Virus record (IMG/VR): IMGVR_UViG_3300017966_000002
Span: 1-47,130 of that record
DNA from: a virus
DNA length: 47,130 bases
Reading direction: 5' to 3' (one strand)
The translations under genes and the position numbers were made by a program. Position 1 is the stretch's first letter, and every line of letters starts with the position of its first letter. The notes under the pieces are model-generated. The model saw only the letters and a list, made by a program, of their open reading frames with translations, was not told the origin of the DNA and made no database searches. Positions 1-47,130 of the stretch are shown here, in pieces.

Positions 1-123
1 TACGGGGCTTCATTTGGAAGCGCTGGTATTGTTTATCAAGCTGGAACTGTAGGACCTGCTACTTTCGAAAATAACTACTTTAACTATAAAGACAGCGGTA
101 TATACTTCGCAGGTCTAGCAGTA
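1..123. repeat. Terminal direct repeat, left copy
   Basis: These 123 bases are identical to 47008-47130. The reading frame of the fibre gene is preserved across the join (47007 is divisible by 3). This shows that the sequence is circular or circularly permuted, or that the assembler left an overlap. A 123-base length inside a coding region fits assembly overlap better than a physical terminal repeat. Confidence 0.95.
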
Positions 124-1107
124 TCTTATGCATTCAACAATGATTATTTTTCTGGAGATAGTGGAACTAATAATTTCAGTAAGGCTATTTATGGTAATTG
201 TTATAACTGCGGAACTACTGGAGGTAGAATATACGCAAATAACATAGCACTAGATATCAGTGGCGAATCTTGGTATTTTGATCATACCGATATTGAGTTT
301 AATGATATTGTATTTCGAACTGGTACGATGTATCAAATGACTGTATCCAAATGTCATTTTGAAACCTTTGGAAACCTATTCACTAATGCCATAGTTCTGC
401 CTACGATAATTAGAGCCTCATCTACTCCTTGGACCGATAACGGCGGTAATGGTACAGGCTGGAATGGGCGGATAATATTTGAAGATAATCTAATAAATCC
501 GGGCCCAAATGGAACGGTTAACGGAATAGGGGCGCCATTATTTGTTATAAAGTCTCAAGCATCCATGTCAGGTCAGCTTGTTTTGCAAGGAAATGGTATA
601 ACATACAGCGGAACAAATCCATCAAAATTTGAAACTGTATCTTCTAGTTTTAATTACACAAATGCAGCGTCCTTAGTTTCTGGGGTGCAAGTATTTAATT
701 ACGATGTTAACATCACAATCCCTACCATTCCTGCCGATTCGTTTACTTCTTGGGCGGATTTTTCGAATGGAATAGTAATTTTGGGGGGAAGAGGAAATAG
801 CATAACTTCAACTTCTTTAGTCGCAAATGGACAAAATGTTCGAGGAGTACAAATACAGCAATCCTCTAATATTGGTGGTACTGCATTAGCAGCTGGCGCT
901 TGTGCAAGCGGAACAGTTACTTTTTCGGGCGTAAACAGGAATTGGATTATTTCCGTATCTCCTGTATTTTACGATCCTGGTGGTAATTTTAGTATTAGAG
1001 CTTCTCTTAATGGAGACGGTCCAACCGCAACAGTTTATGTATGCGCTATTACAGCTGGTACTCCTGGTGCACAGCAATATAACGTAATGGCAACTAATTA
1101 TCAATAA
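1..1107 (+). CDS. Tail fibre/spike, C-terminal part (gene continues from 45763 across the junction)
   Basis: The frame is open from base 1 to the stop at 1105-1107. There is no start here because the 5' part lies at 45763-47007; joined, the protein would have about 783 residues. This part is rich in Asn, Gly, Ser, Thr and aromatic residues in short beta-strand repeats, as expected for the shaft of a right-handed beta-helix and a beta-sandwich tip. The last ~60 residues hold two cysteines and may form the receptor-binding tip. It acts as a receptor-binding or depolymerase fibre on the virion. The ATG at 328 is internal and not a real start. Confidence 0.85.
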   Translation, partial: YGASFGSAGIVYQAGTVGPATFENNYFNYKDSGIYFAGLAVSYAFNNDYFSGDSGTNNFSKAIYGNCYNCGTTGGRIYANNIALDISGESWYFDHTDIEFNDIVFRTGTMYQMTVSKCHFETFGNLFTNAIVLPTIIRASSTPWTDNGGNGTGWNGRIIFEDNLINPGPNGTVNGIGAPLFVIKSQASMSGQLVLQGNGITYSGTNPSKFETVSSSFNYTNAASLVSGVQVFNYDVNITIPTIPADSFTSWADFSNGIVILGGRGNSITSTSLVANGQNVRGVQIQQSSNIGGTALAAGACASGTVTFSGVNRNWIISVSPVFYDPGGNFSIRASLNGDGPTATVYVCAITAGTPGAQQYNVMATNYQ

Positions 1108-1124
1108 TGCGTATTATTGATAAT
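1097..1124. terminator. Perfect 12-bp AT-rich hairpin over the fibre stop codon
   Basis: ATTATCAATAAT (1097-1108) is followed by a GCGT loop and its exact reverse complement (1113-1124). The stop codon of the fibre gene lies in the left arm. No T-tract follows, so it may be an RNA-stability or processing element, or a weak terminator, rather than a canonical intrinsic terminator. Confidence 0.45.
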
Positions 1125-1196
1125 ATTCATGTAGTCATGAACGATGCAGCTGTTAAGGAGAGCTGAGGAGCGAGAGTAAGGAAATGGGGAGGATAA

Positions 1197-1442
1197 ATGC
1201 CAAAAGCTCAAGGAATTTATCGACAGGAATGGAGAACGTGCGATAGGTGCGGTTTTCTACATCCAATCTTTTGGCTGCGGAGGCAGAAGGGTCTTCTACT
1301 GTGCGGCTGCCACGGTTGCCTTGATGACCTTTCAATTGAATACCGCCCCAAAATGATTAGTGACGTTCTCTCTCAACCAGGCGAAGGTCAATCTGAAAAG
1401 CCGGATCTCTATAGGGATCCCGGAGAAAATGTGGTGTTCTAA
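1197..1442 (+). CDS. Small zinc-ribbon protein between fibre and adaptor genes
   Basis: 81 aa with two cysteine pairs, CDRC near residue 15 and a CGCHGC cluster near residue 37, which look like a zinc ribbon. The start ATG follows a GGGGAGG site at 1189-1195. The stop overlaps the next gene as TAATG at 1442. Small proteins of this kind are often found between the head and tail genes of podoviruses. The precise role is unknown; a structural or assembly role is inferred from position only. Confidence 0.75.
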   Translation: MPKAQGIYRQEWRTCDRCGFLHPIFWLRRQKGLLLCGCHGCLDDLSIEYRPKMISDVLSQPGEGQSEKPDLYRDPGENVVF

Positions 1443-2179
1443 TGGCGACTATAGGGGATAGGGTTTCTCGTGTTGCGTTTAAGTTAGGAAATAGGCAGGA
1501 TCTCTTGGTACCTATTGATGGAGGCAGTGGTCCCTCAAGGCTCGATCTTTGGTTAACAGATGCCTATATCTCTTTAGGTTTCGGAGTAACTTTTCCCGAA
1601 TCCGAAGTCTCGATGAACTTTTTAACGGTGGCTGGAAGTAGCCAATATGCCAGACCCGATGACGTAAGAGCTATTAAATCTTTGACGGGCTATAAGAGTG
1701 ATGGCACTGTTCTTACTATCGAGACCAAGGATATAGGGTATCTTCGTAGATACCAAAATGAACAAGTGATGAACAACCCCCCAAAAAGTACTCCCGCTAT
1801 CTGGGCAGAGTTTGGAAGTTATTTATACTTCAGCCCTGTTCCTAACGATGCGTATAGCATTTTTGTAGACTACTGGCAGAAGCCTATTGTAGATCAAACC
1901 TCACAAGCTTCGATTGAATCCACGAACCTTCAACTACCTGACGACTGGCTTGAGGTGTTGGATTACGAAGCCACTATGAGAGGTCATGCAGAGCTGCAGG
2001 AACCCGATAAATCAATGGCGTTGCAACAGTTGCTTTATGGGGCTACAGATGCTTCTGGACGCTATAGCCCAGGCCTTATACAAAATCTCATGAACCGTCG
2101 CCAAGCTTCAACTCCGTATAAGGATTGGGGTTTGCAACCAAAGGTTAACGCAATTCGTCCATATGGAGGTAAAAGCTAA
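1442..2179 (+). CDS. Head-tail adaptor/connector protein (gp11/gp4-like)
   Basis: 245 aa. The N-terminal helix-rich segment, the central beta region and the phrase around 'FSPVPNDAYSIFVDYWQKP' resemble the phage adaptor family that docks under the portal (T7 gp11/P22 gp4-type tail tubular proteins). It lies downstream of capsid and fibre genes and just before the spike, and its start overlaps the previous stop (TAATG). The assignment rests on recognised sequence style and position, not on catalytic residues; another connector subunit is possible. Confidence 0.65.
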   Translation: MATIGDRVSRVAFKLGNRQDLLVPIDGGSGPSRLDLWLTDAYISLGFGVTFPESEVSMNFLTVAGSSQYARPDDVRAIKSLTGYKSDGTVLTIETKDIGYLRRYQNEQVMNNPPKSTPAIWAEFGSYLYFSPVPNDAYSIFVDYWQKPIVDQTSQASIESTNLQLPDDWLEVLDYEATMRGHAELQEPDKSMALQQLLYGATDASGRYSPGLIQNLMNRRQASTPYKDWGLQPKVNAIRPYGGKS

Positions 2180-4585
2180 ATGAAATATCTTCCCCTAATT
2201 TGTTTTATTTTAGCTTCTATAACTTGTGAAGCTACTACGTTAACTGGCACTATAAGCGATGCTGATGGAACTCTTTGGCCTAATACTATTTATATATTGC
2301 AATTTGTTCCCAGTTCAGGCGCTGTATTTGTTAGCGGAGGTAATACTTTTCCTTTTACAATTAAAGGCATATCAGACAGTTCGGGAAATATAAATGCAAC
2401 GGTACCTGGTTTAGATACAATATCTCCTGCAGGCGGTTCATGGTCAATAAGCTTATGTCCTCCAATATCTAGTGAATGTCAAACAATTGAGGGAGCCCCA
2501 ATTACAGGAACTGCAGTAGATTTAAGCTCCTTTATCTCTTTACATCTTAAGGGGCCTCGAATTCCTGCTAGTTATAACACTAAAGCTTTTACTGATGCAG
2601 AGATAATTGGCATTTCCGGTGGAGAAAGTTATTGGAATGTGGTTTCAAATACTTGCCGCCAATATAATGGCAGTATATGGAATCCCTGTATAGGTACTGG
2701 GGCTTCTACTTCAGCTAATAATACCTTTACAGGATCTAATTCTTTTACTCTTCAAAATAATATTTATTCTCCTCTCGGAGGCCCTTCTACCTGTTCGTAT
2801 CAAATCCATTTTGGCGGGACCCTCAATACCTATAATGGAACCACTCAGGGTGAGTGCGCTTGGCTGGCATCAGTTAAGGCGGCGGATTCGAATAATTTAA
2901 TGTATGAATTCACTCCTCCTCCGGGATATACGATGACGGTAGATTCTAACTGCCTGATTGAACCCGACAACGGCTTCGTTAATATCCAAGGGCATGGATC
3001 TCATAATTACAAAGGATCGTATATAAAGAATGTCGGTTGTGTTGGACCGCTTATTCAATTCAGTCCAAATAACTTCCCTTGGGGGTGGTATATAAAGAAC
3101 GTGGCGCTTGATGGAAATAATCTCTCTCCACAAGCTATAAACAGTCAAGCCAATCTTCAGGGAGTCGTGGAAGATGTGGAACTTGAGAATTTTGATGGGG
3201 GCTCGGATGGAGTGGTTAAGTCTAGCAATAGCTATGAGCTTTCTTTTAATCGGGTGAAAATTCAGGGATCGTATTTAAATAATCTGACTGTGGCGACGGT
3301 TACCTGTACGAGTGATGGGTCGGGAAATTTAGCAGGAGCCTGCACAGTGTCGTCAGGCGGGTCGAATTACACTAGCAATGCACATATGGTTGCCTTTCTT
3401 CAGGGAGCGCCTGCAGCGACTTCTAGTAATCCCTGCACAACCATGCCGACCTTTACAATCACCGGGACGACAACCGTAACAGGAGTCACGGCCTCTGGTG
3501 GATCTGGATGCGGTATCAGCACGACGTATTCAGTTCTTGTGTTCGATATGCCTACTAATCCCTACGCTATGAATCTCAGTTCTACAGATTACGTAGCTAA
3601 AGACATTCGCATCGGAGGAGTCGGAAGAATAGCGGCAGTGAATGTGACTGGAGGCGATGCTACGTTTGAGAATCTCCATGCTTACTATGTTCCGGAGATG
3701 ACACTCAATTCCTCTAATTTGGTGTTAACCAATCCTCGTTATGACTCCATATTTCTCCACGGATCGGAGTTTAATTCCGGAGCGGGAACAATTGTCGATT
3801 CTCCATTTTTCGTTTGGTCTTCAGCTCTAGGTCTAACCTATCCATTCGTTAATCCATTCTTGTTCGATTCAGCTTCTCATAATGTTAGAATCGATAAGCC
3901 TCTCTGTGCAGGGCAGATAAATCCGACAGGTTATTACCACTTCCTCACATCGGCGGGAGTTCAGAATGGCCCTCCCAGCGACACTGTGATAAACGGAAAT
4001 ATGTCTTGTGACGTAGCACAAGTACCAAACAGAGATTATCTTAACAATTCGATATCGTCGTTCCTTATTCTTGAACCTCAGATGCCAGCTACAGCTGCAA
4101 GCAATAATCAGGATTCTCCGAGACTTTACCTTAAGTCGTATCATTTCGACAGCGCCACGAATTACACGCATCAGTGGTATCTTCAAGTAAACCGATTTAA
4201 TTCGGCTGGATTTGTGTGCGTAGCGCGAACTGGGGGAGATCCAAACAGTACATGCTCCTTTTCGTTTGACGACGGCACTGCAAACACAAATCTATCTGTT
4301 CAGATCCCCACTTTGATGACTAAAGGAGTCCAGACCGTATCAGGATGCACCCTTTCGGCTAATACAGGTGGAGGCTTTGCTGGTCAATTTACAGCAGGTG
4401 CATTATCCTGCACGGTAACTATTACACCTGGCACGACTGCAGCTCACGGGTGGTCATGCTGGGCTAACGATATGACGACTCCGGCCAATCTGTTCAAACA
4501 GTCGGCAACCTCTACAACGACCGCGACAATCACCGGTACGGCCGTTTTAAATGATGTGATCAATTACGGCTGTATCGGGTATTAG
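2180..4585 (+). CDS. Tailspike-like beta-helix protein with an N-terminal signal peptide
   Basis: 801 aa. Residues 1-18 form a typical Sec signal peptide (Lys at 2, then the hydrophobic run LPLICFILASITC). Residues 20-115 form a beta-sandwich-like domain related in style to the start of the other fibre protein. The middle has Asn/Gly/aromatic-rich repeats of a right-handed beta-helix, and the last ~80 residues have paired cysteines (GCTL...SCTV...SCWA). It starts directly after the preceding stop codon. Likely role: host receptor binding or glycan depolymerase. A signal peptide on a virion spike is odd, because fibres assemble in the cytoplasm. Confidence 0.75.
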   Translation: MKYLPLICFILASITCEATTLTGTISDADGTLWPNTIYILQFVPSSGAVFVSGGNTFPFTIKGISDSSGNINATVPGLDTISPAGGSWSISLCPPISSECQTIEGAPITGTAVDLSSFISLHLKGPRIPASYNTKAFTDAEIIGISGGESYWNVVSNTCRQYNGSIWNPCIGTGASTSANNTFTGSNSFTLQNNIYSPLGGPSTCSYQIHFGGTLNTYNGTTQGECAWLASVKAADSNNLMYEFTPPPGYTMTVDSNCLIEPDNGFVNIQGHGSHNYKGSYIKNVGCVGPLIQFSPNNFPWGWYIKNVALDGNNLSPQAINSQANLQGVVEDVELENFDGGSDGVVKSSNSYELSFNRVKIQGSYLNNLTVATVTCTSDGSGNLAGACTVSSGGSNYTSNAHMVAFLQGAPAATSSNPCTTMPTFTITGTTTVTGVTASGGSGCGISTTYSVLVFDMPTNPYAMNLSSTDYVAKDIRIGGVGRIAAVNVTGGDATFENLHAYYVPEMTLNSSNLVLTNPRYDSIFLHGSEFNSGAGTIVDSPFFVWSSALGLTYPFVNPFLFDSASHNVRIDKPLCAGQINPTGYYHFLTSAGVQNGPPSDTVINGNMSCDVAQVPNRDYLNNSISSFLILEPQMPATAASNNQDSPRLYLKSYHFDSATNYTHQWYLQVNRFNSAGFVCVARTGGDPNSTCSFSFDDGTANTNLSVQIPTLMTKGVQTVSGCTLSANTGGGFAGQFTAGALSCTVTITPGTTAAHGWSCWANDMTTPANLFKQSATSTTTATITGTAVLNDVINYGCIGY

Positions 4586-4589
4586 TGCT

Positions 4590-4614
4590 CTTGCCTACTA
4601 GGCAGGTTTCTTTT
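4590..4614 (+). terminator. Intrinsic terminator after the spike gene
   Basis: CTTGCCT pairs with AGGCAGG around an ACT loop, giving a 7-bp stem with one G-U pair, followed directly by TTTCTTTT. It sits 5 bases after the spike stop codon and before the lysozyme gene. It probably gives partial termination in the late operon. Confidence 0.6.
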
Positions 4615-4656
4615 GCGACGGTAAACGGTATTATAACTCATTGTTAGGTGGATATT

Positions 4657-5133
4657 ATGCTAACACTACAACAAGCTTATGATTACACTTCCGGGATGGA
4701 AGGAAAAGAACTCTGGGCGTATTTCGATACCAAAGGGTTTAAGACGGTAGGGGTTGGCTGTAATATGGATGCCGTTGGATGTAAGGATTTATTCAAAGCT
4801 CTTGGTATTGATTATGTGAAGGTGTATAATAAAGTCATCCCTCTTACTGAAGAGCAATCGATGAATTTATTCAAGGCGACCTTTGACGATCGTATGAGCA
4901 AACTACCGAAGGTGGTAGTTAACTTCTCCGAGCTCTCCGACAACCGCCAACTTGCTCTCTTTGACCTTAGCATGGCAGGAATGAAAGTCGTATCTCAATT
5001 CCACGACATGCTCATTGCAATCCGCATAGAGGATTGGAACGCTGCGGCCTACCATCTCCTTGATAGTAAATGGGCTAAGGATGTTAAATCACATCGCGCC
5101 AACTCTGACGCAGAATTGCTGAGGAAGGGATGA
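4657..5133 (+). CDS. Endolysin, T4-type lysozyme (muramidase, GH24)
   Basis: 158 aa from ATG 4657, which has an AGGTGG site 5 bases upstream; a GTG at 4648 is in frame but overlaps that site. The catalytic triad of T4 lysozyme is visible with the family spacing: Glu15, Asp24 and Thr30 in MEGKELWAYFDTKGFKTVGVG. It hydrolyses the MurNAc-GlcNAc bond of peptidoglycan. No signal peptide is seen, so release through a holin (16930-17403) is expected. The stop overlaps the next start (ATGA). Confidence 0.92.
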   Translation: MLTLQQAYDYTSGMEGKELWAYFDTKGFKTVGVGCNMDAVGCKDLFKALGIDYVKVYNKVIPLTEEQSMNLFKATFDDRMSKLPKVVVNFSELSDNRQLALFDLSMAGMKVVSQFHDMLIAIRIEDWNAAAYHLLDSKWAKDVKSHRANSDAELLRKG

Positions 5134-6233
5134 ATAAGAGGTACATGGTCCCCGGACCCTTTCACGGCATTGTGAGTGATCTACCTTCAGCCTCAGATAG
5201 GCAAGCTTTTGATGATTGCTTGAATTTACTGTGCAGGAAAGGGAGATTAATTTCTCGCCCTAACTTAAACAACAACATTAGCCTATCTCCTGATGGAACT
5301 CCTATTTTAGGTTTACGTTCCTTTCAAGATGCTAATGGACACTATCACACCTGTGCAATGACAGCGACTCAGGTTTATGATTTAGTTACTCATATATTAC
5401 CTCCACACTTTACTTGGTCAATAGAAACTAATACCGTAGGGAGTTTAGGTACTAGAACCAATTTACCTTACTCTATCCTCAACGTTAACAATCGTTTATA
5501 CGTTGCCAACGCTTCCGGCTTTCTATTTTACATTGAGGGCTCAGGTACCCTTAACATTTCAGGCGATACTCCTGGAAGTCCTCTCTTTTTAACTAGCAAC
5601 GCGAGCCATCTTATTGGGGCAGCGTGGTATGAAATAACTGCAAGCGGGAACAATAAAAACTTTTACGGAAATAAAGTTAGATGGTCGGATGTAGGTAACT
5701 TTGATTCTTGGGCTATAAGTGCTAGTAGTACTGCAGGTGTAGCATATATTCAAGAAACTCCTGATACTATTACGGGTCTCACAAATCTTAATACTTATAC
5801 CTACATCACGCGCTCTAACGGTTTTAGTGTAATGTATCCTACAGGAGTTTCTACTAAACCCTTTATGATTGAGCCACTTTCGGTGTCACTTGAGGGAGCA
5901 GGTAACTATTACCCTTATAGCTTAGATAGTAACGGTAATTATTTCTGTTGTATAGCGCAACACGAAATCCTAATGTTTGATGGTACAAATTGGAATCCTT
6001 TAGGATTTAAGAAGGCTAAAAGTTCTATATTTAAAGATATCAACTTAGCTACTGGCCCTATAAGCGGAAAATGTATAACTACCTTTAATGAAACCTTTGA
6101 CTTTGAATCTTATTGGTTGACTATTCCAGGGCCCAATGTAACCTGGATTTATGGAGTGGAAGAAGGTAATTGGACTCGTATCAATAGCAGTTTAGGGGCG
6201 TTGACATCTTTAGCTCACGTATATTTGAGGTAA
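5130..6233 (+). CDS. Tail hub / DNA-stabilisation protein (P22 gp10-like)
   Basis: 367 aa. The start 'MVPGPFHGIVSDLPSAS...DCLNLL' and repeated short beta-strand motifs resemble beta-propeller tail hub proteins of podoviruses, which plug the tail after DNA packaging. Late motifs such as 'MFDGTNWNPLG' fit the same family. The start overlaps the lysozyme stop by 4 bases. The family match is from general sequence character; a distant tail tubular protein B is the alternative. Confidence 0.6.
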   Translation: MNKRYMVPGPFHGIVSDLPSASDRQAFDDCLNLLCRKGRLISRPNLNNNISLSPDGTPILGLRSFQDANGHYHTCAMTATQVYDLVTHILPPHFTWSIETNTVGSLGTRTNLPYSILNVNNRLYVANASGFLFYIEGSGTLNISGDTPGSPLFLTSNASHLIGAAWYEITASGNNKNFYGNKVRWSDVGNFDSWAISASSTAGVAYIQETPDTITGLTNLNTYTYITRSNGFSVMYPTGVSTKPFMIEPLSVSLEGAGNYYPYSLDSNGNYFCCIAQHEILMFDGTNWNPLGFKKAKSSIFKDINLATGPISGKCITTFNETFDFESYWLTIPGPNVTWIYGVEEGNWTRINSSLGALTSLAHVYLR

Positions 6234-6236
6234 AAT

Positions 6237-7361
6237 ATGCCAGTATTTTATGGAGTGGTGTTAGTAACTTCGGCGGTAGATTTTAGTAAAAATCCCGCTA
6301 CACAAAGCCAGAGTCTAAACCTATACATAGATTCTTCTGCCACTTCTAATGTCGTTGTTACAGCGGCGGTATTTACAGGCCCTTTTTCCACTTCTACCCC
6401 GTTACCTTTATCTATAGCTCCAGGTAATATTGGAACCATATCTATAGATAAAAGTGCTACTACGGGAGCTGGAAGTTTACAATTAACTGCAACGGTTAAC
6501 GGAGTAGCGGGATTACAAATTCCTGTACAATTAGGGGCTCCTATGATAGCGGTGGTGCCTGCTGATACTCAAGCCTGTTACTTGGTAACTTCCGCTATTC
6601 AAATGGGTTTGGTTAACATAAGCGCCCTTTCTGGAGGCACTTTTTCCCAAACCTGGACCCTTGTAAATAACTCTGCTAGCTCTTTAACTATTGATGTGGT
6701 AAATATTTCTAATGGTTGGGCAACTTCTGATATGTATATAGGATATTCAGTTGCTCCGGGTCAAACGGGAACCTTTAATATGACCTGTCAATTCCCCTCA
6801 GTAGGTTTTCAAGACGGTTCAGGAAATTCTATAAACTCTCAGGTGTTTAATTTAATAGGACATGTTGGTAGTAGCAGCAGTTACCTATCATTTACCGGAT
6901 ATCTTACTTATAAAGGTATTTTATTCGTTTCGGCAAATAATTTAACCGGCACTGAAAAACGTTTGGTAACTTATGTAGGTACTAATTTAAACTTCTTTGA
7001 TTCAGATACCCTTTCATGTGAGGAGCCTCAATCAATAACACGTCAATTTGATTTTGAGCTTCCGGGATTTGAAACTCATATAGGAAGATTTTACACCAGG
7101 CTAGAAAACGTGGGTAATGTTTCAATTCAAGTTGGGTTAACTACCTCTAACGGAGATAATAGATCCGCTACAAGAAACATAGGCACCACGGTTCCCTGGA
7201 AGGTAGCTTCCTCAAAGTTGCAGGGATTTTTATGGGACTTGGAAGCAAATGGAGAGTTAAGTGTGCTTACTATAAACATTCCAGCTAACTCCGGTCCCTT
7301 AAGCCTCACAATGTTTGGATTCCACTTTGTTGAAAGGGGTGAAATTTATGAAGGCTCCTAA
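6237..7361 (+). CDS. Virion protein of beta-sandwich type, unknown function
   Basis: 374 aa, rich in Ser/Thr/Val/Ile in alternating beta-strand patterns, with two or three Ig-like repeats in the first 230 residues and a C-terminal beta domain. No catalytic motif is seen. It starts 3 bases after the hub gene and probably forms part of the tail. It has no N-terminal signal peptide. Confidence 0.6.
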   Translation: MPVFYGVVLVTSAVDFSKNPATQSQSLNLYIDSSATSNVVVTAAVFTGPFSTSTPLPLSIAPGNIGTISIDKSATTGAGSLQLTATVNGVAGLQIPVQLGAPMIAVVPADTQACYLVTSAIQMGLVNISALSGGTFSQTWTLVNNSASSLTIDVVNISNGWATSDMYIGYSVAPGQTGTFNMTCQFPSVGFQDGSGNSINSQVFNLIGHVGSSSSYLSFTGYLTYKGILFVSANNLTGTEKRLVTYVGTNLNFFDSDTLSCEEPQSITRQFDFELPGFETHIGRFYTRLENVGNVSIQVGLTTSNGDNRSATRNIGTTVPWKVASSKLQGFLWDLEANGELSVLTINIPANSGPLSLTMFGFHFVERGEIYEGS

Positions 7362-7725
7362 TCAACCTTATGGGTATTCAGTGGGGGAAAAGACCTCTCT
7401 TTCCACTTTTAATAACTACATCAGAAACTATATCTACCAACCCCTAGCTAAATACATCAACTCCATAAGCTTTGGGAGTGTAGATAATACAGGAAATAAT
7501 CAAGATGCGGGTAATATAGATGGGCAGTGGGTAGTGGTTAACTTCATTTCAGCTAACACAGACACTGCTGTAACTCATAACCTTAACCGTATCCCTTCAG
7601 GATACCTTATCATGGCTGCCAATGCAGCTACTTCTATATACACAGGAGATAGTACATGGACATCATCAACAATTTATCTGAGGAGCAGTACTGCGAACGT
7701 CAACGTAAAGCTGCTGCTGGTTTAG
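7348..7725 (+). CDS. Small virion-associated protein, unknown
   Basis: 125 aa from ATG 7348, preceded by GAAAGGGGTGAA. A longer reading with TTG at 7315 lacks a site. The protein has a helical N-terminus and a C-terminal beta region with 'AVTHNLNRIPSGYLI', a phrase often seen in small phage tail-fibre tip domains. Its end overlaps the GNAT gene by 70 bases in another frame. Confidence 0.65.
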   Translation: MKAPNQPYGYSVGEKTSLSTFNNYIRNYIYQPLAKYINSISFGSVDNTGNNQDAGNIDGQWVVVNFISANTDTAVTHNLNRIPSGYLIMAANAATSIYTGDSTWTSSTIYLRSSTANVNVKLLLV

Positions 7726-8249
7726 GGTTTAAATTAATAACCCCTATCAACATGGACGATTATCCCGCAGAAAGATTTAACAAACTGTGGCCCCTGCTCG
7801 ATTCACAAGAATATATGTTCGATGACTTCAGTAAGGGCAATCTGCAGGGCTTTGTTGAAGGGATGATTAAACCCTTTACCTTTAACTTTGAACTGGGCAA
7901 TCTGCAAGGTTGGGCTACTTTGCGTAACGCGTTTGAAGGCTCTAGTACTGAACTCCATTACGCTATCTGGGATAAAGCGTTCAACGTTACTTCTACCGTA
8001 GCCGCAGGTAGAGAAATATGTGACTTCGCGTTTCAAAAGGTAGGAGTTCACAGAATCACGGGGCTGATCCCCCAACATAACAAAACTGCACAAAAACTCG
8101 CAACCCTAATGGGTTTTAGATTTGAAGGAGAGATGAAACAAGCCTTCAAACAAAACAACAAATACCAAGGCCTCTGCATTTGGGGTTTTACGGTAGATGA
8201 ATGGGCGAGGAGGTATAATGTCCGGCGGATCAACCACAACCACAACTAA
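7656..8249 (+). CDS. GNAT-family acetyltransferase-like protein
   Basis: 197 aa. The C-terminal half carries the GNAT signature: 'VGVHRITGLIPQHNKTAQKLATLMGF' corresponds to motif A/B (acetyl-CoA contact with an Asn followed by a helix and 'GF..EG'). The start ATG 7656 has AGGAGA 5-7 bases upstream and lies inside the preceding gene. GNAT-like proteins occur in tail regions of several podoviruses, with unknown substrate. Catalysis is inferred from family only. Confidence 0.75.
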   Translation: MDIINNLSEEQYCERQRKAAAGLGFKLITPINMDDYPAERFNKLWPLLDSQEYMFDDFSKGNLQGFVEGMIKPFTFNFELGNLQGWATLRNAFEGSSTELHYAIWDKAFNVTSTVAAGREICDFAFQKVGVHRITGLIPQHNKTAQKLATLMGFRFEGEMKQAFKQNNKYQGLCIWGFTVDEWARRYNVRRINHNHN

Positions 8250-8796
8250 TCAGGTTAGCGCCACTAATACCTCATTAAACAATCTTTTCACTCAATTGTT
8301 TGGGGGTAATGCGGGTGGAGCTTCAACAGCAATGGGGTATCTCACCAATCTAATGTCGGGGAAAGGAGGTGTTGATACAACTGCTCTACAGCAGATTAAT
8401 ACAACAGCCGCACAAACCAACATCCAAAGTGGGGCGGCAAGCATTAAAGAAGCTTTTGGAAGTAGTGGGATGGCTTCTTCTTCTGACCTTGCAAAATCCC
8501 TCGGAAGCTATTATAATCAAGCATATTCCACTTTACAGCAGGAAAATGCTCAAATAGGGTTGCAAGGCCAAGAATTTAATACACAGGCTGGAATGCAGTC
8601 GGCTAATGCTATTATGAATATGTTTAGTCAAGCAGCTAATCAGTATTACACTAGTCAATCTAAACAACAAACCTCTAGCCCTTGGTACAGTAATGTAATG
8701 AGTGGGATTATGGGGGGACTTGGTATTGTGAATAGTTTAGGCGATATAAGTGCTGGTGGCGGTATAACCGGAAGTCTTTCAGGGCTTTGGGCATAA
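8218..8796 (+). CDS. Ejection/internal virion protein (T7 gp14-like position)
   Basis: 192 aa from ATG 8218, which has a GAGGAGG site; the upstream ATG 8197 lacks one. It is Gly/Ser/Gln-rich with a helix containing 'LQQENAQIGLQGQEFNTQAG' and a C-terminal small-residue hydrophobic stretch ('GIMGGLGIVNSLG') that could enter a membrane. Size and order (192, 496, 1591 aa) match the three-protein ejection sets of podoviruses. The function is inferred from context. Confidence 0.6.
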   Translation: MSGGSTTTTTNQVSATNTSLNNLFTQLFGGNAGGASTAMGYLTNLMSGKGGVDTTALQQINTTAAQTNIQSGAASIKEAFGSSGMASSSDLAKSLGSYYNQAYSTLQQENAQIGLQGQEFNTQAGMQSANAIMNMFSQAANQYYTSQSKQQTSSPWYSNVMSGIMGGLGIVNSLGDISAGGGITGSLSGLWA

Positions 8797-8806
8797 GGAG
8801 GAAAAT

Positions 8807-10297
8807 ATGCCAGTAGATGATCCGAATATTTTTGTAAACATCCCGCAGCAGAGCCCACAACCCTCCATCGCCCAATCTACTGGAATTGGAGAGGCGTTGC
8901 AGAGGTTTAGCCAGCAATTGATTAATTATCATGCTGTGCGCCAAAACCAAGCCGCAGCAGAGTTACAGAGAAATCTTTCCGCGGCGAATATGGGATTTCC
9001 TGTTGATCCTTCCCATGTGGAGAAGTTGATGAAGAGAGCTGGAATTAGGATCAATGCAGATTCCGCTCAAGCTACGTTACAAACTCAGCAACAAGCTAAA
9101 AATGGAACTTTAGGGCAGCCTCAAGTGGCTCAATCTCAAGGTAATGCATTAGCGTTTCCACAAGCGCAACAACAGCAAGCTCCTACTGATATCAAGGGGC
9201 AAAAAGCTCATATTGTTGATACCATTATTCAGCGTGCGGTGAGTGCTGCCAAAGCCCGAAACGATAGCCAGGAAACCCAAGCTAGGCTTGTTTCCGAAAC
9301 TGCAGCGTTGAAGGAAAAGGCCCTTAACGGGGATAAACAAGCTTTGGGGCAGTTGCAGAGAATGGGAGATATTCCCTTCGACCTGAAGCAAGAGCAATGG
9401 GCATCTGCCACCGACGCCCAACGATCCGCGATGGTGGATATTGCAGCGGGGCATGAAAGTCAAGCAGAAATGATGCGAAGAGCAACTGGGTTAACCGACA
9501 CTTTGATTTCAAGTGGAAGGCTCACAGACCCCGAAATGGCTTCGAGAGCTGGGAGAATTCTTGCAGAAGGAGGCCAGCTTCCACCTGATATCCGAGGGGC
9601 TATGAAACCCTTTACAATGGGAGAATTAGTTGACCAGGCTAAGTTATCTAATGAACTCGTCGCCGCTGGGGTACCTACAGGGCAGTTGGGAAGAGTAATG
9701 GCTGCAGCAGAAACAGGGGGAATTGCCAATGCTCTACCCTCAGGTCTCAAACCTATTGTTCTGCAGGAACTTGATTTGCGGAGACAGGAAATGGGGCTTC
9801 AGTCAGCGCGCCTTGGTATCGAAGCCGGTCAACTAAAACTGCAACAGGAAGAAATGGGCGTACGTTACCAAATGGCTCAAACCGCAGCGAGGAAACTTGA
9901 CATCGCCGCAGAACAAGAAGCCAATAAATCTCTACTCCAGGAACTCAACGGTCTTGTAGCGGCGAAGAAAGCGGGAGCCGATATCCCCAAAGAAGTAATC
10001 GATGGGTATATGGGGAAGATAGCTAAAATGGCTAACCTCACTCCAGTGGAGGCAAAACATTGGTGGCAATATGTTACGGGGGGAAGTTATACCTCTTACC
10101 AACCTATCGCGGATATGGATTTAGCAAAAGCAACAGCAGGCGGTACTCAAATAACTCCTCAAGGTGGAAAAAAGACTACCGCTGGAGATGTAATAAAAAA
10201 GTTTACCAACGCTCTACCCGTAGTAAAGGCTGGAAAAGCTCTTTATAGCGGAGCTAGAAAGGAAGTTGAACAGTCAATTGAGGAGAGTAAAGACTAA
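8807..10297 (+). CDS. Ejection/internal virion protein (T7 gp15-like position)
   Basis: 496 aa, strongly helical and Gln/Ala-rich, with coiled-coil segments around residues 110-200 and 320-390. It has a strong AAGGAGG site before ATG 8807 and overlaps the next start by one base (TAATG). No enzymatic motif is seen. It is the second member of a likely three-protein ejectosome that leaves the capsid with the DNA. Confidence 0.6.
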   Translation: MPVDDPNIFVNIPQQSPQPSIAQSTGIGEALQRFSQQLINYHAVRQNQAAAELQRNLSAANMGFPVDPSHVEKLMKRAGIRINADSAQATLQTQQQAKNGTLGQPQVAQSQGNALAFPQAQQQQAPTDIKGQKAHIVDTIIQRAVSAAKARNDSQETQARLVSETAALKEKALNGDKQALGQLQRMGDIPFDLKQEQWASATDAQRSAMVDIAAGHESQAEMMRRATGLTDTLISSGRLTDPEMASRAGRILAEGGQLPPDIRGAMKPFTMGELVDQAKLSNELVAAGVPTGQLGRVMAAAETGGIANALPSGLKPIVLQELDLRRQEMGLQSARLGIEAGQLKLQQEEMGVRYQMAQTAARKLDIAAEQEANKSLLQELNGLVAAKKAGADIPKEVIDGYMGKIAKMANLTPVEAKHWWQYVTGGSYTSYQPIADMDLAKATAGGTQITPQGGKKTTAGDVIKKFTNALPVVKAGKALYSGARKEVEQSIEESKD

Positions 10298-13200
10298 TGC
10301 CTGATCAACCTCAAATTCGACCCTTCAACGATATCGCGCGAGATTTCGATCCTATGATGCCTCAGGATCAATACGACGAACTACGGACACATTATTTTAA
10401 CAACTTTGTAGCACCACGCGTCTCAAAAAACGCGGATGTACTTGCAACCAGGAAAGAATTCTTTAAACAAACGGAACGTGCACCTCTCCTCACCCCAGGT
10501 GCACGAGTCCTTCTGCCTGTGGTTACTACGGCTGCAGAAACGATAGCTTCTGTAGGACATCCTCTGCGCCAGATTGGAGGTGATTATGTTGCCAAGCCAA
10601 TACAAGATGTTGCTGATACTCTTGCGCAAGCAGGCAAGCGGGATGGTGTGGTTGGTACTAGTATGGGTTACGGTATTGGTAATTTGGCTGGCCAAGGGCT
10701 CGATATTGCTGCTGCGTATGCTGCTGCGGGTCCATTAGCTTCACAGATTAGTAAAGCGGCTAAGGGCTTAGAGCTCCTACAAACAGCCACTAAAGGGGGC
10801 TTGGCTTTTGGAGGGTATGAGGCAGCGAATGCGGAGAAAGGAAATAGATTCTCCGCATTCCTCAAAGGTGCTGCAATTGGTGCAGGAGGAGATGTTGCGG
10901 TTGAGGGTTTAGTTAAACTAGCTTCAAAGGGCGCCGCAGCGAAAGCAGATGAGGTGTTAAAGGAGGCCCTTAATCTCGATCATCCAAAGGTAGTTAATCC
11001 AGAGTTCGATGAAAAGGTTGCTCAGCAAATTCCCAAGGCCCAAGAAACCTCACGTAAGGCTGGAATGCCAATGGTTGTGAAGACGGATTCGAGTGTCAAG
11101 GGAATACGGGTAATGATGTCAGATGAAAAAGGGAGACCTGTAACCTTTGCCCCGAAAAAGGAAGCTGAAATTCTAACCCTCGACCAAATCCACGAGGTGT
11201 TGCAGTCAGGAGGTTCGATTGATGGGATTGTAGCTCACCCTGATGAAGCTGGTTGGCTTAACCGCTTTCTTGGAATGTCTCAACGGTATACCGAAGCTAA
11301 AGCGAGAAGGATTCCAACCGCTGAAGGTAAAGCGGAACAGGTAGCTCAGAAGATGCAGGAAGATGGTGTGTTAGCCCAACCTGCGGGGCCTTCAGCCATT
11401 GTGGTACATGAACCAAAGTGGGAAACTCCGAAGCCTGAAACAATTCAACGTACTCTGGAATCGTTTGAAAGACCAGATGGAACTAAGTTATCAAAGGGAG
11501 AGATCCTCGATGCAACTCGGCGTGTAAATGCAATATTGCAGGAAAAGGGAGGAGATAGAGGAGTTAAGATGAATCTTGCTAAGTTAGCAGGCCTCCCTAT
11601 TGAAAGGTTTATCCCTGAAGAATGGCATGATTATAAAGCAGAGTTCGAACAACGCGCTGCTTCAGCTTTAAAGACTGAAGGAACCAAAGCTGTAGACGAA
11701 GGGGCTCAAGATGAAGCTATACGCAAGTGGCTTGATTCAAGAGGACTTAAACCTGAAGAGGTCGATCTCGATCTTATCAAACAGGTAGGTATCAATGAAG
11801 TTCAAAGAGCTGAACAAGTAATCGAAGCTTCTAAAGGGGTTGAGAATCCAGGTCTCTTTGAAGGAGCCGCAGGCGTTGGAGCTGAAAGAGAAGGTGTTAC
11901 ACCTAGTCGAGGCATTAGTATTCTCTCTGAAAAAGAACTCAAACAGTCTGAAAAAGATCTTTATAGTGGCCCCCGTGGAGCTAAAATGACTCCTACTTCC
12001 CCCGAAGAAAGATCTCAACAAATTTTGGATTATAAGAGGCAGGTGGTTGACCTTCTTAATCAAATGCGCAACAATCACGCTAGAGCTTGGATATATCAAC
12101 TTGCGCGTGAAGGAGAACCTTCTGCTATTGAATGGTTAAATAAACATGTGGTTAAAGAAATGCCGGATCTCCTTGATAGAATTCCTCTAACAGAAGCCCA
12201 GCCCTTAATTGAAAAAATCACCGAAATGGCCGGACGTACTCAAGTTAAGGTCAACAAAGAAATGATGCAGAAGATTCTTCCAGGAGCCGGTGCTTTCTTC
12301 TATCCAGGGGACTATAAAAACATTCTTAAGGAAGTGGGGATTAAGGTAGAAGATATAGGGGTAGCTAAAGAAGGGTCCCCTTCAATATTTTATCAAGGAA
12401 GAGGGGGAGAAGGATTCTCAGCTGCGTTACCAACTCGTAGTCACGCCTACCACGAAAATCTACACCTCCATGTATACGGTATCGATCCAGAATACTTCAA
12501 TACGGCAGAATTTGCTACGAGGTTGGGTAAAGTTGGAAAATCGATGCAAACTATGCGGAGTATCTCAGAGGGGTTGAAAAATTGGGCGTATCCTGATTAT
12601 CCAGCCGGTACTGTAATGGAAGAGGCTTTCGTCCATGCTGCTACCGCTATCCGCACTGGTGATGCTGAGTGGTTAGCGCAAATGGCGCATTGGGATACTT
12701 CGGTAGAAGATGTTACTAAAATGGTTCATGATACCTCCTACAACCTTCTCAACGCCTCCCGTAGAGCAGTGGATGATATGGGGATCCGAGTGGCAGCTCG
12801 AAGAATGGAGGATTTAGTTAGGAGAACATCAACTAACGTATCGCATTCCTTAATGGAGGAAGCCAATAATCTTCATCACACCGTATTTCAGGAACTTACC
12901 TCTACCGATCAAGAAGTATGGAAGATAATGGCTCAAGATGGTACGACGCAGATCGCCAACGATCTTAGAGAGGTGCATGATTGGTTAGAGAAGCAGGCTA
13001 AGGGTACTGATATGATCCCTTCAGCTTCAATTGATATGGAGCTGAGAGGGGTCAGGGGCCCCTTTATCGCTGAGGGACTCAAAGCTTCTAATGAGCCTCC
13101 GATGCCTAATATCGCACCTACGGATGATATGAAGTTTACGGGATGGTCTACTCTCTCCTCCTTCTGGCGTCCGATGACAGATTGGATGGCAACAGTAGAT

Positions 13201-15072
13201 AGGAAGTTTAATGAAGCATATAAAGGCAAGTATAAAATCCCTCTTTATGAAACTTACAAAAATGTAGATAATGCATTTCGTGATGGGCAAGAATGGTTGA
13301 AATTAAGGCATGATCAAGCTGCGGAGTTTCTAAAGGGGGTTGACTCTAAAAAGTTACACGACTACTTCGAAATGCTAACTGTGGACCCCAAATACTGGGA
13401 TAATTTCGGGAAGAAATTAAAGATGGATGAAAAGGATATGGAGAATATTCAAAAGGCGGATAAATGGTTCCGTGATCTCCAATCCGAATCTAATATCGGT
13501 ATCTTTAATTACCTGCGCAATGATCTAGGGAGGTTGAGGAACTTTAACTTCGACACCCAATTTGTATGGAGGAATCTTGATTCCAGTGAGCATGCTTCTT
13601 TCTTTCATCGAGGGATATTAAACGGAAGCTTTGAGCCCAAGGATAATCATCTTGGACGTTTTGCGGACTACGTTATGCGGGGAACTTTTAACAAAATCTA
13701 CATGGATGCCCCGCTCCGAGAGTTAGAAAAATTAAAGGATCTCAAAGCGGAAGATGGGAGGTATGTACTCGGTACGATAAAAGCTCCCATTGAAAACTAC
13801 ATTAATTACATGAAAGGGATCCCTGATATCACCCAACGGGCTATGATGAAAACGGTTGGAGATTTTCAGAGATTCTTAGGGGATAAGTTTAAAGAACTTA
13901 ATAAGCACTTACCGAAACAATTCCAACTCCCCGAGGAGTTTAATTATCCAGGTCAAGCTGTTAATAAGCTAATGGGTCTTTCTTATGTGGCAGGTCTTGG
14001 CCTTCGAGCTTCCATCCCAATCCGTGACGCGTTACAGGTCCTTACTACGGCATTACCTGTTTTGGGACCTAAGAAAATGTTCGCGGGATTAACAAAAGCC
14101 TTAACCACAAAGGGGTGGGATTTTGCTCGGGAGCAAGGGGCCCTTCTCTCAAAGACCAATCCTGGAGAACTCTATGGGGATATTTTTAGTGAAATGCCAA
14201 TGGGGGGTTCTTTAGAGAAGTTAAACAAATACAGCCAAATGCTTCTTTCCCCTTCACGTTGGGGGCATAACATAGCTCGTTGCGCAGCCTTTCATGGAGA
14301 GTATGATAGTGCAATGGAAGCGGTTAAGGGGTTTAGGGAGGGTAAATTAACTTCCCTCGACTTCCTCGAAAACACCTCTCTCTGGAATCTCGATAAACCC
14401 ATTCAAGCGCGTTATATGAAACTGGCCCTAGATAAAGGTACCCCTATAGAAGGCGTAGCTCGTGATATCGCACTTGATACAGTTGATCATACCTTATGGC
14501 CTTACAGGCGAGGAACTCAACCACTTGCTCTCAGAACAGGTATCGGTAGAATCTTTGGTCAGTATGGAGTATGGCCTCTCAATTATCTCGACTTCCTCAA
14601 ACGGATGGCCGGTAATTATAAGAATCATCCCAAGAAAGCAATGCAAGCTACCGCACTTTGGGTAGCCTCAAATTACGCAGCTACTAAAGCTCTTGGAGGA
14701 CTTGGAGCAGATGTTGGAAAATGGTTCTGGCTTTCCCCTGCTGGTTACGGAGGCGGGCCCCAGTTGGAATTGGCTCAGTCGTTGTTAAAGGCCCCGGAGG
14801 AAACAGAAGAGGGGAGGAAGGCTAGGAAGACTATACTAGAATACCCGTTAAACTTTGTCCCCTCAAGCAATCAGATAAGGCAGATTCTCTCGATCGAAGA
14901 GAGAGGGGAACCTTTGTTTAAGAGTGACGGGACACCGGGTCCTGGATTTTTAAGAGCTCTTGGCTTCAAGCCGAAGAAAGAAGAAAATCCCCTTAACAAC
15001 GATACTATAGATCAAGACATTGAATTCGAACTTGGATTGAGAGGACAACACGGTGGCAATACCAACTATTGA
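10297..15072 (+). CDS. Giant internal virion (ejection) protein with an HExxH motif
   Basis: 1591 aa, the largest protein in the genome, in the position of T7 gp16. Residues ~70-200 are Ala/Gly-rich and amphipathic, and may interact with membrane. Residues 719-723 read HENLH, the HExxH zinc-metallopeptidase motif, and a candidate third ligand lies at EEAFVH (Glu775/Glu776, His780). The C-terminal ~500 residues are mixed and helical. No lytic transglycosylase motif is obvious. It probably crosses the cell envelope during infection, and the peptidase-like domain might process virion or host proteins. The peptidase activity is inference. Confidence 0.7.
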   Translation: MPDQPQIRPFNDIARDFDPMMPQDQYDELRTHYFNNFVAPRVSKNADVLATRKEFFKQTERAPLLTPGARVLLPVVTTAAETIASVGHPLRQIGGDYVAKPIQDVADTLAQAGKRDGVVGTSMGYGIGNLAGQGLDIAAAYAAAGPLASQISKAAKGLELLQTATKGGLAFGGYEAANAEKGNRFSAFLKGAAIGAGGDVAVEGLVKLASKGAAAKADEVLKEALNLDHPKVVNPEFDEKVAQQIPKAQETSRKAGMPMVVKTDSSVKGIRVMMSDEKGRPVTFAPKKEAEILTLDQIHEVLQSGGSIDGIVAHPDEAGWLNRFLGMSQRYTEAKARRIPTAEGKAEQVAQKMQEDGVLAQPAGPSAIVVHEPKWETPKPETIQRTLESFERPDGTKLSKGEILDATRRVNAILQEKGGDRGVKMNLAKLAGLPIERFIPEEWHDYKAEFEQRAASALKTEGTKAVDEGAQDEAIRKWLDSRGLKPEEVDLDLIKQVGINEVQRAEQVIEASKGVENPGLFEGAAGVGAEREGVTPSRGISILSEKELKQSEKDLYSGPRGAKMTPTSPEERSQQILDYKRQVVDLLNQMRNNHARAWIYQLAREGEPSAIEWLNKHVVKEMPDLLDRIPLTEAQPLIEKITEMAGRTQVKVNKEMMQKILPGAGAFFYPGDYKNILKEVGIKVEDIGVAKEGSPSIFYQGRGGEGFSAALPTRSHAYHENLHLHVYGIDPEYFNTAEFATRLGKVGKSMQTMRSISEGLKNWAYPDYPAGTVMEEAFVHAATAIRTGDAEWLAQMAHWDTSVEDVTKMVHDTSYNLLNASRRAVDDMGIRVAARRMEDLVRRTSTNVSHSLMEEANNLHHTVFQELTSTDQEVWKIMAQDGTTQIANDLREVHDWLEKQAKGTDMIPSASIDMELRGVRGPFIAEGLKASNEPPMPNIAPTDDMKFTGWSTLSSFWRPMTDWMATVDRKFNEAYKGKYKIPLYETYKNVDNAFRDGQEWLKLRHDQAAEFLKGVDSKKLHDYFEMLTVDPKYWDNFGKKLKMDEKDMENIQKADKWFRDLQSESNIGIFNYLRNDLGRLRNFNFDTQFVWRNLDSSEHASFFHRGILNGSFEPKDNHLGRFADYVMRGTFNKIYMDAPLRELEKLKDLKAEDGRYVLGTIKAPIENYINYMKGIPDITQRAMMKTVGDFQRFLGDKFKELNKHLPKQFQLPEEFNYPGQAVNKLMGLSYVAGLGLRASIPIRDALQVLTTALPVLGPKKMFAGLTKALTTKGWDFAREQGALLSKTNPGELYGDIFSEMPMGGSLEKLNKYSQMLLSPSRWGHNIARCAAFHGEYDSAMEAVKGFREGKLTSLDFLENTSLWNLDKPIQARYMKLALDKGTPIEGVARDIALDTVDHTLWPYRRGTQPLALRTGIGRIFGQYGVWPLNYLDFLKRMAGNYKNHPKKAMQATALWVASNYAATKALGGLGADVGKWFWLSPAGYGGGPQLELAQSLLKAPEETEEGRKARKTILEYPLNFVPSSNQIRQILSIEERGEPLFKSDGTPGPGFLRALGFKPKKEENPLNNDTIDQDIEFELGLRGQHGGNTNY

Positions 15073-15445
15073 TCGAGTGGTGATTAAATTTATCAAGCAT
15101 GAAACCCAACGCTACCCCACCTGCGGTGACTGGGAGTTATTTGGGAAGAGCTTGATCATTAGCGTGAGTAGGATGGAGGATGTGAGACATATGCTCCTCG
15201 TAGCTATCCATGAACTTGAAGAAGCCTTAATCTGCTTTCATCAGGGAGTGACACAGGAGCAGGTCGATGAATTCGATATTCAATTCGAAGCAAAAAGAGA
15301 GGAGGGGAATAATGAAGAACCCGGGGGAGATCCGCAAGCCCCATATTACGACGCGCATCAGTTCGCCAGCAGGCACGAAAAAGAGCTTGCCAAGAAGCTT
15401 GAAGTTGATTGGGAAACGTACGAAGCAGAAATAAATGCACTGTAA
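15053..15445 (+). CDS. Small acidic protein with a HELEEA motif
   Basis: 130 aa with a GTG start at 15053, overlapping the giant gene by 20 bases. Residues 50-62 read 'VAIHELEEALICF' with His53, Glu54 and Glu57, followed by 'VDEFD'. This is a metal-binding-like HExxE arrangement seen in small phage proteins. The function is unknown. The rest is charged and helical. Confidence 0.65.
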   Translation: MAIPTIDRVVIKFIKHETQRYPTCGDWELFGKSLIISVSRMEDVRHMLLVAIHELEEALICFHQGVTQEQVDEFDIQFEAKREEGNNEEPGGDPQAPYYDAHQFASRHEKELAKKLEVDWETYEAEINAL

Positions 15446-15456
15446 AGGAGATTACT

Positions 15457-15627
15457 ATGTCAATGAAACCACCTATTGATGGTGATACGAAGCCTGGAAT
15501 AATGGGAACGGTTACCAATCAGAAAGCGGTACCCCAGTTTTCCAACATCCCTAATACCGTAACCACGTTGAAGGAATCAAATAAACAGGTTTCAATTCCC
15601 AACCTCGTTACAACACCTGGTAAGTAA
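15457..15627 (+). CDS. Small hypothetical protein
   Basis: 56 aa from ATG 15457, with AAAGGAGA upstream. It is rich in Pro, Thr, Lys and Asn and probably unstructured. It sits between the HELEEA protein and the ATP-grasp gene in the late operon. The family is not recognised. Confidence 0.6.
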   Translation: MSMKPPIDGDTKPGIMGTVTNQKAVPQFSNIPNTVTTLKESNKQVSIPNLVTTPGK

Positions 15628-15638
15628 GGAGAGTTAAG

Positions 15639-16937
15639 GTGCCTAACAAATATTTGTTCATTAGTGAGACAGGTGATGGATGCGGACTTGCCATGCACCT
15701 CCAACGGTTGGGCCACTCAGTTATGGTGCATATTAGAGAGCGCAAAAGTGCACTTAACTACGATGGTCTTCTCCCTAAGGTAACCAACTGGGAGAAGTTT
15801 TTGGATAAGGATACCGTTGTTATATTTGATTCTTCAGGGGGAGGGAAAACGGGAGACCGCCTCCGAGCTAAAGGACAGGCGGTATTCATGGGTTCGGTAT
15901 TCGCGGATCAGTTGGAACTTGATCGAGATCTTGCGTTCGAGTTTATGAAACAGGTTGGGATCAAGGTGCCCCACAGCGAAGAATTTACCAACTGGGAAGC
16001 AGGAAGGCAGTTTGCTAAGAGGCATAAGGGGAGGTTAGTCTTCAAACCAAATGGAGCCCTAGCCAAAGACGATAAAACAAAAAGTTATGTGGCGAGTGAT
16101 GATGGGGATATGATTGAGATGCTGAATTATTACGAACGCATCGCTTCTAAACCCCCATCATTCGAGCTTCAAGAATTCCACAAGGGCATCGCGGTATCTA
16201 CTGAAGGTTGGTTCAACGGCCACGAATTTATGAAACCTTTCAACCACACCATCGAGCGAAAGGCGGTGATGAATGATGATCTTGGAGGTTCAGGAGGATG
16301 TAGCGGAAATATCGTTTGGGCCTGGCCTTACGGTTCTAATCATGTTATCGAAGATGGAATCGCCCGTATGTCCCCGGTGCTCGAAGAATACGGATATGTC
16401 GGCCCCATTGACCTTAACACCATTGTTGCAGAGGATGGGGTGTGGGCCCTCGAATTCACCCCACGATTTGGTTATGATGCGATGCCCACACTGCTGGAGC
16501 TTTATACTGGCGATTTCGGAGAATTGCTGGCAAGCTTGGCAAGAGGTGAAAGACCTCGAGAAATGGTACTCAAGAGCGGATTCGGATCGGGACTTCGTAT
16601 TACAGTTCCCCCTTTTCCCGCAGAGCAGTTTCGTCACGAAGGTGGAGTCCCGGTAAGGGGATTTGATAAAGGGTGGCTTGAACATTGTTATTTCTTTGAG
16701 GTAATGATTAATGAACTCGGGTCCCTTGTTACCGCTCCCGCTTACGGTTCCGTAGTCTGCATCACCTCACAAGGCTCAACAATCGAGGATTCGTTTAACT
16801 TCCCTTATCACGTAGCGAAGGAGGTTAGGATCCCTAACAAACAATATAGAACCGATCTCATATCATCTCTTGGAATGGATCACGCAAGGTTGATGAGGAT
16901 GCTTGAGATTAGGAGAAGGGAAGGAGAACATGGCTAA
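15639..16937 (+). CDS. PurD-like ATP-grasp carboxylate-amine ligase
   Basis: 432 aa from GTG 15639 (AAGGAGAG upstream). The N-terminal domain 'SETGDGCGLAMHLQRLGHSV' resembles the nucleotide-binding start of glycinamide ribonucleotide synthetase (PurD). The ATP-grasp fold follows: 'VFKPNG' near residue 135, 'LQEFHKGIAVSTEG' near 187, and 'ALEFTPRFGYDAMPTLLE' near 270, like the PurD Mg-binding 'EFN.RFGDPE' segment. Such enzymes activate a carboxylate as an acyl-phosphate and join it to an amine. It lies in the late operon next to the holin, far from nucleotide genes, so true purine synthesis is uncertain. The substrate is unknown. Confidence 0.8.
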   Translation: MPNKYLFISETGDGCGLAMHLQRLGHSVMVHIRERKSALNYDGLLPKVTNWEKFLDKDTVVIFDSSGGGKTGDRLRAKGQAVFMGSVFADQLELDRDLAFEFMKQVGIKVPHSEEFTNWEAGRQFAKRHKGRLVFKPNGALAKDDKTKSYVASDDGDMIEMLNYYERIASKPPSFELQEFHKGIAVSTEGWFNGHEFMKPFNHTIERKAVMNDDLGGSGGCSGNIVWAWPYGSNHVIEDGIARMSPVLEEYGYVGPIDLNTIVAEDGVWALEFTPRFGYDAMPTLLELYTGDFGELLASLARGERPREMVLKSGFGSGLRITVPPFPAEQFRHEGGVPVRGFDKGWLEHCYFFEVMINELGSLVTAPAYGSVVCITSQGSTIEDSFNFPYHVAKEVRIPNKQYRTDLISSLGMDHARLMRMLEIRRREGEHG

Positions 16938-17403
16938 TCCTATTGTAGATTTAGTATCAGGGGCATTTGATAGTGCTGCGAAATTGATTGATCAGTTTCA
17001 CATGTCACCTGAAGAAAAAGCTCAAGCTCAACAAGCAATTGCGGTGGCGGCTCAAGCAGCAAAGGATAGCGCACAGAATTACGATATCCAGCTCAATAAT
17101 ATCGCGGGGCAAAATATCAGAGCTGATGCTCAGAGCGGGGATAAGTTTACACAGAGAGCACGCCCTTGGTTCATGTACATCATCGAAATGATCCTCGCGT
17201 TTAACTATATCGCGGTCCCCGCTGCCCAGATTATACTTGGGAAGAATATTCAACCTGTGCAACTTCCAGGGGACCTGTTAACCCTTTTCGGTGTGTGCGT
17301 TACTGGTTATGTATTTAACCGCACAGCTGAAAAGATAAGTTCTATACCAGGCGACTCTCAAGTAAATGTATTGGGAGTTATTAAAGCAAGCAACAAAAAC
17401 TAA
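16930..17403 (+). CDS. Holin of the 3TM superfamily
   Basis: 157 aa from ATG 16930 (AAGGAGA upstream), overlapping the previous stop by 8 bases. The N-terminal half is a charged helix. The second half has the typical 'ARPWFMYIIEMILAFNYIA' transmembrane start of 3TM holins (GTA_holin type) and a second hydrophobic segment near residue 120. It would form the membrane hole that lets the lysozyme (4657-5133) reach the wall. Confidence 0.8.
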   Translation: MANPIVDLVSGAFDSAAKLIDQFHMSPEEKAQAQQAIAVAAQAAKDSAQNYDIQLNNIAGQNIRADAQSGDKFTQRARPWFMYIIEMILAFNYIAVPAAQIILGKNIQPVQLPGDLLTLFGVCVTGYVFNRTAEKISSIPGDSQVNVLGVIKASNKN

Positions 17404-17412
17404 GGAGACGTT

Positions 17413-17544
17413 ATGCAATTTGGAATCGGAGTGGCGGTAGGAGTGGTAGTAGCACTTGGAGCAACTTATGCTGTCTACCACTTTGGTGTAAAGAAGTTTA
17501 TCATCAACCAGTTGTCGAAGTTAGTGGCTACGTTGCAGAAGTAG
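17413..17544 (+). CDS. Small single-pass membrane protein next to the holin
   Basis: 43 aa with a TAAGGAGACGTT site before the ATG. It has one hydrophobic segment (residues 3-23, GIGVAVGVVVALGATYAVYH) and a basic tail. Its place after the holin suggests a role in lysis, such as a holin partner or antiholin, but no family is recognised. It is the last gene of the rightward unit. Confidence 0.65.
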   Translation: MQFGIGVAVGVVVALGATYAVYHFGVKKFIINQLSKLVATLQK

Positions 17545-17550
17545 TAAAGA

Positions 17551-17580
17551 GGGAAAGGGGGATTACTCCCCCTCCCTTTC
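17551..17580. terminator. Bidirectional terminator between the converging units
   Basis: GGGGGA (17557-17562) pairs with TCCCCC (17567-17572) around a TTAC loop, and AAA/TTT pairs can extend the stem past a CCC bulge. It lies between the stop of the rightward unit (17544) and overlaps the stop codon of the leftward unit (17563-17565). T-tracts are weak on both strands. Confidence 0.45.
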
Positions 17581-17862
17581 ACACCCAATGATCTCCTGAA
17601 TTTCCAAACTCCGGAACGATTTCCCCTTCAGTATGACTTCCCTCCCTGCATGTTTATCGAAGAAGACCACGTCACCTTCCTTGTAGTCTTCGTGGACCAT
17701 AGGATCGCTGCCTAGGGCTACTACCTTCCCCATTGTTGGTAGTGGACGGTTTTCGTTTTCCACCACGATCTCCAATCCCGCTCGTTGAGCTCTCTCCTCA
17801 AGACTGAGAGAGGTGATGATATCTTCAACGAGAACTCTTGCACCCTTTGGTGTGTATGCCAT
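17563..17862 (-). CDS. GroES-like co-chaperonin
   Basis: 99 aa with a GGAAGG site before the ATG. The Cpn10 fold is recognisable: a mobile-loop-like stretch 'TSLSLEERAQRAGLEIVVE' at about 17-36, then 'GKVVALG' and 'GDVVFFDKHAGREV' (the GDxVxF..xxG strand), ending in 'IIGC' where GroES has 'DILG'. Such phage proteins (compare T4 gp31) pair with host GroEL, often to fold the capsid protein. It is the last gene of the leftward unit. Confidence 0.85.
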   Translation of the reverse strand: MAYTPKGARVLVEDIITSLSLEERAQRAGLEIVVENENRPLPTMGKVVALGSDPMVHEDYKEGDVVFFDKHAGREVILKGKSFRSLEIQEIIGCEREGE

Positions 17863-17864
17863 AA

Positions 17865-18098
17865 TTAACCTTCCCGTGAGTTAATATTTTTGAGAAATGC
17901 TCCAGCTTGTTCGCTGGGTAAGTTAGTTAGCAAATATGCCAATTTTTTACGAGTACAAGCGGGGCAGAGGTCGAAAACATAGTAAATGTTTTCCATACTT
18001 CCAGCTCCATCCGCTCTTCGATCTTTGAAGATGCTATAAGGATCGGCTTGCAAGTTATCGCACCCTTTTACATCGCATTGCCTCTGTATCAGATCCAT
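17865..18098 (-). CDS. Small cysteine-pair (zinc-ribbon-like) protein
   Basis: 77 aa with a GGAGGG site. Cysteines at 8, 13, 45 and 48 (C-x4-C and CPAC) could bind zinc. The function is unknown. It starts 2 bases upstream of the groES-like stop region, in the same operon. Confidence 0.65.
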   Translation of the reverse strand: MDLIQRQCDVKGCDNLQADPYSIFKDRRADGAGSMENIYYVFDLCPACTRKKLAYLLTNLPSEQAGAFLKNINSREG

Positions 18099-18371
18099 TT
18101 ATCCCTCCATCTTCCAGGTATACGTTGTTAATGCTTTGATCTTCTCCCCCGTTTTCCTAGAGGGGGAAGGGATCTTTTGCTCCTCGAGAGAAACGAAGCG
18201 CACTTTATTCTGCTCATTCCTCAACTCTACATAACTCTCAGTGAGTATGTATCGCGTTCCATCTTCCTTCTCAAAGAGGGTTGAGGAGTTGGAAACGATA
18301 CGAACTACGAGGTAGGGTTCCACTCCCTCTTCCGTTTTTAAAGGGACCGTTTGACCTAATTCGAATTGCAT
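18099..18371 (-). CDS. Small hypothetical protein, SH3-like beta character
   Basis: 90 aa with an AGGAGG site. The opening 'FELGQTVPLKTEEGVEPYLVVRIV' looks like a small beta-barrel of the kind seen in phage proteins that bind nucleic acid or partners. No family is assigned. It directly abuts the next gene. Confidence 0.6.
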   Translation of the reverse strand: MQFELGQTVPLKTEEGVEPYLVVRIVSNSSTLFEKEDGTRYILTESYVELRNEQNKVRFVSLEEQKIPSPSRKTGEKIKALTTYTWKMEG

Positions 18372-18646
18372 CCTATCCTCCTTTTAGCTGTTTGTACCTC
18401 AACCTTTAACTGCCTAGGGGGAATACTAGCTCTGTTCAATAGGCGCGTGCAACGGTTGCGATTGCAATCCAAATCCCCTGAAGCTACGGTGATGTTGAAG
18501 TTGTGGTTTTGCATAGCTTCAAGGACCATATATAATTCCAACTTTTTATATACTTCCTCCAACGTAATGCCGTCGTTGTAAAATTGTCTTGCCGCATATG
18601 CCAAGGTCCCAGGAATCTTTCTCTCTACCACCCATTGATCAACCAT
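18356..18646 (-). CDS. Fis-type helix-turn-helix protein
   Basis: 96 aa with a GGAGG site before ATG 18646. Residues ~40-80 ('VLEAMQNHNFNITVASGDLDCNRNRCTRLLNRA') follow the Fis/HTH_8 pattern, in which a helix is followed by 'N.T.AA..L...R..L...L'. It likely binds DNA as a small regulator. It overlaps the end of the DpdA-like gene by 8 bases and is co-expressed with it. Confidence 0.6.
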   Translation of the reverse strand: MVDQWVVERKIPGTLAYAARQFYNDGITLEEVYKKLELYMVLEAMQNHNFNITVASGDLDCNRNRCTRLLNRASIPPRQLKVEVQTAKRRIGCNSN

Positions 18647-19409
18647 TCATTGCCTCCTTTATTTTTCTTTGGTTTCGCTCAATAACTTCCCAACGAGAAT
18701 CTCCATACCGAAGTGTGGGGGAATCGAAGTCAACTGGAGTACCAATAGATCTCCACTTTTCGTCTCCTTCCTTCTCGCATAAATCGATACCATGGTAGCC
18801 CCTCCATACAGCGCATGAAGAATCGCATGAATTAGCTCCTGCGCGGCTGAGGGAGGAAAGTTCTGAAAGGCTTCCATTCGCCATTCCGAAGGCGTGAATG
18901 TATCCATTATATTTCTCCTTACGTAGCCACTTTGTTGCTTCAACACGAAGGCTGGGACATCCCATATGAGTTGCGAAAGCTCGTGGGAGCCCGATGTCCC
19001 ATCCGTGTTCGAATGCGTGGACCATTGCCGCGTATACGGCATTTGTAGCACTCATAATATCACCAGCCTCAGCTTGCGGGATATAAATGAGACGGCGACC
19101 TGATAGAAGGGTTTTATTCTCCAAGGCAAACGCTGCTGCCATTTGGTAGGTGATGTGATGACTCTTTAACAAAGCATCAGGTAGTACAACGTATTGAGGG
19201 TCGTAGGTGGTAATGGCCCGTAGTAATTGTCTTTCGTTGAACTTGCCCTCATACGCTCCGTTATCGAGAATAAGGGTATCACCTTTACCTCGAACTTTTT
19301 GGTAGAATTTGATATAGTGCAAATTGGTTACCTGAGGGAGGATTAAGTGAATATGACTTGTCTCCACGGACTCAAGCATACTTCCAGGGGCGATTGTGCA
19401 GAAGTTCAT
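18639..19409 (-). CDS. dpdA: DpdA-like DNA guanine transglycosylase (TGT superfamily)
   Basis: 256 aa. It has the TGT-barrel landmarks of phage DpdA proteins: 'LILDNGAYE' (Asp49, residues 47-55), 'VVLPDAL' (Asp78), 'LIYIPQ' (107-112), 'YIHAFGMANGS' (170-180) and 'GANSCDSS' (Asp196). Asp78 and Asp196 are the best candidates for the two catalytic aspartates. The zinc site of tRNA-TGT is absent. DpdA exchanges guanine in DNA for a 7-deazaguanine base such as preQ0. All four preQ0 enzymes are encoded on the same strand. The start overlaps the previous stop (ATGA), implying translational coupling. Confidence 0.8.
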   Translation of the reverse strand: MNFCTIAPGSMLESVETSHIHLILPQVTNLHYIKFYQKVRGKGDTLILDNGAYEGKFNERQLLRAITTYDPQYVVLPDALLKSHHITYQMAAAFALENKTLLSGRRLIYIPQAEAGDIMSATNAVYAAMVHAFEHGWDIGLPRAFATHMGCPSLRVEATKWLRKEKYNGYIHAFGMANGSLSELSSLSRAGANSCDSSCAVWRGYHGIDLCEKEGDEKWRSIGTPVDFDSPTLRYGDSRWEVIERNQRKIKEAMNG

Positions 19410-19567
19410 TGATACCTCAGCCTGATATCCATTTCATGTTTACTTTGAGAGGTGTTATTTATAGCACCTATTTCAACTAGGATATCTATTAGAATGTATT
19501 TTCTATCGGAGTCATGTAAACTTTTATGCTTAAACTCTTCCACCAATCTCTTCAGCTCTTCACTCAT
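19406..19567 (-). CDS. 53-aa protein coupled to the DpdA-like gene
   Basis: 53 aa, mostly helical and charged (MSEELKRLVEEFKHKSL...). ATG 19567 overlaps the preceding stop (ATGA) and has a GGAGGG site. Its stop overlaps the DpdA-like start (ATGA). No family is recognised. The tight coupling on both sides suggests a real gene. Confidence 0.6.
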   Translation of the reverse strand: MSEELKRLVEEFKHKSLHDSDRKYILIDILVEIGAINNTSQSKHEMDIRLRYQ

Positions 19568-19908
19568 AACTCCCTCCTGTATCTATACACCGCGTGTTCA
19601 GTACACCCAAGCACTTTTGCTATCTCCGTTACCGAAGCCATACGAAACCATCTCTGATCAAGGAGCCGTATATGATACCTCACCTTCGACTTGATCTGCG
19701 GCCCTCCACGGGAGCGCGTGGGTATATTGTGGGCAATCAATCTTGATCTTGCGGTTATCTGCGAGCAGCCAAGTGCAGTGGCTATTTCAGAAATAGGTTT
19801 ACCTTCTTCCAGATACATGTGGTTAAGCATTGCGGCTTCGTCAATGTATAGCAATCTTTGGGCAATCATATCCCATTTTGTTCCGTATCTTACAATTTCC
19901 TCGTTCAT
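19564..19908 (-). CDS. DNA-binding protein with two helix-turn-helix motifs
   Basis: 114 aa. Two HTH-like segments are visible: 'PISEIATALGCSQITARSRL' near residues 38-57 and 'SVTEIAKVLGCTEHAVYRY' near 92-110. Both have the typical 'EIA..LGC....V..R' pattern, suggesting a duplicated domain. It lies between the ATPase gene and the DpdA-like gene with ATGA overlaps on both sides. A regulator or nuclease-accessory role is possible. Confidence 0.7.
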   Translation of the reverse strand: MNEEIVRYGTKWDMIAQRLLYIDEAAMLNHMYLEEGKPISEIATALGCSQITARSRLIAHNIPTRSRGGPQIKSKVRYHIRLLDQRWFRMASVTEIAKVLGCTEHAVYRYRREL

Positions 19909-21356
19909 TCTACTTCCCCCGTTAAGGTATAGGAATGGGTCTTTGTTGTGGGGTTCAGGGTCTCTTGAACCCTCCCTGCTTCCTTGAGAGATTGAAGGAC
20001 GGATCTCAACTGAGACGCGTTCATCTTAAACTGGGTCTTGCGCACTAAAATGGTGTGAGATATTGTACCCCCAGCGGCTTTGAGTATCTTGATTACGAAA
20101 TCGTGCTCCTCACCTGCGTTAGATTTAAACATCTGTCTCAAGGCCTTGGGGAGGAATTGATCAGCCCAGTCAATGATCTTTAGGGCCCGTTCAAAACACT
20201 CGGTGCAGATTTGAAGATCCATGTGAGTTGCGATATGCAGCATCATGGATAAACGAATCACGTGCATTGGTTTACGTTGGTAATAGGTTTCAAGTACATC
20301 AAACTCAGCATGGCGTTGCTTATGTTTCAGATACCACTCAACATAAGCTTCCTCAGCCTCTTTGGTGAAAACTACATCTCCCTGTATCTCATGCATTGAG
20401 GTAAGTTGGAAGAGTAACTTATCCCGCAATTTGAAATCAGCGGCTTTGGGGATGGGGAATAAGCGTGCACTCGTTTCTTGAATGATCAATAAATTACGTG
20501 CAATAAATCCTCCACCAAACATATCCTCAGGGGTGTTGTTGATAAACCAATCTAAGGTGGAACACATTAAAGAAGTGATCCCAATTCCCTCCAACGTTAC
20601 CTTTGCTCGAGATATCGTAGAACTACTCCACTTATCAGGAGAATCCATAAAGCGAGTGAGAAGAGGCACAAGACCTTCAAGATAGGATGCCTTTCCCAAA
20701 AATACCGCCATTTCAGGCGCGTATACCAATCCAATTGTGTTACCTCCCTTCATCGCTTCGACTAAAGCTTCTGGTGTAATTTTTTCGCTATAAATAGGAA
20801 CCAGCTGAAGTTCATTAAGCAAACCAATGATAATATCGCCGGCAGAGGTTTTCTTGAGACCACTAGGCCCCAGTATAATGATCCCAAGAACAGGATATAG
20901 TTTACCAGTACCCCAAGGCATGCCCACTCTTCTATTAAAGACGGAGGCAAGGCCTGCAACCGCACAAAAGAAGTGATAGGCGGCGGGAGATTCGTTGTTT
21001 TGGGTGTATTTGATGTAGTCTGCAAAAAATCCCTCCTTTGGTAGCAGTTGGAGAAATTCTTTCTCCATTTGCTTAGCTTTCTGTAAATCGTTCTCTTTGG
21101 ATTGTCCTACCACTTCAGGCTTCAGAGCAGGGAGGCCCGTAATCTCCTCTTCGTATTCCTGGGGGGTTAGATTGAATGAGTTGCAGAAGAGATTACGCAC
21201 TTCCTCTTGTTCATCAGGATTCAACGTGCCCGGGAATACTTTGAACCAGTTTATAGCAGCCTGGAATTCTGTTGATCCCTTTGGGTAAACTTTGCCGCTT
21301 AGCAGCGTTTTGAAAAGTGCGAGTTGTTCACGAACAGGCCGCGTGATGGAGGCCAT
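19905..21356 (-). CDS. DUF3987-like P-loop ATPase, putative replicative helicase/primase-related
   Basis: 483 aa with a strong AAGGAGG site. Residues 163-170 read GPSGLKKT, a Walker A motif in which the second Gly is Lys. 'VYAPEMAVFLG' (near 215) fits a Walker B or catalytic Glu region. The C-terminal ~70 residues look like a winged helix ('MNASQLRSVLQSLKEAGRV'). The order resembles DUF3987 proteins found beside phage DNA polymerases, where they probably act as replicative helicases. It lies 12 bases downstream of the polymerase gene. Confidence 0.65.
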   Translation of the reverse strand: MASITRPVREQLALFKTLLSGKVYPKGSTEFQAAINWFKVFPGTLNPDEQEEVRNLFCNSFNLTPQEYEEEITGLPALKPEVVGQSKENDLQKAKQMEKEFLQLLPKEGFFADYIKYTQNNESPAAYHFFCAVAGLASVFNRRVGMPWGTGKLYPVLGIIILGPSGLKKTSAGDIIIGLLNELQLVPIYSEKITPEALVEAMKGGNTIGLVYAPEMAVFLGKASYLEGLVPLLTRFMDSPDKWSSSTISRAKVTLEGIGITSLMCSTLDWFINNTPEDMFGGGFIARNLLIIQETSARLFPIPKAADFKLRDKLLFQLTSMHEIQGDVVFTKEAEEAYVEWYLKHKQRHAEFDVLETYYQRKPMHVIRLSMMLHIATHMDLQICTECFERALKIIDWADQFLPKALRQMFKSNAGEEHDFVIKILKAAGGTISHTILVRKTQFKMNASQLRSVLQSLKEAGRVQETLNPTTKTHSYTLTGEVE

Positions 21357-21368
21357 CGTTCGCCTCCT

Positions 21369-23825
21369 TTATAAACGTTGTTTGAATTTCTCCAAAGTAA
21401 CCCCAGTGCCCCAGTTTGACCCCACTTTAACCTCACAGGGGATCCAGTAACCATTTAACTGGGGTATAGGAGACTGTAGCGTTGTTTCTACGAACTCTGC
21501 GAGCTGTATTGCTCTACGAGGGTCTTTGGCTCCTCCATGACAGTTGAGAATGACAGAGTCATGGACACTGAAATAAAGCCGTGTCCGTTCTCCCCAATAG
21601 CCTGCTTTAAAGCTTGCATCGAGGGGAAGCAGGGCATTATTGATGAGTACATCAACTGCGGTAGTTTGTCCAGGGAATGCCATGATATCGTTTCGTTGAC
21701 CTTGAGGATTAGGGAATTGGCGAGATCTTCCAAAGGCAGTGTAGAGAATTCTTTGCCTGGTAGCTTCAAATATAAGCCTACGATGATAGACTCCGATTTC
21801 GGGATAGTCACGGTGGTATTTGTCATATATCGCCTTTGCTTTTTGATCGGTTATAGGGAGGCTGAGTTCCTTAGGTTTTGGAATTCCACGGCCGTAGGTA
21901 AAGCCGAGTGGCCACGATTTTGCCACAAGAAGCTTCCAAGGTGGAACGTCGAGTTTATTGGATTTAGTGGGTTTGGCTCCCTGCTTGAAAAAGGGTTCTC
22001 CCCACACATCTTCGTAGAAGTAACCGTAAACGTAGATGCCTTCCTCTTTAATCTGCATTAACTTTTCGCATTTGGCGTACCAGGCATAAAGCCAAAATTC
22101 GATCTGGGAGAAGTCAGCACTAATGATGCAGTCATCAGGATGTTCGGGGATGATACAGGTTCGGGGATTGATCCCTATAAGCTCTTCGGAAATCTGCTGT
22201 ACGTTACGATTGACGCATTGGATTCTACCACCAACCTGTCCATGTATCTTTGCGCGGGTATGGAGGCGGGAATCGGAGGCCTGTAATTCAACCTGCTCCG
22301 AGGCTTTTTTCAACCTTCTCATCTCGAGGATGAGGTGTGCGGTCTTATTCCCCTTCTTAGCTATCTCCTCCAACACTTCTTCATCCATTGAAGGAGTCTT
22401 GGTAGTGATTTTATTTCCTTCTTTATCCCGCTTCGTACGCTGCCTCATTTGAGGTTTAAACCCCATTGCGGAGAACATTTCAAGCAGCTGTTTTGGAGAG
22501 CTCCAGGAGAACTGCGGGATGTTTTCCTCCCACCAATCGGAATACTTCTGCAGCCCGAGTTGGAAGGCGAGGAAGTATTTCCCACTCAGGTCGCAGTCGT
22601 AGTTGGAACCTTTGGTGCGCCAGTCGCACGTAACATCAATTAGCTTATTGAGCGTGCGGAAGACCTCAATCTGGCTGACTGCAGTGCCAGCAATCGAAGT
22701 CCTCGCTTCATCCAACTCTTTCCAGAGAATCTCACCCCCTTCCAATACACCGAAGGTGTCGTAGGTATTATAGAGATCGGGTTGGGTCTTTCGAAGGTTC
22801 TTGTGGTATGGAACATTGGTGTAGATAGAACACATCGTCGCGAGGTCTTTACGTTTGAGGTGCGACCAACGGAGGTGGAGGGCAAGCATCGCGTCGCACT
22901 TTTCAACGCCGCTGAAGTCAAATTTCTTCCCAAGGTGGAAGAAATCAAATCCACCATTATATGCCCAAACTCTCGGGCGAGTTTCTCTCGGTTTTCCCAA
23001 GAGAGGGCGTAAAAGTTCAAGCTGGTCCTGAGCCACTCCAATCGCTTCACCGATTCTTGTAGACAGGCCGACAACTTCAATGGGTGTTTCAATGATCTCG
23101 TCCATCTCGTCGTCAGGAAGGGATTCTGGGGTTTCGATATCAAGGCCGAAGGCCTCCGAATTCGCACATTCCTCCGCATACTCTATCACCTCCGCTGTTG
23201 TTGGATTGTAGTTAAAATGCACTGGGGACAGATGCCGGGTGCCGTTGGCAAAGCCTCCCGCCTTGGCAACGTCGGCTTCGAAGAGTGGAGATACCATGAA
23301 CCCAGTGCGCATAACGAAAGAAGGGTGAAAAGTACCAATGACGATAGGAGAGTCGCAATCAGTAATGCAACCGGAGAGGGGATAGGGAGCACCTCTAAGC
23401 CACGCATTAGGATCGTTTTCCATCGACTTCCGGTTGTGTTCAAGGGCGAGGTGTTTGGGGGAGCAAAAAGAGTTAAAGGCCTCTTGCCCCAATGCCAGAT
23501 ACGCTCGAGGTGAAGTTCCATTGAGTTCCCTTTCAAGAAGGGGTCGGCAGTGTTCGACCGCTCCCTTCGGTACGGGTTGTCCTGGGGGAACGAAACACTT
23601 AACAACGTTGGTGATTAGGTTGGTGGATCGCATGATTCCTGCGTGGCGTAGGGCGGAGTCGAGTACGTTGCCACTTGAGCCGCAGAATGGGCGACCCTGC
23701 TGGATTTCCGTGGGACCTGGGTTTTGACCTATGATTACGAGTTCAGGATGGCTAGAACCCTCGCCCCAAACAGGCCCAGCAGCCCCTTCCAAGGGGCAAC
23801 CTTTACAACTGGGAGGTTTCATCAC
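21369..23825 (-). CDS. DNA polymerase: uracil-DNA-glycosylase domain + 3'-5' exonuclease + family A polymerase
   Basis: 818 aa (GTG 23825; ATG 23822 is one codon later, with an AAGGAGGG site). Residues 1-190 are a family-4-type UDG: cysteines 7, 10, 77 and 93 for a 4Fe-4S cluster, motif GQNPG (33-37), GRPF, and HPSF (167-170). The exonuclease follows: DIE (229-231), N290/D294 and Y352-x3-D356. The polymerase has motif A DFSQIE (571-576), motif B K636-x7-YG and motif C VHDS (754-757). The residue matching E. coli Pol I Phe762 is Leu640. SPO1 polymerase has a comparable UDG fusion. It is the replicative polymerase. Confidence 0.95.
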   Translation of the reverse strand: MMKPPSCKGCPLEGAAGPVWGEGSSHPELVIIGQNPGPTEIQQGRPFCGSSGNVLDSALRHAGIMRSTNLITNVVKCFVPPGQPVPKGAVEHCRPLLERELNGTSPRAYLALGQEAFNSFCSPKHLALEHNRKSMENDPNAWLRGAPYPLSGCITDCDSPIVIGTFHPSFVMRTGFMVSPLFEADVAKAGGFANGTRHLSPVHFNYNPTTAEVIEYAEECANSEAFGLDIETPESLPDDEMDEIIETPIEVVGLSTRIGEAIGVAQDQLELLRPLLGKPRETRPRVWAYNGGFDFFHLGKKFDFSGVEKCDAMLALHLRWSHLKRKDLATMCSIYTNVPYHKNLRKTQPDLYNTYDTFGVLEGGEILWKELDEARTSIAGTAVSQIEVFRTLNKLIDVTCDWRTKGSNYDCDLSGKYFLAFQLGLQKYSDWWEENIPQFSWSSPKQLLEMFSAMGFKPQMRQRTKRDKEGNKITTKTPSMDEEVLEEIAKKGNKTAHLILEMRRLKKASEQVELQASDSRLHTRAKIHGQVGGRIQCVNRNVQQISEELIGINPRTCIIPEHPDDCIISADFSQIEFWLYAWYAKCEKLMQIKEEGIYVYGYFYEDVWGEPFFKQGAKPTKSNKLDVPPWKLLVAKSWPLGFTYGRGIPKPKELSLPITDQKAKAIYDKYHRDYPEIGVYHRRLIFEATRQRILYTAFGRSRQFPNPQGQRNDIMAFPGQTTAVDVLINNALLPLDASFKAGYWGERTRLYFSVHDSVILNCHGGAKDPRRAIQLAEFVETTLQSPIPQLNGYWIPCEVKVGSNWGTGVTLEKFKQRL

Positions 23826-24367
23826 TTCCCTCCTTGAACAAGTTGCAGGAAACGATCTTGATACGCGGGCTCCATTTTAAACTTCCCGCTGTAGTTGTAG
23901 GTGATCACATCCCCACGGGTCTTGACGCCTCGGCATTGCATGCACCCGTGAGTTCCGCGAACCTTAATCGCTACGCCTCGGTTATCAGGGAGGTATTTAT
24001 CCATCTCCTCTACCGCTGCGATGGTGAACTTTTCTTGCATAACGGGTCCCGTGTTGATATTATCGAGAAGACGCACCAATTTAGAGAGACCAAGAACAGA
24101 AGCCCCAGGGAAATAAGCGAGATCAACGGTGAGCTCGACTTGAAATAAATGGTGAGGGCATAGAGTGTGTAGCATATGGCCGCGCAACAATACCATATCC
24201 ACATACTTCTCCTCAAACGTAGTGAAAGAGTTTTTCTTAACACCAAACATCTCCTCCATTGCTTTCGCATACCGCTTCGGGGTATCAGCGAAGTTTTGGT
24301 CCGTGAGATCGCATCCCATCCCCTCGAGGACGAGCTTAATTCCGCTTTCGATTTTACTTTTGTCCAC
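23822..24367 (-). CDS. folE: GTP cyclohydrolase I (FolE), first step of preQ0 synthesis
   Basis: 181 aa from GTG 24367 (GGGAG upstream); a longer TTG start at 24400 would overlap the next gene more. It converts GTP to dihydroneopterin triphosphate, which QueD uses. Zinc ligands are visible: Cys70 and His73 in LCPHH, and Cys142 in HGCMQCRGV. 'KLVRLLDN' and the T-fold 'VRGTHGCM' match the family. The usual CEHH is CPHH here. The stop overlaps the DNA polymerase start. Confidence 0.92.
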   Translation of the reverse strand: MDKSKIESGIKLVLEGMGCDLTDQNFADTPKRYAKAMEEMFGVKKNSFTTFEEKYVDMVLLRGHMLHTLCPHHLFQVELTVDLAYFPGASVLGLSKLVRLLDNINTGPVMQEKFTIAAVEEMDKYLPDNRGVAIKVRGTHGCMQCRGVKTRGDVITYNYSGKFKMEPAYQDRFLQLVQGGK

Positions 24368-24641
24368 CTTGCAGCTCCCGTTCGCGATGTTCGATTTCAA
24401 AGTCGATGTATTTGCGGGCTTTTTGAAGGTCTTCTAATATATCAGAATCCTTTTTACCGTCGCGGTAGATGTATTTAAGTACATTACCAAGGGCGAAGTT
24501 AAGACCCCAAGCTTGGATTACCTTTATCGGTTCATAAAGGCTATCGCCACCGTAGTGAGCGGGGTGGTTAATTACTTCGTCTACCTTTGCCTGCCCTATC
24601 TGCCCTGTCAAACCAGATCTGTAACTCTCTTGATCTTTCAT
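24354..24641 (-). CDS. DUF3310 protein
   Basis: 95 aa with a GGAGGAGGAA site before the ATG. The signature 'NHPAHYGGDSLYEPIKVIQAW..NFALGNVLKYIYRDGKK' is that of DUF3310, a small phage protein often called a nucleotide-kinase-like protein without biochemical proof. It overlaps folE and, by 74 bases in another frame, the gene upstream. Confidence 0.9.
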   Translation of the reverse strand: MKDQESYRSGLTGQIGQAKVDEVINHPAHYGGDSLYEPIKVIQAWGLNFALGNVLKYIYRDGKKDSDILEDLQKARKYIDFEIEHRERELQGGQK

Positions 24642-24918
24642 CGTGTTCCTCCTCCTCTGGTGGTGCTGTCATTTTCGTCTTGAGATGTTTCCATGCAACC
24701 AACGCATAAGCTTTCGCCTGCTCTTGGGAAAGGGTCCCCTGTTGTTTTTCATTATAATGACGAGCTACAATTTCCCCCGTCATCGCGTTACTCGTTCCTA
24801 CTACATAACAAAGAACCCCTTCGTGGTAGTGGTTACCATAGAAGCAGTGGTATTTACCGCTCCACGAGGTAACCTGATCTTGAATGTTGTAGGGTGGGCG
24901 TCTAAAATCAAGGAGCAT
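24568..24918 (-). CDS. Hypothetical protein, ends inside the DUF3310 gene
   Basis: 116 aa from ATG 24918, which has GGAGG 4 bases upstream; the longer frame has no site. The first ~80 residues have real-protein character ('SGKYHCFYGNHYHEGVLCYVVG'). The last ~30 are highly charged and overlap the next gene. The function is not recognised. Confidence 0.6.
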   Translation of the reverse strand: MLLDFRRPPYNIQDQVTSWSGKYHCFYGNHYHEGVLCYVVGTSNAMTGEIVARHYNEKQQGTLSQEQAKAYALVAWKHLKTKMTAPPEEEEHDERSRELQIWFDRADRAGKGRRSN

Positions 24919-24919
24919 C

Positions 24920-25114
24920 TTACCTCCAAGGACTCTCTGCTTCCAACTGGGCATAACGTAACATGCCTATAGCTTCGTGGCGGGTAGTATTAGCCTTCAC
25001 GCAGATAATGTCCTTTTGCACGTAAATGATAACTACCTTACGTGCAGGATCCTCTGCTATATCAGCTAACACTTCCATTATAAGATCTTCTGCGGTTTGA
25101 GGTTCATCTTCCAT
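24920..25114 (-). CDS. Small acidic hypothetical protein
   Basis: 64 aa from ATG 25114, in TAATG overlap with the queE stop and with GGGTGG upstream. 'ARKVVIIYVQKDIICVKAN' forms beta strands. The function is unknown. Confidence 0.6.
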   Translation of the reverse strand: MEDEPQTAEDLIMEVLADIAEDPARKVVIIYVQKDIICVKANTTRHEAIGMLRYAQLEAESPWR

Positions 25115-25815
25115 TATTTCCACCCATAAACTTTATGTATTTGAGCGTTGAATTTCCAGTTGGGATGATCTTCCAACAACTTCATACAAAGCCTCATAAC
25201 TTCGGAGTCGTGATTGAGTGCCTGGATATCGTTTACTGGACTCACGTAAACGTTAGGGTGAATGAGGACTTCCTTTGGAAGATAAAGAGGGTTGAAGTTT
25301 GAGGTGATGATCAGGCGCACTTCATCCGCTCTCGATATCATTGTGGGTTTCACTCCCAGCTTCGGACTCACAGTTAGGTAAACATAAAGCGGAGGAAACC
25401 CCGCAATAGTACCAGAGGTTTCAACATGAGTTTTAATGTCAGAATTTCCCATTTTCTTGAAAAATGCTTCACGACGCAGGGTTTCGAGATGGATGAAAGG
25501 CTCACCTCCAGTAAGACAAACATGCTCTACGCCTTCATGAACGGCTCGTTTTACCAATTGTTCCACCGACCACCATTCCTTCAACTGGAAGTCGGTATCG
25601 CAGATAAAATCCCGACCGTCCCATGAACGACATTTATAAGCTGTGTGACCATTATCATGTAAAATTGGTAAAGGGGATATAACAGGATTTGAGGTAGGTT
25701 TTCCTACAGAACAACCCGCCAGTCGAACGAACATCATACGTGTACCTGCCCAGGACCCTTCACCGTGAATAGACGTGAATACTTCTGCGACAGGTAATAA
25801 AGATTTCTTATCCAT
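25114..25815 (-). CDS. queE: 7-carboxy-7-deazaguanine synthase QueE (radical SAM)
   Basis: 233 aa from ATG 25815 (GGATGG upstream); longer starts at 25830 (ATG) and 25872 (GTG) are possible, but the latter lies in a hairpin. 'VAEVFTSIHGEGSWAGTRMMFVRLAGC' is the QueE start, 'CDTDF' the end of its cluster motif, and 'CLTGGEPFIH' and 'HVETSGT' the GGE and SAM regions. It converts carboxytetrahydropterin to CDG. Cluster cysteines would be Cys35, Cys62 and Cys72, a C-x26-C-x9-C spacing that differs from the usual CxxxCxxC and C-x14-C-x2-C forms. Confidence 0.9.
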   Translation of the reverse strand: MDKKSLLPVAEVFTSIHGEGSWAGTRMMFVRLAGCSVGKPTSNPVISPLPILHDNGHTAYKCRSWDGRDFICDTDFQLKEWWSVEQLVKRAVHEGVEHVCLTGGEPFIHLETLRREAFFKKMGNSDIKTHVETSGTIAGFPPLYVYLTVSPKLGVKPTMISRADEVRLIITSNFNPLYLPKEVLIHPNVYVSPVNDIQALNHDSEVMRLCMKLLEDHPNWKFNAQIHKVYGWK

Positions 25816-25840
25816 AAGGATACCATCCATAAAGTGTAAG

Positions 25841-25880
25841 GTTAATGGGTGGGCTCGGAAGCGGGAACCCACCCGTTAAG
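25841..25880. promoter_or_regulatory. Hairpin upstream of queE
   Basis: GGGTGGG (25847-25853) pairs with CCCACCC (25868-25874), extended by TTAA/TTAA after one mismatch. It lies in the queE leader, 26 bases before the preferred ATG. No T-tract follows it, so it may tune translation or transcript stability. No preQ1 riboswitch consensus is visible. Confidence 0.4.
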
Positions 25881-25912
25881 AGGATAACCTCAAATGATCT
25901 AGGGGATAAGGG

Positions 25913-25999
25913 TTATTTCTTAGCTGGCTTCTTGCCGCCCTTCTTCGGTTCCTTCTTCATTGCTTCTTTTTCCTTCTTGCTGTAAGGTTTGCCTGGCAT
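25913..25999 (-). CDS. 28-aa Lys-rich peptide overlapping the end of queD
   Basis: The peptide starts MPGKPYSKKEKEAMKK and ends in a KKPAKK tail. It is read in a different frame from queD, with an AAGGAGA site 8-9 bases before ATG 25999. It is very basic and may bind nucleic acid. A longer reading of the frame upstream has no coding character. Confidence 0.5.
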   Translation of the reverse strand: MPGKPYSKKEKEAMKKEPKKGGKKPAKK

Positions 26000-26519
26000 T
26001 TCGGAGTTCTCCTTTCTCGCGCTCACGCTCTGCGCGGAGATCAACTTCAATCGTGTATTCTTCCCAAGTGAGGGAGGCGGAGCAGGTACAGGTTTCTGAG
26101 AGGGAGAGAGTGGACCACTCGAGTTGAGGGGCGTGGATGGAAAGCCAATCTGCGAAGACATAGAGAAGGTTTTCGGAGGTGGGCTCCCAAACTGCAGCTC
26201 GAACCCAAGTTCCTACATCTTCAGAACCAAATTCAGCTTGATCTATCCACCACCGTATAACGGGGGAGGTGAGTGTTGAACCTCCCAAATTGTAATCTAG
26301 GTGAGAGTGAGACCCCAAATGCCAGTGATCCAACCCCTCGATCATCGGATCAACGGCAGCTTTGATATCACGGTAGTTGATCACGATGCCGTGATTATCC
26401 CGGAGACCTTCAACCTCAACCGTTAACTTCCATGAGTGGCCATGTAACCGGCGACACTTCCCCGGATCATGTTGCAGTTGATGCGATGCCTCAAACCTAA
26501 ACTCCTTAGATAAAATCAT
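25920..26519 (-). CDS. queD: 6-carboxy-tetrahydropterin synthase QueD
   Basis: 199 aa, longer than the usual ~120. Zinc and catalytic residues are clear: His13, Cys22, His26 and His28 in 'ASHQLQHDPGKCRRLHGHSW'. 'GIVINYRDIK' and 'LDHWHLG' follow the family, and 'PTSENL' and 'SETCTCS' the C-terminal T-fold. It makes carboxytetrahydropterin from the FolE product. The last ~40 residues are charged and overlap a small gene. The start overlaps the previous stop (ATGA). Confidence 0.93.
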   Translation of the reverse strand: MILSKEFRFEASHQLQHDPGKCRRLHGHSWKLTVEVEGLRDNHGIVINYRDIKAAVDPMIEGLDHWHLGSHSHLDYNLGGSTLTSPVIRWWIDQAEFGSEDVGTWVRAAVWEPTSENLLYVFADWLSIHAPQLEWSTLSLSETCTCSASLTWEEYTIEVDLRAEREREKGELRNARQTLQQEGKRSNEEGTEEGRQEAS

Positions 26520-26809
26520 GCCTGCCCCACCTCGGGGTCGTGAGTCGCGAGTTCAACTAAAAGCTTATTCAGTCTTTCATTCCTATCATCGATTTCCTGC
26601 CCCAAAACATTTTCCAAGGCGATCGAGAGGAAATAAGCGGTTTCGTCATTGGTATTTGATACCACCAACACCTGACTTCCTTGCTCTCCCGAAGGGTGGG
26701 GTCGAGTGAATACAAGAATCGCTTTGTAATCACCCTCTTTAAGATGGTTAAGAATCCAGTGATTGGGATCATCTGGCTTTATCGTAAAAGCTCCTAGCTC
26801 GATTGACAC
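26516..26809 (-). CDS. Hypothetical protein upstream of queD
   Basis: 97 aa from GTG 26809, with AGGAGA about 9 bases upstream; the longer TTG start lacks support. It is a mixed alpha/beta protein with 'YKAILVFTRPHPSGEQGSQVLVVSNT', then a helix 'ETAYFLSIALENVLGQEI'. No family is recognised. ATGA overlap with queD. Confidence 0.6.
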   Translation of the reverse strand: MSIELGAFTIKPDDPNHWILNHLKEGDYKAILVFTRPHPSGEQGSQVLVVSNTNDETAYFLSIALENVLGQEIDDRNERLNKLLVELATHDPEVGQA

Positions 26810-26893
26810 GGTATCTCTTCTCCTGTTTTTGAAACCTTGACTCAAGGGCCACCACAAGGCAGCCCCCAAGAATTGCGAGAAATAATATCCCCA

Positions 26894-27301
26894 TTACCGA
26901 CGCCGACGAGCGGGACCGTCGCTAAGAGATTTGAGAGACCAGGAAGGGATTTTTACCTGATCCTGACCGTTGTATTTTTCATGCTCCACGTTACAGTACA
27001 GCTCCATGTCAATGATGGATTCGGGATCGTGACCTTCTGGACCTGGTTCGTATCCAACTGCTTTGTACACCGATTTGAGATTGCCCAAGGCCCCTGGTTT
27101 CAACGAGGCGAAGTAGAGAAGGGTACGCCCAAATACCTCTCCCTCATCCTGAATCTTGAAGGTGAATACCACCATCGGTTCACCGCTGTTCTTGGATTCT
27201 TTCTCTTCCGCCTTCGAAATACGGACGTGGTAGCCTTCTTTTGCGGGTACGAGATCCGTAATTGAAGAAACCTGGGACATATCATCTGTGTGTAGTGCCA
27301 T
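26894..27301 (-). CDS. DUF669-like single-strand-DNA-associated protein
   Basis: 135 aa with an AAGGAG site. 'LVPAKEGYHVRISKAEEKESKNSG' followed by 'MVVFTFKIQDEG' and 'LGNLKSVYKAVGY' resembles DUF669, a family encoded beside Sak4-like ATPases and PD-(D/E)XK nucleases in phages and thought to aid recombination or replication, perhaps by binding ssDNA. The basic tail RRRR ends the protein. It sits close to the RecA-like ATPase. Confidence 0.7.
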   Translation of the reverse strand: MALHTDDMSQVSSITDLVPAKEGYHVRISKAEEKESKNSGEPMVVFTFKIQDEGEVFGRTLLYFASLKPGALGNLKSVYKAVGYEPGPEGHDPESIIDMELYCNVEHEKYNGQDQVKIPSWSLKSLSDGPARRRR

Positions 27302-27336
27302 TTGATTATTTTCTCCTTTGATTTGGTGGTGCTGTA

Positions 27337-27558
27337 TTACCTTTGCTGCTGTTGCAGTTGCTTCCGCCTGCGGATAACTGAAGTTATCGCGCGTTGAAGA
27401 AGGTTGTTGGAAATGGATTCTGCTTGGCTACCGGCCACATCATATTGAAATTTATCGGTAGAGGCAGTCCGCTGGCCGTCTGCTGTCTCAAGCTGCGAGA
27501 CGATGGTGAGGAAGGGCCAGCGTGAGTCGTCGATGGAAATTGTTATTCTCGCAGGCAT
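27337..27558 (-). CDS. Small hypothetical protein
   Basis: 73 aa with a beta-strand start ('ARITISIDDSRWPFLTIVSQL') and a basic Gln/Arg-rich tail. The site before ATG 27558 is weak, so expression may depend on coupling. No family is recognised. Confidence 0.5.
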   Translation of the reverse strand: MPARITISIDDSRWPFLTIVSQLETADGQRTASTDKFQYDVAGSQAESISNNLLQRAITSVIRRRKQLQQQQR

Positions 27559-27562
27559 AGGG

Positions 27563-27610
27563 TTAGTTGTCCTCGGTTAGGTCGTCGTCTTCTTGACTGA
27601 TTTCAGGCAT
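27563..27610 (-). CDS. Possible 15-aa acidic leader peptide
   Basis: ATG 27610 overlaps the stop of the RecA-like ATPase gene (TAATG) and has GGAGGAG about 8 bases upstream. The peptide is MPEISQEDDDLTEDN. It may only re-start ribosomes for the next gene. Confidence 0.25.
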   Translation of the reverse strand: MPEISQEDDDLTEDN

Positions 27611-28377
27611 TAGAAACACTCCTCCACAAGACGGAGGAATTCATTATAATCCCCTCCATCTTCCACGTTGATTGATTTGATTACATCGATCTCCCCATTA
27701 GATGCCTTGGTCTCTTTGTTGATGGAATCCGAGCCAAGGTCGAGATCGAATATGCGAATAGGGCGAGGGAAGGTGAGTAGAGATCGCGTTTTCCCTATGC
27801 CAAATGCCCCGTACAATATCCATATATAGGGATCATTCCAATCGCAGTTAGGGTTAGCCATTGCGAGTTTTCGGACTTCTTCATAGGAAGAAGGGAGCAT
27901 TCCACCCGCGATAGCAGGAGCGTTGAACCGATCTTTGACTTCCCAGTAATCGGTTCCACCTCCACCCCCAATTGCCTCCCGCCTCGCGACCCAGGTTACC
28001 TTGCCGTTAACGTAGCGGACGTGGAATACGTTATCAGCTGCGCGGCACATTTCATCTGGCGTGCGGGAACCGGGAAAATCAGGCCAGCCCTTTACCGCAA
28101 TGGGTTCAGTGGGAGCTTGACCTCGTTGTGCGATCATTCCCCCTCGTGCGAAAACTTTCTGTAGGTCTTCGTGTGCGAGGAAGACTACATTGACCCCTTT
28201 GTTACGCAGGTTTTTCATTCGACGGATGAGGATGTTCAGGCGTTCGGTAACGTCAGCGTAGTCTTGAACGCCTCGGATTTTATCCATATCGGCACCCGTC
28301 TTCCCGATTTTTTTACTGAAGAAGAGGCGGGCCAGCTCGGAGCCGGAGTCAAAGGCCACTGTGGCGAATTTAGGCAT
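27610..28377 (-). CDS. RecA-like (Sak4/AAA_24-type) ATPase with circularly permuted domain order
   Basis: 255 aa. Residues 4-11 'FATVAFDS' are the Walker B strand and 'GVNVVFLAHE' (61-70) the sensor strand. 'WEVKDRF' (145-151) normally ends the family. Only then comes the Walker A GAFGIGKT (190-197) with 'PIRIFDLDLGSDSI' (206-219), which normally opens it. In usual Sak4-like proteins Walker A is N-terminal, so the two halves are swapped. ATG 28377 has GGAGG 6 bases upstream and overlaps the preceding stop, so the frame is real. Role: recombination/annealing ATPase. Linking the C-terminus (VEECF) to the N-terminus (PKFATVAFD) restores the canonical order. Confidence 0.85.
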   Translation of the reverse strand: MPKFATVAFDSGSELARLFFSKKIGKTGADMDKIRGVQDYADVTERLNILIRRMKNLRNKGVNVVFLAHEDLQKVFARGGMIAQRGQAPTEPIAVKGWPDFPGSRTPDEMCRAADNVFHVRYVNGKVTWVARREAIGGGGGTDYWEVKDRFNAPAIAGGMLPSSYEEVRKLAMANPNCDWNDPYIWILYGAFGIGKTRSLLTFPRPIRIFDLDLGSDSINKETKASNGEIDVIKSINVEDGGDYNEFLRLVEECF

Positions 28378-28651
28378 TCGAAGCCTCCATATAATCTTGA
28401 GGGTACATGAAAACTGTACGTCTCCCCTTTACCCACTGCCCCTCAAAAAAGTCTTCTTCACCTCGATACACAGCATCTGAATGCTCTGCGTAGCTTTGGA
28501 CTCCAGGGCAGTGGGTGGTTAGAGAGCCTTCATATAAACCGCAGCGCGAGCAGGCAGTTAAACCTCCCTCACAGATAGGGCAATATAACTGCCTACAGTG
28601 CTTGTGCTCAACTGCAATATGTCCACTTTCCTTCCACCATTCTTTAGCCAT
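28370..28651 (-). CDS. Zinc-ribbon protein
   Basis: 93 aa from ATG 28651, overlapping the queC stop by 8 bases. 'YCPICEGGLTACSRCGLYEGSLTTHCPG' is a conserved phage zinc-ribbon pattern with CxxC pairs and a terminal CPG. The function is unknown. It directly precedes the permuted ATPase and overlaps its start. Confidence 0.7.
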   Translation of the reverse strand: MAKEWWKESGHIAVEHKHCRQLYCPICEGGLTACSRCGLYEGSLTTHCPGVQSYAEHSDAVYRGEEDFFEGQWVKGRRTVFMYPQDYMEASNA

Positions 28652-29357
28652 TGCACACCGTCTTCCAATACGTGGGGTCCTCATACTCCGTAGGATCTGT
28701 TACCCCTGCAAGATGGAAGGCCTCCGCTCTCTCAACACAAGTGGCACAACGCCCGCAGTGCTTGTCCCCACCTTTGTAACAAGACCAAGTTAGGTTCATG
28801 GGAGCGTGGTAAATATCACCCCACTTAACAATATCGCTTTTGGTTTTGTTGATGAAGGGGGTCTGTAGCTTAATCACGGTGTCAAGAGCCGTCGTTTCCA
28901 TCCCCTCAAACTGGGTGATGAATTGAGGGCGGCAATCGGGGTAGATTGCGTGATCCCCGGCATGCATTCCAGCCCACACCGAATCAGCTCCAATATTCAT
29001 TGCATAACCATAAGCAATGGAGAGCATGATGGCGTTACGATTAGGGACCACAGTTACCTTCATATTTTCGGAGGTGTAGTGACCTTCGGGGACCTGTATC
29101 CTGCTATTGGTGAGAGCGGAGTTACTGACCAGCTTCACGATCGAAGCTATGTCGACGATTTCATGCTTGATGCCGTAGTACCGAGCGATTTCAGTAGCAT
29201 GTTGCAGTTCAACTGCGTGACGTTGACCGTAGAAGAAGGAGAGAGCGTGAGCGTTATAATGATGCCGCACAGCTATAGCCAAGGCTACAGTGCTGTCGAG
29301 ACCTCCACTTAATATCACAACGGCTTTGGGTAAGGGAGAGTTAATATTACTTTCCAA
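28644..29357 (-). CDS. queC: 7-cyano-7-deazaguanine synthase QueC
   Basis: 237 aa from TTG 29357, with AGGAGGAAACCA upstream. The PP-loop SGGLDST (17-23), 'VPNRNAIMLSIAYGYA', 'GDHAIYPDCRP' and the zinc site 'CYKGGDKHCGRCATC' are all intact. It converts CDG to preQ0 with ATP and ammonia. It is the last enzyme of the pathway to preQ0. No amidotransferase (Gat) extension is fused. Confidence 0.96.
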   Translation of the reverse strand: MESNINSPLPKAVVILSGGLDSTVALAIAVRHHYNAHALSFFYGQRHAVELQHATEIARYYGIKHEIVDIASIVKLVSNSALTNSRIQVPEGHYTSENMKVTVVPNRNAIMLSIAYGYAMNIGADSVWAGMHAGDHAIYPDCRPQFITQFEGMETTALDTVIKLQTPFINKTKSDIVKWGDIYHAPMNLTWSCYKGGDKHCGRCATCVERAEAFHLAGVTDPTEYEDPTYWKTVCNG

Positions 29358-30420
29358 TGGTTTCCTCCTGTTGTTTGATTTCGAACTCTTCGAGTTCCTT
29401 GAGTAAGCTTTCGGACATATTGGGGAGGTTTGCCCAGCTGACCCCTCGATCCTTAAGCGTTTTATAGTATTCGTACTCGATATAGTCGAGTGAACGAACC
29501 TTGAACTCTTCCTCGTAGGGGCCCCGATGCTGGGAACAGAGATCGTAGAAATAGCACTTACGGTTGTACGCCATGCAGTTGGAACGGTCGTCGTAGATTA
29601 AGTCGTGCTGGAAGGCTGTTTCGTAGTCAATACAGCTCTTGATAAGGTTCGTTTCGAAGTGCGTGAGGTCTTCTTCAGTACGTATATAAGCCTCTCGTTC
29701 GAATCCAAGTCTATCAAGTGGATTTCCTTTGTACGCAGCATTTGGTTTCTTGATAACATTGAGCAAGAACCCATGAGGTCTCATCCCTGTTGATTTCCAT
29801 ATCCCGTACATATATCCAGTTGGCTGATCGTCGAGCATAAAACGTTGGTAAAATATATCCCCAGTCTGGGAGTTGGTTTTGTGCTCAAAGAGCCATACTG
29901 CTCCCTGCCATTGGATAATAGCATCGGTTTTTCCTTTAAAAGTGTGGGAAATGAAGCACCTAGGGTCGTTACAAGCCTCCGCCGTATAAGAAGGATTATC
30001 AGAGTGGAGAAGATTGTGCAAAAACCAACAATGGTGTTCTGTCCCAGGTAACTCAACCTTAAACTCCACCTCAGGCCAGATTACCTGGACCCCTCCTTCC
30101 CCATAATTATCCGCGAATAGGGCAACTGCCTTCCGTAACCACAAGACGTTGCGCTCGAAGAGATTTTGGTCTTCAGGTAGAATCATCACATCATTCTCCT
30201 TGAAATACTTCTCCGAGCGCGTGCGGTATTCCGCCTCTGCTACGTCTTGTGCTTTGGACACGCTACCAGAGCTGAATAGGGTAGCTGCGCCAAGATGAAA
30301 ACCCCCACCGAGGACCAAGGGATCAGCCTCCCTCCAAGCAGTGAGACGGTGGTTTTTTGAAAAGTTGTGCTTTACACGACAGCTTTTGAATTCCTTCATG
30401 CCGCTGAAGTTTGTAATCAT
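29347..30420 (-). CDS. PD-(D/E)XK exonuclease (RecB/Cas4-like)
   Basis: 357 aa from ATG 30420 (ATGA overlap with the upstream gene). The nuclease core is visible: Asp166 in 'GKTDAII', Glu179 and Lys181 in 'WLFEHKT', and Gln199 with Tyr203 in 'QPTGYMYGI'. Cys14 and the C-terminal 'CMAYNRKCYFYDLC' may hold an Fe-S cluster as in AddB/Cas4-like nucleases. Probably a recombination exonuclease acting with the RecA-like ATPase and DUF669-like protein. Confidence 0.8.
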   Translation of the reverse strand: MITNFSGMKEFKSCRVKHNFSKNHRLTAWREADPLVLGGGFHLGAATLFSSGSVSKAQDVAEAEYRTRSEKYFKENDVMILPEDQNLFERNVLWLRKAVALFADNYGEGGVQVIWPEVEFKVELPGTEHHCWFLHNLLHSDNPSYTAEACNDPRCFISHTFKGKTDAIIQWQGAVWLFEHKTNSQTGDIFYQRFMLDDQPTGYMYGIWKSTGMRPHGFLLNVIKKPNAAYKGNPLDRLGFEREAYIRTEEDLTHFETNLIKSCIDYETAFQHDLIYDDRSNCMAYNRKCYFYDLCSQHRGPYEEEFKVRSLDYIEYEYYKTLKDRGVSWANLPNMSESLLKELEEFEIKQQEETIGK

Positions 30421-30677
30421 TTTGTGATCCCCCAATGTTCTTTACCTTTAGACGTTAAACGACAACGTATTTCGGAGGATTGTTCATCAAGCTGGATTAA
30501 TTCTCCACATGTAAGCCATCCTTTAGATATACAATAATCAACAGCTTCAGCTTGGAATTGTTGGTGTCGAGAACGGATGATTACATAATCAGCTCCTTGA
30601 TGAAAAGCTTTAGCGGTACGCTCCTCGAATTCTTGCTCAATGGTTGCGAAACCGGGTGAAGGTTTAAGGTTACTCAC
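30417..30677 (-). CDS. Small winged-helix-like protein
   Basis: 86 aa. A helix region is followed by 'AVDYCISKGWLTCGELIQ' and 'CRLTSKGKEHWG', which resemble a winged helix-turn-helix end. The function is unknown. It overlaps both neighbours by 4 bases. Confidence 0.55.
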   Translation of the reverse strand: MSNLKPSPGFATIEQEFEERTAKAFHQGADYVIIRSRHQQFQAEAVDYCISKGWLTCGELIQLDEQSSEIRCRLTSKGKEHWGITK

Positions 30678-30871
30678 TTTATTACCTCCAACATTCTCTT
30701 AGAGCTAAAACCACGGAGCATTAGGATAGCGTGATTAGCGGCTTCGATGTGCGTTTGGATCTGGTTAAATGTCTCTCGATCTTCAGGCACTTCAATCTTC
30801 TGAGCTAAAGACGCCGCTTTGATATACTGCTTTGAGATAAAGTCAGCAAGATCTTTTACTGTTAACGGCAT
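30674..30871 (-). CDS. Small helical hypothetical protein
   Basis: 65 aa from ATG 30871, which has a GAGGAGA site and TAATG overlap with the upstream stop. It is mostly helical ('LADFISKQYIKAASLAQKI'). No family is recognised. Confidence 0.55.
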   Translation of the reverse strand: MPLTVKDLADFISKQYIKAASLAQKIEVPEDRETFNQIQTHIEAANHAILMLRGFSSKRMLEVIK

Positions 30872-31350
30872 TACTTCTCCTCTACTTCCGGCTGCATTGC
30901 AGCTAGGATACATTTCTGGCAAACGTTCTGCCGAAAGATTTGTTCTTTGATGGGGTCTTCTTCGATGTGGCGGGGGAGTTCACCCGTCTCTTCGAGATGG
31001 TTCCATTCTTCCTGGGTGAGTTCGAGTTCGAAGGTTTCTTCGCAGATAGGGCAGGTACCTCGACGGATGATAGGATCTAGGAAAGGGGAAGCTGAGGGAA
31101 TGGTAACTACGTTGGAAGGTTGACTCGATACCAACTCAAGTCCCTGTAGCAATTTATGCTGTACCTTCATCGCACAATCAAAGCAGCAAGCGTGATAGGC
31201 GTTGGTTATAATATAAGAAGTCATTGAAGTGACCGTGATACAGTCTTCCGGGCCCTTTTGCACAGCAAACCAACCCCCTTTATAAGCACCCACGAGAGTT
31301 GTTTCGCGGCACCCTTGCGGACTATCGCAATGCATGGTTTCAACTATCAT
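30871..31350 (-). CDS. Zinc-finger hypothetical protein
   Basis: 159 aa from ATG 31350, with a GAGGAGAAT site. Cysteine pairs at the N-terminus ('CDSPQGC'), the middle ('CCFDCAMK') and the C-terminus ('CPICEETFEL', 'CQKC') suggest two zinc-binding sites. It is driven by the promoter at 31373-31401. The function is unknown. Confidence 0.65.
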   Translation of the reverse strand: MIVETMHCDSPQGCRETTLVGAYKGGWFAVQKGPEDCITVTSMTSYIITNAYHACCFDCAMKVQHKLLQGLELVSSQPSNVVTIPSASPFLDPIIRRGTCPICEETFELELTQEEWNHLEETGELPRHIEEDPIKEQIFRQNVCQKCILAAMQPEVEEK

Positions 31351-31372
31351 ATTCTCCTCGAATGTTGAGATA

Positions 31373-31401
31373 ATTATAGTATAAAGAGCTTTGGAAAGCA
31401 A
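31373..31401 (-). promoter_or_regulatory. Sigma70-like promoter TTGCTT-N17-TATAAT
   Basis: On the minus strand TTGCTT (31401-31396) and a perfect TATAAT (31378-31373) are 17 bases apart, just upstream of ATG 31350. The same layout recurs at 32204, 35159 and 37151. Confidence 0.75.
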
Positions 31402-31403
31402 CG

Positions 31404-31670
31404 TTAATTTTTGAGAGGCAAGGACTCAAAAGTCTCCGGAGCAAATATTTGTTGAGCCATTACAAAGCCTAGGTAAAAGGCCATGTTATAAGCAACAAAG
31501 GAAGAGCACTGACCTAATTGTACTTTATTACACTGGCGCTCAAGATAAGATTGAATTATATCTGAGGCCATAATACATTCAATCACCGCAGTTTCGGCAA
31601 ACTTCGCATTATTGAGAATCTCTTCCGCAGTAGTGTTGAGTAAAGCGGCTGTAACTTCTTTGCTTGGCAT
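31404..31670 (-). CDS. Small helical hypothetical protein
   Basis: 88 aa from ATG 31670, with AAGGAGGAG about 10 bases upstream. It is helical, with a hydrophobic stretch near the end ('FVAYNMAFYLGFVMAQQIF'). A long structured leader (31707-31793) precedes it. No family is recognised. Confidence 0.6.
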   Translation of the reverse strand: MPSKEVTAALLNTTAEEILNNAKFAETAVIECIMASDIIQSYLERQCNKVQLGQCSSFVAYNMAFYLGFVMAQQIFAPETFESLPLKN

Positions 31671-31706
31671 AGTATATATCTCCTCCTTAAAATAACCACC
31701 TGATCC

Positions 31707-31793
31707 TTCTTTGGTCCCCCGCTCGGAGAGCTCAATGGCTCGCGTCAAGCTGCCCCTGGTCTCACTCCAGGAGGGAGGAAGGGGACCAAAGAA
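31707..31793. ncRNA. Structured leader/RNA closed by a perfect 13-bp stem
   Basis: TTCTTTGGTCCCC (31707-31719) is the exact reverse complement of 31781-31793. Inside are further hairpins, including CCTGG-TCTCACT-CCAGG and GAGC-TCAATG-GCTC, giving a branched fold of 87 nt. It lies between a terminator (31795-31814) and the gene starting at 31670. It may be a leader regulator, a processed small RNA or part of a double terminator. Confidence 0.45.
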
Positions 31794-31814
31794 AGACCCC
31801 AGTGGTATGGGGTC
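31788..31814 (-). terminator. Intrinsic terminator after 31823-32119 gene
   Basis: On the minus strand GACCCCA (31814-31808), loop TACCAC, TGGGGTC (31801-31795), then TTTCTTT. It starts 9 bases after the stop of the preceding gene. Confidence 0.7.
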
Positions 31815-31822
31815 CTCTCGGA

Positions 31823-32119
31823 CTACTCCTCATCAAAGGTTTCAACGGGGCTTTCGTCTTCCAGCTGGGCTTCGGCCTGCTTGGAAGCCTGCTCGTTGAT
31901 CTCATCCCACAAGCCGAGTTCCTTTGCCTTGGCGATCAAGAGCTTCTGCTTTTCACGCTGGCGCTGTTGGTAGGCCTTCTGGCTAGCGGAGCCCTGGTTC
32001 TTTTTGGCCTGGACCTTCTGCCGCGTGCGAGCCTTAACCAGCTTCTCTTTGAGCTCGTCGAGGGACATGTTGTTCACTTCATTGAGGATACCGCTGAGAT
32101 CGATTTGGATGTCGGACAT
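31823..32119 (-). CDS. Helical, Lys/Gln-rich hypothetical protein
   Basis: 98 aa with an AGGAGA site. A central coiled-coil region ('ELKEKLVKARTRQKVQAKK' and 'QQRQREKQKLLIAKAKEL') is flanked by acidic ends. It is transcribed alone between the promoter at 32176-32204 and the terminator at 31788-31814, so it may be abundant. No family is recognised; a DNA-associated protein is possible. Confidence 0.65.
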   Translation of the reverse strand: MSDIQIDLSGILNEVNNMSLDELKEKLVKARTRQKVQAKKNQGSASQKAYQQRQREKQKLLIAKAKELGLWDEINEQASKQAEAQLEDESPVETFDEE

Positions 32120-32175
32120 TTTGCTTTTCTCCTAGGTGGCGGGTTGACCGCGGGTTGATTTCTGATTTCTTAATT

Positions 32176-32204
32176 ATTATAAAATGACTTTGATCAAAAA
32201 GCAA
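32176..32204 (-). promoter_or_regulatory. Sigma70-like promoter TTGCTT-N17-TATAAT
   Basis: TTGCTT (32204-32199) and TATAAT (32181-32176) with a 17-base spacer, upstream of the 98-aa gene. Confidence 0.75.
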
Positions 32205-32216
32205 CTGGTTTTTGAA

Positions 32217-32741
32217 TTATTTTTTCTTGAGCTTCGCCTTGCTCGTTGCACGCGCCTCCTTTGGCCCGCGTTGTTTAAGTTGCAACCACTTCTCAAACTC
32301 TCGAAACAACTGGGAGGTTTCCGAGAGAGGCGAGAGGAGGGGCTGGAGAGGGGGTGTTTCGAATTGCTTCGCACTTGGAGTTTTTGTGTAGTAGGTAAAG
32401 GTTACCTTGCAAAAGAGTTGGCTGTAGGGGTGAGCTTTGGGGTCTTTACGGATCAGGATGCATTCGTATTCCGCCCCGAGTTGAAGCCATTTGGCGATTT
32501 CGACGTTGGTACCGGCTTCGCGTGCTATGTATCCGATGCGGATGTTTGGAATTCGATTAGTATCACTTCCGTGGAATACTATAACAGCGTTAGGGTCATA
32601 GGAATTAAAAGGATCTGGTTTGAGGTATAAACGATCTCCTACTTGGAGATCATTCCAAAAAGCATGGGTATCCGCATACTGTCCACCAGCAATACGGATA
32701 ACGTTGTAAACTTTTTGATGCGCGGTGTAGGTGTCTTGCAT
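32217..32741 (-). CDS. HIRAN-domain protein
   Basis: 174 aa. 'VIRIAGGQYADTHAFWNDLQ' and 'GDRLYLKPDPFNSYDPNAVIVF' followed by 'RIGYIAREAG' form a HIRAN domain, known to bind DNA ends in Rad5/HLTF proteins and found in phages. The C-terminal ~60 residues are Lys/Arg-rich and disordered. It probably binds DNA. The start has a GAGGAGG site and TAATG overlap with the previous gene. Confidence 0.8.
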   Translation of the reverse strand: MQDTYTAHQKVYNVIRIAGGQYADTHAFWNDLQVGDRLYLKPDPFNSYDPNAVIVFHGSDTNRIPNIRIGYIAREAGTNVEIAKWLQLGAEYECILIRKDPKAHPYSQLFCKVTFTYYTKTPSAKQFETPPLQPLLSPLSETSQLFREFEKWLQLKQRGPKEARATSKAKLKKK

Positions 32742-32974
32742 TATTCCTCCTCCTCAAACAAACTCAACCCTCCACCCACAACATCAAGCAGAATGAGCTT
32801 GGCGTGGAGGTCTGCAATGTGGTTGATTAAGACGTTAGTGGGTTCGATATGGGTAATGGTAGATTTGATTTCTTTGGAAATAGAAGTGGCTATTTCCCCT
32901 CGTTTCAAGGCTACCTGAGCCTTGAGCGCGCGGAGAGAGGGCGTGGTATTGGGGTCGAGGTTGGATTTATCCAT
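32741..32974 (-). CDS. Small helical hypothetical protein
   Basis: 77 aa. It is helical and ends in an acidic tail, with no recognisable motif. It shares one base with each neighbour (TAATG and similar overlap). Confidence 0.55.
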   Translation of the reverse strand: MDKSNLDPNTTPSLRALKAQVALKRGEIATSISKEIKSTITHIEPTNVLINHIADLHAKLILLDVVGGGLSLFEEEE

Positions 32975-33408
32975 TATTCTCCCTCCAATGGTATGGGGTT
33001 GATTAATAAGTGTTTGGTTAATACCTCATTGGGATCTTCCCCTCTATGCATCACTTGAGCCGCCCTCTGCCTCAAGGTATCAATTGCCCCTTCGAGCATT
33101 TCAACTGCGTCGGTAGCGGAGGTCATGTGATCGAATTGACACGCCGCCTCCTCAATAGAGTTGTAGAATTTAGCGGTGCCTTTGACTTGGAGTAAAGGGG
33201 GAAGCGTAAGGGGAAAGGGTCCCGTTTCCAAGACCCTGTGGTTTTCCAACGCGTGGAAGCTGAGGTGGGATTTGCGGTAGGCTCCTAGTTTCAGCCGCTG
33301 GGTTTCGAGCCGGGTAGCAGGACATAGGTAGATGTTTGCGGGTTCACTTGGGGTTTCGACGACCAGGAGCGCAAGTGGCCCGTTGAGATCTTTGGGTGGT
33401 TGGGTCAT
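32974..33408 (-). CDS. Hypothetical protein
   Basis: 144 aa from ATG 33408, with GAGG about 8 bases upstream; ATG 33453 is an alternative with a weaker site. It contains 'PLALLVVETPSEPANIYLCPATRL', then a helical half ('VEMLEGAIDTLRQRAAQV'). No family is recognised. Confidence 0.55.
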   Translation of the reverse strand: MTQPPKDLNGPLALLVVETPSEPANIYLCPATRLETQRLKLGAYRKSHLSFHALENHRVLETGPFPLTLPPLLQVKGTAKFYNSIEEAACQFDHMTSATDAVEMLEGAIDTLRQRAAQVMHRGEDPNEVLTKHLLINPIPLEGE

Positions 33409-33456
33409 CTTACCAACCTCACAGGGATGTCGTCGTTGGATTTTGTAAGACATGCT

Positions 33457-33672
33457 TCACTTAGATTGATTGGCATTGGCGAGCTCCTTCTGGGTTGTAT
33501 TCCAACTGCACTCTGAGTCGGTTAGAGGCATAGGGTTGGTTGATTGACCGTATACGGGACCTATGCGAGCTCCCGCTCCTTTTTGATGGCACTGAGGACA
33601 CTCGAGCCACGTGAGGTTGTTGAGGTAGTGGCGTATGGGTTGAATGTGACATTTGATGCAGTCGAGAGTCAT
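33457..33672 (-). CDS. Lar-like zinc-ribbon protein (restriction alleviation family)
   Basis: 71 aa. CIKC (residues 5-8) and CPQC (25-28) frame a small ribbon, and 'SECSWNTTQ' near 54 resembles the conserved WN of Lar-type restriction alleviation proteins. If correct it would modulate host type I restriction. A generic zinc ribbon is the alternative; short sequence makes this moderate. Confidence 0.5.
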   Translation of the reverse strand: MTLDCIKCHIQPIRHYLNNLTWLECPQCHQKGAGARIGPVYGQSTNPMPLTDSECSWNTTQKELANANQSK

Positions 33673-33959
33673 TTTACCTCCCTTTCACTAAACATATGGC
33701 GAATAGCGTCCCGCTTCGCTTGAACTTCTTCAGGGGTCACAGTGGTGACGACTTCCTCCTGTGGCCGTTTGACGATGACTTTTAAGGGGTTGCGTACGAA
33801 GCTGGGTTCATACCCCGCGCTCTTTATGTTGAAGACAACATTCGCAACTTCTTGAACATTTGCATCTGAGGGCTCGTGGAACAGCGCCTTCAACGCCGCG
33901 AAGAGGTTGTCCGTCGAACGTTGTAGGTATTGAATCTCGTCTTGTGTGAGTTGGATCAT
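33669..33959 (-). CDS. Helical hypothetical protein
   Basis: 96 aa with a GGAGGAAATT site. N-terminal helices ('EIQYLQRSTDNLFAALKALF') and a C-terminal charged helix; no recognised family. ATGA overlap with the Lar-like gene. Confidence 0.6.
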   Translation of the reverse strand: MIQLTQDEIQYLQRSTDNLFAALKALFHEPSDANVQEVANVVFNIKSAGYEPSFVRNPLKVIVKRPQEEVVTTVTPEEVQAKRDAIRHMFSEREVK

Positions 33960-34092
33960 GTTGAATTTCCTCCAGAATTATCAACCGCCGAGCGGCTTCA
34001 CGGATATGAGATTGTGCAATAGGGTTGAGGTTAAGGGAGCTTTGGATAATAGCTCCCGCGAGTTCTTTGTTACTAAAATCTTTACTCCTCAT
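33808..34092 (-). CDS. Hypothetical protein overlapping the next gene
   Basis: 94 aa. The first ~45 residues ('NKELAGAIIQSSLNLNPIAQSHIREAARRL') look real. The Cys/Arg-rich end is a frame extension over the next gene. The start overlaps the previous stop (34092). Confidence 0.5.
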   Translation of the reverse strand: MRSKDFSNKELAGAIIQSSLNLNPIAQSHIREAARRLIILEEIQHDPTHTRRDSIPTTFDGQPLRGVEGAVPRALRCKCSRSCECCLQHKERGV

Positions 34093-34304
34093 TATCTTGG
34101 AATCCCTGTAGCTTTATAAGCCTTGTCCCAAGCTATAACGGGATCGGAGACTTCAGTGGGGAGTTTCCAGTGAAAAGTTGAGGTGAGTTGGTTCAGTTTT
34201 AGTTGAGCTTCTTCTACTCGATCATAAATAAGAAGAAGTTTAACTTCCGTAATAATATTGTAAATTTCTTGTAGAGCCTCAATTGACACGTTTACAGTTT
34301 GCAA
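34092..34304 (-). CDS. Small helical hypothetical protein
   Basis: 70 aa with a TTG start at 34304, preceded by AAGGAGG. Two helices ('EALQEIYNIITEVKLLLIYDR' area). The start lies inside the preceding gene. No family is recognised. Confidence 0.55.
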   Translation of the reverse strand: MQTVNVSIEALQEIYNIITEVKLLLIYDRVEEAQLKLNQLTSTFHWKLPTEVSDPVIAWDKAYKATGIPR

Positions 34305-34500
34305 GAGATTTTACCTCCTTTGCTTCGTGTTCGTTACAGAAGAAGTTTGCTCTGGTAAGAGGTCCTGGTATATGACCCGCTTGAAGGAGGATACAGAAAA
34401 ATCCCGGAAGGGAATCGACAATTTGCAATTGATTGCATTGACCCAGGATGGGGCTTTTACGGGACCAATGCACGCAGTTAGAGCAGCGGTTTGGGGTCAC
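34279..34500 (-). CDS. Small cysteine-rich protein
   Basis: 73 aa with a GTG start in GTGA overlap with the preceding stop. 'CSNCVHW', 'GQCN' and 'FFCNEHE' form a likely zinc site of a type common in small phage proteins. The function is unknown. Confidence 0.6.
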   Translation of the reverse strand: MTPNRCSNCVHWSRKSPILGQCNQLQIVDSLPGFFCILLQAGHIPGPLTRANFFCNEHEAKEVKSLANCKRVN

Positions 34501-34766
34501 TTTATCAATCCTCCCCTCTTTAACGCGTTGACGTAGTTAGTGACGCAGATCTTGCTGTGTTCGCTCATTTGTTCGGTGAGGAGGTAGTTGTACAACGTAT
34601 CATACTTCACCTCCAAGGTGGTGTTGAGCATGGAGAGACGAACTTTCTGCCACTTGGGATCCTCGACATGGTGGCGCACTGTAGAAATATCAAAGATCCC
34701 GAAGATGAAGCAGGACCATTGTGTTGCGTCACGAAGAGTGAGTTCGTGTGAGGTGGCTGTTGCCAT
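34497..34766 (-). CDS. Hypothetical protein
   Basis: 89 aa from ATG 34766, with a GAGGAAAAGT site. It is helical in the second half ('LEVKYDTLYNYLLTEQMSEHS'). No family is recognised. A longer frame upstream overlaps the preceding gene and is not supported. Confidence 0.55.
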   Translation of the reverse strand: MATATSHELTLRDATQWSCFIFGIFDISTVRHHVEDPKWQKVRLSMLNTTLEVKYDTLYNYLLTEQMSEHSKICVTNYVNALKRGGLIK

Positions 34767-34767
34767 G

Positions 34768-35112
34768 TTACTTTTCCTCGCCTTCCTCTTCCTCTTCAAT
34801 CTCATCCACATCGAAGTTGGTTGAGGTGTTGTGGTTGTCAAAGGTTTCCTCCGCAGCCGCTTCCTTCAACCTCTCCAATTCATCAGCGGTGAGAAGTTTA
34901 TTAAGAGCCTGCATCATCAGCTTCTTCTTGGTCTGTTGTTTTTTCTGGTAGCCACGGCGAGCTGAAAGCATATTATGCAGCCATTTGAGGCTATTAGCTA
35001 CCTGAGCATACTGCTGCTCGTTGAGGTGTTGTTCCCCTTGATCCAGCTTCTCGATCAGGAGCTCGAGGTTCTGTAACTGAGGTGTGCTGCAGGTGTAAGA
35101 TTCAGGTTTCAT
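34768..35112 (-). CDS. Helical protein with acidic tail
   Basis: 114 aa with a TGGAGG site, first gene after the promoter at 35131-35159. It contains a helix-rich core with 'RGYQKKQQTKKKLMMQALNKL' and ends in an EEEEEGEEK tail, like some DNA-mimic or histone-like partner proteins. The function is unknown. Confidence 0.6.
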   Translation of the reverse strand: MKPESYTCSTPQLQNLELLIEKLDQGEQHLNEQQYAQVANSLKWLHNMLSARRGYQKKQQTKKKLMMQALNKLLTADELERLKEAAAEETFDNHNTSTNFDVDEIEEEEEGEEK

Positions 35113-35130
35113 TTTTCCTCCATTTCAATA

Positions 35131-35159
35131 ATTATAACTCAAATTTTTGCGCAAATCAA
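35131..35159 (-). promoter_or_regulatory. Sigma70-like promoter TTGATT-N17-TATAAT
   Basis: TTGATT (35159-35154) and TATAAT (35136-35131) with a 17-base spacer, just upstream of ATG 35112. Confidence 0.7.
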
Positions 35160-35177
35160 CTCCCCACTGAAACCGGA

Positions 35178-35318
35178 TTAGTGATTTTTACTGCAGTTCT
35201 CACAAATTCTATCGCAGGCTTTCTTCTGCGACTTCTTTACAGCAGGTTGAGGTGAAGAAAGAGTTTTTACAAACTCTTTCCAGTCTTTTGGTTGAGGAGT
35301 ACTAAAGTTACCCTTCAT
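35178..35318 (-). CDS. 46-aa protein with a CxxxCxxC motif
   Basis: It starts with ATG 35318 after GGGATGGTGAT and ends in 'KACDRICENCSKNH'. It is basic and cysteine-rich at the C-terminus and may bind metal. No family is recognised. Confidence 0.5.
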   Translation of the reverse strand: MKGNFSTPQPKDWKEFVKTLSSPQPAVKKSQKKACDRICENCSKNH

Positions 35319-35319
35319 A

Positions 35320-35409
35320 TCACCATCCCTTTAATGAATCTTTCAGTTTAAGAAAGAAGATTAAACCAAATGCAATGATTGCTGGTGCAAAGAAAAAGTA
35401 CATAACCAT
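35320..35409 (-). CDS. 29-aa membrane peptide
   Basis: MVMYFFFAPAIIAFGLIFFL makes one transmembrane segment, followed by a basic end. GCGAGG precedes ATG 35409. It lies among other tiny membrane genes. Confidence 0.5.
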   Translation of the reverse strand: MVMYFFFAPAIIAFGLIFFLKLKDSLKGW

Positions 35410-35416
35410 AACCTCG

Positions 35417-35521
35417 CTAAAATCCAGGTCCCCGAGTCATAAGCCAGAGAGCAAGGAAACCTTCCGCGATAACCAAAACAGCTCCAATAAAACTCCCCAA
35501 TTCCTTGAACACCGTTTTCAT
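35417..35521 (-). CDS. 34-aa membrane peptide
   Basis: It starts with ATG 35521 in ATGA overlap with the previous stop. One hydrophobic segment, 'GSFIGAVLVIAEGFLALWLM'. The longer frame upstream is non-coding. The function is unknown. Confidence 0.5.
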   Translation of the reverse strand: MKTVFKELGSFIGAVLVIAEGFLALWLMTRGPGF

Positions 35522-35835
35522 AACGGCCTCACATGGATTGGAGAAGTTGGGAGTACGGGTACGGAGATTTGAGGAGGTTTGACCACCTGGGTTGAAGGGG
35601 ACCAAGGGTGTGTTGCAAGCAACGTGGCTCCAGTGGCTCCTGTCGCGGTTATTATCACGGTGAGAGCAGGATGTCGTTGAAACCAGTTTTTGTGTTGGTG
35701 ATCTTTTTGCCAAAGGCGTTGTGCCACCTCAAATTCATTTAAAGGAGCCTTCCCTCCCTCCTGGGCCGTTGATAACAGCGGAGTGGCTAGTAAAATCATA
35801 GCGGCGGTTGCTGCTGCTTTCTTCTTCATCTTCAT
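35518..35835 (-). CDS. Exported/membrane protein with signal peptide
   Basis: 105 aa. Residues 1-24 form a signal peptide (basic MKMKKK, hydrophobic AAATAAMILLATPLL, STAQ cleavage site). A second hydrophobic segment lies near 58-77 ('ALTVIITATGATGATLLA'), and the tail is Pro-rich. It could be a spanin-like or envelope-acting early protein. No family is recognised. Confidence 0.6.
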   Translation of the reverse strand: MKMKKKAAATAAMILLATPLLSTAQEGGKAPLNEFEVAQRLWQKDHQHKNWFQRHPALTVIITATGATGATLLATHPWSPSTQVVKPPQISVPVLPTSPIHVRPL

Positions 35836-36098
35836 TCTCCTTTTGGTTCATTTGGTTGATTGGGTTGAAGGGTTCGGGAAACCGGGTCTGCTTCGCAGTT
35901 GGGTTCCTTTGCTTTGTACTGCAAATAAATATCATAAAGTGGAAATAACTCCTCCGTTACCCACTTCATCAGCTGTTCACTTACTTCCTCCGCGTATTCT
36001 TGCTGCCTTGTGGGACAAGTCATCGGGAATATTTTAATGACCTTCAACAGAGCCCGCTTCAGTTCGAGTAGGGAGAGATCACTTTGGGAGCCAGGCAT
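35832..36098 (-). CDS. Hypothetical protein
   Basis: 88 aa from ATG 36098, with GGGGAGGAG upstream. It is helical ('LELKRALLKVIKIFPMTC') and ends in a Pro/Asn-rich tail. ATGA overlap with the next gene. No family is recognised. Confidence 0.55.
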   Translation of the reverse strand: MPGSQSDLSLLELKRALLKVIKIFPMTCPTRQQEYAEEVSEQLMKWVTEELFPLYDIYLQYKAKEPNCEADPVSRTLQPNQPNEPKGE

Positions 36099-36552
36099 CC
36101 GGAATCTCCTCCCCATTTTCCCTCATTCTCTCGAGAAGTCTCTCACGGGCCTTTCTAATCCTCTCCGCAGTTGCCTCTGGGGTATTGCTATAATCAATAG
36201 CCGGATCATTTTCCACAAGAGGATTCTTAATCGAGGCTATTTTAACCCTACCTCTCTTCCTCTCAATCCTAACCGCTTCCGTCATTTCCCCCCAACCTTT
36301 AGGGTAGAGAGTTACACTATTAATCACACCTTCGTGATCATAGATATTTGGAGGATCCCATACCCTAGGCTCTACCACCAATTTCCAGGTGAGGTTGAAG
36401 TCCAAAAGCCAGATACCCTCCCTCAACAAATGCCTCTCCCTTATCCTCCCTTCTTCTTCATCCGTAAGATGCCTATACTCCACCTTCTCTACCGCTTCCG
36501 TCTTCCATTGTCTTCTATACGTCTTTGTCACCTGTGCAGTTATACTAACCAC
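36079..36552 (-). CDS. Hypothetical protein, first gene after a structured leader
   Basis: 157 aa with a GTG start at 36552, preceded by AAGGAG. It has a beta-rich middle and a C-terminal helix rich in Arg/Glu ('ATAERIRKARERLLERMREN'). No family is recognised. Its promoter lies at 36721-36750, which leaves a leader of about 160 bases. Confidence 0.6.
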   Translation of the reverse strand: MVSITAQVTKTYRRQWKTEAVEKVEYRHLTDEEEGRIRERHLLREGIWLLDFNLTWKLVVEPRVWDPPNIYDHEGVINSVTLYPKGWGEMTEAVRIERKRGRVKIASIKNPLVENDPAIDYSNTPEATAERIRKARERLLERMRENGEEIPDAWLPK

Positions 36553-36582
36553 GAGTCACTCCTTCCCCTGTGATGATTCATG

Positions 36583-36643
36583 CAAGCTGTAACCAGCTTG
36601 ATTTGATTAACTATCGACCTAAAGAGGTCGAAGTTTAGTTCGA
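36583..36643 (-). promoter_or_regulatory. Leader with three small hairpins
   Basis: CAAGCTG-TAAC-CAGCTTG (36583-36600), CGACCT-AAAG-AGGTCG (36615-36630) and TCGAA-GTTTAG-TTCGA (36628-36643, overlapping the second) are perfect inverted repeats. They lie between the promoter at 36721-36750 and the GTG at 36552. They could regulate expression of the gene; no known riboswitch is recognised. The rest of 36644-36720 shows no feature. Confidence 0.4.
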
Positions 36644-36720
36644 TCTTTAGATAAGTAGTTAGTTAGTGAGATAGGTGGGAGTATAAATTACCACGTATAA
36701 ATCCCCCCGTATCTGCTTTA

Positions 36721-36750
36721 ATTATAATATCGAAAGCAGGGAAAGAGCAA
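36721..36750 (-). promoter_or_regulatory. Promoter TTGCTC-N18-TATAAT
   Basis: TTGCTC (36750-36745) and a perfect TATAAT (36726-36721) with an 18-base spacer. The -35 lies in TTTGACCTTGCTCT, a 14-base sequence that recurs on the plus strand at about 37683-37696. Confidence 0.65.
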
Positions 36751-36796
36751 GGTCAAAATTTAAGAGCCTCGCTTATCAAGGTCAACCTACGGTGGG

Positions 36797-36946
36797 GGTA
36801 TCAAGGTCACGTCACCCGATACCTCTCACCTGGGTTGTGTTGCTGAACGAGGGGGTATCTTACGATACCTTCGCCCGAAACATCGCCAACGCCGCCTTCG
36901 TCTCCTGGTACACTCGCCGGTTCCTCTCCGCCCGATACCCGGTATC
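36797..36946. repeat. Three GGTATC/GATACC inverted repeats
   Basis: GGTATC/GATACC pairs occur at 36797-36802/36818-36823, 36854-36859/36864-36869 and 36934-36939/36941-36946, with spacers of 15, 4 and 1 bases. They overlap the end and inside of the RHH gene. They may be operator sites or RNA hairpins; the middle one sits on the stop codon. Confidence 0.5.
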
Positions 36947-37081
36947 CTTCAACCCCTTGGTGAAACACTGGTGGACGAACCCCTCCACCGTAACCCCTCC
37001 CCGGGTCTGCAGCAAAGTGGTGATGGTGTTCAGTGTCTCCTCGTCCAGTGTGAGAGTAACCTGTTTCGATGTCGTCGTCAT
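36860..37081 (-). CDS. Ribbon-helix-helix DNA-binding protein
   Basis: 73 aa with a GGAGG site. 'KQVTLTLDEETLNTITTLL' is a typical RHH strand-helix start, followed by 'GGVTVEGFVHQCFTKGL'. It likely dimerises and binds DNA as a regulator, perhaps of early promoters near it. It is expressed from the promoter at 37123-37151 and lies next to the GGTATC repeats. Confidence 0.7.
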   Translation of the reverse strand: MTTTSKQVTLTLDEETLNTITTLLQTRGGVTVEGFVHQCFTKGLKDTGYRAERNRRVYQETKAALAMFRAKVS

Positions 37082-37122
37082 AATCTTTTCCTCCGCCCGT
37101 AGGCTGTTTTAAATCTAGTTAT

Positions 37123-37151
37123 ATTATACCCAGCTCGAGTTAAGAAAGCAA
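37123..37151 (-). promoter_or_regulatory. Sigma70-like promoter TTGCTT-N17-TATAAT
   Basis: TTGCTT (37151-37146) and TATAAT (37128-37123) with a 17-base spacer, driving the RHH gene. Confidence 0.75.
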
Positions 37152-37166
37152 GGTGCAAATCGGAGA

Positions 37167-37303
37167 TAGGCTTGATGCGAGCTTCAATGCAGGTAACCCA
37201 CCAAGGTTCTTATCGTCGTCCAAGCCCTGCAGAGCACACTCGCGTCCCGAGCTTTTGTATCTTTGAACAGTGTGGACCTTAATCGAAACCCGCATCAAGC
37301 CTA
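37167..37303. ncRNA. Candidate structured RNA closed by a perfect 13-bp stem
   Basis: TAGGCTTGATGCG (37167-37179) is the exact reverse complement of 37291-37303. Inside, TGCAGG/CCTGCA, AAGG/CCTT, CACACT/AGTGTG and CTCG/CGAG pairs make a branched fold of 137 nt. A TTGATT-N17-TATTAT promoter at 37328-37356 would transcribe it leftward; a G-U pair extending the stem would favour the plus strand instead. No reading frame spans it. It resembles no RNA family that I recognise. Confidence 0.5.
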
Positions 37304-37327
37304 CCTTCTTTCCTCACTTACAAATAT

Positions 37328-37356
37328 ATAATACCCCAACCCAAATTCCAAATCAA
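37328..37356 (-). promoter_or_regulatory. Promoter TTGATT-N17-TATTAT upstream of the structured RNA
   Basis: TTGATT (37356-37351) and TATTAT (37333-37328) with a 17-base spacer. Start of transcription would be near 37321. The region 37357-37657 holds no gene; I see only GC-rich sequence and shadow frames. Confidence 0.55.
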
Positions 37357-37657
37357 CAGAAATCTTTGGCGCATAACTCGCAAATGTTGCATATCTCCTC
37401 TCCCGCATATTCGCCCTTTCGCATATAACTATATTCCATACATCTAACATACCAACCGAGACCTCCGGCTCCTCATTCCGCCCCTTTTTTTGCAGGGATC
37501 CCTTGGAAGGTATTGGGATCATTATCCTTCGTGTTGTACACTAACCCTACTTCACGGTGCTCTTATCATCTCTCCCCCTTTCTCCGTCCCCGGAGCCCAA
37601 ACTACGACCCCGGGTCCCCCCCAAAAGTTGGAAGGGAGCGGACGGGGTAAGACTCAT

Positions 37658-37678
37658 CACCCGTAGGGTGGGGTTTTT
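37658..37678 (+). terminator. Possible small terminator before the late promoter
   Basis: CACCC-GTA-GGGTG followed by GGG and TTTTT. The stem is only 5 bp, so it is weak. It would insulate the late promoter from read-through. Confidence 0.3.
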
Positions 37679-37719
37679 CAAATTTGACCTTGCTCTGCCA
37701 CCTAAGCCTCCAATTGCCC

Positions 37720-37749
37720 TTGCTACCCCCAAGTGCCCCGCGCTATAAT
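37720..37749 (+). promoter_or_regulatory. Rightward (late) promoter TTGCTA-N18-TATAAT
   Basis: TTGCTA (37720-37725) and a perfect TATAAT (37744-37749) with an 18-base spacer, 32 bases before the TerS start. It is the only such promoter seen on the plus strand. Confidence 0.65.
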
Positions 37750-37781
37750 TATATGAGATTGAGGGGAAAGGAGGCGCCTGG

Positions 37782-38279
37782 ATGTTTCACTCGAGTGGCC
37801 CGCGGGCAGGAGCGGAGAAGTTGGTACGAGATGAGGAGTTGATGCGGTTGTTGTTGGCGGGATACAGGTTGAAGGAAATCGCCGCAATGCATCAGTTGAA
37901 TTATCAAACCCTCCTACGCGCAGCTAGGCGCCCCACCTTCCTCGAAGAACTAAGAGCTTTGAATGGGGAGATCTACGGGCAGTTAGATCAGGAGATCCGT
38001 GGGGCTAAAGCCTTGATTAAGGATCGTGCTGAGGAGCTTGCCTCCTTAGCCCTCGACCGCCTTGAACTCTTGTTGGATAGTGGTGATGAGAGAGTAGCGA
38101 TGCAGGCAGTTACCCGAGCCTTGGACATGAATACCAATACCGCAAAGGTGACCAAGAGCGAGTCGGAGAACAAACACAGCTTTATCAACCCCCTACAACT
38201 AACCAGCGCCTTTAAAGCGGCTGAGGAAATGGACCGCGCCTCCGCTAGCAAAACCGTAGAAGGGGAGACAATCCAATAA
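37782..38279 (+). CDS. Terminase small subunit
   Basis: 165 aa, with an AAGGAGG site before the ATG. An N-terminal HTH ('RLKEIAAMHQLNYQTLLRAA', residues 29-48) for DNA recognition is followed by a long helical region ('AEELASLALDRLELLL') and a charged C-terminus. It is the first gene of the late unit and directly precedes TerL (TAATG overlap), which supports this call. It would recognise the packaging site and recruit TerL. Confidence 0.75.
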   Translation: MFHSSGPRAGAEKLVRDEELMRLLLAGYRLKEIAAMHQLNYQTLLRAARRPTFLEELRALNGEIYGQLDQEIRGAKALIKDRAEELASLALDRLELLLDSGDERVAMQAVTRALDMNTNTAKVTKSESENKHSFINPLQLTSAFKAAEEMDRASASKTVEGETIQ

Positions 38280-39958
38280 TGGATACAAATGAGATCATGC
38301 TTACGGCGCGTGAAGGACGCGCTGATGAACTTCGAGCTGAACTCAGATCTCGAGCTCTCCGTTCCCTTTACTACTTCAGCAAGGTTGTTCTCAACTACAA
38401 CCAACTGCAGGAATCCTTTCACCTGCCCCTCTGCCAACACATCCAAGAAACCCAGTCCATAAAGAAGCGTGGATATCTCGCGCCCCGTGGCCACTTCAAA
38501 TCCACCATCATTGCGAAATCCTACCCCCTTTGGAGGTTATGTGGTGGAGGGATTCCTGAAAGCGGGTTAAACTATACGGACGAGCGGACGGATCCCCGTA
38601 ACCTACGCTTCCTGATCGTTTCCGAAAACAAAGACGTAGCCGCCAAAGCGTTGAAGGATTTCCGATGGAACATCGAACACAATACAATGCTCCGTTGGCT
38701 ATTTCCGGAAATCATCCCTCCCAATATAAAAGATACCAAGTGGACAGATACCGAGTGCCTGTTACCCCGAACCCGTTCCTTCGACGAATCCACCATCCGA
38801 ACCCTTGGCGTGGATCAGGGTGGTACAGGTTTCCACTACGACGTCATCATTTACGACGATATCGTAGGACTCAAGGCGGCAGAGAACCCGCCCCTAATGG
38901 AAGATGCTATTACTTGGTTCAAAGCTGCGGCCGGACTCCTCGACAACCAAGAAACGGGTGAGGAATTAATAGCAGGGACCCGGTGGCTTGATGGAAAGAA
39001 TGACCTCTATGGCTACATTATGGAGGAGATGCCTTTCTTCAAACACTCTGACGAACGGCCCGTTGGGTTTACCTTTTACATCAAGAGCTGTTGGGTGGAT
39101 GAAGCAAAGACCATCCCCGTATTCCCTGAAAAATACAGTAAACAAGCTCTTGCTGAAATCCTCCATCGTGAAAAGCCTTACCTCTTTAGTTGCCAGTATG
39201 AAAATAACCCTATTCCGAAGGAAGGGACCGAATGGGGATCTCTAGAGTTGAAGTCATTTAACGTTGGTCCCGATGGTGAAGGACGTTCCTGTATCCTTCA
39301 ACCTTCCGACGGTTCCGCTACCGTCAACATCAACTCCCTATGTCGTCTTTCCTTCTGGGATCCTTCAAGTGGGGGCAAAGGGGCTAAGTGTGAAAATGCT
39401 CAGGTATCAGTTGGGATGTCCTCCGACCATCGTATCTTTGTATTCAACAGTTGGTCAAAAAACTGTGGCTATGCTGAAGCAGCGGAACGCTGGCATGTGC
39501 TCAACGATAAGTTCGTCTTTTGGAAAACGGGGTATGAAAAGGTGGGGGCTCAAAAGGAAATTGAATCCCTTATCCTTAACCGGCGTATATATGGTGGAGC
39601 GTGCCCATATTGCGGTGCAGGAGGTCCTGGAACCAAAAGACATAGGCGTGTAATTCCCATAGGTGTCGTGCCTCCTGGTGGAAAAGATAAAGAACAGCGT
39701 ATCAAGCTTTTTCTTGATAGTGCACTACGTGAAGGTCGTGTATACTTTGGGCCGGGAACCGAAAAACTCAAGCGTCAACTACTTGCATTCCCCTACGGTG
39801 GTATGGTTGACGAACTTGACGCCTTCGCCTACGCTGTTAACGAAGTTCGCCCTGCTACAGGAGAAGAAGAATTGATGGAAGAACAAGAACATATAACGCA
39901 GATCGCGATGCGCTCTCAACGCACCTTCACCGAGCAGAACTACGGAGGATATGTATAA
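38279..39958 (+). CDS. Terminase large subunit
   Basis: 559 aa. Walker A is APRGHFKST (68-76, with Phe for the second Gly, as in many terminases). Walker B is 'VIIYDDIVG' with Asp193/Asp194. The nuclease domain starts at 'SFWDPSSGGKG' (Asp361) and ends with 'DELDAFAYAV' acidic residues. A small Cys pair ('CPYCGAGG') sits between them. It packages DNA into the procapsid and cuts it. TAATG overlaps on both sides. Confidence 0.95.
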   Translation: MDTNEIMLTAREGRADELRAELRSRALRSLYYFSKVVLNYNQLQESFHLPLCQHIQETQSIKKRGYLAPRGHFKSTIIAKSYPLWRLCGGGIPESGLNYTDERTDPRNLRFLIVSENKDVAAKALKDFRWNIEHNTMLRWLFPEIIPPNIKDTKWTDTECLLPRTRSFDESTIRTLGVDQGGTGFHYDVIIYDDIVGLKAAENPPLMEDAITWFKAAAGLLDNQETGEELIAGTRWLDGKNDLYGYIMEEMPFFKHSDERPVGFTFYIKSCWVDEAKTIPVFPEKYSKQALAEILHREKPYLFSCQYENNPIPKEGTEWGSLELKSFNVGPDGEGRSCILQPSDGSATVNINSLCRLSFWDPSSGGKGAKCENAQVSVGMSSDHRIFVFNSWSKNCGYAEAAERWHVLNDKFVFWKTGYEKVGAQKEIESLILNRRIYGGACPYCGAGGPGTKRHRRVIPIGVVPPGGKDKEQRIKLFLDSALREGRVYFGPGTEKLKRQLLAFPYGGMVDELDAFAYAVNEVRPATGEEELMEEQEHITQIAMRSQRTFTEQNYGGYV

Positions 39959-41880
39959 TGGCAATTAGGGAAATAGTTTCGGTGCAGGGGTTGAGTGGAG
40001 ATAAGTTAGCGGAGCTGTCTAACTATTTGGTGACCTGCTTCAATAATTCCTTGACGGCTCGGCGAAATCAAATCGATAACAAGTATCAAAATTGGATTAA
40101 GAACTACGAAGCCCAACCAGCTCAAACTCAACGCACTACCCCCTTTATTGGTGCTTCAAATTTTATCCCGTCTCTGATCCGGATGCATTCTGATATTCTC
40201 CACGCTCGCCTCTTGGGGACCCTAATCGCTACCCGGCCCTTTTGGAATCCCAAGACCTTCAACAGTCTCATCTCCAATGATGAAACAGAAGCTCTTGGTG
40301 AATATCTCGAGAGGGTATGCAACCTCGAAATGAACTTCTTCCCATCCCTCGATGAAATCACCTCGAGTTTTGTAAAAGAGGGAACCTGTATCGCTAAATT
40401 GGTTCCGGTTGCAGAGAAGTTGAGAAGTTATGCTGCCTCCAATCAAGCTCAGTTAGTGGATATCAATGAATGTCGTTTGGATGTATTACACTTCCAAGAT
40501 TTCTTTCCCTACCCCTTAACAGCGCGTGACCTCACCTACACCTCAGCTCAAATGCAGAGGTTGAGGGTGGATAAACGCACCATTGAGGATCGAAAGAATC
40601 AAGGTCTCTGGAATCGTGAATCCTGTGACGTCCTCTTATCCTGTCAAGATAAGCCTGATCAAAATCTTCTTCAAGGGGCGCAAGCTTCCGGTGTCATCCT
40701 CACCGCCGACGTCGTCCTGCCCTTTAGCTGCGTGGAAGCTTGGTTTAAATATGATCTAGGTACCGGAGTTAATGATTCCTTAGTCTGCGTATTTAACCCG
40801 ATGGTGATTGGGGCGAAAGGTATTCTTCGTCTTTACTACAACTATCACGATGACCCTCGTAACACACCATTTGTAGACTTTCGTTTGATTCCTCGTAAGG
40901 GTCTTTTTTATGGATACAGTATCCCTGAAATCCTCGAGAGCTCCCAGGAAGAACAATCCCACATCCACAACGCGAGGCGTGATGCCAATACCATCTCAAA
41001 CATCCCCGCGTGGAAGAAAAAGAGGGGGAGTGAAGTAGCTTCACCCAATACCCAGTGGTATCCCGGTAAGGTATTTGAAGTCGATTCAATGGATGATATG
41101 TCTCCCCTCACGGGGCCCGGTAACTACAATAGTATGATCGACGAAGAAAACATGATCATCGGGCTTGCTGAACGGTACACCGGAATCAGCCAGGCGATGC
41201 AGGGTATGGGTGCAGGGTCAATGGGTAAGAGAAACGTTTACGCGAATACAGGGACCCTTGCCCTCCTCGCAGAAGGCAACCGACGCCTTGACATCTACAT
41301 TAAGCGCCTCCGTTACCCAATGCACCTCCTTGGATCCCGTATCGTCGAATACAAACGCAACTTCAGTGAGCAGGAAATCCTGCAGGAATGGGGAGAAAAT
41401 GGTCAACTGGTCCAAAAGGCCTTGGAGCAAGCAAAGGGAAACCAATCCCGTTACTTCTACGACATTGCAGCTAGTGATGCGGGATCGAATCGTGAAACAG
41501 ATCGTTCGGCTCTGTTACTTCTTAGCAACACTGCCTCTGGTTACTACAACCAACTTATGCAGGCGGCTCAGACGCTGGCTCAAATGCCTCCTGATAAGCC
41601 CTCTCCAGTTCGCGAACTACTGTTGCAAATTGTGGAGGGAGGTGCAGATCTCTTCCGTAGAATCCTCGTCAGCTTCAACGTCGATGACCGCAAGAAGCTC
41701 GTGCCCAACCTGCGGCAACTTATGGGTGGAGGAGGGCCTCAAGGAGCCCCTGGGTCAGCTCAGCCTCAGCCAGCTAGTGGACCTACGGGACCTATTTCTC
41801 CAGAGCAATTTCAAGCTCTTTCACAATACCTTAATCAGGTCTCGGGGGCAGGTGCTGCGCCAACTGGACAGCCTTCGTGA
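39958..41880 (+). CDS. Portal protein
   Basis: 640 aa. The position after TerL, its size and the sequence character ('RRNQIDNKYQNWIKNYEAQP', 'RTTPFIGASNFIPSLI', and a Gly/Pro/Gln-rich C-terminal tail 'GGGGPQGAPGSAQPQPASGP') match podovirus portal proteins. It forms the 12-subunit ring at one vertex, through which DNA is packaged and ejected. Confidence 0.9.
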   Translation: MAIREIVSVQGLSGDKLAELSNYLVTCFNNSLTARRNQIDNKYQNWIKNYEAQPAQTQRTTPFIGASNFIPSLIRMHSDILHARLLGTLIATRPFWNPKTFNSLISNDETEALGEYLERVCNLEMNFFPSLDEITSSFVKEGTCIAKLVPVAEKLRSYAASNQAQLVDINECRLDVLHFQDFFPYPLTARDLTYTSAQMQRLRVDKRTIEDRKNQGLWNRESCDVLLSCQDKPDQNLLQGAQASGVILTADVVLPFSCVEAWFKYDLGTGVNDSLVCVFNPMVIGAKGILRLYYNYHDDPRNTPFVDFRLIPRKGLFYGYSIPEILESSQEEQSHIHNARRDANTISNIPAWKKKRGSEVASPNTQWYPGKVFEVDSMDDMSPLTGPGNYNSMIDEENMIIGLAERYTGISQAMQGMGAGSMGKRNVYANTGTLALLAEGNRRLDIYIKRLRYPMHLLGSRIVEYKRNFSEQEILQEWGENGQLVQKALEQAKGNQSRYFYDIAASDAGSNRETDRSALLLLSNTASGYYNQLMQAAQTLAQMPPDKPSPVRELLLQIVEGGADLFRRILVSFNVDDRKKLVPNLRQLMGGGGPQGAPGSAQPQPASGPTGPISPEQFQALSQYLNQVSGAGAAPTGQPS

Positions 41881-42001
41881 ACCGGATCCAATTAAGCTTG
41901 CAAGGTTACAGGGGCGCTTGGATCAGTTACGAATTATAGAAACGTTACCTCAAGAAATAACCAACCTCCTCAGTGAGGGAGAAAAGGAAAAAGGAGATTA
42001 A
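41852..42001 (+). CDS. 49-aa helical protein overlapping the portal end
   Basis: The GTG start at 41852 follows CGGGGG inside the portal gene and is in another frame. The protein is charged and helical (REPDPIKLARLQGRLDQL). The longer frame from 41165 is a shadow; only the end past the portal stop has coding character. The function is unknown. Confidence 0.45.
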   Translation: MLRQLDSLREPDPIKLARLQGRLDQLRIIETLPQEITNLLSEGEKEKGD

Positions 42002-42004
42002 CCA

Positions 42005-42706
42005 ATGCCGTTGTTAACAGAACCAATACCAACTCCTCCAAACATAGGGAGTATGACGCCTGAGCAGATCGCGAGTTATTATGCAGGCGAATCACAGAAG
42101 CGTGAAGAAGCTATTATCAACAACGCTCGGGCTGCTGTAGATGCTGCGAGAAATAACAGCACGGAGCCTTCAGCTAACCCTCCTACTCCAAATCAACCAG
42201 GACCCTCAGTCCAGATAACCAAAGAGGCGTTTTGGAACGATCCCCAAGACGCAGTCAACCGACTCTTGCAGCAATACGGAGTAACCAATCTTACCAAGGT
42301 GGGTAACGCCGCTCAATCTACCCTCGTAGAAAGTGCCAAGCAACTGGCCCGTAGCTCAAATCAAATCGACGCTCGCCACTGGGATAAATACCTTAGTGAG
42401 ATTGAACAGTTGATGAATTCCCTTTCCCTTGAACAGCAGGTTGATGCTAACATGTGGAAGACGGCTTATAGCACAGTAATCGGAGTTCATATTCGTGATA
42501 TCGAAGCTGCAGCTAAGCTAAGTTTACAAACCCCCACAGAAGGTGCAAGTGGAACTCCGATACTTCCTCCTACTCCCCGTGAACTCAAGCCGGTGGAGAG
42601 GCAAGTAATCGAGGGCCTTGGAATCAGTGAAGATACCTTTCGCAAGGCTGAACAGAACATGGCCAATGGAGTATGGCCCCTAACAATGGATAATCGGAGG
42701 AAGTAA
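42005..42706 (+). CDS. Probable scaffolding protein
   Basis: 233 aa with an AAAGGAGA site. It lies between portal and capsid and is hydrophilic, Gln/Glu/Ala-rich and largely helical, with a Pro-rich linker at about residues 55-70. These are typical of scaffolding proteins, but no motif proves it. Confidence 0.6.
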   Translation: MPLLTEPIPTPPNIGSMTPEQIASYYAGESQKREEAIINNARAAVDAARNNSTEPSANPPTPNQPGPSVQITKEAFWNDPQDAVNRLLQQYGVTNLTKVGNAAQSTLVESAKQLARSSNQIDARHWDKYLSEIEQLMNSLSLEQQVDANMWKTAYSTVIGVHIRDIEAAAKLSLQTPTEGASGTPILPPTPRELKPVERQVIEGLGISEDTFRKAEQNMANGVWPLTMDNRRK

Positions 42707-43171
42707 ATGGCAAACGAAACCGTAAAACCCCTCGTAGCTTCCTCGAAACCTGTTGGGCAAATGTCTAAAGAGGAGCGTGCACGTCGTTATAAAGAACTTA
42801 GGGAGAGAATGGGTGCTAGCCGGTTAAAGGTAGTTGGCAAACCAGGCATACATTACTTCTGGGGTCCGCATGAAGATAGTGGGGAAATGGCGCGCCTCGA
42901 TATGATTGGTTATAGTATCGTACGTGAACCTAACGCCGAACAAGTTTTAGAGGGAAAAGTCGACCCTCAAATCAAAGCTGCGGGATTACGTCAAGACGGA
43001 ACTTATGTAATCGGTGACGTTATGTTGATGCAATGTCCCGAAGAACTTTATGAAATGATCCTGCTCGATAGCGAGCAACGCCACCAAGAAATGGTCCAAG
43101 GAGCGGTTACTGATTTCCTCGTTAGCGCGGAACAGAATGGAGCTCCTGTGATTGAAGTAAACAAACGTTAA
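42707..43171 (+). CDS. Hypothetical head-region protein
   Basis: 154 aa. An N-terminal charged helix ('SKEERARRYKELRERMG') precedes a small alpha/beta domain ('IHYFWGPHEDSGEMARLDMIGYSIV'). It starts directly after the previous stop. It is probably a capsid-assembly or minor head protein. No family is recognised. Confidence 0.6.
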   Translation: MANETVKPLVASSKPVGQMSKEERARRYKELRERMGASRLKVVGKPGIHYFWGPHEDSGEMARLDMIGYSIVREPNAEQVLEGKVDPQIKAAGLRQDGTYVIGDVMLMQCPEELYEMILLDSEQRHQEMVQGAVTDFLVSAEQNGAPVIEVNKR

Positions 43172-43182
43172 GGAGATAAATC

Positions 43183-43791
43183 ATGGCAGCTACAGCAGGT
43201 GTTGCCGTTCCGTTCAGGATCTGGAAGGTGGATGATACTAACGGAGCACAACCAGGGATTCGGAGGTATGGTGAGAAAGCTTCGCAGACCTTCCTCCAGG
43301 GAACTCCAGTTCAAATCGATTCAGGTACAGGCTTTGTGCAAGCAAACCCCACAATCAACAGTGCTGCAACCGCAATTATTGCGGGTATGAGTACTGAAGG
43401 GGCTTCGAACCTAACCACGAGTGGTACGGCTCAAACACAAAACCTGATACAGAAGGTTCCTAATCAAACCTCCGCAGTCATTACGGCGATTGGGGCGCCT
43501 CCAAACGACGGTACCGTAGGTTTGGTAAAAGCTAGTGATACCAACATTTTTATTGGGCTTGAAGGAGGTTCAACCACGGATGCGGATGGTACAATCGCCG
43601 CAACCGACCTTGGCGCAATCTTCGGCCTTACCAAAGATGCTACCACAGGTTTCTGGTACGTCGATAAAGACATCACCACGACCGCTGGTGGAGCTTGTGT
43701 TGAAGTTGTAGAGCTTATCGATGCTGTGGGAACCCTTCACGGTCGAGTAGCTTTCAAAGTTACCAGTGCAGCTCAGCAGCTGTACAAGTAA
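43183..43791 (+). CDS. Capsid-associated protein (decoration-type)
   Basis: 202 aa with an AAGGAGATAA site. It is Gly/Ala/Thr-rich and beta-strand-rich, lies directly before the capsid gene and has an early 'VPFRIWKVDD' segment. It resembles head decoration or head-fibre proteins in composition and position; no motif confirms it. Confidence 0.55.
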   Translation: MAATAGVAVPFRIWKVDDTNGAQPGIRRYGEKASQTFLQGTPVQIDSGTGFVQANPTINSAATAIIAGMSTEGASNLTTSGTAQTQNLIQKVPNQTSAVITAIGAPPNDGTVGLVKASDTNIFIGLEGGSTTDADGTIAATDLGAIFGLTKDATTGFWYVDKDITTTAGGACVEVVELIDAVGTLHGRVAFKVTSAAQQLYK

Positions 43792-43802
43792 GGAGATAAA
43801 CG

Positions 43803-44693
43803 ATGCCAGCAACACGTGGTGCATTTTCACAACTCCTAGCTCCTGGATTGTACAGCGTGATCTACGAAGATCTCGCTATGCATCCCGAGGAGTATAGCGA
43901 GTTCTTTAACGTGTACCCTTCCACAAAGGCGTACGAAGAGGACCAGCTGGTCGCGGGATTAGCAGCTGTTCCATCAAAACCTGAAGGCGAACCCTTGAAA
44001 ATGGATGAGCCGATTCAGGGTGGTTCTTATCGTTATACTCACGTGGGTTACGGCCTCGGTTTCCAGGTAACCCGTGAAATGTGGGATGACGATCAATATG
44101 GGATCATGAAGAAGGTATCAGGAGACTTTGCAGGCTCAATCCGTCAAACGGTTGAGGTAAATGCAGCTGGTATCCTGAACAACTCCTTCACCTCCACAAA
44201 GTGTATTACGGGTGAGAATCTTATCGGTTCCCACAATCTTCTCGGTGGTGGCTCCTACAGCAACCAGTCATCTACCAACGTAGCCTTCAGCGTGAGCGGT
44301 ATGCAAGAGCTCATTCTAATCTTCGAGAAGATGGTGAACGAGCGCGGTCTCATCAAACGGATGGTTCCAGCTGAAGCCTGGATTCCTGTTGATCTACAAT
44401 TCAAAGCTCAGGAAATCCTTCACTCCAGCTATAAACCATATAGCGGGACCAATGAAATCAACTCAGTGCAGGGGCGCGTTATCCCCAGAGTGAACCACTA
44501 CTTCAGTTCCGCTACTGCTTGGTGGCTTGCTTCCGTGAAGAGCGGGCACACAATGAAGTTCTTCTGGAGAATTCAACCGCAGTTCGATAGCCAGGATGAC
44601 TTTACCACGAAGGGCGCTAGCTTCTCGGTGTACTTCCGTGAAACACAGGGCGTCACCTATTGGCATGGCATTGCAGGTTCACCCGGGCAGTAA
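43803..44693 (+). CDS. Major capsid protein
   Basis: 296 aa with an AAGGAGATAA site. Sequence features such as 'GYGLGFQVTREMWDDDQYG' (a typical capsid P-domain segment), 'FSVSGMQELILIFEKMVNERG' (spine-helix-like) and 'FWRIQPQFDSQDDFTTKG' match HK97-fold capsid proteins that lack a large N-terminal pro-domain. The order (portal, scaffold, capsid) supports the call. It may be the substrate for the GroES-like protein with host GroEL. Confidence 0.88.
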   Translation: MPATRGAFSQLLAPGLYSVIYEDLAMHPEEYSEFFNVYPSTKAYEEDQLVAGLAAVPSKPEGEPLKMDEPIQGGSYRYTHVGYGLGFQVTREMWDDDQYGIMKKVSGDFAGSIRQTVEVNAAGILNNSFTSTKCITGENLIGSHNLLGGGSYSNQSSTNVAFSVSGMQELILIFEKMVNERGLIKRMVPAEAWIPVDLQFKAQEILHSSYKPYSGTNEINSVQGRVIPRVNHYFSSATAWWLASVKSGHTMKFFWRIQPQFDSQDDFTTKGASFSVYFRETQGVTYWHGIAGSPGQ

Positions 44694-44711
44694 ACGAAAG
44701 GAGATAAAACC

Positions 44712-45350
44712 ATGGCTCAGAGTCCATTAGCTTTCGTGCCAGGTGTCGGAGATACCTACTTCGGTAACTCGAGGTTATTCTCCGACTCTCCTCACACGGA
44801 TGGATTACTTTATGCAGGGACCGATTGGTTAGAAACCGATTCCGCTAACCTCGTCAAAACAAGAAACGGAAACGGTGATTGGTCCCTTAATCGAACGGCA
44901 GTCGGGGCTGAAACCTACCACATCCGGTTCACATTGGATCAAATCTTCAGAATTGGGGAATTGATTCAAACCGGTAACTTTGGTAGCTTGGCTACGCAGT
45001 CAGGTTCCCTTACCCCTACGAGACGCGGCATTGGGGTTTTAGACTTCTTCGCTGATTTCAAAGTTGGCGTAGTAGCTCTAACCTCCGCCACATTGCGTTT
45101 GGGTAAAACCGTCTATAGTGCTGCTGCCGCTGGTGCAGCTCCAACGCAAACCGATATCGTTGCCGCCACTGCCCTCAGTGCCGCTACAGCAGCCAATTAC
45201 AAACTACAAACCGTAGCCGTACCTGTTGGAAGTCAACAGTTTTTCGTAGACGACATCTCCACCGCCGAGATCGAGTTAACTGTGGTAATGGCTAATACAG
45301 GCACCATTGGAATCGCGGGCTTAGGATGCCACCTAGCCTACAACTACTAA
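44712..45350 (+). CDS. Hypothetical virion protein after the capsid gene
   Basis: 212 aa with an AAAGGAGATAA site. It is mixed beta and Ala/Thr-rich with no motif. Its position suggests a head-completion or tail-connector role. Confidence 0.6.
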   Translation: MAQSPLAFVPGVGDTYFGNSRLFSDSPHTDGLLYAGTDWLETDSANLVKTRNGNGDWSLNRTAVGAETYHIRFTLDQIFRIGELIQTGNFGSLATQSGSLTPTRRGIGVLDFFADFKVGVVALTSATLRLGKTVYSAAAAGAAPTQTDIVAATALSAATAANYKLQTVAVPVGSQQFFVDDISTAEIELTVVMANTGTIGIAGLGCHLAYNY

Positions 45351-45362
45351 CGGAGGCAATGA

Positions 45363-45545
45363 ATGGATTTTAAAATCATACTTGATGCAATCATTGCCAT
45401 AGCCAACTGTGGGATCTTGACCGTACTCCTAAAGTTCGCTGTAGATTGGTCCAAGGTAATCGAACGTATTGATGATCTCTGGGCTCAATATTGCAGCGAA
45501 CATGGGATACGGTTCGTTCCTATAAGTCGAAGAAGGGAGCGGTAA
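45363..45545 (+). CDS. Small membrane-anchored protein
   Basis: 60 aa with a CGGAGG site. One hydrophobic segment ('ILDAIIAIANCGILTVLLKFAV', residues 6-27) is followed by a helix and a basic RRRER end. It may be a virion-associated membrane protein or a holin-like protein. The function is unknown. Confidence 0.6.
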   Translation: MDFKIILDAIIAIANCGILTVLLKFAVDWSKVIERIDDLWAQYCSEHGIRFVPISRRRER

Positions 45546-45818
45546 ATGGCGAATTCTCTCGGCACGAATCCCTGGTTACTTGATACCGCTTCTGCAACTC
45601 CTGTTGCAACCAATGCGATGAAGATCGCTCATTTTGAGTTTGTTAGTTACGCAGCAAACACAGATAACGCCGTTCTCAAAAATGCATATGGAAAGATAGT
45701 ATGGGAGGCTCACGCAGCCTCCGACCTCGAGGAAGTTCGTTCATATAAAGTGGGGTGGATAGATGGATTGGCTCTTACAACAATTACGTCGGGTGCGATC
45801 CTTGTATTCTTTGAGTAG
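45546..45818 (+). CDS. Small beta-rich virion protein
   Basis: 90 aa, starting directly after the previous stop. It has beta-strand character ('MKIAHFEFVSYAANTD', 'KIVWEAHA') with a C-terminal hydrophobic strand. The end overlaps the fibre start by 56 bases. No family is recognised. Confidence 0.6.
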   Translation: MANSLGTNPWLLDTASATPVATNAMKIAHFEFVSYAANTDNAVLKNAYGKIVWEAHAASDLEEVRSYKVGWIDGLALTTITSGAILVFFE

Positions 45819-47130
45819 GCTGCTAGTTTTTATGGGGCTGGCAGCCCCTCTTTGTTTGGGTCAATACGTAACCGTTAACGCAACTATAGTTGACGCTGGT
45901 GGAAATATTGCGACCAAGGGTACCGTCGTCTTTACTCTGCAACCTCAGAGCTCGGGGATTTTATACTACATCCAAGGCACTTCTACCATCGCCACCCAAA
46001 AGGTAACTTGTGCTATTCAATCAGATGGCACTTTGAAAAACGTAACTTCTACGGCAGCCTGTCAAGTGGCTGGTAATGATATAATTACACCCCAAAATAC
46101 CTTATACCAAGTTCAACTATATCCCAATAACACCCTCACTAATACCATTGGGAGGGTAATGATTAATACTTCAGTTAATCCCTATAACCTCAACCTTCCT
46201 CAATTTGGCCCGCAGGTTGCTATTAACCCTCAATACCAGACGTTGAGTATTTCACCTGCACAAGCAAACGTACTGCCAGCCGCTGATAATATATTTACTT
46301 TGGGGAGTTCGGGGTATAGATGGAGTACAGGATACATCAATAATTTATTCTTAGCAGCTGATCCAACAGTTTCACTGCAAGCTGCAACAAAGCATTATGT
46401 TGATGCTATTTCTTCCGTTATACCAATACTACCTCTTCCATCTTCAGGCCAGATTTTAGTGGGAAATGCTGGAGGAACATCCTATAGTCCGAATACATTA
46501 TCCTGCGCGTCTGGAACCTGTACATTATCTAGCTTAGGTATTCTAGGGGTAAACTCCACCGCTCTCACCGATTACAGTGCGTTTAATGGATCACTTGTTC
46601 ATCAATCTGGCAACGAAACTATCGGCGGAACAAAGACGTTTTCTGGATTTCCTAACTTACCAGCTGGAACTCCTACAGCCAATCAACCAACAAGTCAAAT
46701 CTATATCTTGAAACGTCAAGGGTCTAATGTAATTGATTATGGCGCCGATCCAACATATACATCTGATTCAACATCGGCATTTAATAATTGTCTAGCTTCG
46801 TCCACAACATGTTTTGTTCCGCCAGGTCACTATAAGATAACACCTACCAGTACAGGCGCCATATCGCTACTAAATCATAGCGATTTAGAATGCATAAATT
46901 TTCAGGATGGAAATGTAATTATAGAGGGTAATGGCGTAGGTTGGATTCTTGGAATAAATAATACGTCTAGCCAATTAGTAAAAGGCTGTCTATTTAAAAA
47001 TAGTTATTACGGGGCTTCATTTGGAAGCGCTGGTATTGTTTATCAAGCTGGAACTGTAGGACCTGCTACTTTCGAAAATAACTACTTTAACTATAAAGAC
47101 AGCGGTATATACTTCGCAGGTCTAGCAGTA
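45763..47130 (+). CDS. Tail fibre/spike, N-terminal part with signal peptide and pectate-lyase-like domain
   Basis: ATG 45763 has GGGTGG upstream; ATG 45832 is an alternative. The frame runs off the window and joins 1-1107. Residues 1-34 have basic residues (RRVR), a hydrophobic core (LLVFMGLAAPLCLG) and a cleavage-like end. Residues 35-150 form a beta domain similar in style to the start of the spike at 2180. 'AATKHYVDA' and 'VIDYGADPTYTSDSTSAF' (the start of a pectate-lyase-type beta-helix) follow. It is a receptor-binding or glycan-degrading fibre. The signal peptide is unexpected for a virion protein. Confidence 0.8.
   Translation, partial: MDWLLQQLRRVRSLYSLSRLLVFMGLAAPLCLGQYVTVNATIVDAGGNIATKGTVVFTLQPQSSGILYYIQGTSTIATQKVTCAIQSDGTLKNVTSTAACQVAGNDIITPQNTLYQVQLYPNNTLTNTIGRVMINTSVNPYNLNLPQFGPQVAINPQYQTLSISPAQANVLPAADNIFTLGSSGYRWSTGYINNLFLAADPTVSLQAATKHYVDAISSVIPILPLPSSGQILVGNAGGTSYSPNTLSCASGTCTLSSLGILGVNSTALTDYSAFNGSLVHQSGNETIGGTKTFSGFPNLPAGTPTANQPTSQIYILKRQGSNVIDYGADPTYTSDSTSAFNNCLASSTTCFVPPGHYKITPTSTGAISLLNHSDLECINFQDGNVIIEGNGVGWILGINNTSSQLVKGCLFKNSYYGASFGSAGIVYQAGTVGPATFENNYFNYKDSGIYFAGLAV
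47008..47130. repeat. Terminal direct repeat, right copy
   Basis: Identical to 1-123; see that entry. Confidence 0.95.

Follow-up and report, generated by a model that had tools for sequence, protein, structure and literature searches.

A Sak4-Like (AAA_24) ATPase with Circularly Permuted Segment Order in Uncultivated Bacterial Viruses

Sak4 Proteins and Permuted P-Loop NTPases

HK620 Sak4 has been described as a RecA-core, ATP-dependent annealer that is stimulated by the HK620 SSB (PMC5928155). In conventional phages the genes encoding a Cas4-type exonuclease, Sak4, and an SSB are found close together. Few permuted P-loop NTPases are known, and all that came up in the papers searched are GTPases. 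The motif order is G3-G4-G5-G1-G2 in cpRAS and G4-G5-G1-G2-G3 in the YRG/YlqF proteins (PMC2430557). For GTPases it was once argued that separating strand 2 from the Walker B strand by a cut would impair folding (PMC2430557). No permuted RecA-type recombinase or Sak4 was found in the open-access papers searched, and the first-pass annotation of the gene treated here also knew of no described natural permutation in the Sak4/AAA_24 family.

The gene is found in a viral stretch of 47,130 nucleotides (IMG/VR record IMGVR_UViG_3300017966_000002), below called the window. The encoded 255-aa protein has its segments, the Walker A and B motifs, the sensor strand, and the KDR segment in common with Sak4-like proteins (PHROG 124; HK620 Sak4, PMC5928155). 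As for these proteins, the size is around 250 aa and the gene lies beside those of a Cas4-type exonuclease and an SSB. Unlike in a conventional Sak4, the segment order is permuted, with the cut before the Walker B strand and the old chain ends joined by a linker. The window protein is about 20-30% identical to Sak4s of isolated phages. It is homologous to Sak4 and probably works like Sak4, although it lacks the linear order of that family.

The nearest precedent is cpRAS (PMC2430557). In this P-loop NTPase, too, the natural cut separates the second strand from the Walker B strand, and both proteins have the Walker B half first and the Walker A half last. However, cpRAS is a RAS-family GTPase domain within larger proteins, while the permuted Sak4 is a stand-alone RecA-type phage ATPase. 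The G4 (N/T)KxD guanine-specificity motif of cpRAS and other permuted GTPases is absent from the 255-aa window protein. The YRG/YlqF proteins are also stable natural permutations of a P-loop domain, but the cut is at another place and they belong to another class of NTPases.

The Permuted Gene

The reading frame is on the minus strand and starts with ATG. The gene and its parts are as follows:

27610..28377, minus strand: circularly permuted Sak4/AAA_24 ATPase gene, 255 aa, profile stretches out of order
28384..28388, minus strand: GGAGG ribosome-binding site, six bases 5' of the ATG, read from the sequence
27919..28371, minus strand (codons 3-153): Walker B strand (residues 4-11), sensor strand (64-70), PG..DN segment, and WEVKDRF
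27838..27918, minus strand (codons 154-180): new junction, composed of the old C-terminal helix LPSSYEEVRKLA and the short linker NPNCDW
27613..27837, minus strand (codons 181-255): P-loop strand, Walker A (residues 190-197), second strand, and helix

The start of the gene shares 8 bases (28370-28377) with the end of the upstream ORF, and its TAA stop codon overlaps the next ATG. In the protein, FATVAFDS is found at residues 4-11, VVFLAHE at 64-70, WEVKDRF at 145-151, and GAFGIGKT at 190-197. Codons 3-153 correspond to the C-terminal part of a conventional Sak4, here N-terminal (phrog_124 positions 108-236 against residues 3-152), and codons 181-255 to the N-terminal part, here C-terminal (phrog_124 41-92 is matched within it). 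The linker NPNCDW leads into the old N-terminus. Across the family LP..Y is conserved in the junction, and W-x-PPYIW is mostly conserved. The first-pass annotation, which gave no strand, had quoted these motifs, with residue positions for the first and the last, and had described a GGAGG site belonging to the gene as well as overlapping neighbours; all of these are found in the sequence.

Evidence for the Permutation

The whole protein matches AAA_24 (PF13479) with an E-value of 1.3e-12 and 48.4 bits, which is above the curated cut-off of 27, and phrog_124 (PHROG 124, Sak4-like ssDNA annealing protein) with 5e-21, far from anything that chance would give. Yet each of these profile matches is split into two stretches that come in reversed order. 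When the two parts are searched in isolation, residues 3-83 of the first 174 match AAA_24 positions 64-142, and residues 186-223 of the last 81 match positions 5-41; phrog_124 is matched at 108-236 by the first part and at 41-92 by the last.

A rotated version of the window protein, with the last 81 residues placed in front of the first 174, matches both profiles in a single colinear stretch, which the natural order does not. The score increases from 76.5 to 86.2 bits for phrog_124 and from 48.4 to 56.6 for AAA_24. Rotation of the relative L008 likewise gives a single colinear stretch, and the scores increase from 77.4 to 85.5 bits and from 53.2 to 62.3 bits, respectively. The same is seen when the 50,697 phage records of INPHARED are searched by tblastn using one cut-off for both orders. 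The window protein finds five records in its natural order (best E-value 0.1) and 231 when rotated (best 6e-4), while L008 finds 10 and 167. No match to the natural-order window query covers 80% of it.

Circular rotations in steps of three residues were further scored against a profile built from ten phage Sak4s of conventional order. The optimum was found at cuts around 159-180 in all eight permuted proteins scanned, and for the window protein the best domain score increased from 54.3 to 90.8 bits. Conventional Sak4s, used as leave-one-out controls, peak at or beside their own natural termini. Together, the scan and its controls imply that the two halves are complementary parts of one domain. 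The permuted segment order of the 255-aa protein is thus confirmed. The first-pass annotation had claimed swapped segments and a cut directly in front of the Walker B strand; the two reversed stretches become one upon rotation, the score rising in both libraries, and the optimum of the scan falls where the cut had been placed. Its reading of the gene as a permuted Sak4/AAA_24 ATPase was largely right.

Relatives and Conservation

The gene is carried by 13 other IMG/VR contigs, either in full or cut by the contig end, and each displays the swapped order for the part it carries. Hence the Walker A half precedes the Walker B half in none of the 14 contigs, as far as the carried part goes. The relatives (given L numbers here) are about 45-60% identical to the window protein or to L008 at the amino acid level; full-length members are about 53-60% identical to the window protein, and the partial L036 protein is 45% identical to L008. 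Every permuted member is a metagenome-derived virus contig, and the order could in principle have arisen from assembly or binning that joined gene pieces wrongly. This is hardly credible, since the 13 further contigs have different metagenome numbers, share the same junction at the above identities, and are independent of each other, which excludes an assembly error. The ribosome-binding site and the overlapping neighbours, from which the first-pass annotation had already argued against an assembly join, point the same way.

The full-length proteins are around 247-258 aa and hmmscan finds no extra domain, so they have the size of a RecA core only (about 220-280 aa, without the RecA C-terminal domain). 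Residues D10, S11, H69, E70, G190, G193, G195, K196, T197, and R198 are invariant in the 11 full-length proteins, and so are K148, R150, F151, and others. The KGWPD segment and the W-x-PPYIW linker are special to the permuted clade. For the pair L001-L003 dN/dS is 0.076, showing strong purifying selection on the gene in this pair; in most other pairs the silent sites are saturated. In L047 there is a frame change near residue 22 (about 5960-6000), which may be a sequencing error. It is the one observation that favours a degenerate, non-functional rearrangement product kept by chance. Such an origin is most improbable, as ten other full-length members are open at the lengths given and the dN/dS value is low, and it is largely refuted by the conservation of the gene.

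In the seven permuted records scanned, AAA_24 matches are confined to the permuted frame, and no second, conventional Sak4 is found. In each record for which both stretches are listed, that of Walker B is 5' to that of Walker A. Two further candidates, L049 and L050, were rejected, both being conventional Sak4s. Searches with the permuted protein found no close relatives in bacterial genomes, no match in plasmids, and nothing relevant among PDB sequences. In isolated phages, six members used as natural-order tblastn queries on INPHARED had no match that covered 80% of the query, and the match in BitterVaud1 falls in a 158-aa ORF.

Genomic Neighbourhood

The genes next to the permuted gene in the window are:

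26894..27301, minus strand: DUF669-type single-strand DNA-binding protein, probable partner (PF05037, E 5.2e-6; phrog_378, 1.4e-4)
27337..27558, minus strand: 73-aa conserved neighbour gene; similar small ORFs in relatives
28644..29357, minus strand: QueC, between the exonuclease and the permuted sak4 (PF06508, 1.1e-67)
29347..30435, minus strand: PDDEXK (Cas4/RecB-type) exonuclease of the recombination module (PF12705, 1.6e-7; phrog_1218 exonuclease, 2e-21)

According to profile searches, a PDDEXK exonuclease, a DNA polymerase, and an SSB of the DUF669 type are encoded in the same cluster as the permuted gene of the window. The same neighbours are found in relatives where checked, namely the PDDEXK nuclease, QueC, the DUF669 SSB, and QueD/QueE. 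Translations from L001, L003, L007, and L008 show exonuclease- and SSB-like ORFs in the same order, and small ORFs (67-74 aa) lie downstream of the permuted gene in L001, L003, L005, L007, L008, and L036.

The recombination module is surrounded by genes encoding FolE (23822-24400), QueE (25114-25872), QueD (25920-26519), and QueC (28644-29357), which suggests a 7-deazaguanine (preQ0-type) modification of the DNA. At 21369-23825 the window encodes a uracil-DNA-glycosylase domain (residues 21-175) fused to a family A DNA polymerase (438-806), and starts similar to this fusion are found in L007 and L008. Free-standing ORFs resembling LAGLIDADG homing endonucleases, with a GLFDGEG motif, lie beside the recombination genes in L005 (7526-8002) and L047 (5486-5962); the one in L005 has no Pfam match at an E-value of 0.01.

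Predicted Structure

AlphaFold2 predicts alternating strands and helices for the L008 protein when given ten natural sequences (pLDDT 79.5, pTM 0.80), with low confidence for residues 71-107. For the window protein, modelled from seven sequences, the values are 63.7 and 0.70. A single RecA fold is plausible for the permuted protein from these models. Foldseek against the PDB gave nothing at an E-value of 0.001. VIA-align listed no RecA-type recombinase, its matches reaching a Z-score of at most 7.4, to amino-acid-kinase folds; HerA (9c1m) is among the weak matches with a Z-score of 5.8. Both aligners seem sensitive to chain order and would be expected to miss a permuted fold, so these searches neither support nor refute a RecA fold. 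The BFVD model of a 248-aa viral protein, A0A516LUR7, aligns with the permuted model along the natural chain (E-value 6.3e-4, TM-score 0.40); it may be a further permuted Sak4, belonging to a named phage.

From the RecA topology, the old and the new chain ends would both lie at the face of the sheet opposite the nucleotide, which would account for the tolerance of the cut.

Proposed Function

The protein is very probably a naturally permuted Sak4 (AAA_24), and most likely an ATP-dependent ssDNA annealing recombinase acting with the DUF669 SSB and the PDDEXK exonuclease. The old C-terminus is joined by the short linker to the old N-terminus, and the new termini lie directly before the Walker B strand. 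Such a chain very likely adopts the standard RecA-type core, and its ATP site would be complete, consisting of the Walker A motif GxxGxGKT, the Walker B motif hhhhDS, and a sensor strand ending in His-Glu. The permuted Sak4 would then anneal ssDNA exposed by the exonuclease, in phage replication and recombination. We infer this job from the gene clustering with an exonuclease and an SSB as a conventional sak4 does; the fold, ATP hydrolysis, and annealing are deductions as well.

A less likely reading is that the protein has kept the fold and the ATP site but changed its job, for instance to a mediator or regulator that does not itself anneal DNA, with the new termini possibly altering subunit assembly. 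The long branch that sets the permuted clade apart and its special conserved segments, the W-x-PPYIW linker and KGWPD, are in keeping with such a change. So is the type of the partner SSB, since the DUF669 protein is without the acidic tail that HK620 SSB uses (PMC5928155), a difference that also counts against the annealing reading. However, the residues of the ATP site are invariant, none of the seven permuted records scanned encodes a second AAA_24 protein, and the permuted gene sits inside the exonuclease-SSB module. A working annealing recombinase is preferred.

Phylogeny and Origin

An unrooted maximum-likelihood tree was calculated from 11 permuted proteins in rotated order and 17 conventional ones. 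All permuted proteins are found on one side of a branch with support 97/96, present in 98% of the bootstrap trees, and several branches are long. The single permuted clade is consistent with one origin. The conventional segment order is the general one for the RecA-type core, and the permuted order is accordingly taken as derived.

By the classical route, a circular permutation results from a tandem duplication whose outer halves are later lost, and the permuted sak4 presumably arose in this way, as the first-pass annotation had proposed. An AAA_24 scan of the seven permuted records showed no third stretch that could be a relic of a duplicated copy beside the gene, and no duplication intermediate was found.

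Implications

The permuted sak4 is probably the first natural case of a circularly permuted RecA-type recombinase core to be described, resulting from one ancestral event in a lineage of tailed phages, with a working enzyme maintained for a long time and an assembly that may be rewired. If so, the RecA-type ATPase core tolerates the same cut as cpRAS, and the family would offer a natural way to ask which chain ends are important in folding and assembly. Elements usually at the termini, which could have a part in subunit assembly, would now be fused in the linker, and the chain ends would be at the Walker B strand. The family would also be a warning that annotation and fold searches depending on segment order can split or miss permuted proteins. 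A group of uncultivated bacterial viruses has kept a re-cut gene intact through long divergence, a rare natural experiment on an ancient fold.
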